Positions 1-64,000 of a stretch of DNA of 64,000 nucleotides are shown here, piece by piece. The first letter of the stretch is position 1; each line of letters starts with the position of its first letter. The position numbers and the translations under genes are program-made. The notes beneath the pieces were generated by a model. That model was not told the DNA's origin and made no database searches. It saw only the letters and a program-made list of their open reading frames with translations. The DNA comes from Alicyclobacillus herbarius DSM 13609. GTDB lineage: Bacteria; Bacillota; Bacilli; Alicyclobacillales; Alicyclobacillaceae. The stretch lies in NCBI RefSeq assembly GCF_000430585.1, contig NZ_AUMH01000007.1:62001-126000 (forward strand). The letters are read 5' to 3'.

Positions 1-819
1 GCGGATGTTTTGGTCGTCCCCGACAGCGTGGAGGAAGTCCGCGGTGCGCTCTTGGTGGCCGAACGGCTGGGCATGCCGTGGACGGTCATCGGCCGCGGTT
101 CAAACCTGTTGGTTTTAGACGGCGGCGTGCGTGGGCTGGTGTTGAAAATGGGGGGGCGGATGTCAGATCTTTGCGTCCTGGGTACGCGCGTAGTGGCTCA
201 GGCGGGCCGTTCCTTTGTCTCGCTGGCCAATGTCGCCATTCGCAACAATCTACGTGGGCTCGAATTTGCAACGGGTATTCCTGGAACGGTCGGTGGAGCG
301 GTCATGATGGATGCAGGGGCGCATGGCGGCGAGGTCCGGGATGTCTTGGAATGGGCCGATGTAATAACCCCCGACGGGACCCTGCACCGGTTATCCAACG
401 CCGATCTGCGCTTTGATTACCGCTACAGTATCCTGAAGGATTGGCCAGCGGTCGTGATCAGCGCTTGTTTTCGACTGGAGCCGGGAAACGGGGACGAGCT
501 GAAGGCGAAGGTGCGGGAGTGGTCGAAGCGCCGCGCGAGCACCCAGCCTTTGTCGATGCCCAACTGCGGCTCGGTCTTTCGCAATCCGCCTGGTACGTTT
601 GCGGCGCGGTTGATTGAAGCCGCAGGTCTGAAAGGTCTACGCCGCGGCGATGCACAAATCAGCGAAAAACACGCGAATTTCATCGTGAATCTCGGCCACG
701 CCAACGCAGAGGATGTGCTTTGGCTCATGCGCCACGCCCAGGAAACCGTACGAGCCAAATACGGAATCACGCTCGAGACTGAGGTGAGAGTCATCGGAGA
801 TCCCGCCTCAGGGAGGTGA
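1..819 (+). CDS. murB: UDP-N-acetylenolpyruvoylglucosamine reductase, 5' end cut off by window
   Basis: FAD-dependent reductase that converts UDP-GlcNAc-enolpyruvate to UDP-MurNAc with NADPH in the cytoplasm, the second committed step of peptidoglycan synthesis. The frame is open from base 1, so roughly the first 30 to 40 residues lie outside the window. In the 272 visible residues the FAD-binding loop GRGSNLLV is at about 31-38, GIPGTVGGAV at about 92-101, and the catalytic serine motif CGSVFRNP at about 189-196. The C-terminal SEKHANFIVN block is typical of the family. It is followed immediately by murA, whose ribosome-binding site overlaps the murB stop, so the two are probably translationally coupled. 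Confidence 0.97.
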   Translation, partial: ADVLVVPDSVEEVRGALLVAERLGMPWTVIGRGSNLLVLDGGVRGLVLKMGGRMSDLCVLGTRVVAQAGRSFVSLANVAIRNNLRGLEFATGIPGTVGGAVMMDAGAHGGEVRDVLEWADVITPDGTLHRLSNADLRFDYRYSILKDWPAVVISACFRLEPGNGDELKAKVREWSKRRASTQPLSMPNCGSVFRNPPGTFAARLIEAAGLKGLRRGDAQISEKHANFIVNLGHANAEDVLWLMRHAQETVRAKYGITLETEVRVIGDPASGR

Positions 820-824
820 TGGGT

Positions 825-2081
825 GTGGAAGCTCTGGAGATCCACGGCGGCCGCCCCCTCTCTGGACAGACGCGAATCTATGGAGCAAAGAACGCAGCCT
901 TGCCGATTTTGGCAGCTACGGTGATGGTAGAGGGCACGTGTGAAATTCAAGGTGTACCCGACCTACAGGATGTACGGGTGATGTGTGAAATCCTCGGCCA
1001 TCTCGGGGCGCACGTGGAGAGACGGGGGGATACGCTGATTGTGGACTCCCGCGGTATTCGGTCAACAGAGGTGCCGCTTCATCTGATGCGGCAGATGCGC
1101 AGCTCGATTTTCCTTATGGGGCCGCTGTTGGCCCGCTTTGGTGAAGTGACCATCTCAAAGCCGGGCGGCTGCGTCATTGGACAGCGTCCGATTGATTACC
1201 ATTTGCGGGGCATCCGGATGCTGGGGGTGACGATTGAGGAACAACACGGATTTATCCGCTGCACCTGCAATCGCCTCATGGGAACCACCATCACGCTCGA
1301 TTTTCCTAGTGTGGGTGCGACGGAAAACCTCATCATGGCCGCGGTTCTCAGCGACGGGCAAACCGTGTTGGAAAATGTCGCGCGGGAACCCGAAGTGGTG
1401 GACCTGGCGCGTTTCCTCAACCGCTCTGGGGCCCGCATTGAGGGGGCGGGTGGAGGCACCATCCTCGTGGAGGGAGTTCACCACCTGCAGGGATGCGGGT
1501 ATCGGGTGATTCCGGATCGCATCGTGGCCGGGACGATGTTGATTGCGGCGGCAGCCACCGGCGGAGAAGTGGAACTACTGGACGTGGAGTCGCGCCACCT
1601 GGGAGCGGTCATCAGTAAATTGCGCGAGGCCGGAGTTGAGATGCGGGTGGAACCGGATCGGATTGTGGTGTTGCCCGGACGGGATTATCGAGGTGTGAAC
1701 GTACGGACCGCTCCGTATCCCGGATTCCCGACCGACCTGCAGGCTCCGCTCACCGCTTTTTTGACCACCGCACAAGGTATCAGCGTAGTCAAGGAGGACA
1801 TTTTTGAGGCTCGTTTTAAACACGCCGATGAATTGGCGCGTATGGGTGCCGATATCACGGTCGATTTGCGTGCGGCAGTAGTGCGCGGGGTCCCCCGCTT
1901 ATCGGGAGCCGTAGTTGAGGCCAGTGATTTGCGGGGCGGCGCTGCCCTGGTGATAGCCGGGTTGATGGCGGACGGTGAAACTCGGGTGGAAGGGTGCCAA
2001 CATATTGATCGCGGGTACCAGCAGCTTGAGGTGTATCTGCGCGACCTGGGCGCGGCTGTGGAGCGTGTCGTCCTGCCGTAA
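825..2081 (+). CDS. murA: UDP-N-acetylglucosamine 1-carboxyvinyltransferase
   Basis: Transfers enolpyruvate from PEP to UDP-GlcNAc, the first committed step of peptidoglycan synthesis, upstream of MurB in the pathway. The 418-residue protein has the usual EPSP-synthase-like length and begins near the GGRPLSG motif, with AKNAALP at about 21-27. The active-site cysteine is present (Cys116 in KPGGCVIGQRP), so the enzyme is expected to be fosfomycin-sensitive. I chose the GTG at 825 because a near-perfect Shine-Dalgarno (GGGAGGTGAT, 811-820) is 8 nt upstream; GTG 816 and ATG 819 lie inside that site. It overlaps no gene and is closed by a strong terminator. Confidence 0.97.
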   Translation: MEALEIHGGRPLSGQTRIYGAKNAALPILAATVMVEGTCEIQGVPDLQDVRVMCEILGHLGAHVERRGDTLIVDSRGIRSTEVPLHLMRQMRSSIFLMGPLLARFGEVTISKPGGCVIGQRPIDYHLRGIRMLGVTIEEQHGFIRCTCNRLMGTTITLDFPSVGATENLIMAAVLSDGQTVLENVAREPEVVDLARFLNRSGARIEGAGGGTILVEGVHHLQGCGYRVIPDRIVAGTMLIAAAATGGEVELLDVESRHLGAVISKLREAGVEMRVEPDRIVVLPGRDYRGVNVRTAPYPGFPTDLQAPLTAFLTTAQGISVVKEDIFEARFKHADELARMGADITVDLRAAVVRGVPRLSGAVVEASDLRGGAALVIAGLMADGETRVEGCQHIDRGYQQLEVYLRDLGAAVERVVLP

Positions 2082-2088
2082 TGATCTG

Positions 2089-2132
2089 CGCATCGGGTGG
2101 ATAATAATGGAGAGCGCCCGATGCGTTTTTTT
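2089..2132 (+). terminator. Rho-independent terminator after murA
   Basis: A 9-bp perfect stem (CGCATCGGG at 2089-2097 and CCCGATGCG at 2117-2125) is followed directly by a run of seven T at 2126-2132. It ends the murB-murA transcript and separates it from divIB. Confidence 0.85.
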
Positions 2133-2157
2133 CATCCGGAAGTGATTCACAAGATGG

Positions 2158-2163
2158 TATAAT
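2158..2163 (+). promoter_or_regulatory. Possible sigma-A -10 box before divIB
   Basis: A perfect TATAAT lies between the murA terminator and divIB, 32 nt before the start codon. No convincing -35 is seen at 16-18 nt spacing, so this is a partial promoter call supported mainly by its position after a terminator. Confidence 0.4.
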
Positions 2164-2195
2164 GTCAAGAGAATCCAACGTGCGGAGGGACAAGC

Positions 2196-2981
2196 TTGAA
2201 CTCGCGACTTTCGGAACGGCCGCAGGCGGACTTACGACAGCGGCGCCGCGTGCGCAACCGGATCCTAATCGCTTGTTTCTTCGCGTTCGTGGGTGTCGTT
2301 GTCTTTCTGGAATCGCCACTGACCCGCGTTCGGTACGTGGAAATTGAAGGAAACACCGATGTTCCGGCGAATCGAGTCAAGTCCGAAGCGTCGGTACAGC
2401 CCGGCATGAGTTTATGGCAGGTCAATCCGTCGGCTGTGGCGGAATCCTTGAAGCGGCAGGAGCCGACGATTGAATCGGTTCAGGTCAAGACGGACTACAC
2501 GCACGGCACGGTGACTTTGACCCTGCGACAGAAACATATCGTCGCCATTTTTCAATCGGCTCACCAGTTTTATACCCTACTGGCAGATGGCACGGTGTTC
2601 AAGCGCGTCTCCGCCAGCGATGGTTTTCCTCATCCTATTCTCTCTACCACGAAACACACCCAGGTCAATCTGGGGCAGCGGATTGGGAACTCCTTCGTCG
2701 TTCAAGCCTGTCAGCAAATCGCCAAGCTGTCCGATCGCCAGGTGGCTTCCGTGTCACAAATCCAGATTGACGCGTATGGCACCGCATCGGTTTTCCTTAA
2801 CGACGGTTTTGAAGCCGATGTGCCGACGAGCGAACTGGCTCAGCGCATGCCGGACGTAGTGACGGCAGCCGCTTATTTTCGTAAACGCGGGTACCCGCCA
2901 GGGGTCATTGACATGGCCGGTCCACCGCCGTATCGGTACATTCCATTTGCAAATTCTGCACAAAAGGGGAATCACCGATGA
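2196..2981 (+). CDS. divIB: Cell-division protein DivIB/FtsQ
   Basis: Bitopic divisome protein that stabilises FtsL and DivIC at the septum. The 261-residue product has a basic cytoplasmic N-terminus, one membrane helix at about 22-39, and a POTRA domain starting at RVRYVEIEGN (about 44), followed by the FtsQ/DivIB beta domain. The TTG start at 2196 is chosen because GGAGGG (2184-2189) sits 6 nt upstream and it gives the usual short cytoplasmic tail. Its stop overlaps the next gene by ATGA, and its place between murA and the DUF881 genes matches other Bacillales. Confidence 0.92.
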   Translation: MNSRLSERPQADLRQRRRVRNRILIACFFAFVGVVVFLESPLTRVRYVEIEGNTDVPANRVKSEASVQPGMSLWQVNPSAVAESLKRQEPTIESVQVKTDYTHGTVTLTLRQKHIVAIFQSAHQFYTLLADGTVFKRVSASDGFPHPILSTTKHTQVNLGQRIGNSFVVQACQQIAKLSDRQVASVSQIQIDAYGTASVFLNDGFEADVPTSELAQRMPDVVTAAAYFRKRGYPPGVIDMAGPPPYRYIPFANSAQKGNHR

Positions 2982-3739
2982 TCCATACGCGGGCTAGGCT
3001 CTCGCTGTCCCTGACCGTGGTTGCGGTTGTGCTCGGCTTTATGGTCACCGTGCAGTACAAGCAGATGATGATGGCGCGCGTGAGCGATGTGACGGCCAGT
3101 TACACAGATGAGCGGCAAAAGGATCTGGCCAACAAGGTCGCCAATATGGAACGGGTCAATAAGGACGCCTTGAAGCGCCTGCAGAACCTCAATGGCGAAA
3201 TTGCTAACTATGAAAAAGAGTCGGCCGGGGCGGACGCCGAGTTGACCGACATCCAGCAGAACCTGGCCCGCTATCGCATTCTGGCTGGAACCACCCCCGT
3301 GGAGGGCCCCGGCGTCAGCGTAACCTTGATGGACGGGCAGTACAACGGCGTTGGCAGTGTGACCGACTATACAACCCACGATTGGGAAGTCAATTATGTC
3401 ATCAACGAATTGTTTACCGCCGGCACCGAGGCCGTCTCCATCAACAATTACCGCGTGGTTGCCACGTCCGGCATCTTCTGCATCGGGCCGGTCATCATGG
3501 TGAATAACCACCGCTTGGTGGCTCCCTTTCAAATTCAGGCCATTGGCGATCCGTCCGTTCTCAAAGGGGCTTTGGAAATGCAAGGCGGGGTGTTGGACTT
3601 ATTGCGGAACGTGGAAGACATCAAGGTTTCTCCGGTGAAGGTCGAGCAAAACATCCACATGCCTGCCTTTACTGCGGCGGTGACGGCCCCGCCGTCTGGC
3701 CAAGGCGTACAAAACACCGAGAGCGGTCAACAGCATTGA
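2978..3739 (+). CDS. DUF881 family membrane-anchored protein (YlxW/YlxX type), copy 1
   Basis: A 253-residue protein of unknown function from the DUF881 family, which in Bacillales sits between divIB and sbp. It shows an N-terminal membrane anchor at about 8-25, a charged predicted coiled coil at about 40-100, then the conserved DUF881 domain with VEGPGVSVTLMD, HDWEVNYVINELFTAGTEAVSINNYRV and FQIQAIGDP. It starts within the divIB stop (ATGA) and is followed 16 nt later by a paralogue. A role near the divisome is inferred from context only. Confidence 0.88.
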   Translation: MIHTRARLSLSLTVVAVVLGFMVTVQYKQMMMARVSDVTASYTDERQKDLANKVANMERVNKDALKRLQNLNGEIANYEKESAGADAELTDIQQNLARYRILAGTTPVEGPGVSVTLMDGQYNGVGSVTDYTTHDWEVNYVINELFTAGTEAVSINNYRVVATSGIFCIGPVIMVNNHRLVAPFQIQAIGDPSVLKGALEMQGGVLDLLRNVEDIKVSPVKVEQNIHMPAFTAAVTAPPSGQGVQNTESGQQH

Positions 3740-3755
3740 GGGAGGGGAGAGGCCG

Positions 3756-4481
3756 ATGAAACGACCTGGATTCGTTGCATCGTTGACCGTGGTTTCCACG
3801 TTGATAGGGTTGATGCTGTCGCTACAAATCACCGCTCGCTCGAACGCGACTTCCGGCACAGCCAACACCTCCAGTTCATCGCTGGATTTACAGGAGGAAC
3901 TCTTGGAGCAGAACCAAGAGCACAAACTTCTCCTACAGCAGATTGAAAAGGCCGAAAAGCAGCTCTTGACCTTTGAGACCTCCGGATCGAGCTATACGGA
4001 CCGGAAAAAAGCGCTCGAGAAGGATGCTGCACAGCTCGAGGCGGCTGCGGGCATCACGCCCGTAACGGGTCCCGGGATTATCATCACGGTTCAGGCGGAT
4101 CCCACGCTGCCAGGCTATGATCCCCATACGGTGTTCGATCCCCAGCTCAACTTGACGCCGGTGATCAACTACCTCTTTGCGCAAGGTGCCACGGCAATCA
4201 GCATCAATGGCTATCGATTCGTCGGGACGTCTTCGCTGCGCGATGTGGGGGATGCGCAAAACCCGGTGCTGCAAGTCAATGGTCATTCGGTGGCGCCGCC
4301 GTACGTCATCAAGGCGATTGGCGATGTCAGTGCGATGAAAGCCGTGTTGACCGCCAATGGGTTCCAGCAGAATTTTAACGAGATTGGCGAGGATTTCGAA
4401 GTGGAGAGCATGTCGGAGTTGACCGTCCCTGGCTACCACGATGTCCTACCTGGACGGTATGCGAAGGAGGCGACGCAATAG
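3756..4481 (+). CDS. DUF881 family membrane-anchored protein, copy 2
   Basis: Second DUF881 paralogue, 241 residues, with an N-terminal hydrophobic anchor at about 9-25, a Gln/Glu/Lys-rich coiled coil at about 45-95, and the domain motifs VTGPGIIITVQ, LTPVINYLFAQGATAISINGYRFVG and YVIKAIGD. The tandem pair resembles ylxW-ylxX of B. subtilis. A good ribosome-binding site (GGGAGGGGAGAGGCCG) precedes the ATG. The stop shares one base with the GTG start of sbp. Function is not established for the family. Confidence 0.88.
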   Translation: MKRPGFVASLTVVSTLIGLMLSLQITARSNATSGTANTSSSSLDLQEELLEQNQEHKLLLQQIEKAEKQLLTFETSGSSYTDRKKALEKDAAQLEAAAGITPVTGPGIIITVQADPTLPGYDPHTVFDPQLNLTPVINYLFAQGATAISINGYRFVGTSSLRDVGDAQNPVLQVNGHSVAPPYVIKAIGDVSAMKAVLTANGFQQNFNEIGEDFEVESMSELTVPGYHDVLPGRYAKEATQ

Positions 4482-4858
4482 TGTTCTGGCTGCCCATCAT
4501 TGGTTTGATTGTCGGTGTAGCCATCGGGTACGCGATCAACTTCACCATCCCCGTGGCCTTCACCAGTTACCTGTCAATCGCCATTTTGGCCGCGCTGGAC
4601 ACCGTGATGGGCGGCGTTCGCGCTAGTCTTGAGAAGACGTTTGACAGTTTTGTCTTTTTGACCGGGTTTTTCTTTAACACGCTGGTGGCTGTGATCCTTG
4701 CTTACATTGGCAACCAATTGGGGGTTGACTTGTACCTCGCGGCGGTCGTGGCGTTCGGCGTGCGACTGTTTCAGAACATCGCCCTCATTCGCCGTTTGGC
4801 GTTCAACAAAATGGGTGAGCGCCGGCATAAAGGGTTGGCGGAAAAACCGCGCGCCTAA
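4481..4858 (+). CDS. sbp: Small basic protein (DUF1290), membrane
   Basis: Small hydrophobic protein found upstream of ftsAZ in Firmicutes. Its 125 residues contain about three to four membrane segments, the conserved LDTVMGGVRASLEKTFDSFVFLTGFFFN core and a basic C-terminal tail (RRLAFNKMGERRHKG). GTG 4481 is used, preceded by AAGGAGG at 4465-4471. The biochemical role is unknown; its position suggests a link to division. It is followed by about 160 nt containing the ftsA promoter. Confidence 0.9.
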   Translation: MFWLPIIGLIVGVAIGYAINFTIPVAFTSYLSIAILAALDTVMGGVRASLEKTFDSFVFLTGFFFNTLVAVILAYIGNQLGVDLYLAAVVAFGVRLFQNIALIRRLAFNKMGERRHKGLAEKPRA

Positions 4859-4937
4859 TCTATGCGCCGCAAGGATGGACAGGCCCGTTGCAGCGTGCGA
4901 AAAAGTCTTTATCGAGGCAGAAAAACTTTTGTCGAAG

Positions 4938-4966
4938 AGAGGAATGTTGACGTTCCTGTGGAATTA
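4938..4966 (+). promoter_or_regulatory. Candidate sigma-H promoter for ftsA-ftsZ
   Basis: AGAGGAATG (4938-4946) and GTGGAATTA (4958-4966) are separated by 11 nt. They match the sigma-H consensus RnAGGAwWW-n11/12-RnnGAATww at all but one defined position. B. subtilis ftsAZ has a sigma-H promoter that raises FtsZ at sporulation onset, so position and biology agree. The call rests on the motif alone. Confidence 0.6.
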
Positions 4967-5022
4967 GACAAAGGATATTTTGTGTAACGCGGCGTAGTTG
5001 TCTTCGGGAGGTGCCACGCGCA

Positions 5023-6255
5023 TTGGCAAAAGGGGATTACATCGTCAGTCTCGATATTGGCACTTCGAAGGTCCGTGCCATCATCGGTGAGCAGACGGGA
5101 AACACCATCAATGTAATCGGTGTTGGATCCGCGCCTGGCGAAGGGATTCGCCACGGGTCCATTGTGGATATAGATTTGACTGTGGAATCGATTCGTGAGG
5201 CGGTCGACCACGCGGAACGGATGGTAGGGGTACATATTACCTCCGCGTATGTGGGCGTCTTCGGGAATCACATTCAACTCCAAACCAGCCACGGCGTGGT
5301 CGCCGTCTCTTCACCCGACCGGGAAATCGGGGAAGAGGACATTGAACGGGTTCTGGCCCAGTCTCGAGTCGTGGCATTGCCTCCTGAACGCGAAATCATC
5401 GACGTCGTGGCCAAGGAGTTCATCGTGGATGGCCTGGGTGGAATTGCGGACCCACGAGGGATGCTCGGTGTCCGCTTAGAGGCGGAGGCCTACCTGATCA
5501 CGGGGAGCCGCACGGCCATCCACAATGTGGTTCGCTGCGTGGAAAAGGCGGGTATTGAGGTTGCCAACCTCGTGCTGCTTCCCATGGCCGCTGGGCATGT
5601 GGCCCTGTCTGCGGATGAACGGAATCTGGGCGTCGCCTTGGTCGATATGGGGGCCGGGGCGACCTCGGTGTCGATTTTCGACAATGGCGGCCTGGCGGCA
5701 ACCAGCATCATCCCGATGGGGGGCGACTACGTCACCCATGACATCGCCATCGGTCTGCGCACGCACACGACTGCGGCGGAGCAGGCCAAGATTCAATACG
5801 GACGGGCGACCGAATCCGCCATTGGCGGTGGCGATGGCGAGTGGTTCAAGGTGCCTCGGATTGGCAGCAACCAGGAAACCGAGTATAACCAGTATGACTT
5901 GATGACCATCATTGAGCCTCGGCTGCAGGAGATTTTCTCGCTGGTTCGAAAAGAAGTAGAGAAAATGGGCTACGGGCGTGATTTAACCAGTGGTTACGTG
6001 TTGCATGGGGGGGTCGCCGCTATCCCAGGCATTGCGGAACTGGCGAGCGAGGAACTCGATGCCCCGGTGCGCGTCGCAGTACCCGAGTTCCTCGGCGTTC
6101 GTGATCCCTCGTTTATCAACGGTGTGGGCATCATCGCCTACGCACTGCGCACCAGTGCACGCAGCACGGTCGTCGAACCGGCCACCCACGTGCGGACTGC
6201 AAGAAGCGGCGGATTGTTTGCCAGGGTTCGTGATTGGTTCCGGGACTTCGTTTGA
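5023..6255 (+). CDS. ftsA: Cell-division actin homologue FtsA
   Basis: Actin-like ATPase that tethers FtsZ filaments to the membrane. The 410-residue protein has the phosphate-1 motif SLDIGTSKVRAIIGE at about 9-23, the central LVDMGAGATSVSIFDNGG phosphate-2 motif, and HGGVAAIPGI near the C-terminal adenosine region. The last residues (GLFARVRDWFRDFV) form the amphipathic membrane-targeting helix. I prefer TTG 5023: the in-frame GTG at 5011 overlaps the ribosome-binding site GGGAGG (5006-5011). It precedes ftsZ by 164 nt of structured sequence. Confidence 0.95.
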   Translation: MAKGDYIVSLDIGTSKVRAIIGEQTGNTINVIGVGSAPGEGIRHGSIVDIDLTVESIREAVDHAERMVGVHITSAYVGVFGNHIQLQTSHGVVAVSSPDREIGEEDIERVLAQSRVVALPPEREIIDVVAKEFIVDGLGGIADPRGMLGVRLEAEAYLITGSRTAIHNVVRCVEKAGIEVANLVLLPMAAGHVALSADERNLGVALVDMGAGATSVSIFDNGGLAATSIIPMGGDYVTHDIAIGLRTHTTAAEQAKIQYGRATESAIGGGDGEWFKVPRIGSNQETEYNQYDLMTIIEPRLQEIFSLVRKEVEKMGYGRDLTSGYVLHGGVAAIPGIAELASEELDAPVRVAVPEFLGVRDPSFINGVGIIAYALRTSARSTVVEPATHVRTARSGGLFARVRDWFRDFV

Positions 6256-6262
6256 AGTGCAC

Positions 6263-6383
6263 GTTCGGCAAGGGGGTTAGACGACTGAGAGCCCCAGGGG
6301 CCTGATTGGCAGTGGGGCCTGGTCGCCAGTGGCGACCGTATAGGCCGGCGATAGCCCTGGGTGGCCCCTTTCCGGACAACCTC
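6263..6383 (+). repeat. Structured intergenic palindrome in the ftsZ leader
   Basis: Outer arms GTTCGGCAAGGGG (6263-6275) and CCCCTTTCCGGAC (6365-6377) are complementary at 11 of 13 positions. Inside is a strong hairpin: GGCCT (6316-6320), GGTCGCC (6321-6327), loop AGT, GGCGACC (6331-6337) and AGGCC (6342-6346). The 19-nt string CCCCTTTCCGGACAACCTC (6365-6383) recurs exactly upstream of remA at 38913-38931. This looks like a member of an intergenic repeat family; a regulatory role in the ftsZ leader is possible but unproven. Confidence 0.6.
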
Positions 6384-6419
6384 GTAAACCACGGGCATGT
6401 GAGGCAAGGAGGAACAACA

Positions 6420-7565
6420 ATGTTAGAATTTGATTTGGAAGTGGATTCTCTCGCGCGGATTAAGGTTGTCGGAGTCGGCGGCGGGGGATGCAACGCGGTC
6501 AATCGGATGATTGATTCCGGGATTGCCGGGGTCGAGTTTATTGTCGTAAACACCGACGCGCAAGCGCTACGGTTGTCCAAGGCAGAGACGCGCATCCAAA
6601 TCGGGGAGAAGGTGACCCGTGGTCTGGGTGCCGGTGCCAATCCGGAAATCGGCAAGAAGGCGGCGGAGGAAAGCCGGGAAGCGCTAGCCAACGTATTGCA
6701 GGGTGCGGACATGGTGTTTGTTACGGCAGGTATGGGGGGGGGAACCGGCACTGGGGCGGCTCCTATCATTGCGGAGATCTCGAAGGAGCTTGGGGCGTTG
6801 ACGGTCGGTGTGGTGACCAAGCCATTCCGGTTTGAACAAAAACGCCGAATGACCCAGGCGGAGATGGGCATCGCCAATCTGAAGGAAAAGGTCGATACCC
6901 TCATCGTCATTCCCAATGACCGCCTGTTGGAAATTGTCGATCGGAATACGCCGGTCACCGAGGCGTTTAAAGAGGCGGACAACGTCTTACGCCAGGGTGT
7001 CTCGGGAATTTCGGATTTGATTGCCGTGCCCGGTCTCATCAACGTCGACTTCGCAGACGTCAAGGCCATCATGACCGAGCGCGGGTCTGCCTTGATGGGC
7101 ATCGGCACAGCCTCGGGCGAAAATCGGGCCACGGAGGCCGCGAAGATGGCCATTTCCAGTCCGCTTCTGGAAACCTCGATTGACGGTGCACGCGGGGTTT
7201 TGATGCATGTCTCCGGCAGTGAAAACCTGAGCCTGTGGGAAGTCAACGAAGCGGCCGACATCGTATCGGCTGCGGTCGATCCGGAAGTCAACATGATCTT
7301 TGGCGCGAACATCAACCCGGACCTGCAAGATAGTATCGTGGTCACCGTGATTGCCACCGGATTTGAAGCGAAGCCGAACACAGCAGAAACAGGCGCGACT
7401 GGTTCTGCTGCCGGGGTTGCGGCGACGCGCATCCGGACCTCGGTTGCCGATAACTTCACGCAGGCCAATGTACCGTCCAACGCGTGGGATGTCCCGGCGT
7501 TTATCCGGCGTCGCGAAGAGCGTTTTCGGCGCGATCGGGAACGGGAACGGGAACGAGAACGATAA
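6420..7565 (+). CDS. ftsZ: Cell-division GTPase FtsZ
   Basis: Tubulin-like GTPase that polymerises into the Z ring. In 381 residues it shows the N-terminal [13 protein letters not shown] nucleotide loop, the tubulin signature GGGTGTG at 106-112, and the T7-loop region [11 protein letters not shown]. The C-terminal peptide that binds FtsA and other partners reads [18 protein letters not shown] 6420 is used because AGGAGG precedes it; upstream in-frame starts fall in the palindromic leader. After the C-terminal peptide there is an unusual Arg/Glu repeat tail encoded by a hexanucleotide repeat (7536-7562), in place of the short basic tail of B. subtilis FtsZ. Confidence 0.98.
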
Positions 7566-7589
7566 ACAGGCAATGAGCCGATTGCGGAC

Positions 7590-7608
7590 CGCCGGGGTTG
7601 CCCCGGCG
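7590..7608 (+). terminator. GC-rich hairpin after ftsZ, possible terminator
   Basis: GCCGGGG (7591-7597), loop TTG, CCCCGGC (7601-7607), extendable by one pair. It is followed only by a pyrimidine stretch, not a clean T run, so termination is plausible but weakly supported. Confidence 0.45.
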
Positions 7609-7722
7609 CCGCACCCTTTCTTTCCATCTTTCGACCTAGTGAAACCCCTCTCTCCAAAACCAAGGCCTACTTTGCCTTTGTCATGGCTCATTCTACAAAA
7701 CTTCTTCGATTTCGCAGTCAAG

Positions 7723-7757
7723 TTCCGACAGGGTTTGTAATAGATATGTACTATACT
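7723..7757 (+). promoter_or_regulatory. Candidate spoIIGA promoter with Spo0A-box-like site
   Basis: TATACT (7752-7757) is a good -10 box 28 nt before spoIIGA. TTCCGACA (7723-7730) is one base from the reverse complement of a Spo0A box (TGTCGAA), about 22 nt upstream, where the -35 would be. The B. subtilis spoIIG promoter likewise has 22-bp spacing with 0A boxes over the -35. A second similar site, TTTCGACC, lies near 7630. Assignment is by analogy. Confidence 0.45.
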
Positions 7758-7785
7758 GTGGGCAAACTTCGGCTGGGGTGATGCC

Positions 7786-8802
7786 ATGCCCGTCGTATAT
7801 CTCGATGTGGTTTGGCTAATCAACTTCGTGATGGACGGCGTGCTCCTGGTGGTGACAGCTTGGCTGAGCCGGCGTCCCTTACGGCCGAAGCGGATTGCTG
7901 CAGGGGCCTTACTCGGCGCGATGTACTCGGTGCTGTTGTTTTTTCCGCGGCTTGCACTGTTGACATCTTGGCCGGGCAAGGCTGTCGTGTCTCTGCTCAT
8001 GGTTGTCGCGGCCGTTCCTTGCCGTCGTTGGTTGGAATGTCTGCGGGTAGGGGTCATGTTTTACTTTGTGTCGTTTGTCTTTGCTGGTGCAGCCCTGGCG
8101 CTCCACTACGCCATCCCAGGCACGACACTGGCCGGTGCAGAGGTCACAGGCAGCCGCGTGGTGTTTGCCGCCAGTCTGCGCAGTTTGGCTCTGCTGGTGG
8201 CCATTCCTTTGGCCGGGTTCGTCGTTCGCTACGGGGTCTATCGAATTCAAATGGCTCGTCATCAGGGACAGTTATTCGTGCCGGTGCGTCTCGGCGTAGG
8301 TGGGCGTTCGGTGACCCTGGTTGGGCTTGTCGATACCGGCAATCGCCTCCGCGATCCGGTCTCGCGAAAACCGGTGTGTCTGGTCGAAGGCAAGGCTTGC
8401 GTCGATTTGCTGCCGAGCGAGTTGCGGTGTGCGGTTCACGAGGGGCGGGACCTCATCTATGCCCTTGAGGCTGTAACCGACGGCGATTGGCGCGGTCGCT
8501 TCACACTGGTCCCGTTTCGCGGCGCCGGCGGCAGCGCTGAGCTCGCCGTGGCCTTTCGTCCCGATGCCATTGAACTGCAAATGCGCGGTGAATGGCATGC
8601 GGGCCGCGATTGTTTGGTTGCTTTGCATCCCGGAGAGTTGTCGTCCGACCGCGAATTCCAGGTGATCTTACACACAGCTGTGATAACGGAGGCTGACGGT
8701 TTTGATGTATTCCCGACTACCCGCAAAGATTCGAATCGGATGGCGAATGCGGATGCGCCTGTGGTGGATTCGCATCCGGGCTCTGTTGGCCGGCGGTTAT
8801 GA
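7786..8802 (+). CDS. spoIIGA: Sporulation sigma-E processing peptidase SpoIIGA
   Basis: Membrane aspartic protease that cleaves the pro-sequence of pro-sigma-E after the forespore signal. The 338-residue product has about five N-terminal membrane helices (residues 1 to about 150) and a cytoplasmic protease domain with the [12 protein letters not shown] motif; the catalytic aspartate is Asp183. The C-terminus is longer than the B. subtilis protein (about 309 residues). Its last roughly 33 codons overlap the start of sigE in another frame, so it is probably translated in coupling with sigE. Confidence 0.93.
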
Positions 8803-9451
8803 GGAGATCTACTATGTGGGCGGCAGCGAGGCGTTACCCCCTCCGCTCACGCGCGACGAAGAGGAGTATCTGCTGAATCGGCTGCCGGAGGGGGATCAAG
8901 CGGTCCGTTCGATGCTCATCGAGCGCAATTTGCGACTCGTCGTCTATATTGCACGCAAATTTGAGAATACCGGTGTAAACATTGAGGACCTCGTTTCCAT
9001 CGGCACTATTGGGCTGATTAAAGCGGTCAACACATTTGACCCTGAAAAAAAGATTAAATTGGCCACATATGCGTCCCGCTGCATTGAGAACGAAATCTTG
9101 ATGTTTCTTCGCCGGAATAACAAGGTCCGCACTGAGGTCTCCTTTGATGAACCGCTGAACGTGGACTGGGACGGGAATGAACTCCTCCTGTCTGATGTTT
9201 TGGGAACCGATGCAGACACCATTTATCGGAATCTGGAGGAAGAGGTGGACCGGGAGCTTTTATACGACGCGCTGGCAAAATTGTCGGAACGCGAACGGAA
9301 AATCATGGAGCTCCGTTTTGGCCTGCAGGGCGGAAGGGAAATGACACAAAAGGACGTGGCCGATTTACTCGGCATCTCGCAGTCATACATTTCTCGGCTC
9401 GAGAAGCGGATCATCAAGCGCCTGCAGCAGGAATTCAACCGCATGATGTAA
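8705..9451 (+). CDS. sigE: RNA polymerase sporulation sigma factor sigma-E (pro-form)
   Basis: Early mother-cell sigma factor. The protein is almost identical in core to B. subtilis Sig[36 protein letters not shown] (region 2.1-2.2), [29 protein letters not shown] (2.3-2.4) and [26 protein letters not shown] (4.2). A basic, Trp-rich N-terminal pro-sequence of about 35 residues precedes EEIYYVGG. Start choice is uncertain: GGAGG at 8688-8692 favours TTG 8702 or ATG 8705, and an ATG at 8747 would give a short pro-sequence. It overlaps spoIIGA by about 98 nt. Confidence 0.96.
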
Positions 9452-9521
9452 GTCCGCGCCGATAGGGCCGTCCCCGATTGGCTCGTCATCCGCGCATTTT
9501 GGTTCTGCATCCTCGCTCCAT

Positions 9522-9560
9522 GCCGCAACTTCGACCAAACGGTCGGGTTTGGGAAGCGGC
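9522..9560 (+). other. Long hairpin between sigE and sigG
   Basis: Stem segments GCCG (9522-9525), CTTC (9529-9532) and CCAAAC (9535-9540) pair with GTTTGG (9547-9552), GAAG (9553-9556) and CGGC (9557-9560) around a 6-nt loop, with small bulges. There is no T run, so this is not a standard terminator. It could limit readthrough from the spoIIG promoter into sigG or be a processing site. Confidence 0.5.
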
Positions 9561-9631
9561 TGCATAACTTGGAGACCCCCGGAAATACTGTTGACGCAGT
9601 GGTCGTCATGGATGTGGGGGGACAGAACAGC

Positions 9632-10411
9632 ATGAAGCGGACCAAGGTGGAAATCTGCGGAGTAAACACATCGGAGCTTCCTGTTCTGAAGAACACCGAG
9701 ATGCGGGAGTTATTCGTGCGCTTGCAAAATGGGGAGTGGTCAGCCCGGGAAAAGTTGGTGAACGGAAATCTGCGGCTCGTTCTCTCGGTGATTCAGCGCT
9801 TTAACAACCGCGGGGAGTATGTGGATGACCTGTTTCAGGTAGGCTGCATCGGCCTCATGAAAGCCATTGATAACTTTGACTTGTCCCAGAATGTACGTTT
9901 TTCTACGTATGCGGTGCCGATGATTATCGGCGAGATTCGCCGTTATCTCCGAGACAACAATCCCATTCGTGTCAGTCGTTCCCTTCGCGATATCGCCTAT
10001 AAAGCCTTACAAGTACGAGATCAGTTGACGAACCAAAAACTTCGTGAGCCGACGATTATGGAGATTGCGGAGGTCATGAACGTACCCAAGGAAGATGTGG
10101 TGTTTGCCCTGGACGCGATTCAGGACCCCGTCTCCATGTTCGAACCCATCTACAATGATGGCGGCGATCCCATCTATGTCATGGACCAGATTCACGACGA
10201 AAAAAACCTGGACTCCAACTGGGTCGAAGGGATTGCCATCCGTGAGGCGATGCGGAAGTTAAGTGACCGAGAGAAGAAAATTCTCTCCATGCGCTTCTTT
10301 GAAGGGAAGACGCAAATGGAAGTGGCCGAAGAGATTGGCATCTCTCAGGCACAAGTATCACGCCTCGAAAAAGCGGCGATACAGCGCATGCATAAGCACG
10401 TTCAGGCTTAG
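9632..10411 (+). CDS. sigG: RNA polymerase sporulation sigma factor sigma-G
   Basis: Late forespore sigma factor that drives SASP and germination genes. The 259-residue protein carries the SigG-specific N-terminus KVEICGVNTSELPVLKN and the highly conserved RLVLSVIQRFNNRGEYVDDLFQ, VRFSTYAVPMIIGEIRRYL and EEIGISQAQVSRLEKAA blocks. ATG 9632 matches the B. subtilis start and follows a G-rich ribosome-binding stretch at 9614-9621. It lies 180 nt after sigE with a hairpin between. A candidate target promoter occurs in this window at the SASP gene (57133-57163). Confidence 0.97.
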   Translation: MKRTKVEICGVNTSELPVLKNTEMRELFVRLQNGEWSAREKLVNGNLRLVLSVIQRFNNRGEYVDDLFQVGCIGLMKAIDNFDLSQNVRFSTYAVPMIIGEIRRYLRDNNPIRVSRSLRDIAYKALQVRDQLTNQKLREPTIMEIAEVMNVPKEDVVFALDAIQDPVSMFEPIYNDGGDPIYVMDQIHDEKNLDSNWVEGIAIREAMRKLSDREKKILSMRFFEGKTQMEVAEEIGISQAQVSRLEKAAIQRMHKHVQA

Positions 10412-10529
10412 AGCGCTTGTCCAGACAACTGGATATGAACGGGGCCGGCCTCCTTCATGATGACTCTGGAGTCCCTTCCGCCGCCTGCTGTCAGACCGGG
10501 CGGCGCACCTCATTTTTGGGGCTTTTCCA

Positions 10530-10559
10530 ACGTATTTCCCAAGCTCTCAAGCATACACA
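10530..10559 (+). promoter_or_regulatory. Weak sigma-E-like promoter before ylmC
   Basis: ACGTATT (10530-10536), 15 nt, then CATACACA (10552-10559) resembles the sigma-E consensus KMATATT and CATACAHT (5 of 7 and 7 of 8). It lies in the 214-nt gap between sigG and ylmC, in which I see nothing else clear. Confidence 0.3.
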
Positions 10560-10625
10560 TACGAAAGGGACACGATTCGTGTGGTTCTGTGGGTTGGTAG
10601 GTGGACGGAAAGGCGGGAGCGTAAA

Positions 10626-10919
10626 ATGCGAATTTCCGACCTGCAGGCGAAGGATGTCGTCAATATTGGGGACGGCAAACGCTTGGGCACCATCGGCGAC
10701 CTCGATATCGACATTGAAAGCGGGTTGATTCGTGCGGTGATTATTCCTGGGGAGGCCCGCTTTTTTGGTATGGTTGGCAGTGGACAGGATTACGTAGTGG
10801 CTTGGAATCAGATTGTGAAAATCGGTTCGGACGTGATTTTGGTCGACCTGCGCCCGCCTAACGAAAACACATACTATCTTCCGCCCCAGTCCGGAAAACG
10901 AGGGACCGGGGGATATTGA
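10626..10919 (+). CDS. ylmC: PRC-barrel protein YlmC/YmxH
   Basis: Short 97-residue protein of the YlmC/YmxH PRC-barrel family, found with pgeF and ylmE near divIVA in Firmicutes. The barrel is represented by MRISDLQAKDVVNIGDGKRLGTIGDLDID and GLIRAVIIPG. ATG 10626 is taken because the GGGAG ribosome-binding site lies just upstream and the family begins with M(R/K)xSDLQ. Function is unknown; PRC barrels commonly mediate RNA or protein contacts. It may begin a transcript running through to divIVA. Confidence 0.88.
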   Translation: MRISDLQAKDVVNIGDGKRLGTIGDLDIDIESGLIRAVIIPGEARFFGMVGSGQDYVVAWNQIVKIGSDVILVDLRPPNENTYYLPPQSGKRGTGGY

Positions 10920-10977
10920 CCTCCGCAAAAGACGCCGCCCCCGTGGTACAATGGCGGTAGTTGGGAGGGTGTACGGA

Positions 10978-11826
10978 TTGTTCACAAACTGGTCGGGAGG
11001 TCAAGGGACACCCATTTGGCTGGAACAAGACCGGTGGCATCGGATGGGCGCGCAGGCGGCCTTTTCCTTTCGCCTAGGCGGAGTCAGCAAGCCGCCGTTT
11101 GACTCGCTCAACGTCGCCAGTCACGTCGGTGACGATGTCACGGCTGTGGCTCACAATCGGCGGATTGTCGCTCGTAAGTTCGCTGTGCCCGTGGAAGACA
11201 TCGCCTGGGCGGACCAAGTGCATGGGAATCGGGTGGCCCGGGTAGACGAGTCATGGCGACGGCTTCCGGCGGATAAACGCAGGCCATTCGCCGCGAGTGA
11301 CGCTTTAGTCACCGACGTGGAAGGGGTTGCCGTAGCGGTGGTCACCGCCGACTGTGTACCCGTGCTTTTTTTCGATCCCGTCCGCCGCGTGGTGGGGGCA
11401 GCCCATTCGGGGTGGCGGGGTACCGTCCTCGGCATCGTCCAGAACGTGCTTGAGGTTATGGTGATGGATTACGGGTCTAACATTCGTGACATCCGGGCGG
11501 TTTTGGGGCCTTCGATTCGCAGCTGTTGCTATGAAGTCTCGGAAGCCGTGGCGAGTCAACTGGCGGATCGTTTCGGGCCTCGACATGTTTTTCCGCGTCC
11601 TTGCCGTCCAGGGAAGTTCCTGGTCAGCTTGGCGTCCTGTATTCGCCAGGATTTCGTGCGGGCAGGGATGTGTCCAGAATACATCGAGGACGTTGGTGTC
11701 TGCACTTCATGCCATAACGACGTGCTGTTTTCCCACCGAGCCGACGGTGGGCATACGGGTCGTCTTTTAGGAATTGTGCGCCTGTCTGCTCAGAACGAGG
11801 AGGCCTACGCCATTGGGAGGGTCTGA
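10978..11826 (+). CDS. pgeF: Peptidoglycan editing factor PgeF / multicopper-type purine nucleosidase (YlmD)
   Basis: Member of the YfiH/LACC1 family. Family members are reported to phosphorolyse or hydrolyse purine nucleosides and, in E. coli, to prevent wrong amino-acid incorporation into peptidoglycan. The 282-residue product has QVHGN, VTADCVPVLFFDP and AAHSGWRGT, which hold the Cys/His metal-site residues. TTG 10978 is chosen because GGGAGGG (10963-10969) is 8 nt upstream; the earlier in-frame ATG at 10951 has no ribosome-binding site. ylmE follows after one base. Confidence 0.93.
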   Translation: MFTNWSGGQGTPIWLEQDRWHRMGAQAAFSFRLGGVSKPPFDSLNVASHVGDDVTAVAHNRRIVARKFAVPVEDIAWADQVHGNRVARVDESWRRLPADKRRPFAASDALVTDVEGVAVAVVTADCVPVLFFDPVRRVVGAAHSGWRGTVLGIVQNVLEVMVMDYGSNIRDIRAVLGPSIRSCCYEVSEAVASQLADRFGPRHVFPRPCRPGKFLVSLASCIRQDFVRAGMCPEYIEDVGVCTSCHNDVLFSHRADGGHTGRLLGIVRLSAQNEEAYAIGRV

Positions 11827-11827
11827 T

Positions 11828-12526
11828 GTGACCGAATTGCCGGAGCGCTTAGCGCAAGTTCGAGCGGAGATTGAAGAGGCCTGTGTAAGGCGGGGACGGA
11901 CCTCGGCCGATGTCCGGCTCATAGCCGTGACGAAAGCAGTCGATGCGACGGCGGTGCGCCGATTGGTCGAGAGTGGTGTCTATGAATGTGGGGAAAACCG
12001 CTGGCAACAAGCAAAGGATAAGGTGACCGTCGATTACGGTCAAGACATCGTCTGGCACTTCATCGGACGCCTGCAGACCAATAAGGTCAAGTACGTTGTC
12101 CCCCACTTCGCCTGGGTTCATTCGCTGGACTCGCTTTCGCTAGCGACCGAATTGGACAAGCGGGCCCGTATGCTGAACAAGCGCATCCAGGTTCTCATCC
12201 AGGTGAATGTGTCCGGCGAGGCCAGCAAGGCCGGGATTTCCCCGAGTGAACTCTGGTCGTTTTTGGAGCAAGTGCTGCCGTTATCAAACCTTTCTGTTCG
12301 GGGGCTGATGACCATCGCCCCGCATTTTGAGAACCCGGAGGATGCGCGTCCTGTCTTCCGTTGCCTACGCGAATTGTTGACGGAGGCCCAAGTGCGATAC
12401 CCGGAGGCGCAACTGCAGGAGCTCTCCATGGGTATGTCGAATGATTTTGTGATTGCCGTTGAGGAGGGGGCTACCATGGTGCGCATTGGGCGCCGTCTGG
12501 TTGGGGTACCCAAGGAGCGGGAGTGA
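11828..12526 (+). CDS. ylmE: PLP homeostasis protein YlmE (YggS/PROSC family)
   Basis: Pyridoxal-phosphate-binding protein that buffers PLP and affects amino-acid metabolism; it has a fold-type III alanine-racemase barrel. In 232 residues the PLP lysine sits in LIAVTKAVD, and GENRWQQAKDK, WHFIGRLQTNKVKY and LSMGMSNDFVIAVEEGATMVRIG are characteristic. GTG 11828 follows GGGAGGG at 11815-11821. The gene that usually comes next in B. subtilis, sepF, is not present; ylmG starts 10 nt downstream. Confidence 0.94.
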   Translation: MTELPERLAQVRAEIEEACVRRGRTSADVRLIAVTKAVDATAVRRLVESGVYECGENRWQQAKDKVTVDYGQDIVWHFIGRLQTNKVKYVVPHFAWVHSLDSLSLATELDKRARMLNKRIQVLIQVNVSGEASKAGISPSELWSFLEQVLPLSNLSVRGLMTIAPHFENPEDARPVFRCLRELLTEAQVRYPEAQLQELSMGMSNDFVIAVEEGATMVRIGRRLVGVPKERE

Positions 12527-12536
12527 AGGCTAGCGA

Positions 12537-12821
12537 ATGTGGACATACATACTCAACGTGATTTATATCTTGCTTGAGATCTATGGGTATCTACTCATTG
12601 CTGCGGCTCTCATGACGTGGATTCCGGATTTATCCGAAACCCCTGTCGGCCGTCTGCTCACTCGATTGACGGAACCGTATCTCAATATCTTTCGACGCAT
12701 GATTCCCTCGCTGCCGTTTGGGGGGATTCGTCTCGATTTATCGTTCCTCGTCGCGATTATTGTGTATTTCCTGTTGGAAAACTTGGTGATGGGGATTTTG
12801 TGGAGGCTGCCGCTGACATGA
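12537..12821 (+). CDS. ylmG: YggT family membrane protein YlmG
   Basis: Small integral membrane protein of 94 residues with two hydrophobic helices (about 3-24 and 60-85) and the YggT signature LMTWIPDLSETPVGRLLTRLTEPYLNIFRRMIP. YggT/YlmG proteins are implicated in septum or envelope organisation, but no biochemical activity is established. The stop overlaps the ylmH start (ATGA). Context: ylmC-pgeF-ylmE-ylmG-ylmH-divIVA. Confidence 0.92.
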   Translation: MWTYILNVIYILLEIYGYLLIAAALMTWIPDLSETPVGRLLTRLTEPYLNIFRRMIPSLPFGGIRLDLSFLVAIIVYFLLENLVMGILWRLPLT

Positions 12822-13591
12822 GGGAGAAAGACTGGTCCAGTTGGGTGCGAGCGGATGAGCGACCGATTGTACGCCGCTGGTTGGACCTTGCCCATCGAGT
12901 GGAGCGTACTCAGCAGCCGGTGCTCACTGACTTTCTCTCCCCGCGGGAACAGTACCTGATACAGTCCGTGGCTGCATCGGTTGGGGTAACCGTGCATTGT
13001 TCAGGAGGCTATCCGGATGCGGAGCGGCAGCGTGCCTTATTGGCGCCGGAGTGGTGGGTCACGGAGGCGGCCGATTTTCGGCTGGAGGCGGTCGTCGCCA
13101 AAGCGGCAGGCAATCTTCGTCATGGACAGGTTTTAGGGGCGCTATTGGGTTTAGGGATTGACCGGCGCAAGGTCGGTGACGTTGGCGTTGCGCACGGTCG
13201 GGCTCAGGTAATCGTGGATGCCGACATTTTGGACTACATCCTGTCATACTGGCACACGGCCGGCCGCGAGGCGCTCACTGTCACCGCCCAGTCCCCCACA
13301 GATTTGGTGTGGGATGCGCCAAAGTATCAGTGGCAATGGTTCAGCCTGGCCTCGCCGCGAGTCGACGCAGTCGTGGCTGCGGCGTGCCGGTGGCCAAGGG
13401 GCAAGGCAAAGGAATGGGTGGAACGCGGATTGGTAAGCCTGAACTTCTCCCAGATGGACAAGCCGGATGAGGAGGTGGCCCAGGGAGATATTCTGTCCGT
13501 CCGTAGCTTCGGGCGCATTGCCGTAGGTGAACAGGATGGTTCCACGCAGCGGGGGCGCGAACGTTGGCTCCTCGGGATTCTCAAATCGTAA
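12818..13591 (+). CDS. ylmH: S4-domain RNA-binding protein YlmH
   Basis: RNA-binding protein with a C-terminal S4 domain (RVDAVVAAACRWPRGKAKEWVERGLVSLNFS). B. subtilis YlmH binds the 50S subunit and can support ribosome-associated quality control alongside RqcH, which is also encoded in this window at 30492-32375. The 257-residue protein also shows the family block DILGALLGLGIDRRKVGDV-like (LGALLGLGIDRRKVGDV). The ATG overlaps the ylmG stop. A much longer upstream in-frame extension covers ylmG in another frame and is rejected. Confidence 0.93.
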   Translation: MREKDWSSWVRADERPIVRRWLDLAHRVERTQQPVLTDFLSPREQYLIQSVAASVGVTVHCSGGYPDAERQRALLAPEWWVTEAADFRLEAVVAKAAGNLRHGQVLGALLGLGIDRRKVGDVGVAHGRAQVIVDADILDYILSYWHTAGREALTVTAQSPTDLVWDAPKYQWQWFSLASPRVDAVVAAACRWPRGKAKEWVERGLVSLNFSQMDKPDEEVAQGDILSVRSFGRIAVGEQDGSTQRGRERWLLGILKS

Positions 13592-13686
13592 AGGCAGGAG
13601 TTATGGGCTGCGTGTCGAAATAAGTGGACGCGGCTTGGTCGAAATCATGGTGCGATTGCCAAAACGTGTCGAGTGGAGGGATTTTG

Positions 13687-14193
13687 ATGCCCCTTTCCCC
13701 GTTGGATATTCATAACAAGGAATTTAGCCGTTCGTTTCGGGGTTATGATGAAGATGAAGTGGATGATTTTCTGGAACGCGTTATGCAGGATTACGAAGCG
13801 CTCCTTCGTCAGAACAAGGAACTGGAAGAGCGTATTGCCGAACTGAACGAACGTCTGCAACACTTTACCAACATCGAAGAAAGCCTCAGCAAATCCATTT
13901 TGGTCGCTCAAGAGACCGCTGAGGAAGTGAAGGCAAACGCCCGTAAAGAAGCGCAGCTGATTATAAAAGAAGCGGAAAAGAACGCAGACCGCATCGTGAG
14001 CGAGGCGTTGAACAAATCGCGTAAGATTGCGTTGGAAGTCGAAGAGGTTCAGAAGTATGCGGCGATTTTTCGAGCCCGTTTCCGGTCTTTGATTCAAGCC
14101 CAGCTGGAAATGCTCGAGTCGGGCGACTGGGACCAATTCGACACTGAACTGAACGCGCGCGACTTTGGCGAAACCAAAGCCGAATCGATGTGA
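13687..14193 (+). CDS. divIVA: Polar/septal coiled-coil protein DivIVA
   Basis: Membrane-curvature-sensing scaffold that recruits division-site and chromosome-anchoring proteins to poles and septa. The 168-residue protein has the conserved N-terminal lipid-binding domain (LSPLDIHNKEFSRSFRGYDEDEVDDFLERV), a Glu/Lys-rich coiled coil (about 35-105) and a C-terminal coiled segment. ATG 13687 follows GGAGGG. In B. subtilis ileS comes next; here a terminator does instead. Confidence 0.95.
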   Translation: MPLSPLDIHNKEFSRSFRGYDEDEVDDFLERVMQDYEALLRQNKELEERIAELNERLQHFTNIEESLSKSILVAQETAEEVKANARKEAQLIIKEAEKNADRIVSEALNKSRKIALEVEEVQKYAAIFRARFRSLIQAQLEMLESGDWDQFDTELNARDFGETKAESM

Positions 14194-14196
14194 GGA

Positions 14197-14233
14197 AAAG
14201 GCCACAGCGCTCTGGCAGCGCTGCGGCCTTTCT
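14197..14233 (+). terminator. Rho-independent terminator after divIVA
   Basis: AAAGGCC (14197-14203) and AGCGCT (14206-14211) pair with AGCGCT (14217-14222) and GGCCTTT (14225-14231) around loop CTGGC, with T residues at the end. It can also act for the opposite-strand gene that ends at 14275. Confidence 0.8.
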
Positions 14234-14274
14234 CCGCAAGCTTCGTTCAGCCCCTTTTTCATCCCATTCCCAAG

Positions 14275-14466
14275 TCACAAGACCCTTGAGATCACGTAAA
14301 GTACAATCCCAACCAATAAAGCCAGGAAGAAGACAGGGGTCCACTGAACCGTCACTTCAAACCAGACTTTCGCGAGGAAGCCGGCCACGAGTTCAATACC
14401 GCCAATCCACATCAGAATGAGTGCAATTGCATGCAATCGATGTCTGCGCAAACAGCCTCTCCCCAT
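14275..14466 (-). CDS. Small two-helix membrane protein, unrecognised
   Basis: Open frame of 63 residues opposite to its neighbours, with two strong hydrophobic stretches (about 12-30 and 40-62) and a basic N-terminus. The layout faintly recalls small DUF2627/YqzF-type Bacillales proteins, but I cannot assign a family. An AGGA precedes the ATG and a TATGAT-like box lies upstream on the same strand. The remaining 14467-14686 stretch holds no other gene I can support, only a short GC hairpin near 14582-14599. Could be spurious, but the amphipathic pattern is non-random. Confidence 0.45.
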   Translation of the reverse strand: MGRGCLRRHRLHAIALILMWIGGIELVAGFLAKVWFEVTVQWTPVFFLALLVGIVLYVISRVL

Positions 14467-14686
14467 TCCTCGCGTCTCTTATCATCATACCTCGGGTTTT
14501 CGGTCGATAGATTGACATTCTTTTGAACGAAATTGCCATTCTCGCCACGTATGGCCGTCCTTACCGACTCCCAGACTAAAAGGGCGCAAGGAGGCGCCTG
14601 CATGATGGGACAGCAAGGATGAGTGGCACATATTTTCCAGAACCATCTACGCACACCAGCGTACAAAGTATCGAGGTGGTGAACAT

Positions 14687-15289
14687 ATGGACTGGTCCGA
14701 CATCCGAAGACAGCTGGAGGAGGAACGGGCGCGCATCAAGGCGCGTTTCGAGGAGAGCGGCGATTACGGGATGAATGCGCCCATGGGCGACTCGCTCAGC
14801 GAACTATCTGTGTACGACAACCACCCGGCAGACATTGGCAGCGAACTGTTTGAACGCGGCAAGGACATCGCCTTACGCGATCGGGATCGCATTCGTCTTC
14901 AGGAGATAGACCGCGCCTTGGAGGCGATAGCCACAGGCCGCTACGGGGTCTGTCAGCACTGCGCACAACCCATTCCCCGGGAGCGGCTGCAGGCGTATCC
15001 GACCGCGCTGCTCTGTGTTGACTGCAAACACCGTGACGAGCAAGAACACCCCCCGCTGGGGTGGCCCGTCGAAGAAGACTTTTTGAAGCCCGCGTTTAAG
15101 CGCTCGAACTTCGACGGGACGGACGTGGTGGAGTTTGACGGGGAGGATTCCTGGCAGGCGGTAGCCCGCTACAATGAACGCCCCGAGTACCAGTACGATT
15201 ACGAAATGTTTGGTCTGGAGGATAATGAGGGCATTGTGGATCCGGCGGACGCCATCTCCGACAAACAATACCGGGACCAGCTGCCCTAA
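14687..15289 (+). CDS. ylyA: TraR/DksA-type zinc-finger protein YlyA
   Basis: RNA-polymerase-associated regulator of the TraR/DksA (YteA/YlyA) family. The 200-residue protein has an N-terminal coiled-coil region (ERARIKARFE), LSVYDNHPADIGSELFERGKDIALRDR, and a C4 zinc finger with Cys89, Cys92, Cys110 and Cys113. The acidic C-terminal tail (about 130-200) is typical of the Bacillales YteA subgroup. Position before lspA-rluD-pyrR matches B. subtilis ylyA, though an extra gene is inserted in between here. GAGGTGG precedes the ATG. Confidence 0.88.
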   Translation: MDWSDIRRQLEEERARIKARFEESGDYGMNAPMGDSLSELSVYDNHPADIGSELFERGKDIALRDRDRIRLQEIDRALEAIATGRYGVCQHCAQPIPRERLQAYPTALLCVDCKHRDEQEHPPLGWPVEEDFLKPAFKRSNFDGTDVVEFDGEDSWQAVARYNERPEYQYDYEMFGLEDNEGIVDPADAISDKQYRDQLP

Positions 15290-15301
15290 TCATGTACAAC
15301 G

Positions 15302-16132
15302 TCAGCGGCCGGGGATGGCCTGTTCCAGCACCTGAATGAGCCGATCCGCCCGTAGTCCATGCCGCAGCGCGGCCACCGCGAGCGCCTCCTCGGGGGGGAT
15401 GTTGCCGAGGTTGACGACGCTGCCAAAATGGTTCAGGAGCCACAGCTGCTGTGATTTCAGGGGGGCTTCCCAAATCACAGCGCGGAGAGAGGCGGGGTCG
15501 AGGGTGCACACAAAGGAGTGAAACCAGGCTTCATCGAGCTCCCCTTGCCTATCATAGAGGCCAGCCCCTCGTCCACTCTCTCGTCCTTCCAAAATGACAT
15601 AACGGGCCCCTGCGGCTAGGTCACTCGCAACTTGCCGGGCGGTTTCCTCGGCGCTGCCGATGGGGGCAAACTTGTTCCCTACCTCGGTCAGGACCTGGTG
15701 GGTAAGCGCGGCTCGTTCAATCAAGTGCCGCCGCAATGCGGGGGTAAGGGGAAACGTCCCCTCAGAAATTTCCACTGTGCCTATGCCAAGCTTACGAATA
15801 TATGCGAGATACGCATCGAAACGCCCTTGTTGGATGGCGATTTCCGTTAATGTTCCACCCAAATACAGCTCCACGCCGTGGCGGCGACAGATAGCAATCT
15901 TCTCGCGAAGGACGCTTTCCCGGTATAACCGGGCGCTGCCAAACCCCAGCTTTACCCAGTGCACATGCGCATCGACCATGGTCAACCAATCGTCCAGTTC
16001 GCTCGGCCCCATGCCCTTATCGATGACCATTGTCCGCCCCGCATCGGGTACCGAAACCGGTTCAGGGATCGGGTAAGCCAAAAGATTCGCAAACGCCAAG
16101 TGTTGGACATCCAGCTGCTGAGCATTAAGCAA
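15302..16132 (-). CDS. comA: Phosphosulfolactate synthase (ComA/YitD family)
   Basis: Adds sulfite to phosphoenolpyruvate to give (R)-phosphosulfolactate, the first step to sulfolactate in Bacillus spores and to coenzyme M in methanogens. The 276-residue protein has the family blocks GRTMVIDKGMG, WVKLGFGSARLY, ELYLGGTLTEIA, GTVEISEGTFPL, LTEVGNK, EGRESGRGAGLYD, WEAPLKSQQ and VVNLGNIPPEEALAVAALRHGLRAD. TTG 16132 is chosen because AGGAGGG is 8 nt upstream; the longer open frame starting at 16246 runs into the lspA start region. It is inserted, in reverse, between ylyA and lspA. It may serve spore sulfolactate formation; no downstream phosphatase or dehydrogenase gene is nearby. Confidence 0.87.
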   Translation of the reverse strand: MLNAQQLDVQHLAFANLLAYPIPEPVSVPDAGRTMVIDKGMGPSELDDWLTMVDAHVHWVKLGFGSARLYRESVLREKIAICRRHGVELYLGGTLTEIAIQQGRFDAYLAYIRKLGIGTVEISEGTFPLTPALRRHLIERAALTHQVLTEVGNKFAPIGSAEETARQVASDLAAGARYVILEGRESGRGAGLYDRQGELDEAWFHSFVCTLDPASLRAVIWEAPLKSQQLWLLNHFGSVVNLGNIPPEEALAVAALRHGLRADRLIQVLEQAIPGR

Positions 16133-16244
16133 TGATGGAACCCTCCTTTTCCGAACGCTCCAACCTATGCAGTAGCACGCAATCGGTGCGGATGCGCCAG
16201 CCGCTTTGTGGTAGACTGGGCAAAGAGCGAGGTGTCGACATTCC

Positions 16245-16730
16245 ATGTGGATCTATCTGACTGCCCTGGCTGCACTCATCGTCGATCAAGGCTTGAAATG
16301 GGACGTGCGTACGCATCTGCAGCTGGGCGAAGGATTTCCGGTGCTCGGGGACTGGGTATACATCCAATACATACGAAATCCGGGCGGGGCGTTCAGCATT
16401 TTCCCGCACGCGCAGTGGTTGTTTTGGCTGGTCGCCGTACTGGTCATTGCGGTGGTCATTTATGTACAACTCCGTCATCGACCGCACCGTCTCTTGGCGG
16501 TAGGTTTGGGGCTGTTGATGGGCGGCGCGCTGGGAAACCTGGTGGACAGGGTGGTCAGCGGGTCGGTCGTCGATTACGTGTACCTGAAGGTCATTAACTT
16601 TCCGGTATTTAACTTTGCCGATGTCTGCATTGACGCAGGCATTGTCCTGATTTTGTGGAGCATGCTGCGAGCCGACCGAGCCAAGGAAGAATGGTCGGCG
16701 GAGGGTGAGGATTCTGGACGCCATTCATGA
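16245..16730 (+). CDS. lspA: Lipoprotein signal peptidase (signal peptidase II)
   Basis: Membrane aspartic protease that removes the signal peptide from diacylglyceryl-prolipoproteins. The 161-residue protein has four predicted membrane helices and both catalytic aspartate motifs: GALGNLVDRVVSGSVVDYV and FNFADVCIDAG. GAGGTG precedes ATG 16245. It is divergent from comA with a 112-nt gap that must hold both promoters, and it overlaps the start of rluD by 26 nt. Confidence 0.95.
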   Translation: MWIYLTALAALIVDQGLKWDVRTHLQLGEGFPVLGDWVYIQYIRNPGGAFSIFPHAQWLFWLVAVLVIAVVIYVQLRHRPHRLLAVGLGLLMGGALGNLVDRVVSGSVVDYVYLKVINFPVFNFADVCIDAGIVLILWSMLRADRAKEEWSAEGEDSGRHS

Positions 16731-17646
16731 ACAACTGGTCACAGAGGAGATCGATTCAGGTCTGCGCCTTGACCGCTGGCTGACGGATCGACTTCAGGAA
16801 CTTGATTATCCGGTCTCTCGCAGTCAGGTTCAGGCCTGGATACGCGCCGGGTATGTGCAGAAACAAGGGGGCAAGGTGCGAGCCAGCGACGCGATTGAAC
16901 CTGGGCAAGTTTTTGACCTATCCGTACCCGCTTCCGACCCGATTGAGCTGGTGGGTGACGAGATGGACCTGACTGTGGTATACGAGGACGAGGACGTCCT
17001 GGTGGTGGATAAGCCACGGGGAGTGGTCGTTCACCCGGCTCCCGGTCACCTGCGTGGAACCCTGGTCAATGCCTTGATTGCCCGCCATACCCCTCTGTCA
17101 CCGCTGGGGGGCGCTATGCGGCCCGGCGTGGTGCATCGCATCGACAAGGATACATCGGGACTCATCATGTTTGCGAAGACGGACCTTGCCTATCACCGCT
17201 TAACCGAACAGTTGCGGGAACACACCACCCACCGCGTCTATACCGCGATTGTTCACGGCGCAGTTCCGCATGATGAAGGCCGCATCGAGGCCCCCATCGG
17301 TCGCGACCCGCGAAATCGCCAGCGGATGGCGGTCACTGGCGGGGGCAAGCCGGCGGTGACGGATTTCTGGGTCTTGCGCCGGTTTGACCGTTATTCGTAT
17401 CTGCAACTGCGCCTTGCGACGGGTCGTACCCACCAGATTCGGGTCCACATGGCCTACATTGGGCACCCCCTGGCGGGCGATCCGGTCTACGGTCCGCGTC
17501 ATACGCTGCCCATAGAGGGACAGGCGCTACACGCACAGGAACTTGGTTTCATCCACCCGCGCAGCGGCGAAGAACTGCGTTTTACAAGTCCGCTGCCGGA
17601 GGACATAAAGCGGCTCCTCGACGGATTGGCAGCCGGGATCTGGTGA
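16705..17646 (+). CDS. rluD: RluD-family 23S rRNA pseudouridine synthase (YlyB)
   Basis: Isomerises uridine to pseudouridine in large-subunit rRNA; in this family the sites are those of RluD. The 313-residue protein has an N-terminal S4 domain (LRLDRWLTDRLQEL to GQVF, about 20-70) and the catalytic motif HRIDKDTSGL with Asp147. LATGRTHQIRVHMAYIGHPLAGD confirms the RluA/RluD group. GTG 16705 overlaps lspA and sits almost on its ribosome-binding site, so the true start is uncertain by a few codons. It lies immediately before the pyr leader. Confidence 0.92.
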   Translation: MRILDAIHEQLVTEEIDSGLRLDRWLTDRLQELDYPVSRSQVQAWIRAGYVQKQGGKVRASDAIEPGQVFDLSVPASDPIELVGDEMDLTVVYEDEDVLVVDKPRGVVVHPAPGHLRGTLVNALIARHTPLSPLGGAMRPGVVHRIDKDTSGLIMFAKTDLAYHRLTEQLREHTTHRVYTAIVHGAVPHDEGRIEAPIGRDPRNRQRMAVTGGGKPAVTDFWVLRRFDRYSYLQLRLATGRTHQIRVHMAYIGHPLAGDPVYGPRHTLPIEGQALHAQELGFIHPRSGEELRFTSPLPEDIKRLLDGLAAGIW

Positions 17647-17710
17647 TGCGCGGGCTCTTGACTTTGCGGTGCCATCTTGTTATGGTTTTAGCAATTGGAA
17701 CTGCCTTTAA

Positions 17711-17730
17711 TCCAATCCCGTGAGGTTGGA
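17711..17730 (+). promoter_or_regulatory. PyrR-binding hairpin in the pyr leader
   Basis: AATCCCGTGAGGTT (17714-17727) matches the PyrR RNA-binding consensus ARUCCNGNGAGGYU at every position, and TCCAA/TTGGA (17711-17715, 17726-17730) form the stem. In B. subtilis, UMP-bound PyrR stabilises this hairpin as an anti-antiterminator, allowing the downstream terminator to form. GGAAAG just downstream (17728-17733) can pair with CTTTCC of the terminator arm (17878-17883), giving a plausible antiterminator. Confidence 0.88.
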
Positions 17731-17872
17731 AAGGGGTCGCACAACGGCATACTGTCAATCCAACCCTTTGGGTATGGAGGGCCTGTGGCATACCCAAGAG
17801 CGGCCTAAGGCTTACTCGATGGCTTATTCCTGGATAGCCTATGGCAAACACGGTTGGATGACGTAACCTGAC

Positions 17873-17906
17873 GACTGCTTTCCAAAATCTGGGGAGCAGT
17901 CTTTTT
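17873..17906 (+). terminator. pyr operon attenuator terminator
   Basis: GACTGCTTTCC (17873-17883), loop AAAATCT, GGGGAGCAGTC (17891-17901) and T5 (17902-17906) form an 11-bp intrinsic terminator with two G-U pairs, 36 nt before pyrR. Together with the PyrR site it makes a complete attenuator controlling the operon by pyrimidine level. Confidence 0.9.
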
Positions 17907-17941
17907 GTGTACTCCGAAGGCGCGAAAGGTGGCTAGTCGAA

Positions 17942-18508
17942 TTGCAGAGAAAGACGCAAATCATGGATGCGGCTGCGATGCGCAGATCCATCACGCGGAT
18001 GGCGCACGAGATTCTTGAGCGTAACCGAGGCTTAGACAATGTCGTGATTGTCGGCATCGAGACGCGGGGGGTGCCGCTGGCTGAGCGAATTGCGGATCGA
18101 CTTTTGGACATTGAAGGCGTACGGCCTCCGGTATACGCGCTCAACCCGCGTCCGTACCGCGACGATGTCGACCTTTTGGCTAGACCCGAGAAACCGGAAC
18201 TGCCGGCGCAAGGGGTACGCGGAAAAGTGGTGGTCTTGGTGGACGACGTGTTGTACACCGGAAGGACCGTGCGCGCCGCACTGGACGCCCTGATGCTGGT
18301 GGGACGCGCGCGGATGGTGCAGCTGGCCACGCTGGTCGACCGGGGACATCGGGAGCTGCCGATTCGGCCTGACTTTGTCGGCAAAAACGTGCCAACCGCG
18401 CGAGACGAAGAGATTACAGTGCAATTCACGGAAGTCGATGAGGAAGAAGGGGTTTGGATTTGTCGGGCCACCCCGTCGTCGAGCGATGCGGGAGGGGCTC
18501 ACCGATGA
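17942..18508 (+). CDS. pyrR: Pyrimidine operon attenuation regulator / uracil phosphoribosyltransferase
   Basis: RNA-binding regulator that senses UMP/PRPP and promotes termination in the pyr leader; it also has uracil phosphoribosyltransferase activity. The 188-residue protein has the PRPP loop VVLVDDVLYTGRTVRAALDAL and the conserved ALTRIAHE-like segment SITRMAHEILERN, plus LVDRGHRELPIRPDFVGKN. TTG 17942 aligns with the B. subtilis start and has AAAGGTGG upstream. It overlaps pyrB by ATGA; the uracil permease gene pyrP and the second attenuator found in B. subtilis between them are missing. Confidence 0.96.
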   Translation: MQRKTQIMDAAAMRRSITRMAHEILERNRGLDNVVIVGIETRGVPLAERIADRLLDIEGVRPPVYALNPRPYRDDVDLLARPEKPELPAQGVRGKVVVLVDDVLYTGRTVRAALDALMLVGRARMVQLATLVDRGHRELPIRPDFVGKNVPTARDEEITVQFTEVDEEEGVWICRATPSSSDAGGAHR

Positions 18509-19503
18509 GACATCTCCTCACCGCGAACTCGTTCGTGAGAAAGGATGTCGAACGGTGGTTCCGGCGGGCCGAGTGGCTGCGAGGCCTCCCGAGGCTGGAG
18601 CTGATGGCGCGGCACCAAGGCGCGGTGGTTGCGACGCTGTTCTACGAGCCGAGCACACGTACGCGCATGTCCTTTGAGGCGGCCGCCGTACGGCTAGGAG
18701 CCCGGGTGGTCTCATCGGAGAACGCGCGGGAAAACTCGTCGGCCAAAAAGGGAGAGCGGTTGACGGACGTGTTTCGGGTCGTGGGGAGTTATGCCGATGC
18801 CATCGTCATTCGCCACCACGAAGAGCACGCGATTGCTGAGGCCGCCCCGTACAGTCCCGTTCCGGTCATCAACGCGGGGTCCGGTTCTGGCGAACACCCA
18901 ACCCAGGCGCTTTTGGATGTTTACACCATGTGGCGCGAATGCGGTAGCGTCGACGGGCTTACGGTTACCTTGCTGGGGGACCTGAAATACGGCCGCACCG
19001 TGCACTCCCTGCTCCCTTTGCTGTCCCTGTTTGAAGAGGTGAAAGTGCGGGTTTGCCATCCGGATTCGCTCGGCCTGCCGATTGGATTGGCTGCCCAGCT
19101 GAAGGAATACGGGCTGCCTGTAGAGCGCGTCCGCGACGTACGGGAAGCCCTGCAGGACGCGGACGTGATCTACCAAACCCGAGTCCAGCGGGAGCGTTTG
19201 ATTGATGAGCGAGAGGCCAGCCAGGCGGCCGACTACCGCCTCGGCGTCGACCATTTGGCAGATTTGAAGCCGACGGCGCGCATTTTGCACCCGTTGCCGC
19301 GCGTGGACGAACTTAGCCCGGAAATCGACAAAGACCCGCGCGCGGCATACTTTCGGCAGGTGGAAAACGGCATGTATCTGCGCATGGCTTTGCTCGATGA
19401 GTGGCTACCGAACTTTGCGCAGGATGAGGCAGGGATGGAAGTCGAACCGACGGCCCTCGATTTCGAATCTCCATCCTTCGGGTTTTCGGAGGTGCACGCA
19501 TGA
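18505..19503 (+). CDS. pyrB: Aspartate carbamoyltransferase catalytic subunit
   Basis: Condenses carbamoyl phosphate and aspartate to carbamoyl aspartate. The 332-residue protein has the carbamoyl-phosphate motif STRTRMSFE at about 50-58, the SSAKKGERLTD loop, GEHPTQALLDVYT and HPLPRVDELSPEID. No regulatory subunit (pyrI) is present, as in other Firmicutes. ATG 18505 follows GGAGGGG and overlaps the pyrR stop. An in-frame start at 18454 lies inside pyrR and is rejected. Confidence 0.97.
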   Translation: MRHLLTANSFVRKDVERWFRRAEWLRGLPRLELMARHQGAVVATLFYEPSTRTRMSFEAAAVRLGARVVSSENARENSSAKKGERLTDVFRVVGSYADAIVIRHHEEHAIAEAAPYSPVPVINAGSGSGEHPTQALLDVYTMWRECGSVDGLTVTLLGDLKYGRTVHSLLPLLSLFEEVKVRVCHPDSLGLPIGLAAQLKEYGLPVERVRDVREALQDADVIYQTRVQRERLIDEREASQAADYRLGVDHLADLKPTARILHPLPRVDELSPEIDKDPRAAYFRQVENGMYLRMALLDEWLPNFAQDEAGMEVEPTALDFESPSFGFSEVHA

Positions 19504-20786
19504 AGACACGCATCGACGGCGGACAACTGTTGGACTTGGTGGACGGATCGTTGACCGAAGCCAGTGTCCTGGTCGACGACGAGACGGGAAGCGTTCTTGC
19601 CCTCGGGAAGGAGCTTCCGGAGGCGGACCGGGTGATTACACTGCGGGGAGAGGTCCTCTTGCCCGGGTTCATCGATGTTCATGTGCACCTACGTGAACCG
19701 GGTTTTGAAGACAAGGAGACCATCGCGACGGGGGCGCGGGCGGCGGCCGCAGGAGGTTTTAGCCAAATCCTTTGCATGCCGAACACCAAGCCGCCCCTGG
19801 ACACCCCGGAACGGATCTCGTTCGTCCGGAGGCAGGCGCAGGCGGCCGGGGCGGCCCAAGTGCTGCCGATGGGGTGCATCACAGTGGGCCAAGCCGGCCA
19901 TGAGTTGACCGATTTCGCCGCCCTCAAAGCGGCCGGAGCCGTGGCCTTGTCGGACGACGGACGCGGCGTTCAGCACGGCGGGCGGATGCGCGAGGCCCTG
20001 CGCCGTGCGGCAGAGGCCCATTTACCCATCGCCATTCACGCGGAAGATGAGAGTTTGTCCGAGGGCGGTGTATTGGCTCCCGGGGCGGCCGGACGGCTCG
20101 GTTTGAAAGGCATTCCAGCTGCTTCCGAGGCCGCGATGATTGCTCGGGACATCCTCCTGGCGGAGGAGACAGGGGCCCGTTTGCACATCTGTCACGTCAG
20201 TGTTGAGACCGCCGTGGCGCTGGTTCGCTTTGCCAAGGAACGGGGCGTGCGGGTGACCGCGGAGGTGACGCCCCACCACCTGTTGCTGAGTGACGAGATC
20301 ATCGACTGCAATGACGCGGTGTTCAAGGTGAATCCCCCGCTGCAAAGCGAGCGGGATCGCCAGGCGTGTTTGGCTGCCTTCCTCGATGGGACGTTGGACA
20401 TGGTGGCGACCGACCATGCTCCGCATACCGCCGCGGAAAAGGCGCTTCCGATTGCAGAGGCCCCGTTTGGCATGGTGGGGATTGAGACGGTCTTCCCCCT
20501 CTTGTACACCCATCTGGTACGCACCGGAATGATGAGTCTGGCGCAATTGGTGGAGCGGATGTCCACCGTCCCGGCGCAGGCGTTCGGACTGAAAGGCGGC
20601 GTGATTCGCGTGGGGGGGCCGGCGGACCTGGTGGCGGTGGATTTACAAACGGAACGGCCCATTGAGCCGAAACGGTTTTATTCCAAAGGCCGAAACACCC
20701 CGTTCGCCGGGTGGAAAGTGGCCGGGTGGCCAACCCTGACGCTGGCAGCGGGCCGCGTCATTCATCAGGAGGCAAAGCGTGCGTGA
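19500..20786 (+). CDS. pyrC: Dihydroorotase
   Basis: Zinc amidohydrolase that cyclises carbamoyl aspartate to dihydroorotate. The 428-residue length and the motif DVHVHLREPG (metal ligands His61 and His63), together with TDHAPHTAAEK, place it in the class I dihydroorotases typical of Gram-positives. It starts within the pyrB stop (ATGA). carA follows after a 66-nt gap with its own ribosome-binding site. Confidence 0.97.
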   Translation: MKTRIDGGQLLDLVDGSLTEASVLVDDETGSVLALGKELPEADRVITLRGEVLLPGFIDVHVHLREPGFEDKETIATGARAAAAGGFSQILCMPNTKPPLDTPERISFVRRQAQAAGAAQVLPMGCITVGQAGHELTDFAALKAAGAVALSDDGRGVQHGGRMREALRRAAEAHLPIAIHAEDESLSEGGVLAPGAAGRLGLKGIPAASEAAMIARDILLAEETGARLHICHVSVETAVALVRFAKERGVRVTAEVTPHHLLLSDEIIDCNDAVFKVNPPLQSERDRQACLAAFLDGTLDMVATDHAPHTAAEKALPIAEAPFGMVGIETVFPLLYTHLVRTGMMSLAQLVERMSTVPAQAFGLKGGVIRVGGPADLVAVDLQTERPIEPKRFYSKGRNTPFAGWKVAGWPTLTLAAGRVIHQEAKRA

Positions 20787-20852
20787 CCATGGCGTTTGGC
20801 CAGCCGGCCTCACAAGCGCGGCTTGGATACAACACGTGAGGGGGAATCGGAT

Positions 20853-21977
20853 TTGACAGCGAGAGGAAAACAACGGCGCCGTGCCCGCTTGGTCTTGGAA
20901 AACGGGCTGACCTTCGCCGGTTGGGCGTTTGGTGCGGAAGGGGAGACCCTGGGCGAAGTCGTCTTCAACACGGGCATGACCGGGTATCAGGAGGTTTTGA
21001 CCGATCCGTCCTATTGTGGGCAGATTGTGACGATGACGTACCCGCTGATAGGCAACTACGGAGTCAACGTCGATGACGTGGAGTCCCGCCGCCCGTACGT
21101 GAAGGGATTTGTGGTTCGCGAGTGGAGTGAGATGCCAAGCCATTTTCAGAGCATCGGGTCCTTGGAGGAATACCTGGCCGACCACGGCATCATCGGCATC
21201 TCTGGGGTCGACACCAGGCGCCTGACCAAGGCGATTCGCAGTCAGGGCACGATGAAGGCGGTGTTGACGACACTCGATACTGCGGCCGATGAACTGGTCG
21301 CCAAGCTTGAGCAGCCGTTGGCCACCAACCAGATTGACCAGGTCACCACGCCGGTGGTGTACCGCTGCCCGGGAGACGGCCGTAGGATTGTCGCGATGGA
21401 CTTTGGCATGAAAGCCGGCATTGTCCGGTCGCTCTTGGCGCGGCGCTGCGACGTGATTGTGGTGCCGGCACGCACCACGGCGGAAGAGGTCTTAAAGTGG
21501 CGCCCGGATGGGGTGATGCTCAGCAATGGCCCGGGTGACCCGGAAAACGCCCCCTACGCCGTGGAAACGGTCCGGCAACTCATTGGGAAAGTGCCGATTT
21601 TCGGCGTCTGCCTCGGTCAGCAGTTGATTGCCCTGGCTAGCGGCGCGCGCACGACCAAGATGCGCTTTGGCCACCGGGGACTGAACCACCCTGTGCAGGA
21701 CCTGCGCACCGGTCGGGTAGCCATCACCTCGCAAAACCATGGCTACACGGTCGATCCGGATTCGCTCGTGGGGACCGACTTGGTCTTGACGCATATCAAC
21801 CGCAATGACGGCACAGTGGAGGGACTTGCTCACCGCAAGCACCCGGTCTTCTCGGTTCAGTACCATCCGGAGGCGCGGCCCGGTCCGGACGACTCCGATT
21901 ACCTGTTCGACGACTTTATGGAGATGATAGACCAGGTTAAGGAAGGGAGTTGGGTTCCCCGTGCCGAAGCGCACTGA
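20853..21977 (+). CDS. carA: Carbamoyl-phosphate synthase small (glutaminase) subunit
   Basis: Class I glutamine amidotransferase that supplies ammonia to CarB. The 374-residue protein has the CPSase small N-domain ([20 protein letters not shown]) and a GATase domain with the nucleophile Cys253 in [11 protein letters not shown] and the His/Glu pair in [12 protein letters not shown] 20853 is used because GAGGGGGA is 7 nt upstream; the open frame extends back to 20796 without a ribosome-binding site. It overlaps carB by 17 nt, favouring coupled 1:1 synthesis. In B. subtilis the pyrimidine-controlled gene is called pyrAA. Confidence 0.96.
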
Positions 21978-24900
21978 TTTGAAGAAGATTCTCGTCATTG
22001 GCAGTGGTCCGATTATCATCGGCCAGGCGGCGGAATTCGACTACGCGGGCACCCAGGCCTGTGCGGCCTTGAAAGAAGAAGGCTACGAGGTTGTGCTGGT
22101 CAACTCCAATCCGGCCACCATCATGACCGACCCGAACATGGCGGATAAAGTGTATGTCGAGCCGCTCACGCCCGAATTCCTCGCACAAATCATCCGCAGC
22201 GAACAGCCGGACGGGTTGTTGCCGACGCTGGGCGGGCAGACTGGTTTGAATCTCGCCGTTCAACTGTCTGAAATGGGCGTGCTGGAACAGGAAGGTGTCC
22301 GACTGCTCGGGACATCGCTTGACGCCATTCGTGAGGCGGAAGACCGGGAACGGTTCCGGGCGCTGATGAACCGGCTTGGCCAACCGGTGCCCGAGAGCGC
22401 CATCGTCACCAACCTGGACGAGGCGCGGGCGTTTGCGCGCGAGATTGGTTTCCCCATCATCATTCGTCCCGCGTACACACTGGGCGGCACGGGTGGTGGC
22501 ATCGCTTCGAATTGGGACGAGTACGAGGAGATTGTCGAGCTGGGCTTGACGATGTCCCCGATTCACCAAGTCCTCGTGGAGCGCAGCATCGCCGGGTTCA
22601 AGGAATTGGAATATGAAGTCATGCGCGACGGCAAGGACAATTGCATTGTCGTCTGTAATATGGAAAACATCGATCCGGTCGGCGTCCACACCGGGGACAG
22701 CATCGTCGTGGCCCCGAGCCAAACCCTGTCGGATCAGGACCACCAGATGCTGCGCACCGCGAGCCTGACCGTCATTCGTGCCCTGGGTATTGAGGGCGGC
22801 TGCAATATCCAGTTTGCGCTCGATCCAAAAAGCCGCAAGTACTACGTGATTGAGGTGAACCCACGCGTCAGCCGCTCCAGTGCCTTGGCCTCAAAGGCAA
22901 CCGGGTATCCGATTGCCAAAATGGCTGCGAAGATTGCGGTGGGGTACAGCCTGGATGAACTGAAAAATCCGGTGACCGGGGAGACGTTCGCGAGCTTTGA
23001 GCCGACGCTCGACTATGTGGTGACTAAGATTCCCCGCTGGCCGTTTGACAAGTTTGGCAGCGCCAATCGCCGCTTGGGCACACAGATGAAAGCGACCGGA
23101 GAGGTCATGGCCATCGGCCGCTGCTTTGAGGAATCGCTGATGAAAGCCGTGCGGTCTTTGGAAGTGGGGGTCGACTCGCTGTGGCTGAAATCGGCCGCCG
23201 AATGGGAGATGGACGAGATTGAGCGGCGCCTCAAACAGGCGGATGACGAGCGGTTGTTTGTCCTGGCCGAGGCCTTTCGGCGCAAAGTGCCGCTCGAGAA
23301 AGTGTTTCAATGGACGCAGATTGACCGTTGGTTCCTATACAAGATTCAGGGCTTGGTACAGTTGGAGTCCGAGTTGAAGCAGGCCGGCAAGCGGTACGGA
23401 TCGTTTGTGAAATTAGCGGATGTCCAGCCAGACCTGATTGTGGAAGCCAAACGGCGTGGATTCCCGGATACGACCATCGCCCGCTTGACCGGCGGCGACG
23501 CCCTTGCGGTGCGTCAATGGCGGCGCGAACGCGGACTGGTGCCGGTGTACAAGATGGTCGACACGTGCGCGGGCGAGTTTGCGGCGGCCACTCCGTACTA
23601 CTATAGCACGTATGAAGAAGAGGATGAGGTGCAGGATAGCCCGCGCAGGAAGCTGCTCGTGCTTGGCTCGGGGCCGATACGGATTGGCCAAGGCATCGAG
23701 TTTGACTACTGTTCCGTCCACGCCGTGTGGGCGATTCGCGCCGCCGGTTACGAGGCGATTATTATCAACAACAACCCGGAAACGGTATCGACCGACTTCA
23801 ACACTTCGGATCGCCTCTATTTTGAGCCCCTGCATGTGGAGGACGTGTTGAACGTCATCGACCGCGAGCAGCCGGAAGGGGTGATTGTCCAGTTCGGCGG
23901 CCAGACGGCCATCAACCTGGCCGAGCCGTTGGCCAAGGCCGGGGTTCGTATCCTGGGCACGAGTCTGGAGGATATCGACCGGGCGGAGGACCGGGAGCGC
24001 TTTGATGCGCTGCTGCGCGAATTAGACATCCCACGCCCAGAAGGCCGGACGGTCACATCCGTCGCAGCCGCGCTCCAGGCGGCGGGAGAGCTGGGGTACC
24101 CGGTGTTGGTGCGCCCCTCGTATGTCCTGGGCGGCCGCGCGATGCAGATCATCTACTCGGACGAGGAACTGCTGACCTACATGCGGGAGGCGGTGGAGGT
24201 TTCCCATCAACACCCAGTGCTCATTGACCGCTACATGCAGGGAACTGAGGTCGAGGTGGACGCTATCTCCGACGGCGAGACGGTCGTCATCCCGGGTATC
24301 ATGGAGCACATTGAACGCGCTGGGGTCCACTCGGGCGATTCGATTGCCGTCTATCCGACGCAGTCTTTGTCTGAGCCGGTGCGGGATCAACTGGTCGATT
24401 ACACGATTCGTCTTGCGCGGGGACTGTCGGTCAAAGGACTGGTGAACATCCAGTTCGTGGTCAGCGACGACCAAGTCTATGTCATTGAGGTCAACCCGAG
24501 GTCTTCGCGGACCGTGCCGTTCCTGTCCAAGGTGACCCGAGTGCCGATGGTGCGGCTTGGTATGCAGGCTGTCCTGGGTGAACGCCTGCAGGACCTGGGC
24601 TGGGAGACGGGCCTGATGCCGGAACGCCCGTTGGTCGCCGTCAAGGTCCCAGTGTTCTCGTTTGCCAAGCTGCGCCGGGTGGATATTGACCTGGGGCCGG
24701 AGATGAAGTCGACCGGCGAGGTCATGGGGTGCGACGCGACCTATGCCAAAGCGTTATACAAAGGCCTTTTGGCGGCCGGCACGCGCGTGCCGGAACACGG
24801 CACGATTCTCGCCACCATCGCGGACAAAGACAAGGAAGAAGCCTTGCCGATTCTCCGCGGCTTCACGGAGTTGGGTTACAAGCTGGCTGCTACCGAAGGC

Positions 24901-25251
24901 ACGGCGCGGTTCCTGCGCGAACACGGCTTGCGTGTGCTGGTGGTGAACAAACTGGCTCAAGGCACACCGAATCTGGCGGACGATATCCGTGACGGACGCA
25001 TCCAGCTGGTCATCAACACGTTGACCAAAGGGCGCAAACCGGAGCGAGACGGCTTTCGCATCCGTCGGACGGCGGTCGAGCACGGGGTGCCGTGTTTGAC
25101 CTCGCTAGATACGGCGCGATCGCTCCTGGAGGTCTTGTCGACCATCCGTTTCCGCACTCAGGCTCTGGCCTCCTTAGAAGCGGAGCGCACTTCGCCACAG
25201 GGAGAACCGGAATCGAATCTGGAGCGGGCGGCGGGGGTACGCCATGGATGA
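21961..25251 (+). CDS. carB: Carbamoyl-phosphate synthase large subunit
   Basis: Makes carbamoyl phosphate from bicarbonate, ammonia and two ATP. The 1096-residue protein contains two homologous ATP-grasp halves ([22 protein letters not shown] near the N-terminus, [21 protein letters not shown] at about 560), an oligomerisation domain between them and a C-terminal MGS-like regulatory domain ([32 protein letters not shown]). GTG 21961 gives the canonical MPKR start. It is slightly longer than usual (about 1070) because of a hydrophilic C-terminal tail. It overlaps pyrF by 8 nt. Confidence 0.97.
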
Positions 25252-26023
25252 ATCCCTATTCGAGCGATTGAGCTCGCCGGTGTACGATGGCGTGCGGGCT
25301 CGCACCTACCTCGCCCTAGATGTTCCCAACGTGGAGCAGGCGAGGCAGTGGCTTGCGCGGTTTGGCGACGTCCTCTACGGGTACAAGGTGGGTTTGGAGC
25401 TGTTTTACGCGGCCGGGCCCGCGTTCTTGGAAGAGTTGGCCCGGCTGGGAAAGCGCGTGTTCTTAGACGTCAAGCTGCACGACATTCCGAACACGGTGGC
25501 GGGGGCGCTGCGTTCCCTCTGCCAGTATCCCTTAGAAATGGTGAACGTCCACGCAGCGGCGGGGAGACGCGCGCTGGAAGCGGCGCGGATGGCGGTGGAC
25601 CAAAGCCCGTTTCAACCGCTACTGATTGGGGTTACCGTGTTGACCAGCCTAGATGCGCCGGACCTAGGGGAAATTGGGATAGACCGGCCCCCCGAACCGC
25701 TGGTGATGCAGCTGGCACGGCTGGTCAAGGCGTGCGGACTGGATGGGGTGGTCGCCTCCGCGCGCGAGGCTGCAAAGCTCAAGATGGAGTTTGGTCCAGA
25801 ATTTGAATTGGTTATCCCGGGAACGCGTCCAGCGTTTGCCGATAAAGGAGACCAACAGAGAACTATGTCGCCAGGGCAAGCGTTGGCCGCCGGAGCGACG
25901 CGTCTGGTGATGGGGCGCGCGGTGACAAAGGCCCGGAATCCTGAGCTTGCGCTGCTGCGCATATGGGACGAGATGCGGGAAGCTGTGACGCGTACAACGG
26001 ACCCGAAGGGGAGTCACGAATGA
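25244..26023 (+). CDS. pyrF: Orotidine 5'-phosphate decarboxylase
   Basis: Decarboxylates OMP to UMP, the last step of the pathway. The 259-residue protein has the catalytic tetrad region [13 protein letters not shown] (Asp75, Lys77, Asp80) and the phosphate-binding [25 protein letters not shown]. The N-terminus is about 20 residues longer than in most homologues, so a start within the first 20 codons is possible. In B. subtilis pyrK and pyrD lie between carB and pyrF; here carB and pyrF overlap directly. Confidence 0.96.
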
Positions 26024-26676
26024 TGACGGAATACATTTCACGGGATGCGGCCAAGGCGTTGGCTCGTGGTTTGTTGCAGATTCGGGCGGTGGAACTCCGG
26101 CCGCACAACCCGTTCACGTGGTCCTCGGGCTGGAAATCGCCCATCTACTGCGATAACCGCTTACTGCTGGGGTATCCAGCGTTGCGCCAAGCAGTGGCGG
26201 CGGGATTTGAGCAACTCGCGCGGACGTATGTGCCCGGAACCGAGGTGGTGGCGGGCGCCGCCACGGGCGGCATCGCGCACGCCGCCTGGCTGGCCGATAG
26301 GCTGCAGCTGCCGATGGTGTACGTTCGGTCTAGTGCCAAAGGCCACGGCCAGGGACGGCGGGTTGAGGGGCGGTTGCCGCAGGGGGCCCGGGCGCTGGTC
26401 ATTGAGGACACCCTCTCCACAGGTCGCTCGGCCTACCAGGTCGTGGACGCCCTCAAAGAAGAAGGGGCAGAAGTGCTGGGCGTATTCGCGATTTTCTCGT
26501 ATGGATTCCAGCCAGTGCGCGAGCACGCCGAGCGAACCGGTGTGTTGGCCTGGTCTCTGCTCGATTATGACACCCTGATTGAGGTGGCGCAGGAGTCTGG
26601 CTATATCGCGCCTGACGACGTGACGGTTTTACAAGCGTGGCGGGAGAGCCCGGAAACGTTTGCTCAAGACGTCTAA
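26020..26676 (+). CDS. pyrE: Orotate phosphoribosyltransferase
   Basis: Joins orotate and PRPP to form OMP. The 218-residue protein carries the PRPP-binding motif LVIEDTLSTGRSAYQVVDAL and the N-terminal FTWSSGWKSPIYCDNR substrate region. ATG 26020 (or the adjacent ATG 26023) overlaps the pyrF stop and follows AAGGGGAG. It is the last gene of the operon and is followed by a hairpin. Confidence 0.96.
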   Translation: MMTEYISRDAAKALARGLLQIRAVELRPHNPFTWSSGWKSPIYCDNRLLLGYPALRQAVAAGFEQLARTYVPGTEVVAGAATGGIAHAAWLADRLQLPMVYVRSSAKGHGQGRRVEGRLPQGARALVIEDTLSTGRSAYQVVDALKEEGAEVLGVFAIFSYGFQPVREHAERTGVLAWSLLDYDTLIEVAQESGYIAPDDVTVLQAWRESPETFAQDV

Positions 26677-26687
26677 ACGGGAGATGG

Positions 26688-26714
26688 GCGGTCGCTGGAC
26701 TCGCCGGCGACCGC
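26688..26714 (+). terminator. Hairpin after pyrE, possible terminator
   Basis: Perfect 8-bp inverted repeat GCGGTCGC (26688-26695) and GCGACCGC (26707-26714) with an 11-nt loop, between convergent pyrE and the Rieske gene. It lacks a clear T run on either strand, so termination strength is uncertain. Confidence 0.5.
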
Positions 26715-26739
26715 TGCACGCTGTTTACTTGCTCTGCGG

Positions 26740-27381
26740 CTATTCGACAGCCGGATTTGGGTTTTCGTTCCAGGTCTCGTTGGTTCTCTGAAACGATGGA
26801 CCAACCGAAATCGTGCCGTCCGATTCAATCCGGTATTGATAGAGATCCAAGGGTCGGGGTGCAGGTGAATCAGGGGTTGGAACCCCGTAAATGTTATATT
26901 GACTCCCGTGGCAGGGACACAAAAACCATTCCTTGCCGTTGCCGTATTTCGGGGCCACCGATTTCCCGTTTTCTTCGGAACCGTTTACGTGGCAGCCCAA
27001 ATGCGTACAGGTATGGGACATGATCATCAGTTTCTTCTGATACTTGATGACAAACACATCGTTGGACTTCTTTTGCGAGTTCCACGCGTCATCAATGGCC
27101 ACGTCATAGCTTACGTGCGTTGGAAGTTTATCGTTAAAGTCCGATGGTTTCCAGGAGGTGCGGGAATAGCTTGCACTTGCCCCGCGGTGAATCGGGTCGA
27201 AGGCGCTGATAACGAGCGGGGACGCGATAAGCGCTCCCATGAATGCACCTGTTCCACCCAAGACATATGTAAGAAACTGCCGTCGGGTTAACCCGTCCGT
27301 ATCTGCGGAGGGGTCTGTTGATGCCCCGAAACGGGTTCGATGCAGTGGAGGTTGTGAATGATTCTGAAATTCTTCATCCAT
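26740..27381 (-). CDS. Rieske 2Fe-2S protein (QcrA-like), not next to qcrB/qcrC
   Basis: Membrane-anchored Rieske protein, likely an electron-transfer subunit of a menaquinol-cytochrome c reductase. The 213-residue product has a Tat-like signal/anchor (TRRQFLTYVLGGTGAFMGAL, about 32-51) and the two cluster-binding loops: CTHLGC (Cys125, His127, Cys130) and CPCHGS (Cys155, Cys157, His158). ATG 27381 follows GAGGGGGAA; an in-frame ATG at 27447 lacks a ribosome-binding site. No cytochrome b or c gene is adjacent, unlike the qcrABC operon, so its partner is unknown. Confidence 0.85.
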   Translation of the reverse strand: MDEEFQNHSQPPLHRTRFGASTDPSADTDGLTRRQFLTYVLGGTGAFMGALIASPLVISAFDPIHRGASASYSRTSWKPSDFNDKLPTHVSYDVAIDDAWNSQKKSNDVFVIKYQKKLMIMSHTCTHLGCHVNGSEENGKSVAPKYGNGKEWFLCPCHGSQYNIYGVPTPDSPAPRPLDLYQYRIESDGTISVGPSFQRTNETWNENPNPAVE

Positions 27382-27504
27382 GACCGATTCCCCCTCGCAC
27401 CCGTGAATGTGTGGCAAGGCCGTCGAATTCCGAACACCCTTTGCCATGCAAGCAGGACGCTACTTCACCCACAAACGCGTACAATAAGAATCAGGAACAT
27501 ATGA

Positions 27505-27510
27505 ATTATA
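27505..27510 (-). promoter_or_regulatory. Possible -10 box for the Rieske gene
   Basis: On the minus strand TATAAT lies about 120 nt before the Rieske start codon. The hexamer 17 nt upstream (TTTCGC) is a poor -35, so only the -10 is supported. Confidence 0.4.
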
Positions 27511-27551
27511 GCATTTCGTACTCGGAAGCGAAATATTTGATTTTTACATCT

Positions 27552-27578
27552 AAAAAAGAACGCCGGTGAGACGGCGTT
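27552..27578 (-). terminator. Rho-independent terminator of glutamate dehydrogenase gene
   Basis: On the minus strand AACGCCG and CGGCGTT form a 7-bp stem with a 6-nt loop, followed after one C by six T (plus-strand A run 27552-27557). It sits 11 nt past the gdh stop. Confidence 0.85.
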
Positions 27579-27588
27579 CCTCGCCAAC

Positions 27589-28878
27589 TCAAATCCATCC
27601 GCGCCAGCGCATGGCTTCCGCAAGGGGACGGACGCCGGCCATGTATGCGGCCAGTCGGGACGACACTTGGTAGCGCTCCGCCATTTGCAGGATGCTTTGC
27701 ACCGAAGCGACCATCATTTTCTCAAGCCGCTGATTGACTTCCTCCTCGGTCCAATACCAGCCTTGATTGTTTTGTACCCACTCGAAGTAGGAGACGGTCA
27801 CACCGCCCGCGTTGGCCAGCACGTCGGGGACAATCAACACGCCGTTCTCCCGCAAGATCTCCTCGGCCGCAGGGGTCGTTGGGCCATTGGCTGCCTCCAC
27901 GATAATCGACGCGCGGATGCTGGCCGCGTTGTCGACCGTAATCTGGTTCTCCAGCGCGGCGGGAACGAGGATGTCGCATTCCTGCAGGAGGAACTCGTCG
28001 CCCTTCAGCACTTCGGAGAAGTTGTTCGTCACCATGCCGAAGGAGTCCCGTTGGTCGAGCAGGTCGGGAATGTTGAGGCCGTTTTTGTCATACAAGCCGC
28101 CGCCGGCGTCACTGATGCCGACCACTTTGACCCCCCATTCGTGAAGGATGGCGGCCACATTGCTGCCCACATTCCCGAATCCTTGGATAAGCACGCGCAG
28201 GTCCTGGAGGTTGCGGTTTTGTTTCGCCGCCGCTTCCCGGATGGCGATGCACACGCCGAGCGCGGTGGCCCGTTCACGGCCGGCTGAACCACCGAGGACA
28301 AGCGGTTTTCCGGTAATAAATCCAGGGGAGTCGTATTCTCGAATCCGGCTGTACTCGTCGTACATCCAGGCCATGATTTGCGGATTTGTGTAGACGTCGG
28401 GGGCAGGGATGTCTTTTGTGGGTCCGACAATTTGACTGATGGCGCGGACATAACCACGGGCTAGACGTTCCTGCTCGTGGATGGACATCGTGCGCGGATC
28501 GCAAACAATTCCGCCCTTGGCGCCACCGTATGGAAGGTTGAAGATGCCACACTTGATACTCATCCATATGGAGAGGGCCTTCACTTCTTCGACGGTGACT
28601 GCGGGGTGAAAACGAATGCCACCCTTAGTCGGTCCGATGGCGTCGTTGTGCTGAGCCCGGTAGCCTGTGAACACCTCGACCTCGCCGTTATCCATGCGGA
28701 CCGGAATGCGCACCGTAAGCGTTCGCACCGGTTCTTTCAGCAGTTCGTAGACCGTTTCCGAATAACCCAGACGTGTCAACGCTGCGTGTATGGCAGCTTG
28801 TGTGTTTGTCAGCACGTTTTCCGAGGCAGCCGGGCGGTTAGCACCCGCTGCCAATCGTTTGCTGACCTGAGTACTCAT
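27589..28878 (-). CDS. gudB: NAD-type glutamate dehydrogenase (GudB/RocG family)
   Basis: Interconverts glutamate and 2-oxoglutarate plus ammonia in the cytoplasm, linking carbon and nitrogen metabolism. The 429-residue protein has the substrate motif [11 protein letters not shown], the catalytic lysine in [10 protein letters not shown] (Lys121) and a Rossmann domain with [16 protein letters not shown]. Length and the C-terminal [16 protein letters not shown] block match Bacillales RocG/GudB. ATG 28878 is preceded by GAGAGGAG; a longer frame to 28905 is less likely. Single-gene unit with its own terminator. Whether it is the catabolic RocG or the GudB type cannot be told from sequence. Confidence 0.92.
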
Positions 28879-28962
28879 GCCAAGGACGCTCCTCTCGCAT
28901 CGCAACCTGATGATTTCTCAAACCCTGATACATAATAAATCAGTCGAGTCTTGTTGGAAAGT

Positions 28963-29134
28963 GCAGTTTTACAGGTCGTCCGGAACGGGGTCAAAACTCC
29001 CCTTTCGCATTGCTTCGCCAGCGCCCAAAATGCTCCCTCACGTACTGAAATACGTACGCTCGGCTCGCATTTTGGGCTCGCTTCCTTGCACTGCTCGGGT
29101 CTTACCTAACCCCGTTTCGGACATGCAGTTTTAA
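28963..29134. repeat. Palindromic MITE-like element flanked by 10-bp direct repeats
   Basis: Terminal inverted repeats GTCCGGAACGGGGT (28979-28992) and ACCCCGTTTCGGAC (29110-29123) pair at 13 of 14 positions. Inner arms GCCCAAAATGC (29024-29034) and GCATTTTGGGC (29068-29078) are perfect, and CGTA/TACG (29042-29045, 29052-29055) close near the centre, so the whole 145 bp folds as a long imperfect palindrome. TGCAGTTTTA occurs directly at 28963-28972 and 29125-29134, on either side, like a target duplication. No coding content is seen. It fills most of the gap between the divergent gdh gene and the membrane protein gene. Confidence 0.7.
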
Positions 29135-29157
29135 GCCGTAAAGGAGAGAACGACGAC

Positions 29158-30648
29158 GTGCGACAGCGGCCTAAGAACCTGTCCTTCTCGTCTGTGCTTG
29201 GCCACCTACGCGGCGTCGCTTCGTCCTGGGTATTTCATTTGCTGCTGGCGGCTTTGCTTATCATCGCGGTCTTTCTATATCCGCCGGAAATTTTCTCTGG
29301 GGATACCGACACCGCCCGCAACTACCTGAATACCATCGTTTCTTCGCTTTCCACCATTTTGGCCCTCGCTATCTCCATTATACTCGTTGCGATACAGCTT
29401 GCGGCGAGCAATTATACCCACCGAGTGCTCGACTTTTATGTCCGCCTGCCGTACAACGCGTCGCTGTTTCTTCTCTACCTCGTGACCATCATGCACAGTT
29501 TCGTCCTCATGGCGAAAATTCGCGATCCACTTCGCGATCCGCTACCCAAGGCCTTGGTGCCGGAGATGAGCGCCGATTTAGTCCTAGTCATCATTTGCTT
29601 CGTCAGCATGCTCGTCTACATGTATGCGGTGGTCCAACTCCTCAAGCCCGAGCGCATTATTCATCTGGTCATCCGCGACTACCAGCGCGCCTGCCGGAAG
29701 TGCAACTGGCACGCCGCGTTGGACAATATCGAGCAGATCTGTGACATTGCCAAGCGGGCCGCCTCGGCCAGCGATTCGGTCACCGGCATGCACTGCGTGG
29801 AAGTCATGCGCGACATCGGTGCCGAGCTGCCGTTGCCTCGCGGTGAGGCCGATCCGGTCGTCAAAGTGCACGAAAACCTGGTCGACCAGTGGGTGGAGAT
29901 TGTGGGGGTGTCGGTCAAAGAGAAAGAAACCGGCTTGGTCTACGCGGTCCTTGATGCCCTGCAGGCACAGGGGCAACTGTACATCGAGGGGCGCTTCTGG
30001 CCGGGCGCTGTGGTTGTCATCAAGGCGTACCGGCATCTCGTCTTCAATCACCTGTTGGCCGAGGGCCAGGTGTTTGACATCGAACAGGTCGCAGGTCGAT
30101 TGTATCACTTGGCCTTTGACGCGGTGTCCCGCGGACGGCGCGGGCAGGACTTCAGTCTGCGCACGTGGAGCGTCATTGAGACTATTGCCGAATCGGTGTT
30201 CACCAGCCAATCGCAGGTCAGTTCCGCCCTGGTGGCCGGATTTCTCCTGGCCGAGCAAATTCAACCGACCCTGGCCGGGCTGCCGGAAACGGAGCAGCGT
30301 GCGCGGGCCATCACCACATATTTCGAGCTGTGGAAGTCGTTTGCCTTGGGGGCGACACGTCGGGATGCCGCTCGTTGGGCCCGTTGGTGGTCAGAACACG
30401 TGCAGGACGAGGAGCTGGTACGCGCCGGACAAAACTTGGCCTTACTTCTGGCTGAACACCTGGAACGGCAAGACGTCGTGAATACCCTGCGTTACGTTTG
30501 GGACTGGCCCGATGGGGCGTCACCCGAACTGCCGGACGATTTTCGTCCGGGGGCGGCGGGGTTGTTCGATGGCTGGCCTGTATCTTCCAACAGCGAGCGG
30601 ATTCGCGACCGGTCTGGGGTGACAAACAGTGTCCGCTGCCCCTCATAA
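29158..30648 (+). CDS. DUF2254-like integral membrane protein
   Basis: A 496-residue protein with about four N-terminal membrane helices (residues about 24-42, 60-85, 98-118, 138-160) and a long, mainly helical cytoplasmic region. The segment IVSSLSTILALAISIILVAIQLAASNYTHRVLDFYVR resembles the core of the DUF2254 family, whose function is unknown. GTG 29158 has AAAGGAGAG upstream. The last 157 nt overlap the end of rqcH on the other strand, so the final roughly 30 to 50 residues are antisense to rqcH. Single gene after the palindromic element; role unknown. Confidence 0.72.
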   Translation: MRQRPKNLSFSSVLGHLRGVASSWVFHLLLAALLIIAVFLYPPEIFSGDTDTARNYLNTIVSSLSTILALAISIILVAIQLAASNYTHRVLDFYVRLPYNASLFLLYLVTIMHSFVLMAKIRDPLRDPLPKALVPEMSADLVLVIICFVSMLVYMYAVVQLLKPERIIHLVIRDYQRACRKCNWHAALDNIEQICDIAKRAASASDSVTGMHCVEVMRDIGAELPLPRGEADPVVKVHENLVDQWVEIVGVSVKEKETGLVYAVLDALQAQGQLYIEGRFWPGAVVVIKAYRHLVFNHLLAEGQVFDIEQVAGRLYHLAFDAVSRGRRGQDFSLRTWSVIETIAESVFTSQSQVSSALVAGFLLAEQIQPTLAGLPETEQRARAITTYFELWKSFALGATRRDAARWARWWSEHVQDEELVRAGQNLALLLAEHLERQDVVNTLRYVWDWPDGASPELPDDFRPGAAGLFDGWPVSSNSERIRDRSGVTNSVRCPS

Positions 30649-32375
30649 AGCACGAATCCAGGGCGTGCCCCGTTCGGTTTCCAGACGTGTCGGACCTCCG
30701 TGTAGTCGACGGGAACGTGCGAAGAGTCCCGTGCCTTACTGTAATACGCGGCGAGCATGGCCGCCTCGAACAGCGTGTCTTCGGGCACCGCCTCTGCTTG
30801 GCGGCGAATGATGACGTGGGATCCCGGCTGGCCTTTGACGTGCAGCCAGATGTCGTCCGGTCGGCTTTGGCGCAAGGTGAGACGGTCGTTTTGCTGGTTG
30901 CTGCGACCTACCAGAATCGTCCAGCCGTCCCGGCTGACAAACGTATGCGGAAGAAAACCGTTCCGCCTTTGCGCCGTTTGCCGCTGTCCTTTGTGGCGGT
31001 GTTCTGGTCGGTTTGTATGACGCTTAGGATCCGCTTTTAAGAACCCTTCCTCAACCAGTTCGTCCTTGAGGGCAGAGAGTTGTTCCGCATCGGCGTCCTG
31101 TACCTGAACCCGGCAGGATTCCAAATAGTGCATATCCGCCAAGGTCTGATCCAATTCCTCTCTGGCCAGCGTCAACGCCCGTTTTCGTTTGCTGGCCTGT
31201 TTGAAGTAGGCCTGCGCGTTTTCCGTCGCCGACTTGGCCGGATCGAGCGCGATGGTAATGGGGCGGTTATTCTCGTAAAAGTTTTCGAGCGTTACTTGGC
31301 TCAACCCTTTTTCCACCTGGTGCGCAAATGCGGTTAAAACTTCGCCCTGAATTCGCAGCTGTTCGTGTTCTTTTGCATTTGCCAGCTCCGCTTCCAAACG
31401 GGTGCGTTTTCCACGCAGCTTATCTAGCTGTTCAGAGAGGGCCTGCATGAGGCTGGCCTTTTGTCCCGTCACCACTTGTTGCGCTTTGTTTTCCTCGGCA
31501 AAATCCGCCAACGCCGCATCGAAAGAAGGCACTTCCCGCAAACGAGGGTATGCCGTCAGGCGAAACGGAGCGCACGCCACGGCACGCCCCAGCTCGTCCA
31601 GACCGACGCTGGCTGGCTCACCCCCGGACATTGCGAGCATCGCCAGTTCCTTCAGCACGTCTACAGTGTGACGTGGGTCGGGCAAATCCGGGGCGTCCAG
31701 GTTGCTGCGCGACCGTGCACGGTGGAGGACTTCGCGGGCGCTGGCCGGGCCGATGCCTGCGACATGACGCATCAACGCTTTCGCCCAGGTTTTCTCATCC
31801 GTAATCTCCTCGTTCGCAAACGACGCCAACGCTTGGGGCGTGGCTGCGGCCGCCGGTATGCGGTCTTGGGCGGGGGGGCGGACGTAATCGAGTCCCGGGA
31901 GAATCTGACGGACGCGACTGAGGTCAGCGGGCACTCGGACCACGGCATCGATGATGCGCAGCGGTCGCCCCTCGTTGTCCGCACGGCATAAGATGAGATT
32001 GCTGTGTTTCCCCATTAGTTCCAAAGTGAGCGTATACACCGCTGCGTCGCCAATCTCATCCACCGTGTCGATGACCAGTTCGAGGATGCGGTCCCATTCG
32101 TGCTGGCGCACCGAGCGGATCCGCCCTCCGGCTACGTATTTGCGCACAAGCATGCAGAACATGGGCGGATCTTGCGGGTTGTCGGGCCGAGCGGCAAACA
32201 CGGTATGGGCGCGCTCGCGCCCGCGTTCGGCCGAGAGCAACAGCCGCTCTGTCCCTGCCTTGCGTACGGTCAAGACCAGCGTCCGTTCGGTTGGCTGGTG
32301 CACCTTATCAATTCGCGCTCCACGGTACTTCGCATTCCATTCACGGACCAGTGCGGCCACTGCCAATCCATCCAT
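30492..32375 (-). CDS. rqcH: Ribosome quality control factor RqcH (NFACT/FbpA family, YloA)
   Basis: Binds 50S subunits carrying stalled peptidyl-tRNA and directs addition of C-terminal alanine tails for degradation. The 627-residue protein has the NFACT-N domain (MDGLAVAALVREW, RIDKVHQPTERTLVLTVR, EIMGKHSN-like LELMGKHSNLIL), a coiled-coil middle region and the C-terminal NFACT-R motif RPDDIWLHVKGQPGSHVII. ATG 32375 is chosen over upstream ATGs because GGAGGG is 6 nt away and it matches the family N-terminus. A Ser/Gly/Pro-rich tail of about 27 residues beyond the conserved end overlaps the convergent gene. Divergent from yloB. Confidence 0.94.
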   Translation of the reverse strand: MDGLAVAALVREWNAKYRGARIDKVHQPTERTLVLTVRKAGTERLLLSAERGRERAHTVFAARPDNPQDPPMFCMLVRKYVAGGRIRSVRQHEWDRILELVIDTVDEIGDAAVYTLTLELMGKHSNLILCRADNEGRPLRIIDAVVRVPADLSRVRQILPGLDYVRPPAQDRIPAAAATPQALASFANEEITDEKTWAKALMRHVAGIGPASAREVLHRARSRSNLDAPDLPDPRHTVDVLKELAMLAMSGGEPASVGLDELGRAVACAPFRLTAYPRLREVPSFDAALADFAEENKAQQVVTGQKASLMQALSEQLDKLRGKRTRLEAELANAKEHEQLRIQGEVLTAFAHQVEKGLSQVTLENFYENNRPITIALDPAKSATENAQAYFKQASKRKRALTLAREELDQTLADMHYLESCRVQVQDADAEQLSALKDELVEEGFLKADPKRHTNRPEHRHKGQRQTAQRRNGFLPHTFVSRDGWTILVGRSNQQNDRLTLRQSRPDDIWLHVKGQPGSHVIIRRQAEAVPEDTLFEAAMLAAYYSKARDSSHVPVDYTEVRHVWKPNGARPGFVLYEGQRTLFVTPDRSRIRSLLEDTGQPSNNPAAPGRKSSGSSGDAPSGQSQT

Positions 32376-32490
32376 GTTCATCCCTCCACCAAAGCCTATG
32401 GCTCGGACATGTTTCCCACCGTACAAGCATATGCATTACAGGACAAAGGGTAAAGAGGGCACTGAAGCGGTAGGCGCGCACCGCCTTCAG

Positions 32491-35226
32491 ATGCCAGAGG
32501 TTAAAGGGGTGGCTCCGGTGGAGAAGAATTGGCACGCGCTGGCCGCCAGCGATTGTCTGGCAATTCTTGAGGCGACACCTTCCGGTCTAGCCCTGGAGGA
32601 GGTCGAGAGGCGACGTCAAAAGTATGGCGTCAACCAGCTGGTCGAGGGGCAAAAGGTCTCACTCTTAACGGTGTTCTTGAACCAGTTCCGCGATTTCATG
32701 ATCTTGGTCTTGATTGCGGCCACACTGATTTCCGGACTGCTCGGCGAGTACACGGATGCAATCACCATCATCGCCATCATCATCCTCAACGGCGTCCTTG
32801 GGTTTATCCAGGAGGTGCGGGCGGAAAAGTCGCTGGCCGCGCTGAAGGCGTTAACCGCCCCGAACGCCCGCGTGCGCCGGGCAGGCGAGGTGGTCACGGT
32901 GCCTGCCAAGGAATTGGTGCCTGGGGACATCGTGCTCTTGGAGAGTGGGGACCGGGTGCCAGCCGATGGACGCCTGTTGTCGGCGCAAGCCTTATCCGTC
33001 GAGGAGTCCTCGCTGACGGGGGAATCGGTGCCGGTCAATAAACAGGCGACTCTCTTTGTCGATCCGGTCTCGAGTATCGGCGACCGCCGCAACATGGTGT
33101 ACATGGGGACGATGGTCACCCGTGGCAAGGCGGAGTTTGTCGTGACGGAGACGGGCATGGCCACGGAAATGGGCAAGATTGCCGACCTGATGCAGCAGTC
33201 GGACGAGACGATGACACCGCTTCAGCGTCGGCTTGACCAACTCGGCCGCGTCCTTGTCTGGTTGGCACTGGGCATCACTCTGCTGGTGGTCGTGGCGGGG
33301 GTTCTGCACGGACACAAACTGTACGAAATGTTCTTGGCTGGGGTGAGCCTCGCGGTCGCGGCGATTCCAGAGGGCTTGCCGGCCATCGTCACGATTGCCT
33401 TGGCGCTTGGCGTGCAACGGATGATTAAGCGGCACGCAATTGTCCGCAAACTCCCGTCGGTCGAAACCCTCGGCTGCGCGACCGTGGTCTGTTCCGACAA
33501 AACGGGAACGCTGACTCAAAACCGCATGACCGTCCAACGGGTCTGGGCCGACGGAGAATGGTTTCGGGTTACGGGTGCCGGCTACACCCCGGTTGGCAAC
33601 TTTGTCTACGAGGACCGCTCGATTCAGCCGCTGCGCCGTCCGGCCTTAAAGCGGTTGATCGAAATCGCGGCGGTTTGCAACAACGCCACCCTTAAACCGC
33701 AAGGGGATGGAGAGGGTTGGCAGCTAGATGGCGATCCGACCGAGGGTGCTCTGCTGGTCATGGCGGTGAAGGCCGGGTTTGGCGGGCAGGAAGCTGGATT
33801 CGAGCGGATCGACGAGATTCCGTTTGAGTCGGAGCGCAAGTTGATGTCGGTTCTTGTGCGGCATGGGAACGAGGTCTTGTTGCTGACCAAAGGCGCCCCG
33901 GACGTCCTCTTGGATCGCTCGAGCAAGGTGCTGACCGGGGGACGCGAAGAACCGCTCTCGCAAGGCTTGCGCAAGCAAATCCTAGCGGCCAATCAACAAA
34001 TGGCCACCCAGGCCTTGCGCAATCTGGCCTTTGGCTACCGGCGTTTTCCGAGCGTCGAGGCGGCCAAGGAAGCGCGTGACCCAGAATCAGAGCTGGTATT
34101 TACCGGTATGGCCGGGATGATGGACCCGCCGCGCGAGGAGGTCTACCAGGCCATTGCAACCTGTCACCGCGCCGGCGTGGCGACTGTCATGATTACCGGC
34201 GACCATCAGGAGACGGCAACGGCTATCGCGCGCCAGCTGGAAATCCTTCCTGAAGGTGGACGCGTGGTAACGGGAGCGCAGCTGGACGCGATGTCGGACG
34301 ACGAGTTGGCACAAAAGGCGCGGGATATCTATGTGTACGCGCGCGTGTCGCCCGAACACAAGCTGCGCATTGTCCGCGCCTTACAAAGCCAAGGCGACAT
34401 TGTCGCCATGACGGGGGACGGCGTGAACGATGCACCCGCCATCAAGCAAGCCGATATCGGCATTGCGATGGGGAATACCGGCACGGACGTGGCCAAAGAA
34501 GCGGCTGCCCTGGTGCTCGCGGATGACAACTTTGCCACCATCGTGGCGGCGATTGAGGAAGGCCGGGGGATTTACGACAACATCAAGAAGTTTATCCGGT
34601 ACCTTTTGGCCAGCAACGTCGGGGAAATCATCACCATGTTCTTTGCCATGCTCGCCGGGTTACCCCTGCCTTTGCTGCCGATTCAAATCCTGTGGGTGAA
34701 TCTCGTGACCGACGGCCTGCCGGCGATTGCCTTGGGGGTGGACCCGATTGAGAAGGATATCATGGATCGACCGCCTCGCGACGTCAGCGAAGGCATCTTT
34801 TCAGGGGGCTTGGGAATCAAGATTCTCAGCCGCGGTGTGCTCATCGGCCTCGTGACCCTGGCGGTGTTCTTCTGGTCTTTGCGGCAAAACCCGCAGAACT
34901 TGGCCCAGGCGCAGACGATGGCTTACGCCACGCTGACGATGGCGCAGCTAATTCTCGTTTTCGACTGTCGGAGTTTGGAAGGGGGCATTTTCAAACGCAA
35001 CCTGTTTGAAAACGTATGGCTCCTGTTGGCGGTGGCATCTTCGGTGGTATTGTTTCTCATCACCTTGTACGTCCCGTTTATCGCCAAGGCGTTCAACACG
35101 GTGCCGTTGGGAGCTGTAGAGTGGGGGATTGTCCTCATCGCCGCGGCCATTCCGACGTTTGCGCTGTCCTTGCGCAGAGCCGGCCGCAGGGCGATGCGAC
35201 CGAAGGTTTCCATCCGCGAGGTTTAG
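32491..35226 (+). CDS. yloB: P-type Ca2+-transporting ATPase (YloB)
   Basis: Calcium-exporting P2A ATPase in the cytoplasmic membrane; B. subtilis YloB is linked to calcium homeostasis in sporulation and germination. About 911 residues with ten predicted helices, the TGES actuator loop ([10 protein letters not shown]), phosphorylated Asp336 in CSDKTGTLT, and the hinge GDGVNDAPA. Calcium-site helices show [11 protein letters not shown] (M4) and [13 protein letters not shown] (M6). Start is uncertain: ATG 32491, GTG 32509 (AGAGG upstream) and GTG 32518 are all possible; the frame open back to 31951 is antisense to rqcH. Synteny rqcH-yloB-yloC is as in B. subtilis but interrupted by an efflux pair. 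Confidence 0.94.
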
Positions 35227-35289
35227 CTTCAGCTCAGTCTGAACGCGCCGCGAGGCTACGAGCGCCTCGCCTCGACGCGCCAGCAAGAA

Positions 35290-35324
35290 GGCCACGCCGA
35301 AACCCATCCGGGCTCGACGTGGCC
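35290..35324. terminator. Hairpin between convergent yloB and emrB-like gene
   Basis: GGCCACG (35290-35296) pairs with CGTGGCC (35318-35324) across a 21-nt loop in the convergent intergenic gap. The flanking T content is modest on both strands, so it is a weak bidirectional terminator call. Confidence 0.4.
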
Positions 35325-35396
35325 GTTTCGCGTTCTTCCTCTGGTGTCTCGTTGTTCTCAATCCGCCATTGCCCTGTCGTTGCCGCGGCCGCTCAG

Positions 35397-37028
35397 TTAA
35401 TCGACTGGGGCCGGCTGTGGCAGCTCGGCCGCCTGCTTGGTCTGTGGCACCAAGGCGGTCGTTTCCGCCTGCTGTTGTTCCTTCGGCGGCTGAACGCGGC
35501 GAATGAACAAGGACAGAACTAGCGCCACGGCGACAATCAGCGTCGCTACCAAGAATGAATCGTTGATTCCGTCGATGGTTGATTGCTTGCTGGCCATACC
35601 GTACATCAGCTCGGCGGCCAGGGTTTGGGCCTTATCCCCGGTAACTCCCAATGTCGCCCCTACATGCTGAATGAACTGCTGTACGGTCGGGTTGGTGATG
35701 GTCACCGAGTTTGCGTATTGCCCCATATGCACGTTGGAACGCGTGGTCATCAGCGTGACCATGATGGCTGTCCCCAGTGAGCCCGCCACGGTGCGAGCGG
35801 TGTTCGCCGCTGCCGTCCCGTGGGCGTTCAGCTGTCGCGGCAGCTGATTCAGGCCTGCGGTCATGATGGTCATCATGATAAACGACATTCCGAACATCCG
35901 CGCCGTGTACAGCCACATGATGTGCGCGTAGCTGGTCTGCATCGTCAGGCGGCTAAAATCCCAGGTGGTAATCATCGTGATAATCAGCCCGAAGACGACC
36001 AGTGGACGCGCTCCGATGCGGTCAAACAAGGTACCGGCAATCGGCGACATGATCCCCATCAGAAGGGCCCCAGGCATCAACAGTAATCCCGATTTGAAGG
36101 GTGTAAAACCACGGATGTTTTGAATGTAAATCGGCACTAAAATCATGGCGGCGAACATCGCCATATTGACCACGCAGCTGACGATGGTGGTCAGCGAAAA
36201 CATGTCGTAGCGAAATACCTGCAGCTTCAACATTGGTTCGCGCGCGGTCAATTCACGCCAGATGAACAGGATGATCGCAATCACCCCGATGACAATCGAG
36301 CCCACCACTCGCGCATCTGACCAACCGTTGTTTCCGGCTTCACTAAAGCCATACAAAAGGGCGCCAAACCCAATCGTCGACGTGATGAAGCCCAGTCCGT
36401 CAAAGCGCGGGTAGGTACGTTCGGTCGCGTTGCGGAGCAGGAACACCGCAAGAATGATGTCAATGACAGCAATCGGGATGACAATCCAGAACAGCACCCG
36501 CCATGTCCAGGTTTCAATCACCCAGCCAGAAAGCGTCGGGCCAACGGCCGGGGCGAAAATCATGGCAATGCCAATCATGCCCATGGCCTTACCGCGGCTT
36601 TCCGGCGGAAACAGGTTCAACACAACCGTCATCAACAACGGCATAATCACGCCGGCTCCCAGCGCCTGTATGACGCGCCCAAGGAGAATCACGGGGAACG
36701 ACGGTGCGACGGAGCACACAAGTGATCCAACCGTGAACGCGGCCATGGCGCCAATGAACAACTGCCGGGTGGTGAATGTCCCGATAAGGAACGCAGTGAT
36801 TGGGATGAGTATCCCGTTGGTCATCATGTAGGCGGTTGTCAGCCATTGGACGGTGTTGGCGCTCACGCTAAAGTCATTCATCAGTTGTGGCAGCGCCACG
36901 TTTAACAGCGTCTGGTTCAAAATGGCCACGAAGGCGCCGAGAATCAGCGTGAACAAAATCGGCCCGACGTGTGCGTTGCCTGCTCGCTCTACTGGCTTGG
37001 TGGCCGCCTGGGCAGCTTCTACGGACAC
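35397..37028 (-). CDS. DHA2-family MFS drug/proton antiporter (EmrB/QacA type)
   Basis: Fourteen-helix major facilitator exporter of 543 residues. Family marks are LNQTLLNVALPQLMNDF in helix 1, LLGRVIQALGAGVIMPLLMTVVLNLFPPESRGKAMG around helices 4-5, and FAPAVGPTLSGWVI in helix 5 (motif C of antiporters). The GTG at 37028 follows AAGGAG by 10 nt. It is transcribed after the HlyD-type gene with a 17-nt gap, the typical emrAB arrangement. Substrate is unknown; multidrug or fatty-acid export would be usual. Confidence 0.9.
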   Translation of the reverse strand: MSVEAAQAATKPVERAGNAHVGPILFTLILGAFVAILNQTLLNVALPQLMNDFSVSANTVQWLTTAYMMTNGILIPITAFLIGTFTTRQLFIGAMAAFTVGSLVCSVAPSFPVILLGRVIQALGAGVIMPLLMTVVLNLFPPESRGKAMGMIGIAMIFAPAVGPTLSGWVIETWTWRVLFWIVIPIAVIDIILAVFLLRNATERTYPRFDGLGFITSTIGFGALLYGFSEAGNNGWSDARVVGSIVIGVIAIILFIWRELTAREPMLKLQVFRYDMFSLTTIVSCVVNMAMFAAMILVPIYIQNIRGFTPFKSGLLLMPGALLMGIMSPIAGTLFDRIGARPLVVFGLIITMITTWDFSRLTMQTSYAHIMWLYTARMFGMSFIMMTIMTAGLNQLPRQLNAHGTAAANTARTVAGSLGTAIMVTLMTTRSNVHMGQYANSVTITNPTVQQFIQHVGATLGVTGDKAQTLAAELMYGMASKQSTIDGINDSFLVATLIVAVALVLSLFIRRVQPPKEQQQAETTALVPQTKQAAELPQPAPVD

Positions 37029-37045
37029 GTCACTTCAGCTCCTTG

Positions 37046-37705
37046 TCACTTATGGATGCGTACGCTCACGTTCATACCCGGAACCAGGCGCATTCCCTGA
37101 TAGCCATCGAGAGAGATTTTCACCGGAATGACCTGTGTCACCTTCGTATAGTTGGCCGTGTCGTTGGATTGCGGCAGCAGCGAGAAGGTGCTGGCGGTCG
37201 CGTAACCAATTTGCGTCACGGTGCCGGTCAACGACGAACCCGGAAACGCATCGACATAAACGTCCACCGTTTGTCCAACCTTGATGTCATCGATCTCGGT
37301 TTCCTTGATGTTGGCTGTCACCCACAGGTGCTTCAAATCAAAGGAATAGGCCAGCGGTGTTCCGGCAGCCACGAACTGATTCTTGACCGCCATGTCCTGA
37401 ACCACCGTACCGTCGGTGGGGGCCGTGACCTTCACGTCCACGGGAGACCGCTGTCCTGCGCTGGGCGGCACTTCCACGGTGCCAATCGTGTCCCCGCTGC
37501 TGAACGTATCGCCTAAGGTTCCTTTCCAATCCACCAGTTTTCCCGTTGCCGGCGCGCTGATTACGACTTCCTGGCCGGTTACCTGCGCGTTATCGGTCTT
37601 AATGTACTTGTTACGTTGGTCAATCCAGTAGTAGCCACCAAACAAGATCGCGATGATAACAATCAACGCAACGATGTTAAAGATGAGTAGCCGTCTCGTT
37701 CTCAC
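37046..37705 (-). CDS. HlyD/EmrA-type membrane fusion protein, short form
   Basis: Periplasmic-adaptor-like partner of the MFS exporter, here in a Gram-positive. The 219-residue protein has one N-terminal membrane helix (about 8-27), the KTDNAQVTGQEVVISAPATGKL biotinyl-lipoyl half-motif and VTAPTDGTVVQDMAVKNQFVAAGTPL as the second half, then a beta-barrel domain (LWVTANIKETEIDDIKVGQTVDVYVDAFPG). The long coiled-coil hairpin of E. coli EmrA is missing, as is common in Firmicutes. GTG 37705 follows AAGGAGG by 8 nt. A good sigma-A promoter lies upstream. Confidence 0.88.
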   Translation of the reverse strand: MRTRRLLIFNIVALIVIIAILFGGYYWIDQRNKYIKTDNAQVTGQEVVISAPATGKLVDWKGTLGDTFSSGDTIGTVEVPPSAGQRSPVDVKVTAPTDGTVVQDMAVKNQFVAAGTPLAYSFDLKHLWVTANIKETEIDDIKVGQTVDVYVDAFPGSSLTGTVTQIGYATASTFSLLPQSNDTANYTKVTQVIPVKISLDGYQGMRLVPGMNVSVRIHK

Positions 37706-37792
37706 GCGTAGTCCTCCTTAGTGGATGTCTTCTGCGACTGGTGTTTCCAGTCCAAAATAGTATAGATCCTAAAATAATTTTTCACGCGCACT

Positions 37793-37821
37793 AGTCTATC
37801 TCGCTTCATCCAGAATGTCAA
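37793..37821 (-). promoter_or_regulatory. Sigma-A promoter for the emrA/emrB-like pair
   Basis: On the minus strand TTGACA (37821-37816) and TAGACT (37798-37793) are separated by exactly 17 nt. The leader between promoter and GTG 37705 includes GACTGG-TGTTT-CCAGTC (37736-37752), a perfect 6-bp inverted repeat that could be an operator or leader hairpin. Confidence 0.75.
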
Positions 37822-37913
37822 TGCAACGTTCATAGTGTGTACAAGCGATTGTAGACGAATTCCTTCGTAAGCGCAGGATTGCGTGAGGAAATCCGAGCTA
37901 TCGTGTGATAACC

Positions 37914-37943
37914 TTGTCTCCATGGGGATTATTGGGGTAGAAT
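37914..37943 (+). promoter_or_regulatory. Sigma-A promoter for yloC-remA-gmk
   Basis: TTGTCT (37914-37919) and TAGAAT (37938-37943) are 18 nt apart, about 25 nt before the yloC start. It diverges from the efflux-operon promoter in the same 260-nt gap. Confidence 0.6.
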
Positions 37944-37968
37944 AATGGTACGCTTGGAGGATTGGGTC

Positions 37969-38856
37969 GTGGATTGCCGAAGTATGACCGGATTTGGACA
38001 GGCTGTCGTGACGGCGGGAACGATACAGCTGTCAGCAGAGGTGCGTACGGTCAACCACCGTTTTTGCGACGTGGTGGTTCATTTGCCGAAACACCTTCGC
38101 GCACTGGAGGACGAGCTGCGTCACCTGGTAACTCGGCATATACGCAGAGGACGGGCAGAGGTCACGGTCACGCTCAGCCAAGAACTAAAAGACCCTGAGG
38201 AAGTCATCAATTGGCCGTTGCTTGAGCGCTTGTGGAGTCTAGAGGGCGCGTTAATGGAACGGATGAGGACCTTGGGACGAACGGAAGTTCGACCGGCGCA
38301 GCCCTTTGAATGGTTGACGTTCCCGGGCGTGGTCCACTCTCCGGAAACGCGGCTGCAAATTGAGGACGTGCGGGTGCACGTCATGGAAGCGGTCGAACGA
38401 GCCTGTCAAGACGTCGTGGCCATGCGGCAGCGGGAAGGAACTCGTATCTGCGACGATTTGCAGGGCAAGCTGCGGGAATTGGAGGGGTTCATTCGCGACA
38501 TGCGCCAACGGGCTCCGCAGCGACTGCAGATAGAGCGGCAGCGCTTAGAGGCGCGCCTGAAGGAGTGGACCGGCGCGGTTCATCCGGATAGACTGGCTGC
38601 CGAATTGGCTCTGTATGCAGACAAAGTCTCTATTGATGAAGAATTAGCTCGCTTGGCAAGCCACCTGCATGAATTCTCGGCGTCGCTGGCAGCGGGCAGT
38701 CCCATCGGACGGAGACTGGACTTTATCGTTCAGGAGCTGCACCGCGAGGTCAACACGATTGGCGCCAAGGCAGCGGATGCGGAGATTTCCAAGTCTGTCG
38801 TCGATGCCAAAACGATTATTGAACAGCTGCGCGAACAAGTGCAGAACATCGAATAA
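37969..38856 (+). CDS. yloC: YicC family protein (YloC), putative endoribonuclease
   Basis: YicC/YloC family, reported as an endoribonuclease in E. coli and conserved upstream of remA-gmk in Firmicutes. The 295-residue protein starts with the signature RSMTGFGQ, carries [18 protein letters not shown] and ends with the DUF1732 block [31 protein letters not shown] 37969 is chosen because GGAGG (37956-37960) is 8 nt upstream and it gives the short MxxRSMTGFG start; ATG 37945 precedes the ribosome-binding site. Confidence 0.92.
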
Positions 38857-38862
38857 GTGCGT

Positions 38863-38931
38863 GTCCGGGACGGGGTTCGGTTTAGGACGGGCGACAGCTC
38901 CAGGAGTTCTACCCCCTTTCCGGACAACCTC
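38863..38931 (+). repeat. Short palindromic repeat upstream of remA
   Basis: GTCCGGGACGGGGT (38863-38876) and ACCCCCTTTCCGGAC (38911-38925) are imperfect inverted repeats around a 34-nt centre. CCCCTTTCCGGACAACCTC (38913-38931) is identical over 19 nt to the ftsZ leader at 6365-6383, and the left arm resembles the end of the element at 28979-29123. Confidence 0.6.
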
Positions 38932-38950
38932 AAATGCAGGAGGCGTGGCC

Positions 38951-39217
38951 ATGTCCATCAAGTTAATCAATATTGGGTTTGGGAACATCGTCTCGGCCAA
39001 TCGTATTGTCACCATTGTCAGCCCTGAATCTGCCCCTATCAAGCGCATTGTTCAGGAGGCGCGGGAACGAGGCAGGCTGATTGATGCCACGTACGGACGC
39101 CGCACGCGTGCGGTCATTATCACAGACAGCGACCATATTATCCTATCCGCGGTTCAGCCAGAGACGGTGGCACACCGCTTGACCGCGAAGGAACAACTTT
39201 TGGAAGATGAGGAATGA
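38951..39217 (+). CDS. remA: Extracellular matrix regulator RemA (DUF370, YlzA)
   Basis: Small DNA-binding regulator; in B. subtilis RemA activates matrix and osmoprotection operons. The 88-residue protein matches the family throughout: [77 protein letters not shown] 38951 follows AGGAGG by 7 nt. The stop overlaps gmk (ATGA). A repeat element lies in its leader. Confidence 0.95.
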
Positions 39218-39849
39218 CGACGATGACAGCCCCGAAATCGGGAATCCTATTTGTTCTCAGCGGTCCTTCCGGTGCCGGAAAGGGAACGGTTTGTGCGGAA
39301 TTGATGCGGCGTGGGCTACCGATACAGGTTTCCATCTCCGCTACGACGCGCGCCCCGCGATCTGGGGAGCAAGACGGGGTCAACTATTTTTTTAAAACGC
39401 GCGTCGAGTTTGAACGGATGATTACAGACGGACAGTTGCTGGAATGGGCCGAAGTGTACGGCAATTATTATGGTACACCAAAGACGTTCGTCGAAGAGAC
39501 GCTCGCAAGTGGCCGGGACGTCCTGTTGGAGATTGATATTCAAGGTGCGATGCAGGTGAAGCGCCGGTACCCAGCAGGGGTGTTTATTTTCCTCATTCCG
39601 CCCTCGGCGGCGGAACTGCGGGCGCGGATTCTCGGGCGTGGAACGGAGACGGAGGAATCGTTCCAACGTCGGTTTGGCGCTGCATGGAAAGAATTGCAGA
39701 TGATGCGCGAATACGACTATGTCGTGGTCAATGACGAGGTGCGGCTGGCCTGTGAGCGTATCGAAGCCATCGTTGCGGCAGAGCACTGCCGAGTCTCGCG
39801 GAACCTGCACCTGTTGTCTGAATGGGAAAAGAGCAGTACAATGTTCTGA
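39214..39849 (+). CDS. gmk: Guanylate kinase
   Basis: Phosphorylates GMP and dGMP to the diphosphates. The 211-residue protein has the P-loop [12 protein letters not shown], the GMP-binding [19 protein letters not shown] and [13 protein letters not shown] 39214 overlaps remA; ATG 39223 is an alternative. rpoZ follows after 35 nt, as in B. subtilis. Confidence 0.96.
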
Positions 39850-39884
39850 TGCAATCGGGATTCTCGATGAAAAGAGGGATCGAC

Positions 39885-40088
39885 TTGCTATATCCGTCCA
39901 TTGACGAATTGGTGGCTTTGGTGGACAGTAAGTATGCGCTGGTTGTGGCAACCTCCAAACGGGCTCGTCAACTCCAGGAGCGAACGATGAACCAGCCCGG
40001 TTCTTCGACGACGAAAAACGTCAGTCGCGCGCTGTGGGAGATTCACAGCGGGAAGGTCCGCTATGTGCGTCCAGACGAGGTTCGCTAA
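39885..40088 (+). CDS. rpoZ: RNA polymerase omega subunit
   Basis: Small subunit that helps assemble RNA polymerase around beta-prime. The 67-residue protein aligns with Firmicute omega: LYPSIDELVALVDSKYALVVATSKRARQL and NVSRALWEIHSGKV. TTG 39885 is chosen because AGAGGG is about 7 nt upstream and the product then begins MLYPSID like B. subtilis MLDPSID; open-frame starts at 39822 and 39849 lie in or against gmk. Confidence 0.92.
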   Translation: MLYPSIDELVALVDSKYALVVATSKRARQLQERTMNQPGSSTTKNVSRALWEIHSGKVRYVRPDEVR

Positions 40089-40110
40089 CGTACGGGGACG
40101 CAGGTGTTCT

Positions 40111-40145
40111 AGGCAGGGCGACCCAGTGAGGTTGTTCTGCCTTTT
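40111..40145 (+). terminator. Weak terminator-like structure after rpoZ
   Basis: AGGCAG (40111-40116) pairs with CTGCCT (40137-40142), enclosing a smaller GGG/CCC hairpin, followed by TTT. Loop size makes it weak. Confidence 0.4.
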
Positions 40146-40172
40146 CTGATGTACAAGAAAGGACGGATGCAC

Positions 40173-41384
40173 TTGGCACACTTTATCCTCGTCGGCGTGG
40201 GCGGGGGCATCGCGGCCTATAAGACGGCGGCTTTATGCAGCCAGTTGGTCAAACGCGGGTACGAGGTTCAGGTCTTGATGACCGAACATGCGACTCGTTT
40301 TATACAGCCCTTGACATTTCAAGCCTTGACCCATCGCCCGGTGTTGGTGGACACGTTCAACGAGCCGGACGCGTCCGAAATCGCCCACATTGCGGTGGCG
40401 GATCGGGCCGATTTATACGTGATTGCTCCCGCCACGGCAAACCTGTTGGCGAAGCTAGCGGTCGGGATTGCCGATGACATGGTGACGACGACGGCGCTTG
40501 CCGTGACGGCGCCGGTGATGGTGGCTCCGGCCATGAATGTGCACATGTTTGAACACCCAACCGTGCAGCACAACCTGGCGAACCTTAGGCAACGCGGGGT
40601 TCTCGTCATCAATCCCGGCGAAGGGCCATTGGCCTGCGGCTATACGGGCAAAGGACGATTGGCGGAACCGGAAGACATTGCGGATGTCATTGATGCCCAC
40701 TTCGCGGCGAAGGCCGACTTGGCCGGGGTGCGGGTGATGGTCAGCGCAGGTCCGACTGTGGAAGACATCGATCCGGTCCGTTATTTAAGCAACGCGTCTT
40801 CTGGAAAGATGGGCTATGCCTTGGCTGAGGCCGCTGTGGCGCGCGGGGCGGAGGTCGTTTTGGTCAGCGGGCCCACTCATTTGTCTCCGGTGCCCGGCGC
40901 GCGGCTGCTGCGGGTGCGGTCCACGGAGGATATGCTGCAGGCAGTTTTGCAGGAGTTTCCGCGCGTCGACGTGTTCATCAGCGCGGCGGCACCGGTCGAC
41001 TTCCAACCCGTACAGCGCTACGAGCATAAATGGAAGAAGACGGACGGGGTGCCGACGCTGGAATTGCAGCCGACGCCCGATATCCTTTCGGCCGTGCGGG
41101 AGATTCGCCGGCCTGGCCAGGTGGTCGTCGGCTTCGCCGCTGAGACGCGCGATGTCACAAAATACGCCCGGGATAAACTGGTGCGCAAGCAACTCGACCT
41201 CGTGGTGGTCAACAATGTGGCAGAACCAGACGCCGGGTTTGGGGTGGATACCAATCGCGTGACGTTTGTTCGTCCCTCCGGCCCCGACGAGAGCCTGCCG
41301 GTCCTCAGTAAGCGTGAGGTGGCTGACCGCATCTTGACCGAGGTCGCGGCACGCTTGGCTGAGGTGAGAGACGGTGAGCGGTGA
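40173..41384 (+). CDS. coaBC: Bifunctional phosphopantothenoylcysteine decarboxylase/synthase
   Basis: Catalyses two steps of coenzyme A synthesis: joining 4'-phosphopantothenate with cysteine (CoaB) and decarboxylation (CoaC). The N-terminal flavoprotein half has GVGGGIAAYKTAAL, APATANLLAKLAVGIADDM and APAMNVHMF; the CoaB half begins near VRVMVSAGPTVEDIDPVRYLSNASSGKMGYALAEAA. TTG 40173 is favoured by AAAGGACG 7 nt upstream; ATG 40149 and ATG 40167 precede or touch that site. The product is 403 residues. It overlaps priA by 11 nt. Confidence 0.95.
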   Translation: MAHFILVGVGGGIAAYKTAALCSQLVKRGYEVQVLMTEHATRFIQPLTFQALTHRPVLVDTFNEPDASEIAHIAVADRADLYVIAPATANLLAKLAVGIADDMVTTTALAVTAPVMVAPAMNVHMFEHPTVQHNLANLRQRGVLVINPGEGPLACGYTGKGRLAEPEDIADVIDAHFAAKADLAGVRVMVSAGPTVEDIDPVRYLSNASSGKMGYALAEAAVARGAEVVLVSGPTHLSPVPGARLLRVRSTEDMLQAVLQEFPRVDVFISAAAPVDFQPVQRYEHKWKKTDGVPTLELQPTPDILSAVREIRRPGQVVVGFAAETRDVTKYARDKLVRKQLDLVVVNNVAEPDAGFGVDTNRVTFVRPSGPDESLPVLSKREVADRILTEVAARLAEVRDGER

Positions 41385-43869
41385 GCAACAACCCAACCTG
41401 GTGGCGGAAATTGTGATTGACCTGCGCGGCAAAGGGGTCGATCAGTGTTTCCATTACCGGGTTCCTCCCGCGCTCGCCGCGCGCATTCGTCCCGGCCAGC
41501 GCGTGGTGGTTCCGTTTGGCCGACGGACGCAGCAAGGGTTCGTGATGGCGGTTTTGGAGAACCATCCGGCGGACGACGCGGCTCTCTCCGGACGTTTACG
41601 GGACGTTGCTTACCTGGCGGATGACGAGCCGCTGCTCACCGAAGAGTTGATTGACATCTGTCGGTGGTTGCGTTGGCGCTATGTCTGCTCCTGGATTGAA
41701 GCCATACACGCCGTCTTGCCCGCGGCCTATCGAACCCGGACGGTGGAGCGAATTGCTGCCGTGGAGCCACAAGACTCGAAGGAATCCGGGCAACCCTCGG
41801 CGCAGTTGAACCCGTTTGCGGCGGAGGTGTGGGCGTTCATCCAGCAGCAGCCGCGGCGCCCAGAGGTGCTTGAGAAACGGTTTGGACCGGAAGTCTGGCT
41901 GGCCCTTAGGCAGCTGCAGGCCCTGGGGTATGTCCGCGCGAATGTGGAACGGATCGACAAAGCTCGAGCACGTACAGTGGCCTGTCTGGAGCCACGGAAA
42001 CCAGCGCCCGAATTGGTGGCTCTAGCCGAGCAGCGCCATCGCCGGGCCAAGCGCCAGGCAGAACTGCTGTTTACCCTGGCGGCGAACGGCCGTGTTGTCT
42101 TAGCGGACGTGGGTCTGCGTCCAGCGGACAAACCGGTTCGCGCACTGGTGGAGGAGGGGGCGGTCCGTCTGGTCCACGAGGAAGTGGGCCGACGAGTGGA
42201 ACTCTCCGCGCGGTTCTGTGAGAACCCGGAGGCACCCCCGTTGACAGACGCACAGCAGCGTGCCTTAGCCAAGATTGAGGCCGCGCTGTCCGGAATGCTC
42301 CCTACACAGGAACTGTTGTTGCACGGTGTCACCGGCAGCGGCAAGACGGAGGTTTTTTTACAGGCGATTGAATCGGTCCGCAATCAGGGTGGTGGGGCCA
42401 TCGTCCTCGTTCCCGAAATCGGCCTCACCCCCCAGATGGTGGGCCGGTTCGTGGCGAGGTTCGGACAGCAAGTGGCCGTCTTGCATTCCGGGCTTTCGAC
42501 GGGTGAGCGACGTGATGAATGGGTACGCATCCGGCGTGGGCAGGCGCGGATTGTGGTTGGCGCGCGCTCAGCCATCTTCGCTCCGGTGGAGGACTTACGC
42601 CTGATTGTGGTAGACGAGGAACATGAACCTTCATATAAACAAGAGGATGCTCCTCATTACGACGCCCGGGAAGTGGCCCGGATGCGTGCAGGGCAACCCG
42701 GCCGGGTGGTCGTCCTCGCTTCCGCCACGCCGTCGCTGTCGGCGATGCACCGGGCGGAGACGGGCGCGGCTCTGGTCATGACGCTGCCCCGGCGGGTCGG
42801 CAATCGACCGATGCCGAAGGTGGAGATTGTCGACATGCGACAGGAGTTTAAGGACGGAAATCGTTCGCTGTTCAGCCGTGCCTTGGCCGACGGACTGACG
42901 AACGCCGTGGCGTCAGGGCAGCAGGCCATCTTATTCCTGAATCGTCGCGGCTTTGCCCAGTATGTGCAATGCCGTAACTGCGGCGACAGCCTGGAGTGCC
43001 CCCATTGTGACATCACCCTGACCCTGCATCGGTCTGAGGCGGGGTGGCAGATGCGCTGTCATTACTGCGGATATCAAAGCCATCTCCCAACCGCTTGCCC
43101 ACGGTGTGGGGAAAGGGCGCTGCGCTCGTTCGGTATTGGCACCCAACAGGTGGAGACGGCCGTCCGCGAGCGCTGGCCGAACCTGCGTGTGTTGCGCATG
43201 GACGTGGATACCACGCGCCGTAAAGGCGCGCATCAAGATGCCATTGAGCAGTTTGTTTCGGGACAGGCTGATGTTTTGATTGGGACGCAGATGGTAGCGA
43301 AAGGACTGGACTTTCCTGGTGTGACCTTCGTCGGCGTATTGGCGGCGGATACCCTGTTAGCCGTACCCGACTACCGAGCGTCCGAGCGCACGTTCGACTT
43401 GTTGGCGCAGGTGGCGGGGCGCGCGGGTCGCGGCGAGACGCCGGGACGGACGGTGATTCAAACGTTTCGGCCTGAACACTTTGCCATTCAGGCGGCGGCT
43501 CGTCACGACTATGGGTCATTCTATCGTCAGGAAAAACCGGCGCGGGAGCAGTTCTTCTATCCGCCTTTCTCGGAGCTGGCGGTACTTCTGGCCAGTCACC
43601 CGGAGGAGCGGTTGGCCCGTTCGGCCGCCGCCCGCTTCGAGCGGGAACTGCGACGACGCTTGACACCCGATTGCGCCACGGTGCTGCCGGCGCATCCGGC
43701 GGGCATTGCCAGACTGGAAGATCAGTATCGGTATCAAGTTGTGGTAAAGTATACGCGTTGGCAAGACGTTGCGGAGTCCGTTGCAGACGCCTTTCGGCTC
43801 GTACGCGAAAAGATGCGTCGTGTGGGCGGCGTCTGTGTGTTGGATGTGGACGCTGGTCGAATCGCCTGA
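41374..43869 (+). CDS. priA: Primosomal replication-restart helicase PriA
   Basis: Superfamily 2 DNA helicase that reloads the replisome at collapsed forks. The 831-residue protein has an N-terminal DNA-binding region, Walker A GVTGSGKTE, Walker B VDEEHEPSYKQ, and eight zinc-binding cysteines in the CRNCGD, CPHC, CHYCGY and CPRCGE clusters. Motif VI reads QVAGRAGRGETPGRTVIQT. GTG 41374 overlaps the coaBC end. It is followed by def after 52 nt. Confidence 0.96.
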   Translation: MSGEQQPNLVAEIVIDLRGKGVDQCFHYRVPPALAARIRPGQRVVVPFGRRTQQGFVMAVLENHPADDAALSGRLRDVAYLADDEPLLTEELIDICRWLRWRYVCSWIEAIHAVLPAAYRTRTVERIAAVEPQDSKESGQPSAQLNPFAAEVWAFIQQQPRRPEVLEKRFGPEVWLALRQLQALGYVRANVERIDKARARTVACLEPRKPAPELVALAEQRHRRAKRQAELLFTLAANGRVVLADVGLRPADKPVRALVEEGAVRLVHEEVGRRVELSARFCENPEAPPLTDAQQRALAKIEAALSGMLPTQELLLHGVTGSGKTEVFLQAIESVRNQGGGAIVLVPEIGLTPQMVGRFVARFGQQVAVLHSGLSTGERRDEWVRIRRGQARIVVGARSAIFAPVEDLRLIVVDEEHEPSYKQEDAPHYDAREVARMRAGQPGRVVVLASATPSLSAMHRAETGAALVMTLPRRVGNRPMPKVEIVDMRQEFKDGNRSLFSRALADGLTNAVASGQQAILFLNRRGFAQYVQCRNCGDSLECPHCDITLTLHRSEAGWQMRCHYCGYQSHLPTACPRCGERALRSFGIGTQQVETAVRERWPNLRVLRMDVDTTRRKGAHQDAIEQFVSGQADVLIGTQMVAKGLDFPGVTFVGVLAADTLLAVPDYRASERTFDLLAQVAGRAGRGETPGRTVIQTFRPEHFAIQAAARHDYGSFYRQEKPAREQFFYPPFSELAVLLASHPEERLARSAAARFERELRRRLTPDCATVLPAHPAGIARLEDQYRYQVVVKYTRWQDVAESVADAFRLVREKMRRVGGVCVLDVDAGRIA

Positions 43870-43921
43870 GGGCATCCCCGCAAAGCGGTGTAGATGCCGC
43901 GCACCTGTAGGAGGAATTTAC

Positions 43922-44404
43922 ATGGCCATCCGAATCATTCGAAAGGGAAACGATCCCATTCTTCGTCAAATAGCAAAACCGGTTCCTGCTATCACTAAGG
44001 CGATTGAGAAGCTGTTGGATGACATGGCGGAGACCATGTACGACGCAGACGGCATTGGACTGGCGGCCAACCAGATTGGTGTGGCCAAGCGTTTGGTGGT
44101 GATGGACGTGGGGCAAGGACTGGTGGAGCTCATTAATCCAGAAATCCTGGAGCGATCCGGAACGCAAACGGCGCCGGAGGCGTGCTTGTCGCTGCCTGGG
44201 CTGAGCGGAGAAGTAACGCGGGCGCGGCACGTGAAAGTGAAGGCTTTGAACCGGCGGGGGGAAGAAATCATCCTGAATGCCAGCGACTTGTTTGCCCGCT
44301 GCATCCAGCATGAAATCGACCACCTGAACGGGATCTTGTTCACCGATTACCTGAAACCGTCTGAGATTGTGCGGCAACACGAATCCGGCGCGAAGCAAGG
44401 GTGA
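43922..44404 (+). CDS. def: Peptide deformylase
   Basis: Metalloenzyme that removes the N-formyl group from nascent proteins. The 160-residue protein has the three motifs GIGLAANQIGV, EACLSLPG (Cys88) and QHEIDHLNG (His130, His134), which bind the metal. ATG 43922 follows AGGAGG by 7 nt; an upstream frame extension lies in priA. The stop overlaps fmt. Confidence 0.97.
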   Translation: MAIRIIRKGNDPILRQIAKPVPAITKAIEKLLDDMAETMYDADGIGLAANQIGVAKRLVVMDVGQGLVELINPEILERSGTQTAPEACLSLPGLSGEVTRARHVKVKALNRRGEEIILNASDLFARCIQHEIDHLNGILFTDYLKPSEIVRQHESGAKQG

Positions 44405-44409
44405 TGTCG

Positions 44410-45357
44410 GTGGCGCGAGTTGTGTTTTTCGGAACCCCTCAGTTTGCTGTACCCTCCTTGCTGGCCTTGGTGCGGGCTGGGCATGACGTGAGTCTCGTCA
44501 TCACCCAGCCGGATCGTCCAGTGGGGCGGAAACGGGTGTTGACCTCGCCGGCGGTGAAACAGACAGCGCTGGAATTGGGATTGCGTATCCTGCAACCAGA
44601 GCGGGTGCGGGCCGAGGAGGTCCTGCAGCAAGTTGCGGCCTGCGCTCCGGATGTGCTCGTCACAGCGGCGTACGGCCAGATTCTCCCAGAACGGCTGCTG
44701 GCTTTGGCCCGCATGGGCTGCCTGAATGTACACGCTTCGCTCTTGCCGCGTTGGCGCGGGGCAGCTCCCTTGCAACGGGCGATGATGGCGGGGGATACGA
44801 AGACCGGCGTGACCCTCATGGAAATGGTTAAGGAACTGGACGCAGGGCCCATCGTGGCGGTGCGGGAAACGGCTATCGGTGAAAACGAAACCTGGGGAGC
44901 GCTGGAGGCGCGTATTGCTCAGTTGGGCGCCGAACTCTTGGTCGAGGTCTTGCCACGTTACCTAGCGGGAGCAATCCAGCCGATGGCGCAACCGAGCGAA
45001 GGGGTGACGTATGCGGAGCGCATTGTCCGCAGGGATGAATGGATTGACTGGAACCAGCCGGCTTGGTCGGTTCACAACCGGATTCGCGCACTCTCGCCAG
45101 CGCCGGGGGCGACCTGCACGTGGAACGGCCGTCCGTTTAAAGTTCTGGAAACGCGCTGGCCCATAGAATCGTGCATGACGGGAGACGGTGAGCCGGGCGA
45201 CGTGCGCGTGGTGGCGGGGACGGTATCGGTTCGCTGCGCGGACGGTTGGTTGACGTTGCTCTGCGTCCAGCCGGCCGGAAAGCGAACCATGGCGGCTGTC
45301 GACTGGGTGCGTGGCGCGGGTGCAAAGGTGCATCTGACCGCAGGTGGACAGCCATGA
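44410..45357 (+). CDS. fmt: Methionyl-tRNA formyltransferase
   Basis: Formylates initiator Met-tRNA using 10-formyl-tetrahydrofolate, partner of Def. The 315-residue protein shows RVVFFGTPQFAVPSL, TAAYGQILP and the catalytic NVHASLLPRWRGAAPLQRAMMAGDTKTGVT segment (HxSLLPxxRG). GTG 44410 gives the canonical MxRVVFFGTP start with AAGGG upstream; ATG 44404 is possible. The stop overlaps the rsmB ATG. Confidence 0.95.
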   Translation: MARVVFFGTPQFAVPSLLALVRAGHDVSLVITQPDRPVGRKRVLTSPAVKQTALELGLRILQPERVRAEEVLQQVAACAPDVLVTAAYGQILPERLLALARMGCLNVHASLLPRWRGAAPLQRAMMAGDTKTGVTLMEMVKELDAGPIVAVRETAIGENETWGALEARIAQLGAELLVEVLPRYLAGAIQPMAQPSEGVTYAERIVRRDEWIDWNQPAWSVHNRIRALSPAPGATCTWNGRPFKVLETRWPIESCMTGDGEPGDVRVVAGTVSVRCADGWLTLLCVQPAGKRTMAAVDWVRGAGAKVHLTAGGQP

Positions 45358-46721
45358 ATGTTCGCTTTTGGGCTTGGCAGACCCTATTAAGGGTGGAGCG
45401 GCAGGAAGCGTATGTCAATCTCGCGCTGCAGCAAACGTTGAAGGAAAACGCCCTGGCGGGGGCCGACAGGCGTTTGCTGACCGAGTTGGTCTATGGCACG
45501 GTACAGCGCAGGCGCACGATAGATTGGCTGCTCTCTCCGTATCTGCGGCGGCCTATGGAGGAACTCGACCCCGAAGTCCGGACCGTGCTTCGCATGACTG
45601 TGTATCAATTGGCGTTTTTGGACCGGATTCCTGCGTACGCCGCCGTGGGTGAAGGGGTTCATCTATGCAAGCGGGCCAAGCCTAAGGCGGCTGGGTTCGT
45701 CAATGCGGTTCTACGCGCTTACTTGCGTGATTCGCGGAGCGCTCCAGAACGACTCGCCGCCCACCGATTCCGTGACGAGGTGGAGCGTCTGGGTGTCTGT
45801 TACTCCTATCCAGACTGGGTGGTTGAGGCGTTTGTCAACCAGTTCGGTGCGGAGAAGGCGGAATGCGTGTTGGCGTCCGGTAACCAGCCAGCGGCGCTGT
45901 CGGTTCGCGTCAATCGCCTAAAAGCGGACGTCTGTGAAGTGGTGGCGGATATCAGGGAGCGTTACGGATCGGTCGTGCAGCCATCGCAGTTGTTCCCGTT
46001 TGGGCTCAGGCTGTCCCGTGGGCTGCCCATTGAGAGCTGGGACTTGTACCAACAGGGCCAGGTGACCGTTCAGGACGAAGGCGCCATGCTGGTGGCGCCG
46101 CTGTTAAAAGCGGAACCGGGTCAGCGGGTGTTAGACCTTTGCGCAGCGCCAGGAACCAAAACTACCCATATAGCGGAAATTATGGATGATGCCGGACGCA
46201 TTGACGCCTGCGACCTTCACCCGCACAAGCGGCAGCTGATTGAACAGGCGGCGCAGCGGTTGGGTCTAAAATCCATTCAAACCTTGACGGTGGATGGTCG
46301 CCTGTTGCCGCATTTCGAGGAGCATCGCGGCCAGTACGACGCCGTGTTGGTCGACGCTCCGTGCAGCGGATTGGGTGTCCTTCGCCATCGGCCGGACATT
46401 CGCTGGCGCCGTACACCAAAGGACATCCCAGATTTGTCCCGTGTACAGCGGCAGCTGTTGACGGCGGCGGCGCAACTGGTTCGCCCGGGTGGCTATATCG
46501 TATACAGTACCTGCACATTGTTGGCTGCGGAAAACGAACAGGTGGTGCAAGCCGTGCTCGCGGACGCGTCCTTAGACCTGGAGCTAGAGGATGTGCGCGC
46601 TGACCTACCTGCATCCATACGCCCTGTGGATACCCGGCGTGGGTTTTTATTGACCCCAGATACCTTTGGCACCGACGGATTCTACATGGTACGCCTGCGC
46701 CGACGCGCGGCTAGCGGTTGA
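45354..46721 (+). CDS. rsmB: 16S rRNA m5C967 methyltransferase
   Basis: Methylates C967 of 16S rRNA with SAM. The 455-residue protein has an N-terminal NusB-like RNA-binding domain (about 1-130) and a SAM domain with VLDLCAAPGTKTTHIAE, and the two catalytic cysteines in VDAPCSGLGVLRHRPDIRW and YSTCTLLAAENE. ATG 45354 overlaps the fmt stop. Position between fmt and rlmN is the usual one. Confidence 0.95.
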   Translation: MNVRFWAWQTLLRVERQEAYVNLALQQTLKENALAGADRRLLTELVYGTVQRRRTIDWLLSPYLRRPMEELDPEVRTVLRMTVYQLAFLDRIPAYAAVGEGVHLCKRAKPKAAGFVNAVLRAYLRDSRSAPERLAAHRFRDEVERLGVCYSYPDWVVEAFVNQFGAEKAECVLASGNQPAALSVRVNRLKADVCEVVADIRERYGSVVQPSQLFPFGLRLSRGLPIESWDLYQQGQVTVQDEGAMLVAPLLKAEPGQRVLDLCAAPGTKTTHIAEIMDDAGRIDACDLHPHKRQLIEQAAQRLGLKSIQTLTVDGRLLPHFEEHRGQYDAVLVDAPCSGLGVLRHRPDIRWRRTPKDIPDLSRVQRQLLTAAAQLVRPGGYIVYSTCTLLAAENEQVVQAVLADASLDLELEDVRADLPASIRPVDTRRGFLLTPDTFGTDGFYMVRLRRRAASG

Positions 46722-46755
46722 ACACTGCCCATCGAGGCAAGGGGAGGAAAAAACG

Positions 46756-47811
46756 ATGCCGCGGCATGCGTATGACCTGCGGAGCGAGGAATGGGTGGAT
46801 TGGCTCCGCGAAGTGGGCCAGCCCGCCTATCGGGCTGAACAGATTTACCAATGGCTGTATCAAAAGCGGGTGCGCAGTTTCGCCGAGATGAGCAATCTGC
46901 CGAAGACGCTGCGCACCCGTCTTCAGGAAGAATTTGTGATAGAGACCTCCCATGAGGTGACCCGCCAGGTGTCTCGGGATGGCACGGTCAAATTCCTGTT
47001 AGGGTGGCCGGATGCCGTGACTGTGGAGACGGTCTTGATGCGCCACGATTATGGGAACAGCGTCTGCGTCTCTACACAGGTCGGGTGCAAGATGGGCTGT
47101 ACATTTTGCGCCTCCACGTTAGGCGGCATGATCCGTCCCATGAGCGCTGGCGAGATGGTCGAACAGTTGATGCACAGCCAACGGTTGCTGGATGAACAGG
47201 GGCAGCGCGTCTCGTCGGTGGTACTCATGGGCTCGGGCGAACCGATGGACAACCTCAATGCTTCCTTAAAATTTATGGATATCATTCATCACCCTGAGGG
47301 CTTAAACATCGGATTTCGACATATTACCATCTCGACGGTCGGGCTCGTTCCAGGTATCATTCGGTTAGCGGACGATGGTCGGCCGGTGACCTTGGCGGTG
47401 TCCTTGCACGCGGCGACGGACGAGCAACGTTCGCGGATGATGCCGGTCAACAAAGCCTATCCGATTGCCAAGTTGATGGAGGCATGCCGATATTATTGCG
47501 AGAAGACAGGGCGGCGCATCAGTTTCGAATACGCGCTGGTAGGCGGAGAAAACGACTCCCTGACCGATGCGCGCAATCTGGCAGAACTCATCCGCGACCT
47601 GCCCTGTCACGTGAACCTGATTCCGGTCAACTATGTCCCGGAGCGGAATTACACCCGGACCCCGCAAGATCAGATTCAGGCCTTCTTGCGGGAACTGCGC
47701 CGACTAGGCATCAACGCGACCATTCGCCGCGAGATGGGGCACGACATTGCGGCGGCTTGCGGTCAGTTGCGTGCGCAGCATGCCGAGCGTAAAGGGTCAA
47801 CCACCGTTTGA
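46756..47811 (+). CDS. rlmN: Dual-specificity 23S rRNA/tRNA adenine-C2 methyltransferase
   Basis: Radical SAM enzyme that forms 2-methyladenosine at A2503 of 23S rRNA and A37 of tRNAs. The 351-residue protein has the cluster motif CKMGCTFC (Cys111, Cys115, Cys118) and the C-terminal catalytic cysteine in AAACGQLRAQ. ATG 46756 follows GGGGAGG; the upstream frame to 46666 is in rsmB. prpC starts 15 nt later. Confidence 0.96.
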   Translation: MPRHAYDLRSEEWVDWLREVGQPAYRAEQIYQWLYQKRVRSFAEMSNLPKTLRTRLQEEFVIETSHEVTRQVSRDGTVKFLLGWPDAVTVETVLMRHDYGNSVCVSTQVGCKMGCTFCASTLGGMIRPMSAGEMVEQLMHSQRLLDEQGQRVSSVVLMGSGEPMDNLNASLKFMDIIHHPEGLNIGFRHITISTVGLVPGIIRLADDGRPVTLAVSLHAATDEQRSRMMPVNKAYPIAKLMEACRYYCEKTGRRISFEYALVGGENDSLTDARNLAELIRDLPCHVNLIPVNYVPERNYTRTPQDQIQAFLRELRRLGINATIRREMGHDIAAACGQLRAQHAERKGSTTV

Positions 47812-47826
47812 AGTGGGGGAATGTAG

Positions 47827-48588
47827 GTGTTCTATGCAGTCCGGAGTCACGTTGGGCTTGTCCGGCAGACCAATGAGGATGTATGCGCCGGTTTCACCGA
47901 CTTCGAACCAATGCAGTTTATGGTCGTGGCGGACGGGATGGGGGGAGCTTCCGCCGGGGAGGTGGCCAGCCGATTGGCGGTCGATACCGCGGCGCTCTAT
48001 ATCCGCGACGGGCTCAGCAACCCGGATGTAGACCCGATTGACCTCTTGCAGGAGGCGGTGGCGGAGGCGAATCGGAAGGTCTGGGAGCTCTCCCAGAGCC
48101 GCAGCGAATACCATGGCATGGGCACGACCTTTGTTGCGGCGTTGTACGATGCTGCGCGGGTCTTTTTTGCTCATGTCGGCGACAGCCGGGCGTACTTGCT
48201 GCAAACGGACGGACTGCGTCAAGTGACGCGCGACCACTCGCTGGTCGCCGAATTGGTGCGGCGAGGGCAAATCACGCCGGAGGAGGCGGCTCACCACCCG
48301 CAGAAGAACGTGGTGACCAAATCCTTAGGAACGGCGAGTATCAGTCTCCCGGATATTAACGTGGCCCGGTGGCAGTCGGGGGACCTGTTTCTTCTCTGTT
48401 CAGATGGATTATCGAACTTGATTTCTGAGGAGGAGTTGGCGCAACATTTGATCCCGTTGGGGAATGCGCGAACGAATCATGAGGTGGAAACCGTGGCGGA
48501 TGGCTTGATTGAGCGGGCGTTGGCTGCCGGAGCGCCGGACAATGTATCGCTCGTGATTGTGGTCAACCGAGAGGAGGGCGGGCAATGA
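47827..48588 (+). CDS. prpC: PP2C-type serine/threonine phosphatase PrpC (Stp)
   Basis: Mn-dependent phosphatase that reverses PrkC phosphorylation. The 253-residue protein shows the PPM motifs RQTNEDVC, VVADGMGGASAGEVASRLAV, AHVGDSRAYLL, LCSDGLSNLI and GAPDNVSLVIV, with the metal-binding aspartates intact. GTG 47827 follows GGGGGA. Its stop overlaps the prkC ATG, so kinase and phosphatase are coupled. Confidence 0.95.
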   Translation: MFYAVRSHVGLVRQTNEDVCAGFTDFEPMQFMVVADGMGGASAGEVASRLAVDTAALYIRDGLSNPDVDPIDLLQEAVAEANRKVWELSQSRSEYHGMGTTFVAALYDAARVFFAHVGDSRAYLLQTDGLRQVTRDHSLVAELVRRGQITPEEAAHHPQKNVVTKSLGTASISLPDINVARWQSGDLFLLCSDGLSNLISEEELAQHLIPLGNARTNHEVETVADGLIERALAAGAPDNVSLVIVVNREEGGQ

Positions 48589-50627
48589 GCCGTCGACTGG
48601 GAGACCGGTACGAGTTGCGGGAACAGGTCGGCGGCGGTGGGATGGCGGTCGTTTACCGCGCGCTCGACACCCTTCTCGGACGGACAGTCGCTGTCAAAAT
48701 GCTTCGTCCACAGTACGTAGAGGACGAGGAGTTTATCAGTCGCTTTCGGCAAGAGGCTCAATCGGCCGCCAGACTTTCACATCCGAATATCGTGAACATT
48801 TATGATGTCGGGATGACAGACGGCGAGTATTATATCGTCATGGAATTTGTCGACGGCCCGACGCTGAAAGACTTGATTCGCGAAAAGGGCGCTTTGTCGC
48901 CCGAACAGACCGTGGCCATCACGTGCCAGATCTGCGACGCCTTGCAACACGCGCACAGTCATCATATCGTACACCGCGATATCAAGCCTCATAACATTCT
49001 ATTGACCAAGTCCGGCCAGGTGAAGGTGACCGACTTTGGGATTGCTCGGGCGCTCACCGGCAATACCGTGACTATTGACCATTCCGGGTCGGTGCTCGGG
49101 TCGGTTCACTATCTGTCTCCAGAACAGGCACGGGGTGGGGCGGCGGACATTAAGAGTGACATCTATTCACTCGGTGTCGTGATGTACGAGATGTTGACTG
49201 GTCGGCTTCCGTTTCAGGGGGACTCGGCAGTCAGCGTGGCACTCAAGCATTTGCGGGATCAATTTGTCGAACCGCGTCAAATTCGGCCGGAAATCCCCCA
49301 GAGTTTGGAGAACATCGTGCTACGCTGCCTGGTCAAGCAGGCGGACGAGCGGTATCCCGACATGAAGGCATTAAGGAACGACCTGGATGAAGCTTTGGCC
49401 AACCCCGACGTACCGAAGTTTGAACCGCCGCACGACGTGTTGGAAGCGACCATCGCCATTCCCGCCATCACGGAGGATGTGGCGCCTTTCAAAGCTGCGG
49501 AGGTGAAGGAGCGTCCGGCCGTGTCCCGCCAGGCGGCTATCCCGGATGAACGGCGGAGCGGCCGGCGCTGGATTCGCACCAGCCTATGGCTGACCCTATC
49601 TGCGGTCATGGTGGCGGCCGGAGCGGTCGCGGCCTACTTCATCGTCATGCGGCTGCTGGAGGTGCCGAACGTCAAGCTGCCAAACGTGGTGGGGAAGCCA
49701 GAATCCAAAGCGATTCAAATTCTCGAGCAGGCAGGCTTTCAGCGCGGTCAGATTCAGGAGCAGCGCCAGATATCCAGCAAGCAACCGAAAGGGATTGTCA
49801 TCAGGCAGGATCCTTCCGGATTGACCGAGGTCAAGCAGGACCGACCGGTCACCTTGTACGTTTCCGCCGGTGCGCCAAAGGTGAGTATGCCGGACCTGAC
49901 CGGCGTGACCGTGGATCAGGCGATGCAGCAGTTGGTCAACCTTGGATTTGCCAAGAATCATTTGCAGACCAAGCAGGTGGATAGTGACGAATACCCTGCG
50001 GGCGAGGTCGTGGCGACCCATCCATCGGCGAATCAGATGGTCTCCACGGACAGCCAGGTGGTGCTCACGGTCAGCCGGGGCCAGGCGGAAACGACGGTCC
50101 CCAGCGTCATCGGTAAGTCGTTGGATGAAGCGAGCAAGATGCTGGTGGACGCCAAGCTGGTGGTGGGGCAGATTATTCCGCAGGCCCAGCCGGGCGTGGC
50201 CAATGGAACGGTCGTGAACACGGCGCCCAATCGCCCCGGCGATACGGTAAAGCCGGGGACGGCAATTGATTTGTACATTGCCGATAACGGGCCGGATACA
50301 GGCACGGACAATTCGACCGACAATGCGACAGCGCCGACGAACGGATCGTCGACCGACAACAGCAGCGATGGAGGGAACGCTTCGACGCCGACCAACACCC
50401 AGGAACACGATGTCACGGTCCAGGTGGATGGGGCAAAAAGCGGAACTCACGTGGTCATTGTGAAATCCGATGCCACGGGTAACAACCAGCAGGTGGTGGA
50501 TGAGACCATCGAAGGACATAAAGAATACCCAGTGGTTCTCTACCTGGCTCCTCATCATGATGGCGAAATTGACGTGTATGTGGACGGAAAGTTGGTCAAG
50601 CGGCAAAAGGTCAAGTACAGCTCCTGA
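48585..50627 (+). CDS. prkC: PASTA-domain serine/threonine protein kinase PrkC
   Basis: Membrane kinase that senses muropeptides; in Bacillus it signals spore germination and wall stress. The 680-residue protein has a cytoplasmic kinase domain (glycine loop GGGGMAVVY, HRDIKPHNILL, DFGIA, about 10-275), one membrane helix (about 328-352), and three PASTA repeats from about 358 to 562. A Thr/Asp/Asn/Ser-rich linker of about 40 residues and a C-terminal Ig-like module (VTVQVDGAKSG to the end) follow. Genes prpC and rsgA flank it as in B. subtilis. Confidence 0.95.
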   Translation: MSRRLGDRYELREQVGGGGMAVVYRALDTLLGRTVAVKMLRPQYVEDEEFISRFRQEAQSAARLSHPNIVNIYDVGMTDGEYYIVMEFVDGPTLKDLIREKGALSPEQTVAITCQICDALQHAHSHHIVHRDIKPHNILLTKSGQVKVTDFGIARALTGNTVTIDHSGSVLGSVHYLSPEQARGGAADIKSDIYSLGVVMYEMLTGRLPFQGDSAVSVALKHLRDQFVEPRQIRPEIPQSLENIVLRCLVKQADERYPDMKALRNDLDEALANPDVPKFEPPHDVLEATIAIPAITEDVAPFKAAEVKERPAVSRQAAIPDERRSGRRWIRTSLWLTLSAVMVAAGAVAAYFIVMRLLEVPNVKLPNVVGKPESKAIQILEQAGFQRGQIQEQRQISSKQPKGIVIRQDPSGLTEVKQDRPVTLYVSAGAPKVSMPDLTGVTVDQAMQQLVNLGFAKNHLQTKQVDSDEYPAGEVVATHPSANQMVSTDSQVVLTVSRGQAETTVPSVIGKSLDEASKMLVDAKLVVGQIIPQAQPGVANGTVVNTAPNRPGDTVKPGTAIDLYIADNGPDTGTDNSTDNATAPTNGSSTDNSSDGGNASTPTNTQEHDVTVQVDGAKSGTHVVIVKSDATGNNQQVVDETIEGHKEYPVVLYLAPHHDGEIDVYVDGKLVKRQKVKYSS

Positions 50628-50674
50628 CCGTCGCGCGATACGTGTGTAAGGGCGAGGCGAAAGGAGACGGGATG

Positions 50675-51550
50675 ATGCTGGAAGGACTGGTGGTGAAAGG
50701 GACGGGGGGCTTCTTTGACGTGGCCCAAGGTACCCAGTTGTGGCGCTGCCGCGCGCGCGGGGTGTTTCGCAAACGCGGGGTGACCGTGCTCGTGGGTGAT
50801 CACGTCCGTTTCCATGAAACCGGCCCCGGAGCGGGTTTGATTACGGAGGTCTTGCCGCGCCAAACCGAATTGGTGCGGCCCCCGATTGCCAACGCGGACC
50901 AGGCGTTGTTGGTGTTTTCCATCAAGTCGCCGGATTTTCATCCCGGGCTGCTGGACAGAACGTTGATTGCTGTGTCCGCGGCAGGCCTCCGGCCGATTCT
51001 TGTGGTGTCGAAGGTGGACTTGGCAGACCATGAGACCGTCCGCCAAGCCGTGGCGCCGTATGAGGGGGCTGGCTATCCGGTCTATCCGGTAGCACCGCTT
51101 TATCGACAGGGGATTGACGCGTTGGTGAAGGAGTTGACGGGGCACATCACGGTGTTCGCCGGACCTTCGGGTGTGGGCAAATCGTCCCTGGCCAACGCGA
51201 TCGACCCGGAGTTGGGCCTGAAAATGGGACAAATCAGCGACAAGTTAAAACGGGGTCGACACACCACCCGTCACGTTGAGCTGTTCCGGATTGCCGAGGG
51301 GACATTCATCGCGGATGCGCCCGGGTTCAGTCAATTGCAGATCGATGTCCCGGCGACCGAGCTACGCTATTTCTTCCCTGAGTTTCCGGCGTTCGCAGAG
51401 GATTGTGCGTATCGAGGCTGCTTGCACATTGATGAGGAGCAATGCGGCGTCAAACGGGCGGTACAGACGGGCGCCTTGGTGGCATCCCGGTACGAGGATT
51501 ACCGTCAGATTTATTTCGAGTTGAGACAGAAGGAGGCGCGGCGGTATTGA
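50675..51550 (+). CDS. rsgA: Ribosome small-subunit assembly GTPase RsgA (CpgA/YloQ)
   Basis: Circularly permuted GTPase that checks 30S maturation; the B. subtilis protein is also a PrkC substrate. The 291-residue protein has an OB fold, then G motifs in permuted order: VSKVDLAD (G4), GPSGVGKSSLANAI (G1), DAPGFSQL (G3), and a C-terminal zinc knuckle (CAYRGCLHIDEEQCGVKRAV). ATG 50675 gives the family start MLEGLVVK and has AAGGAG 8 nt upstream. The stop overlaps rpe. Confidence 0.95.
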   Translation: MLEGLVVKGTGGFFDVAQGTQLWRCRARGVFRKRGVTVLVGDHVRFHETGPGAGLITEVLPRQTELVRPPIANADQALLVFSIKSPDFHPGLLDRTLIAVSAAGLRPILVVSKVDLADHETVRQAVAPYEGAGYPVYPVAPLYRQGIDALVKELTGHITVFAGPSGVGKSSLANAIDPELGLKMGQISDKLKRGRHTTRHVELFRIAEGTFIADAPGFSQLQIDVPATELRYFFPEFPAFAEDCAYRGCLHIDEEQCGVKRAVQTGALVASRYEDYRQIYFELRQKEARRY

Positions 51551-52206
51551 ACTTGCGTCTTGCACCATCGATTCTCTCGGCGGACTTCGCTCGTTTAGCC
51601 GACGAAGTAGAGGCTGTGTTGGAGGCGGGCGCCGATTGGATTCACGTAGACGTGATGGACGGCCGGTTCGTTCCGAATATCACCATGGGGCCGCTTGTGG
51701 TGGAGGCATTGCGGCGCCGGTTTGATTGTGTGCTCGACGTTCACCTGATGGTCGTGGAACCGGAACGGCACATCGACGCCTTCGTCAAGGCGGGGGCCAG
51801 TCGCATCACCGTGCACGCTGAGGCTACTTCGCACATCCACCGGGCGTTGCAGCAGATCCGGGGGCACGGCCTGCCGGCCGGACTCGCACTCAATCCGGGA
51901 ACGGGTATCGAGGTGTTAGACTACCTTGCGAAAGATGTCGACCTCGTTTTGGTGATGACCGTGAATCCAGGGTTTGGCGGGCAGGCCTACATTCCCGCGA
52001 TGACGGAGAAAGTACGAAGGGTGCGCGAACGGTTGAACGAATGGGGCCGATCAGACGTAGATATTCAGGTAGATGGGGGTATCCATGCCGGGACCATTGG
52101 CGAGGTCGCACGGGCTGGCGCCAACGTATTCGTCGCCGGATCGGCCGTGTTTGGTCAAAGCGACCGTGCCGCAGCGTTGTCCGAACTGCGCGCCGCATTG
52201 AGGTAA
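51547..52206 (+). CDS. rpe: Ribulose-phosphate 3-epimerase
   Basis: Interconverts ribulose 5-phosphate and xylulose 5-phosphate in the pentose-phosphate pathway. The 219-residue TIM barrel has LAPSILSADFARLADEV, WIHVDVMDGRFVPNITMGP, VDLVLVMTVNPGFGGQAYIP and IQVDGGI, with metal-site residues present. TTG 51547 overlaps the rsgA stop and has AAGGAGG 11 nt upstream. In B. subtilis thiN follows; here spoVM comes next after 132 nt. Confidence 0.95.
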   Translation: MNLRLAPSILSADFARLADEVEAVLEAGADWIHVDVMDGRFVPNITMGPLVVEALRRRFDCVLDVHLMVVEPERHIDAFVKAGASRITVHAEATSHIHRALQQIRGHGLPAGLALNPGTGIEVLDYLAKDVDLVLVMTVNPGFGGQAYIPAMTEKVRRVRERLNEWGRSDVDIQVDGGIHAGTIGEVARAGANVFVAGSAVFGQSDRAAALSELRAALR

Positions 52207-52338
52207 GGGGATATTCGCACATTTTCTCTGGGTGGGAATATACATGTAGCAATCACGGCGTTGACCTAACTGTGCACAGAAGGTGGCGTCTCGACCCGAC
52301 TTCGGCTGCGGGCAAACGATAACGAGGGGGGACCTGGG

Positions 52339-52419
52339 TTGAAATTTTATACCATCAAGCTCCCAAAGTTTCTCGGCGGCATTGTGAAAGCGTGTATTGG
52401 CGCCTTCTCGAAAGACTGA
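52339..52419 (+). CDS. spoVM: Stage V sporulation amphipathic peptide SpoVM
   Basis: A 26-residue amphipathic helix that recognises the convex forespore membrane and anchors SpoIVA, starting spore-coat assembly. The product begins MKFYTIKLPKFLGGIVKA and ends SKD, the same length and near-identical sequence as B. subtilis SpoVM, including the key Pro9. It uses a TTG start 7 nt after a GAGGGGGG ribosome-binding site. It sits between rpe and the reversed rpmB, its usual place. It is short enough that an automatic length cutoff would miss it. Confidence 0.95.
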   Translation: MKFYTIKLPKFLGGIVKACIGAFSKD

Positions 52420-52435
52420 CGGTTGTTCAGGCGGA

Positions 52436-52456
52436 CGCCGCCGCAGCGCGGCGGCG
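52436..52456 (+). other. GC-rich hairpin after spoVM
   Basis: CGCCGCCGC (52436-52444), loop AGC, GCGGCGGCG (52448-52456): a perfect 9-bp stem 16 nt after the spoVM stop, without a T run. It may stabilise the short spoVM mRNA or assist termination with the next hairpin. Confidence 0.5.
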
Positions 52457-52492
52457 ACTGCTTGGCGGATTCAGCAAATGTTGCTTAATCAA

Positions 52493-52520
52493 AAAAGGGC
52501 ACCATGACGGTGCTCCTTTT
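52493..52520. terminator. Bidirectional terminator between spoVM and rpmB
   Basis: AAAAGGGCACC (52493-52503) pairs with GGTGCTCCTTTT (52509-52520) with one bulged T; A run on one side and T run on the other allow termination in both directions. It ends rpmB on the minus strand and can end spoVM on the plus strand. Confidence 0.8.
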
Positions 52521-52572
52521 GCATTCCATAGCGCCTCCGTATCGGAGGGCTCACCACCCTAATGTCGCTTCC

Positions 52573-52764
52573 TCAAATGGCGCGGTTCACCTTTCCAGCC
52601 TTCAAACACCGAGTGCAAACCCGAATGCGCTTGACGGTTCCGTTGACATTCGCACGTACGACTTGAATGTTGGGAATCCAACGGCGCTTGTTCAGGATGT
52701 GCGAGTGGCTGATGGAGTGACCGGTTTGCGGTTGTTTCCCACAGATTTCGCAACGCCTTGCCAT
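52573..52764 (-). CDS. rpmB: 50S ribosomal protein L28
   Basis: Large-subunit ribosomal protein of 63 residues with the zinc-binding type signature CEICGK near the N-terminus and CTRCLKAGK near the C-terminus, and the conserved SHSHILNKRRW and ANVNGTVKRIRVCT. Start ATG 52764 (MARRCEICGK) fits the family and has GGAGG-type sequence upstream. Divergent from yloU, as in B. subtilis. Confidence 0.96.
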   Translation of the reverse strand: MARRCEICGKQPQTGHSISHSHILNKRRWIPNIQVVRANVNGTVKRIRVCTRCLKAGKVNRAI

Positions 52765-52911
52765 TTTCCGCACCTCCTTCGCCGACACATAGCATTCGTA
52801 TTATAGCGTAATAGTGGCCCACAGGCAAGGAGATTGTGAAGTGGGTGCGACTTTTATTACCTGCTTGCAATATAGTACAATGGCACAAAGCATAGGCAGG
52901 AGGTGCCCGGA

Positions 52912-53277
52912 TTGCCAAAGACGGTTGAAACTCCTTTGGGGACCATTTCCATCGTCGAGGACGTCATTGCGACCACGGCTGGACTCGCGGCGATGGACTG
53001 CTACGGTCTGGTGGGTATGGCATCACGTAAACAAGTGAAGGATAGTTTGACGGAGCTGTTGGGACGGGACAACCCCGGCCGGGGCGTAGAGGTTCGAATC
53101 GCCGATGATGAAGTGGAGGTAGACCTCTACATCATTGTCAGTTACGGTACGAATATCTATGAGGTCGCACAGAACGTACGGGAAAAGGTGCGCTACGTGC
53201 TCAATGAATCGGTCGGCATAGATGTGGCTCGGGTCAACATCTATGTTCAGGGTGTCCGCGTAGCGGCCGAAGCGTAG
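52912..53277 (+). CDS. yloU: Asp23/Gls24 family envelope-stress protein YloU
   Basis: Asp23 family protein of 121 residues (PLGTISIVEDVIATTAGLAAMDCYGLVGMA, VDLYIIVSYGTNIYEVAQNVREKVRY). Such proteins sit near the membrane and respond to envelope stress. TTG 52912 is chosen: the in-frame GTG at 52903 overlaps the AGGAGG ribosome-binding site (52898-52903). yloV follows after 10 nt; the pair is widely conserved. Confidence 0.93.
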   Translation: MPKTVETPLGTISIVEDVIATTAGLAAMDCYGLVGMASRKQVKDSLTELLGRDNPGRGVEVRIADDEVEVDLYIIVSYGTNIYEVAQNVREKVRYVLNESVGIDVARVNIYVQGVRVAAEA

Positions 53278-53287
53278 GAGGCAGTGG

Positions 53288-55048
53288 ATGGCGGGCCAAC
53301 AGTATCTGAACGGAACGGCGTTTGCCGCCTTGCTAAGGGCGGGACATCAGCGCCTGCATGAACAGGCTGAATTTGTAAACACCTTGAACATCTTTCCTGT
53401 CCCTGACGGAGATACGGGGACAAACATGGATTTATCGTTCGCATCCGGTATCAATGCCCTGCGTCGAAGAACGGCATGGGACCTACATGAGGCCGCACAG
53501 GCGTTCGCCACGGGGTTGCTCATGGGAGCTCGCGGGAATTCCGGGGTAATCTTATCTCAGTTGTTTCGTGGGTTTGTCCGCATTTCGCAGGGCATGGATG
53601 TGTTGGACGCGCGGAGATTTGCACAGGCTCTCCAGGAAGGGGTGGACATTGCCTACAAGGCGGTCTCCAAGCCCGTAGAGGGTACCATTTTAACCGTGGC
53701 TCGCGAGGCTGCGCAGGCGGGCGTGCGTGAAGCCCGCTCGAATCCGCCGTTGTCCGTCTGGATGGAAACTGTTCATGCCGCAGCGCAGGCAGCGCTAGCG
53801 AAGACTCCCTCTCAACTCCCGGTCCTCAAACAGGCCGGCGTGGTCGACTCGGGCGGGCAGGGGCTGGTTTTCATTTATGAAGGGTTTCTGTCCTACCTGA
53901 TGCAGGACGGCACTAACCACAACGAATCCGCTTCTGTAATCCGTTCCTCCCCAGACATGAGGCTCGATTATGCGGGACGACATATTGTCCGTAAGGGGGA
54001 ACACGGGTACTGCACCGAGGTCCTGGTCCGGGTCACCGGGGATACACAGGAGGTCGAGCGAAAGCTGCGGCGGCGGTTTGAACAGTACGGCGACTCGCTC
54101 TTGGTTGTGGCGGCTGGGAATCTGGTCCGCGTGCACGTTCATACTTTGCACCCGGGGCGGGTATTGGAAGACGCCTTGGGCTTTGGGCCTTTGGTGCAAA
54201 TTAAAATTGAAAATATGACCGAACAGCATGACCGCCTTAGCCTTGATGGAGATGCCGATACGCGTGAAATCGCTCCGGTCGTTCCTGGAAAGGAAAGGCC
54301 GACGCCAAGCGGTGCCGTGGCGGCCGACGACGCTGTAGCGGCAGACGGTCAGGACATGGCTGAGCTGACGCAGCCGCAGACGCAGACGGCTCTGGTCGCG
54401 GTCGTGTCGGGGGATGGATTGAAAGAAGTGTTGACCAGTCTCGGCGCCGTGGTCGTCGACGGCGGCCAGAGTATGAATCCCAGCACCGAAGAAATTGTCG
54501 CTGCGGCACGACAAACGGGCGCACGCGAAGTCATCTTCCTGCCGAACAATAAAAACATTGTTTTGGCTGCAGAACAGGCGCGCGAGGTGCTGGATGGACG
54601 GCTGGTGGTCGCACCCTGCATCACCGTTCCCCAAGGTATTGCGGCCGCGGCCGTCTTTGACGCGCGTGAGTCGGCAGAGGCGAATCGGATTCGCATGGAA
54701 TCGGCGGTCTCTGGTGTCCTGTCCGGGTGTGTCGCGATGGCGGCCCGGGATAGTCAGTACCAAGGTCACTCCATCCAGGCCGGGCAATTTATGGCCATCG
54801 CCGATCCGGACGTCGTGGCCGTGTATCCAGACCGGGCTGCGGCGGCCGTCGCGGCGGTCCGCGCACTGATGGAACGGGCGCAGGAGCAGGGGATAGATCC
54901 GGAATTGCTCACCATCTTCTCTGGACGGGACGTGGAAACCGACGAGTTGCAGGAGTTGAATCGTACGCTGGCCAGCCTGTATGGGCTGGAAATCGAAATT
55001 CGTCACGGAGGCCAACCGGTATACGATTACATTTTCTCATTGGAATAG
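53288..55048 (+). CDS. yloV: DAK-phosphatase/FakA-like kinase YloV
   Basis: Catalytic subunit of the fatty-acid kinase system (FakA), which phosphorylates fatty acids presented by a FakB (DegV) partner. The 586-residue protein has an N-terminal DhaL-type nucleotide domain (NTLNIFPVPDGDTGTNM, GARGNSGVILSQLFRG) and a C-terminal DegV-like/FakA region with EVIFLPNNKNI. A Pro/Gln/Asp-rich linker lies at about 335-365. No fakB gene is nearby. sdaAB/sdaAA, found between yloV and recG in B. subtilis, are missing. Confidence 0.93.
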   Translation: MAGQQYLNGTAFAALLRAGHQRLHEQAEFVNTLNIFPVPDGDTGTNMDLSFASGINALRRRTAWDLHEAAQAFATGLLMGARGNSGVILSQLFRGFVRISQGMDVLDARRFAQALQEGVDIAYKAVSKPVEGTILTVAREAAQAGVREARSNPPLSVWMETVHAAAQAALAKTPSQLPVLKQAGVVDSGGQGLVFIYEGFLSYLMQDGTNHNESASVIRSSPDMRLDYAGRHIVRKGEHGYCTEVLVRVTGDTQEVERKLRRRFEQYGDSLLVVAAGNLVRVHVHTLHPGRVLEDALGFGPLVQIKIENMTEQHDRLSLDGDADTREIAPVVPGKERPTPSGAVAADDAVAADGQDMAELTQPQTQTALVAVVSGDGLKEVLTSLGAVVVDGGQSMNPSTEEIVAAARQTGAREVIFLPNNKNIVLAAEQAREVLDGRLVVAPCITVPQGIAAAAVFDARESAEANRIRMESAVSGVLSGCVAMAARDSQYQGHSIQAGQFMAIADPDVVAVYPDRAAAAVAAVRALMERAQEQGIDPELLTIFSGRDVETDELQELNRTLASLYGLEIEIRHGGQPVYDYIFSLE

Positions 55049-55058
55049 GAAGACGCGT

Positions 55059-57101
55059 ATGCTTAATGCCCTTCCCGTTACCCATGTTGCAGGAATCGGC
55101 CGAGCGAAGGAGCGAGCCTTGCAGGAATTGGGCATCGAGACGGTGTACGACTTGTTGCATTACTTTCCGGTTCGTTACGAGGATCGGAGCTTAAAGCCGT
55201 TTGAAGCGTTTGTGGACGGAGCAATGGTCACCGCTCAGGGTGTGGTCGATGGGATGGCGGAAGTCCGCTGGCAAGGGAAGCGCTGCACTGTGCGCGTACG
55301 GTTTCGGGTGGATGGTCGTCACCCGGTGACCGCGGTATGGTTCAACCAACCGTATCTTAAGCAAAAACTGGTGGATGGGCGTGTGTTGATTGTCAGTGGC
55401 CGGTATCACGCCCGCTACCGTACGCTCACGGTGAGCCGCACTGAATTTTCGACGACCCGCGCCGCACGGTTTGCCTCTGCCTTTGCCCCCGTGTATCGGG
55501 GCAATCGGAATCTGACTTCAGCGCAAATTCAGGCCATGATTCAAAAGGCGATGGATCAGTATTTGGTCGATGTGGATGAACTTCTGCCGCATGAGTTGGT
55601 GCAGAAGTATCGGTTGATCTCTCATCGTCAAGCCGTTGTCTTCATGCACGCGCCAGAGGACGCCGAGTCGTTGCGGCAAGCTCACCGACGGTTGGCTTTT
55701 GAGGAGTTTTTCTTGTTTCAATTGCAATTGCAGTGGTTTCGCCGCGTCCGTTTGCAAACACAAAAGGGGCTGGCGCGAAGGATACCGGAAGATGCGTTGA
55801 CCAAATTCGAAGCGAGTTTACCCTATCCCCTGACCGCAGGGCAACGTCAGGCTTGTTGTGATATCGCCCGCGACCTGGCGCGAGAGGTGCCGATGACGCG
55901 GCTTTTGGAAGGGGACGTTGGGTCTGGGAAGACGTGGGTCGCCTTGTGGGCCATCTACTGCGCCTATCTGAACGAAGCCCAAGCTGCGCTGATGGCGCCG
56001 ACAGAGATTCTTGCCGAACAGCACCTATCAGAGGCGAAACGGCGACTCGAACCGCTCGGAATGCGGGTGGAGCTGTTGACTGGCGCCACCAGTGAGCGAG
56101 ATCGCAAATCCATCTTGACGGCGGTTCAGGACGGGCGCATCGACTTGCTGGTTGGTACACACGCCTTGCTCACGGAACGGGTTCAGTTTCGCAACCTCGC
56201 GGTGGTCGTCATTGACGAACAACATCGGTTTGGTGTGGCACAGCGTGCCATTCTGCAGGAAAAGGGTCAGCACGTCGATGCGTTGTATCTGTCGGCAACC
56301 CCAATTCCCCGCACGCTGGCATTGGCCGTGTATGGGGATTTGGACATATCTCGGCTCAAGGAACGGCCAGCCGGCCGTAAGCCGATAAAGACGGTTTGGT
56401 TGCGAATGTCCGAACGAGACAAAGCGATTCGGCGAATTCGCCGCGAGCTGGAGGCCGGCCGACAGGCGTACGTCGTGGCGCCCTTGGTGGAAGAGGACGA
56501 CGAGGTCCACGACCTGGCCTCGGCAACCCGCTTGTTCGCGGAGTTTCAGGAGCTGTTTGCCGGGTATCAGGTGGGGCTTTTGCACGGGCGTATGGCGGCG
56601 AAAGAGAAGGAACGGGTGATGCGCGCGTTTTTGGCGCGCGAGGTGCAGATTCTAGTGAGCACAACGGTGATTGAAGTCGGCATTGACGTTCCCAATGCCA
56701 CCATCATGCTGATCTATCATGCGGAACGGTTTGGACTAGCGCAGCTGCACCAGCTCCGTGGCCGCGTGGGTCGAGGCGAGGCGGCGAGCTTCTGCATCCT
56801 GCTCTCGGACGCTCCATCGGACCTGGCGCGTGAGCGGCTTGAGACCATGGTCGAAACGACCGACGGTTTCACCATCGCCGAACGAGACCTAGAGCTTCGA
56901 GGACCTGGCGAGTTTATGGGCGTGCGCCAGAGTGGGCTGCCGGAATTTACTGTGGGAGACTTGGCCAAAGACTTTCGTATCATGGAAGTAGCGCGCGATG
57001 AGGCGGCTTTGCTCATGCAGAATCCAGAGTTCTGGCTGCTGCCGAAGTATGAAGGATTGCGGCGGGAAGTAGAGCGCCAAGGCAGCTTCCGTACCGCCTG
57101 A
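55059..57101 (+). CDS. recG: ATP-dependent DNA helicase RecG
   Basis: Branch-migrates replication forks and recombination intermediates. The 680-residue protein has the wedge OB domain (VRYEDRSLKPFEAF onward), Walker A LLEGDVGSGKTWVA, DEQH motif VIDEQHRFGV, and QLRGRVGRGEAASFCIL. ATG 55059 gives the usual start (LPVTHVAGIGRAKERAL) after AGGAAG. A frame extension to 54981 lies in yloV. It is the end of the ylo block. Confidence 0.95.
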   Translation: MLNALPVTHVAGIGRAKERALQELGIETVYDLLHYFPVRYEDRSLKPFEAFVDGAMVTAQGVVDGMAEVRWQGKRCTVRVRFRVDGRHPVTAVWFNQPYLKQKLVDGRVLIVSGRYHARYRTLTVSRTEFSTTRAARFASAFAPVYRGNRNLTSAQIQAMIQKAMDQYLVDVDELLPHELVQKYRLISHRQAVVFMHAPEDAESLRQAHRRLAFEEFFLFQLQLQWFRRVRLQTQKGLARRIPEDALTKFEASLPYPLTAGQRQACCDIARDLAREVPMTRLLEGDVGSGKTWVALWAIYCAYLNEAQAALMAPTEILAEQHLSEAKRRLEPLGMRVELLTGATSERDRKSILTAVQDGRIDLLVGTHALLTERVQFRNLAVVVIDEQHRFGVAQRAILQEKGQHVDALYLSATPIPRTLALAVYGDLDISRLKERPAGRKPIKTVWLRMSERDKAIRRIRRELEAGRQAYVVAPLVEEDDEVHDLASATRLFAEFQELFAGYQVGLLHGRMAAKEKERVMRAFLAREVQILVSTTVIEVGIDVPNATIMLIYHAERFGLAQLHQLRGRVGRGEAASFCILLSDAPSDLARERLETMVETTDGFTIAERDLELRGPGEFMGVRQSGLPEFTVGDLAKDFRIMEVARDEAALLMQNPEFWLLPKYEGLRREVERQGSFRTA

Positions 57102-57132
57102 AGATGAATTTTTACCATGGGAACAAAATGGA

Positions 57133-57163
57133 ATCATATATTTGCAGTCCACCAGACATACTA
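57133..57163 (+). promoter_or_regulatory. Sigma-G promoter for the SASP gene
   Basis: ATCATA (57133-57138), 18 nt, CATACTA (57157-57163). The -10 is a perfect match to the sigma-G consensus CATWMTA and the -35 matches TGMATA at four of six positions. It lies 24 nt before the SASP start codon, as expected for a forespore gene. Confidence 0.75.
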
Positions 57164-57186
57164 GCGTACACAAGGGGGTGAGACAG

Positions 57187-57414
57187 ATGGCTTTGGGTCA
57201 GAAGCGGAACACTCCCGTCGTCCCAGGCGCGATGAAGGCCCTCGAACAGTTTAAATACGAGGTTGCCTCGGAACTGGGCATCACGCCTCCTCAGGACGGC
57301 TATTGGGGGACCATGACCACCCGCGACACTGGTGCCATCGGGGGGAACATGACTCGTAAACTCGTGGCGCTGGCGGAACAACAACTGGCGGGTCGGAGTG
57401 GGGCCAACTTCTAA
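57187..57414 (+). CDS. Alpha/beta-type small acid-soluble spore protein
   Basis: DNA-binding spore protein that coats the forespore chromosome and protects it from UV and heat. The 75-residue product contains the germination-protease site (YEVASELGI) and the two conserved motifs WGTMTTRDTGAIGGNMTRKLV and ALAEQQL. GGGGGTGAG precedes ATG 57187. It has its own sigma-G promoter and terminator, so it is a monocistronic insertion between recG and psd. Confidence 0.95.
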   Translation: MALGQKRNTPVVPGAMKALEQFKYEVASELGITPPQDGYWGTMTTRDTGAIGGNMTRKLVALAEQQLAGRSGANF

Positions 57415-57444
57415 AGCGCCTTATAATCACCCTTGTTCGAACCG

Positions 57445-57475
57445 AAAGGGCCGGATCTGGCGATCCGGCTCTTTT
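57445..57475 (+). terminator. Rho-independent terminator after SASP gene
   Basis: AAAGGGCCGGATC (57445-57457), loop TGGC, GATCCGGCTCTTTT (57462-57475): 13-bp stem with one G-T pair and a T run. Confidence 0.88.
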
Positions 57476-57543
57476 GGTATGATGGATATCGAGCGGATTT
57501 GGGGCTACTGCATGCAGTTTGTCCTGGTTAGAAACTGGAGGAG

Positions 57544-58419
57544 ATGGTGCGTTGGCACGGTGTTGGAATGCAGGTGATTTTCGTCGTGCCGGATAGGTGG
57601 CAGAGATGGGGATTGCGACTTTTGCCGAAGCGGACGTTGACGGTGCTTATCGGCTACTTTTCACGATTGGGTGTCAGCCGATACCTGATTCCGTATTACA
57701 TACGCTGGTATCAAATCGATCCGCACGAAGCCGAGTATCCCATCTCGACCTATCGGAGTCTTGGCGAGTTTTTTGCGCGCGGTTTGCGCAAAGGCGCACG
57801 GCCGGTAGCCGACGAAGGCCTCATCTCGCCTGTCGACGGAACGGTCAGTCAGACGGGAAAGATTGAGCGAGGGACCCTGGTGCAGGCCAAAGGGAGTCTG
57901 TACGACGTATCGACTCTCCTTGGTAGTCAGGCGGAAGCGGCGAGTTTAGAGGGCGGTGTTTTCATCACGTTATATCTTAGCCCTAGGGATTACCACCGGA
58001 TACATATGCCGCTGTCGGGGCGAATTGTGGCCTGGCGATATATCCCGGGCTGTCTTTACCCGGTCAATGCCCGCGGTGTCCGCTATATCTCAGGACTGTA
58101 CAGCCGGAATGAACGGCTTGTCACGTGGTTGGAAACCGAATACGGTCGGATGGCGGTGGTGAAAGTGGGGGCAGCTATCGTGGGCAGTATTCGCACCTCG
58201 TATGGACCCGCACCGGTGCCGGCCTGGCGGCGCGAGCGGCGCCGCCCACGCCAGGGGGTGGTTTCACTCTGGTTGGAGAAAGGCGAGGAAATGGGACGCT
58301 TCGAGTTTGGCTCCACCGTGATCTTGTTGTGCCCGCCGGGACTGGTTGACCGGGTTTTGGTGGCTGACGGAGAAAAGGTTCGAATGGGCGAACAAATCGC
58401 CGTGTTGAAGCAAGCGTAA
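57544..58419 (+). CDS. psd: Phosphatidylserine decarboxylase
   Basis: Pyruvoyl-dependent membrane enzyme making phosphatidylethanolamine from phosphatidylserine. About 291 residues with SPVDGTV at about 100, the catalytic block LSPRDYHRIHMPLSG and the self-cleavage motif EFGSTVILL in the C-terminal part (Gly-Ser-Thr, the serine becomes the pyruvoyl group). Start is uncertain: ATG 57544 abuts GGAGGAG, and GTG 57547 or ATG 57568 are alternatives. pssA is not adjacent. It is close to the sulfolipid genes. Confidence 0.9.
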   Translation: MVRWHGVGMQVIFVVPDRWQRWGLRLLPKRTLTVLIGYFSRLGVSRYLIPYYIRWYQIDPHEAEYPISTYRSLGEFFARGLRKGARPVADEGLISPVDGTVSQTGKIERGTLVQAKGSLYDVSTLLGSQAEAASLEGGVFITLYLSPRDYHRIHMPLSGRIVAWRYIPGCLYPVNARGVRYISGLYSRNERLVTWLETEYGRMAVVKVGAAIVGSIRTSYGPAPVPAWRRERRRPRQGVVSLWLEKGEEMGRFEFGSTVILLCPPGLVDRVLVADGEKVRMGEQIAVLKQA

Positions 58420-58527
58420 TGCCACCGCTCCGACAAATGGGGAAACCTGTTCAGTTGGATGTCTGGACTTCGTAAAGGAATAATTCGTTCTCATTTTAGG
58501 GAGGCTGGGCGTAAGGGGGGATGTCCC

Positions 58528-58650
58528 ATGCGCCCAGTCCGAAGGATGATCGGCGCTTGCGGCCATCTGTGCGGCCGCGGGTTGCGCGCGTATTGGAAAT
58601 GGCTGTGCGAAGCCAGCGAGTATATGGGCAGTTATTACCAGCCGTGGTAG
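58528..58650 (+). CDS. Very small ORF, 40 residues, unrecognised
   Basis: Begins MRPVRRMIGACGHLCGRGL and is rich in Arg, Gly, Trp and Tyr with three cysteines. A GGGGGG stretch lies about 9 nt before ATG 58528 and a strong terminator starts 4 nt after the stop, the layout of a real small transcript. I do not recognise a family. The frame is also open from 58459. The rest of the psd-sqdB gap (58689-58809) shows no gene, only short inverted repeats such as AATGG/CCATT near 58741-58762. Confidence 0.4.
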   Translation: MRPVRRMIGACGHLCGRGLRAYWKWLCEASEYMGSYYQPW

Positions 58651-58653
58651 TGA

Positions 58654-58688
58654 ACAAATCAGAGGGGGCGTCGGCCCCCGATTTGTTT
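58654..58688 (+). terminator. Rho-independent terminator before sqdB
   Basis: ACAAAT (58654-58659) and GGGGGC (58664-58669) pair with GCCCCC (58674-58679) and ATTTGT (58681-58686), ending in T residues. It ends transcription of psd and/or the small ORF. Confidence 0.85.
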
Positions 58689-58803
58689 GCATCGGGTTGC
58701 TCACGTTCTCGAAAACCTGTACATTGTAGCTGAATACCATAATGGTTTCAGAGCCATTTCAATACGCTTTCAAGCATGTAGGATTATCTTCGTGATGGGG
58801 TGA

Positions 58804-59958
<1,155 letters not shown>

Positions 59959-59962
59959 CGGC

Positions 59963-61117
59963 ATGCGGATTGCCATGTTCACGGAGACGTTCTTGCCGAA
60001 TACAGACGGGATTGTTACTCGCCTGTGCGCAACCCTGCGACACCTGGAGAAGGATGGGCACAAAGTGTTGCTGTTTGCGCCGGCAGGCTCTCCCACGGAA
60101 TACGCGTCCGCACGGGTGATAAGCGTTCCGTCATTTCGGTTTTTTCTCTATCCCGAGAAAAAGTTTCCGATGCCGTGGCCAGTTGGGCGTACTTTGAACG
60201 AGTTTGGGCCGGACCTGATTCATGTCGTGAATCCAGCGTTTGTCGGGCTGGCTGGGATCTGGTACGCAAAGCGATTGCGCTTGCCGTTGATTGCCTCGTA
60301 CCATACCAACGTTCCGACTTATGCCCGGCACTATCACCTGGACTTCTTGGAGCCTGCGCTCTGGTGGTATTTTCGCTTGCTGCACAATCAAGCGGAGATC
60401 AATTTATGTACCTCCAAAGCGACGTTGGCGCTGTTGGAGTCCCAAGGCTTTCGCAACCTTGGGTTGTGGGAACGGGGCGTGGATGTCTCGTTATATCAGT
60501 CTGCGCGGCCGTCGGAGACGATGCGGCGAAAGCTTGCAGGACCTTTGGCGGAAGGGGATAAGATCCTGCTTTACGTCGGTCGGCTCGCCAGCGAGAAGGA
60601 GATTGAACGTTTGCGTCCGGTGCTTGATGCGGAGCCGAGGGTTCGACTGGCGATTGTCGGGGATGGGCCGTATCGGCCTGAACTTGAGAAGATATTCGCC
60701 GGGACGAACACTGTCTTTACGGGATACATGCACGGGCAAGAGCTGGCGGAAGCTTATGCTTCGGCGGACGGATTTGTCTTTCCCTCGACCACGGAGACCC
60801 TGGGGCTTGTCTTGTTTGAAGCGATGGCCAGTGGTCTGCCGGTGCTGGCGGCGGACAGTCCGCCGACACGAGAGGTTTTGGAGAATGGACAAGCCGGGTT
60901 CATTTTTGATGCAAAAAACCCAGACAGCCTGATTGAAGGGGTACGTGAGTTATTGTGGAACGAGCCGCGTCGGCGGTCGGTGTTGAAGCGGACTCAACGG
61001 ATCATCGACAGCCTGGACTGGAGCGGTCCCACAGAACAACTCCTGACTCACTACCGTCGTCTGTTTACCGAACAACCGGCCATACGTTCGACACCAGTGA
61101 GCGGATCGCGCTTGTGA
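59963..61117 (+). CDS. sqdX: Family 4 glycosyltransferase, likely sulfoquinovosyl transferase SqdX
   Basis: Transfers the sugar from UDP-sulfoquinovose to diacylglycerol at the cytoplasmic membrane. The 384-residue GT-B protein has MRIAMFTETFLPNTDGIVTRL, SYHTNVPTYARHY and the GT4 donor-binding motif FPSTTETLGLVLFEAMASGLPVL. ATG 59963 follows GGAGG by 7 nt. Assignment to SqdX rather than another GT4 rests on its pairing with sqdB and family resemblance. A bidirectional terminator follows. Confidence 0.88.
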   Translation: MRIAMFTETFLPNTDGIVTRLCATLRHLEKDGHKVLLFAPAGSPTEYASARVISVPSFRFFLYPEKKFPMPWPVGRTLNEFGPDLIHVVNPAFVGLAGIWYAKRLRLPLIASYHTNVPTYARHYHLDFLEPALWWYFRLLHNQAEINLCTSKATLALLESQGFRNLGLWERGVDVSLYQSARPSETMRRKLAGPLAEGDKILLYVGRLASEKEIERLRPVLDAEPRVRLAIVGDGPYRPELEKIFAGTNTVFTGYMHGQELAEAYASADGFVFPSTTETLGLVLFEAMASGLPVLAADSPPTREVLENGQAGFIFDAKNPDSLIEGVRELLWNEPRRRSVLKRTQRIIDSLDWSGPTEQLLTHYRRLFTEQPAIRSTPVSGSRL

Positions 61118-61182
61118 ACACGATTGCGAGTTGGCTGACCATTTATTCGATCTGGTGAAAGACCCGCATATTTCCGAACAGC

Positions 61183-61214
61183 AAAAACCCACGCCCGGGT
61201 ACGCGTGGGTTTTT
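61183..61214. terminator. Strong bidirectional terminator after sqdX
   Basis: AAAAACCCACGC (61183-61194) and GCGTGGGTTTTT (61203-61214) form a perfect 12-bp stem with an 8-nt loop and A/T runs on both sides. Confidence 0.9.
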
Positions 61215-61301
61215 GCCGCTTTGCTCCGTGGAGACTGCTCACACCGTCTCGTTTGGGCAATGGCGTTTATTCTGGGAGAGGAGAAACCGGAGGAAGAGCT
61301 T

Positions 61302-61448
61302 ATGGGGACTAAGTCTTCTCCCACGGTTGCCAACAACAGCTCTCGCCGTTGCTATTCCCATGATTTCCATATAGACGGAATTTATACATGGATGGGTAAA
61401 CATCCAATCGAAATCCTTTTTGATGGACTCGGTTGGGCACGCCCATGA
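61302..61448 (+). CDS. Doubtful small ORF between sqdX and rsmD
   Basis: A 48-codon frame with GGAGG 9 nt before ATG 61302; product begins MGTKSSPTVANNSS and shows no recognised motif. It is the only thing I see in the 61215-61493 gap and may be chance. Confidence 0.2.
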   Translation: MGTKSSPTVANNSSRRCYSHDFHIDGIYTWMGKHPIEILFDGLGWARP

Positions 61449-61493
61449 TGGGTGTGGCATAATAGGGGAAAAAGCGCTCAGGGAGGGCTCGCC

Positions 61494-62036
61494 GTGCGGA
61501 TTATAGCCGGGCAGTGGCGTGGCTTGCGTTTGCACAGCCCCCCAGGCACCTTGGCCAGGCCGACGACCGACCGCGTCAAGGAATCGATGTTCAATCTGCT
61601 CGGACCCTTTGCGGGCCACGAACAGGTTGTCGATTTATTTTCCGGGTCCGGGGCGCTCGGTCTCGAAGCGCTCAGCCGTGGGGCCCGCCACGCGGTGTTC
61701 GTGGATAAGCACCCAAAGAGCATTGCCACCATCCGCCGCAATATTGCCGCGTGCGCCGCCGAGGACCGGTGTACCGTGTGGCAGATGGATTGGCGAGCGG
61801 TCTGGCCGCGATTGACAGGCACTCGGATAGACTGGGTATTTGTCGATCCGCCCTATGCGCATCGTTTGTGGGTCCCGGTTCTTAGCGCCGCGGCTCAGTT
61901 CCAACCGGGCGTAGACGGGCTTGTCTGTGAACACCCCAAGGAGACAGAGCTTCCCGCCCAGGTCGGGCCTTTTTGTGTATGGAAGACCCGCGCGTACGGC
62001 GATATTCAGGTGACTATCTATACCCAGGGTTCATGA
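61494..62036 (+). CDS. rsmD: 16S rRNA m2G966 methyltransferase RsmD (YlbH)
   Basis: SAM-dependent N2-guanine methyltransferase of 180 residues: MRIIAGQWRGLRL, RPTTDRVKESMFNLL, VVDLFSGSGALGLEALSRGA (SAM motif) and the catalytic FVDPPYAH. GTG 61494 follows AGGGAGGG by about 7 nt. coaD comes next, as in most Firmicutes. Confidence 0.95.
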   Translation: MRIIAGQWRGLRLHSPPGTLARPTTDRVKESMFNLLGPFAGHEQVVDLFSGSGALGLEALSRGARHAVFVDKHPKSIATIRRNIAACAAEDRCTVWQMDWRAVWPRLTGTRIDWVFVDPPYAHRLWVPVLSAAAQFQPGVDGLVCEHPKETELPAQVGPFCVWKTRAYGDIQVTIYTQGS

Positions 62037-62097
62037 GGTATGTAGCTGACCGGCCGCTGGATTCCGACTCCGCCGACACAAGATGGAGATGAAGCAT

Positions 62098-62607
62098 ATG
62101 AGACTGGCAATCTATCCAGGTACGTTTGATCCGTTCACCAATGGTCACCTGGATGTCGTCAGGCAGGCGGCTCTGCTGTTCGACGTATTGGTGGTCGCTG
62201 TCTTGCAGAACCCGGCGAAACAGCCGCTGTTCAGCGTCCCAGAGCGGATGGACTTTATTCGCTTGGCGACCCACGCCTTGCCGAATGTCGAAGTCGATCA
62301 GTTTCAAGGCCTGCTGGTGGAGTACGCCAAGTTACGCGGGGCAGCTGCGGTGGTCCGCGGACTTCGAGGGGTGGCCGACTTCGAGACCGAACAAAAAATG
62401 GCGCAGATGAATCGGCATCTACTGCCCAGTTTGGTCACGGTCTTCTTGCCCACCTCACCCGAATACGCTTATATCAGTTCCTCGTTGGTGAAGGAAGTCG
62501 CTGCTTACGGGGGAGATGTGACCGGTTTGGTTCCGGATGAGGTTGCCGCAGCGTTCATGGCCCGCGCTCAGCGTGCAACCGATGGAACGGGGCGAGGTGA
62601 AGCATAA
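62098..62607 (+). CDS. coaD: Phosphopantetheine adenylyltransferase
   Basis: Fourth step of coenzyme A synthesis, adenylating 4'-phosphopantetheine. The 169-residue nucleotidyltransferase has the AIYPGTFDPFTNGHLDVV HxGH-type motif and EYAYISSSLVKEVA. ATG 62098 has GGAG 9 nt upstream; ATG 62083 is inside the ribosome-binding region. The stop shares a base with the next start. The window thus encodes CoaBC and CoaD. Confidence 0.96.
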   Translation: MRLAIYPGTFDPFTNGHLDVVRQAALLFDVLVVAVLQNPAKQPLFSVPERMDFIRLATHALPNVEVDQFQGLLVEYAKLRGAAAVVRGLRGVADFETEQKMAQMNRHLLPSLVTVFLPTSPEYAYISSSLVKEVAAYGGDVTGLVPDEVAAAFMARAQRATDGTGRGEA

Positions 62608-63410
62608 TGTCCAAACGGCGCATCGCTTTGGCGCTGGGCTCGGGAGGCGCCAAAGGATTTGCGCACGTCGGGGTGTTGCAGGCACTCGTAGAACACCAGA
62701 TTTCTGTGGACATTGTGACCGGATCGAGCATGGGGAGCTTGGTCGGTGCCTTCTATGTGACGGGGATGTCGCCCAGTTTTATGGAGAAATTGGCGTGCAC
62801 GCTCCGCTGGCGGCATTGGGTGGATTTAACGGTACCCAAAGTCGGATTGATTGCGGGGGACAAAGTTCATCAGATGGTCAAACTACTGACACGTGGGCTG
62901 CGGATTGAGGAACTTGAGATTCCCTTCGCTGCTGTGGCCACAGACCTCGTCCAGCGGCGTGCGGTGGTCATTCGCGAGGGACTTCTGGCCGACGCCGTAC
63001 GGGCCAGTATTGCTATACCAGGGGTATTTGTGCCGCTGCGGCTAGGTGGACAGGTGCTCGTAGACGGCGGGGTGATCGAACGGGTGCCTACGGAGGCAGC
63101 AAGGGCATTGGGTGCAGATTTGGTCATTGGGGTAGATGTATCGACCGGCGCTCCGTCCGTTCCCGAGACGATGCTCGACGTGATTATGCAGTCTTTGGAA
63201 ATCATGCAGGAGCAACTGCTGGTTCAACACCCGGCTGATTTGCTGATTACTCCCGATTTGTCCACAATCGGCAGCTCACACTTTCATCGGGCCAAGGAAG
63301 CGATTCGCATTGGCTATGAAGCCGCTAAGGTACGCATACCGGATATTGAAGATTTGATTCGTTCTTCTAGAGAGGGACATCCACCCCTGCGTGCGCCAGG
63401 CTCCTTGTGA
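62607..63410 (+). CDS. ylbK: Patatin-like phospholipase/NTE family protein (YlbK)
   Basis: Putative serine lipid hydrolase of 267 residues. It has the oxyanion loop GSGGAKGFAHVGVLQAL, the nucleophile elbow GSSMGSLVG (Ser41) and the catalytic Asp153 in VLVDGGVIERVP. ATG 62607 overlaps the coaD stop. In B. subtilis ylbJ lies between coaD and ylbK; it is missing here. Substrate unknown. Confidence 0.92.
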   Translation: MSKRRIALALGSGGAKGFAHVGVLQALVEHQISVDIVTGSSMGSLVGAFYVTGMSPSFMEKLACTLRWRHWVDLTVPKVGLIAGDKVHQMVKLLTRGLRIEELEIPFAAVATDLVQRRAVVIREGLLADAVRASIAIPGVFVPLRLGGQVLVDGGVIERVPTEAARALGADLVIGVDVSTGAPSVPETMLDVIMQSLEIMQEQLLVQHPADLLITPDLSTIGSSHFHRAKEAIRIGYEAAKVRIPDIEDLIRSSREGHPPLRAPGSL

Positions 63411-63462
63411 TCACCACAAACGAAGAGCGAGCTTAGCCGCACCGGTGACGAGGTGAGTACAC

Positions 63463-63969
63463 GTGCAGATAGATTTGGAAAGGGTTAAGCATCATCCGAT
63501 TCACGTCGAAGGTGTGGTTGAGTTGCCGCGTGTGGCCGACGAAAACCCGCAGGTGCAGCGAATTGAACCGGTGTCCGTTCAGGTGGATGTGGATATCAAA
63601 GAAGAGCAATATTCCCTGCGCGGTTCCGTAAAGGCCACGGTAGAATATGTATGTTCGCGCTGTTTGGAGCCGTATTCCGCCAGGCTCGAGACGGAGTTTG
63701 AAGAGTCCGTCACGGAAACCGAAGCCGCCACTGTGCCTGGAGAGTCGGTCGCCGGCCGTCCGACCAAATTGCTTTGGCTCGATCCGTATGTGGAAGAAGC
63801 GGTCAACCTGGCGCTTGAGTATCGTCCACTGTGTCGGGAGGATTGCCGCGGATTGTGCGTGGAATGCGGGTGCAATCTGAATGAACATCAGTGTCATTGC
63901 GACACACGACGTGTGGATCCACGGTTGGCAGTACTCGCCGACTTGCTTTCTAAGGACGATTCGGAGTAA
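63463..63969 (+). CDS. ylbN: DUF177/YceD family protein (YlbN)
   Basis: Conserved protein of 168 residues preceding rpmF in most bacteria and reported to be involved in 23S rRNA accumulation or processing. It has the DUF177 core (VCSRCLEPYSARLETEFEE) and the C-terminal CREDCRGLCVECGCNLNEHQC cysteine-rich motif, partly zinc-finger-like. GTG 63463 follows GAGGTGAG. The expected rpmF start is not seen in the last 31 bases of the window. Confidence 0.92.
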   Translation: MQIDLERVKHHPIHVEGVVELPRVADENPQVQRIEPVSVQVDVDIKEEQYSLRGSVKATVEYVCSRCLEPYSARLETEFEESVTETEAATVPGESVAGRPTKLLWLDPYVEEAVNLALEYRPLCREDCRGLCVECGCNLNEHQCHCDTRRVDPRLAVLADLLSKDDSE

Positions 63970-64000
63970 TATCATGCGTGGCGGAGTCTCGGCAGTAAGC

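Follow-up and report, generated by a model that had tools for sequence, protein, structure and literature searches.

The genome of Alicyclobacillus herbarius DSM 13609 (the host, G000; 3.31 Mb in 57 contigs) contains a long palindrome between two divergently oriented genes, a glutamate-dehydrogenase-type gene (PF00208, 266.5 bits) and a DUF2254 gene (57.8 bits). The palindrome lies in the window analysed here, a stretch of 64,000 nucleotides (C7:62001-126000). A sequence-only reading had described it as a 145-bp imperfect palindrome between 10-bp direct repeats and had taken it for a MITE or a REPIN-like repeat. The question raised by this locus is what kind of sequence the palindrome is and how it came to its place. 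The comparisons presented below indicate that it is very probably a non-autonomous mobile element of the MITE class, with ends that would be recognised by a transposase in trans and with a middle whose function probably depends on its fold.

The palindrome is real, with coordinates about one base away from those first read. Its terminal inverted repeats, found by arm comparison, have paired parts at positions 28978-28991 and 29109-29122 (14 nt, 93% complementary, 13 of 14 paired). The inner stem, supported by arm comparison and by covariation between genomes, is formed by perfectly paired arms of 11 nt at 29023-29033 (5' arm) and 29067-29077 (3' arm). A conserved core hairpin, CTCACGTAC-loop-GTACGCTC, was located by pattern match at 29037-29061 (C7:91037-91061). 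The boundaries derived from 30 copies in genome G147 and from the family end pattern give a complete element of 157 bp (28972-29128), so that the length of 145 bp has to be replaced. The element is bounded by a 5-bp target duplication, TTTTA, on the left (28967-28971) and on the right (29129-29133); all these features are given for the plus strand. The 10-bp direct repeats TGCAGTTTTA are indeed present at both sides (28962-28971 and 29124-29133), but the duplicated target is only the 5 bp TTTTA. The five other matching bases, TGCAG, are the end of the element on the right side (family form ...CGCAC) and host DNA on the left, since both same-genus genomes have TCCAG there.

No ORF of at least 100 aa in the six-frame list overlaps the element, which thus has no coding capacity. 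The earlier expectation that its RNA would form one long hairpin holds as a prediction: on both strands it folds better than all 200 dinucleotide shuffles (z -4.9 for the plus and -7.4 for the minus strand). From the end of the insertion to the DUF2254 start there are 29 bases, which would put a strong predicted hairpin into the leader or promoter region of this gene. One promoter-like match is directed towards gdh, and a search for a terminator-like site found none. No Rfam family, including sX9, matches the element (window positions 28700-29400, up to E 10).

The element is one of many copies. A BLAST search of the host with the 172-bp stretch gave 27 matches at E <= 10 and 16 at E < 1e-11, two of which (L014 and L015) are second pieces of others (L010 and L009). 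A covariance model, R1, was built from 11 host copies; the window element scores 174 bits against it, being itself one of the 11. In a survey with 15 candidates scored per genome, R1 has matches in 25 of 201 genomes, host counted (E <= 0.001). In G147, a complete 4.86-Mb Bacilli genome from another family of the class, scoring the best 150 of 1357 candidates gave at least 100 matches at E <= 0.01; of those listed, 94 score above 48 bits, and the other 6 are weak at 26-34 bits. Thirty G147 copies, each at a different place, share 94-100% identity (mean 98.1%), and 28 of their 435 pairs are identical; the mean majority base is 98.8% inside the element versus 37-38% in the flanks. The ends of the copies are common and sharp. 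Twenty-seven of the 30 overlap no ORF of at least 100 aa among ORFs picked by script. An intergenic position in the host is established for the window copy alone; in this GC-rich genome a naive ORF context, with 10 of 16 copies overlapping ORFs, was judged spurious and left unused. A first impression of strand bias along the G147 chromosome was also dropped, as the model search showed both orientations.

The family ends have the form GAGGTTGTCCGGAAAGGGG ... CCCCTTTCCGGACACGCAC (also written GAGGTTGTYCRRAAAG... and ...CTTTYYGRACACGCAC, or in short GAGGWTGTTCAAAAAG/GTGCGTGTTCAAAAAG). Matches to the end pattern number 83+82 in G018, 42+45 in G003, 27+26 in G043, 35+41 in G050 and 59+52 in G147, against 1+2, 0+0, 0+0, 2+0 and 0+1 for the backward control. 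Two further members, both on the minus strand and with ends placed by eye, are found in the window. The first (6257-6383; R1 15.8 bits, E 0.037) carries a nested second palindrome, module C, at 6312-6360 (69.8 bits with the module C model, R2), and the second (38857-38931; R1 31.1 bits, E 7e-6) is internally shortened. By eye, neither has an exact duplication. The first is situated about 36 bases ahead of an ATG at 6420, and the second immediately after a TAA and about 19 bases ahead of an ATG, also by eye. One family pattern had no match in viral contigs.

The target duplication of the family is 5 bp of the type T-W-W-W-A, adjoining the element ends. It was scored at hand-chosen loci (30 from G147, 32 from other genomes and 20 from the host), with loci lacking recognisable ends dropped. 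An exact duplication is present at 26 of 29 G147 copies, where 2000 flank reshufflings gave 3.4 on average and 11 at most; in one scored row, L164, a 46-bp neighbour took the place of the intended copy. Eight other genomes together have 21 of 29 (reshuffled mean 4.5, maximum 11). Host copies with an exact duplication number only 4 of the 19 scored (reshuffled mean 0.3, maximum 3), a sign that the family is old there. A few rows (L056, L033 and L145) have doubtful ends owing to the loose pattern. A 6-bp duplication was considered and dropped, the sixth base being the element's own terminal C.

The same site was compared in relatives by a search with the DUF2254 protein, which was detected in 31 of the family's 41 genomes; of these loci 20 were examined, including the host's own. 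In one same-genus genome (G001) the two flanks, which align at 85 and 77%, are separated by 3 bases, versus 170 in the window (28970-29139), and in the other (G002), where they align at 84 and 77%, by 5 bases versus 172. At the 19 relatives' loci no alignment goes past the first 3 bases of the element (E <= 1e-3). Both same-genus genomes thus have an empty site, with a single TTTGG or TCTGG, and a few of the bases beside it differ between host and relatives. The simplest reading is an insertion in the host lineage; the alternative would be a precise loss of the element from both relatives. The MITE-type proposal is borne out by the many copies with unrelated flanks and matching direct repeats and by the relatives' sites without the element, which are the two comparisons, of copies and of empty sites, that had been suggested for it.

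The middle of the element varies in length. In G003, hairpins of 48 bp have exact duplications in 7 of 8 copies (L136-L143), and forms of 79, 96 and 155 bp also occur; three still shorter copies (L144-L146) gave no usable duplication score. The terminal repeats are common to the size classes examined. By eye, the shortened middles look like deletions between short direct repeats, for example GACCC, and in the 48-bp form the deletion could come after the insertion.

The middle can also be enlarged by nesting. Module C is a palindrome of about 46 nt, GGGGCTATCGCCCGGCCTAAACGGTCGCCACTGGCGACCAGGCCCC, and 6 of 11 full host copies in alignment A3 carry it, at three different sites and with element sequence on both sides. 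A further hairpin, D, is found by eye inside module C in L007, L012 and L016, and module C is found by eye within another module C in L068, L074, L077, L080 and L081; there are therefore up to four nesting levels. The module C model, R2, has 32 host matches (E <= 10). Of 28 examined, a few of which share one copy, an element-type end (at most 4 mismatches) lies no farther than 70 bases away in 25 and is missing in 3; by eye, one of these three, L076, does have element ends, with a TTAAA duplication. No duplication above about 2 bases is visible at the module C junctions. In module C, 6 of 11 pairs are changed on both sides. R2 matches occur in 11 of 61 genomes, host counted. Outside these elements, module C is located in the 16S-23S spacer of G025 (six equal-scoring copies, of which the three examined are identical and one was placed by Rfam), between the 23S and 5S genes of G024 and beside the 5S gene of G019, and in G021 it follows a T-box leader at a distance of 37 bases (L123 1501-1549; L127 1501-1548; L124 127-173; L125 1501-1547). 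Two further module C loci, L120 and L122, have no Rfam match.

The pairing of the interior is conserved between genomes. Twenty elements, 1-3 per genome and each with E <= 1.2e-7, were chosen by hand from the R1 matches and aligned, leaving out near-duplicates, antisense matches and one copy with an insert. The RNAalifold structure, which is favoured by being derived from this same alignment, has pairing in 93.6% of 718 cells, and 31 of 36 hairpin pairs are altered on both sides between genomes. The covariation score of 0.452 compares with 0.147 in shuffles, of which none in 500 reached it, and with no more than 0.144 after sliding. Palindrome correction during replication or repair could also keep the arms matched; therefore, the covariation is evidence of conserved pairing and not proof of RNA function. 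Since the stems of the folded core covary, some function probably depends on the fold, be it structure-dependent mobility, palindrome protection or an effect at the RNA level.

The core hairpin extends beyond the host and its relatives. Among 398 Bacilli genomes, the host and its relatives being part of the set, 27 contain the pattern CTCAYGTAC-(3-10)-GTACRCTC, with 300 matches by a hand sum versus 2 for the backward pattern, and G147 and G042 account for 154 of the 300. Core-bearing hairpins are located in 16S-23S spacers of G036 (L111 1501-1657), G021 (L108 1501-1629) and G004 (L112 1501-1584). In G129 the distance to a 5S gene is about 450 bases, and G008 has the core between tRNA genes. 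A longer core pattern, for which about 3 chance matches are estimated by hand, was found in at least 107 stretches among 84,980 species genomes, and 80 of the listed ones are titled. Among the titles listed are Clostridia, Mesorhizobium, Roseiarcaceae, Pseudomonas, Betaproteobacteria, enterics and Paenibacillus; the rows from enterics seem to be a single orthologous locus. Sixteen representatives, with the window element as one of them, were folded against 60 shuffles each, and z is -2.8 or lower for 12; the weaker folds are L262 (-2.3), L230 (-1.1), L237 (-0.7) and L197 (+0.4).

The R1 model of host copies was also applied to 40 titled loci outside the Bacilli-type rows. Nine match at E <= 0.01, where E-values are rough and part of most scores is built in, because the loci were picked by their core. 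They comprise two Betaproteobacteria loci (L260, 3.5e-5; L254, 4e-5), four from Clostridia (L195, L223, L230 and L201), one each from Rouxiella (L185) and Mesorhizobium (L255), and L196, a MAG titled Sphingobacterium that has Paenibacillus-like ends. The other 31, including all Pseudomonas and Citrobacter/Salmonella/Escherichia rows, have no R1 match. Two matches lie away from the picked place, L195 4404-4539 (E 3e-6) and L223 136-224 (E 1e-4); the former, in a Clostridia MAG, is a second palindrome with the same core and a different stem that the core pattern had missed. A common origin of the core across phyla is a serious lead and not a result.

Two arrangements of core-bearing repeats were also observed. 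Rouxiella aceris has five tandem units at a spacing of 122 bp (L185 4501-5065). Paenibacillus sp. D2_2 has at least 11 repeats (L197, L198, L204, L207, L209, L219, L222, L229, L233, L246 and L250), most with TGTTTAAAAAGTC-type ends, and they are perhaps another lineage of the same kind.

The core hairpin CTCACGTAC/GTACGCTC is flanked by motifs of the type CTTYGTCA and TTCCTYG..GTCTKAC. A joint reading of these features is possible, although we hold it only tentatively and think it rather doubtful. The conserved interior, with the core at the tip of a freely covarying stem and with its flanking motifs, would be one ancient folded module of palindromic repeats in Bacilli, Clostridia and Proteobacteria. 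The spread of the family would depend on this module and not on the terminal repeats, and module C would insert by structure into hairpin loops, its own included, so that nested elements would record repeated structure-directed insertions.

The covariation of every stem, the core hairpins in or near rRNA and tRNA genes, and module C in or beside rRNA genes would also suit a regulatory RNA, or a structure for rRNA-operon processing, that is conserved and was copied round the genome without being a transposon. This explanation is improbable, as the target duplications, the relatives' empty sites and the nearly identical G147 copies at 30 places speak for mobility, and all 10 core matches in the host are inside element copies.

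It is similarly hard to believe that the family is the known bcr1-type MITE of Bacillus cereus. By description, which is the only level at which they were compared, both are Bacilli elements of about 150 bp with a TTTAT motif and a conserved structure (PMC2267715, PMC6542083), but bcr1 is reported to be confined to the B. cereus group and to have copies on plasmids too (PMC6542083), whereas two family members had no match in 72,556 plasmid records.

The weakest alternative, a REPIN or REP-type repeat moved by RAYT, a single-strand HUH transposase, would agree with short palindromes dispersed in the genome and with the hairpins of about 48 bp, but it is disfavoured by the 5-bp target duplications and by the terminal inverted repeats common to the size classes examined, and is very improbable. 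To our knowledge, no target duplication accompanies REP or REPIN sequences. An unpaired GTAG or CGTC tag at one end is described for REPs of 20-40 bp (PMC3733652), and no such terminal tag is seen by eye in the alignment of family ends. Palindromes inside palindromes are a feature in common with the GTAG/CGTC REPs, whose dimers are described within longer palindromes in Anabaena variabilis and Halothiobacillus neapolitanus (PMC3733652). However, the family differs in its target duplications and in its up to four nesting levels, and REP membership is unsupported because of these duplications.

The family behaves as a MITE and can be classed as a structured, recursively nested MITE family. The window element, at 157 bp, is below 500 bp and has terminal inverted repeats, a target duplication, dispersed copies and relatives with an empty site. 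Bacterial MITEs have been reviewed with examples such as QMITE of Coxiella and Chunjie of Geobacter, and the family resembles them, as described there, in the absence of genes, the terminal inverted repeats, the direct repeats at younger copies and the size classes from full to truncated (PMC10969869). MITEs are usually AT-rich, a usual and not a defining property (PMC10969869), whereas the GC content of the window element is 0.57 (57%). The family is also unlike them in its deeply conserved folded interior and recursive nesting, and no related IS was found in the loci examined. The Xanthomonas sRNA family sX9 (RF02228) overlaps the core at two proteobacterial loci, L262 with 42.0 bits (just under the cut-off of 44) and L257 with 32.4 bits, while a third weak match, at L186 (31.6 bits), lies elsewhere in the locus and off the core. 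Elements of the 17 Bacilli loci scanned have no sX9 or other Rfam match. No description of the family was found in titles and abstract openings of the open-licence papers searched.

The proposed mechanism for this MITE family is as follows. The imperfect terminal inverted repeats (GAGGTTGTCCGGAAAGGGG ... CCCCTTTCCGGACACGCAC) would be recognised by a transposase supplied in trans, which would act by cut-and-paste chemistry and cut the target at T-W-W-W-A with a 5-base stagger, leaving the 5-bp duplication. The middle, which holds the conserved folded core with its covarying stems, shrinks by deletions, apparently between short direct repeats, down to hairpins of about 48 bp, and other hairpins (module C, and D within C) are inserted into loops and give nested palindromes.

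In a search for the mobiliser, no transposase framed by family ends was found in 24 G147 stretches, at 30 of 51 listed PF01609 places or at 5 Tn3-type loci. A DDE_Tnp_1 transposase was considered at these 51 places, which are from 5 genomes; at the 30 loci examined, each with about 1.5 kb of flank, none is framed by the ends, so that this candidate is not found rather than excluded. Tn3 elements make 5-bp, AT-rich duplications. The Tn3-type transposase (PF01526) is present in 3 of 7 genomes and absent from the host, G018, G043 and G050, and it was rejected. IS-sized pairs of ends, sought in the 24 G147 stretches and, with a strict end pattern, in 310 loci, proved to be only shortened copies, solitary ends and two separate copies (L151 and L164). 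Between two half-elements 3 kb apart in G018:C99 there is no transposase and the ORFs are ordinary by eye. At this place (L135 1067-4045) the halves flank about 3 kb of seemingly ordinary genes, as if a rearrangement had split an element.

Gene-less small repeats of bacteria are commonly regarded as IS debris specific to a lineage. In this family, a complete genome with about 100 near-identical copies, clear 5-bp duplications and empty sites make mobility testable. The fold is kept between genera while its stems are rewritten, a sign that it matters. Should the core shared with other phyla prove homologous, seemingly unrelated repeats and some loci annotated as sX9 would belong to one superfamily. 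The palindromes in the loops of palindromes would give a natural system for structure-directed DNA insertion.
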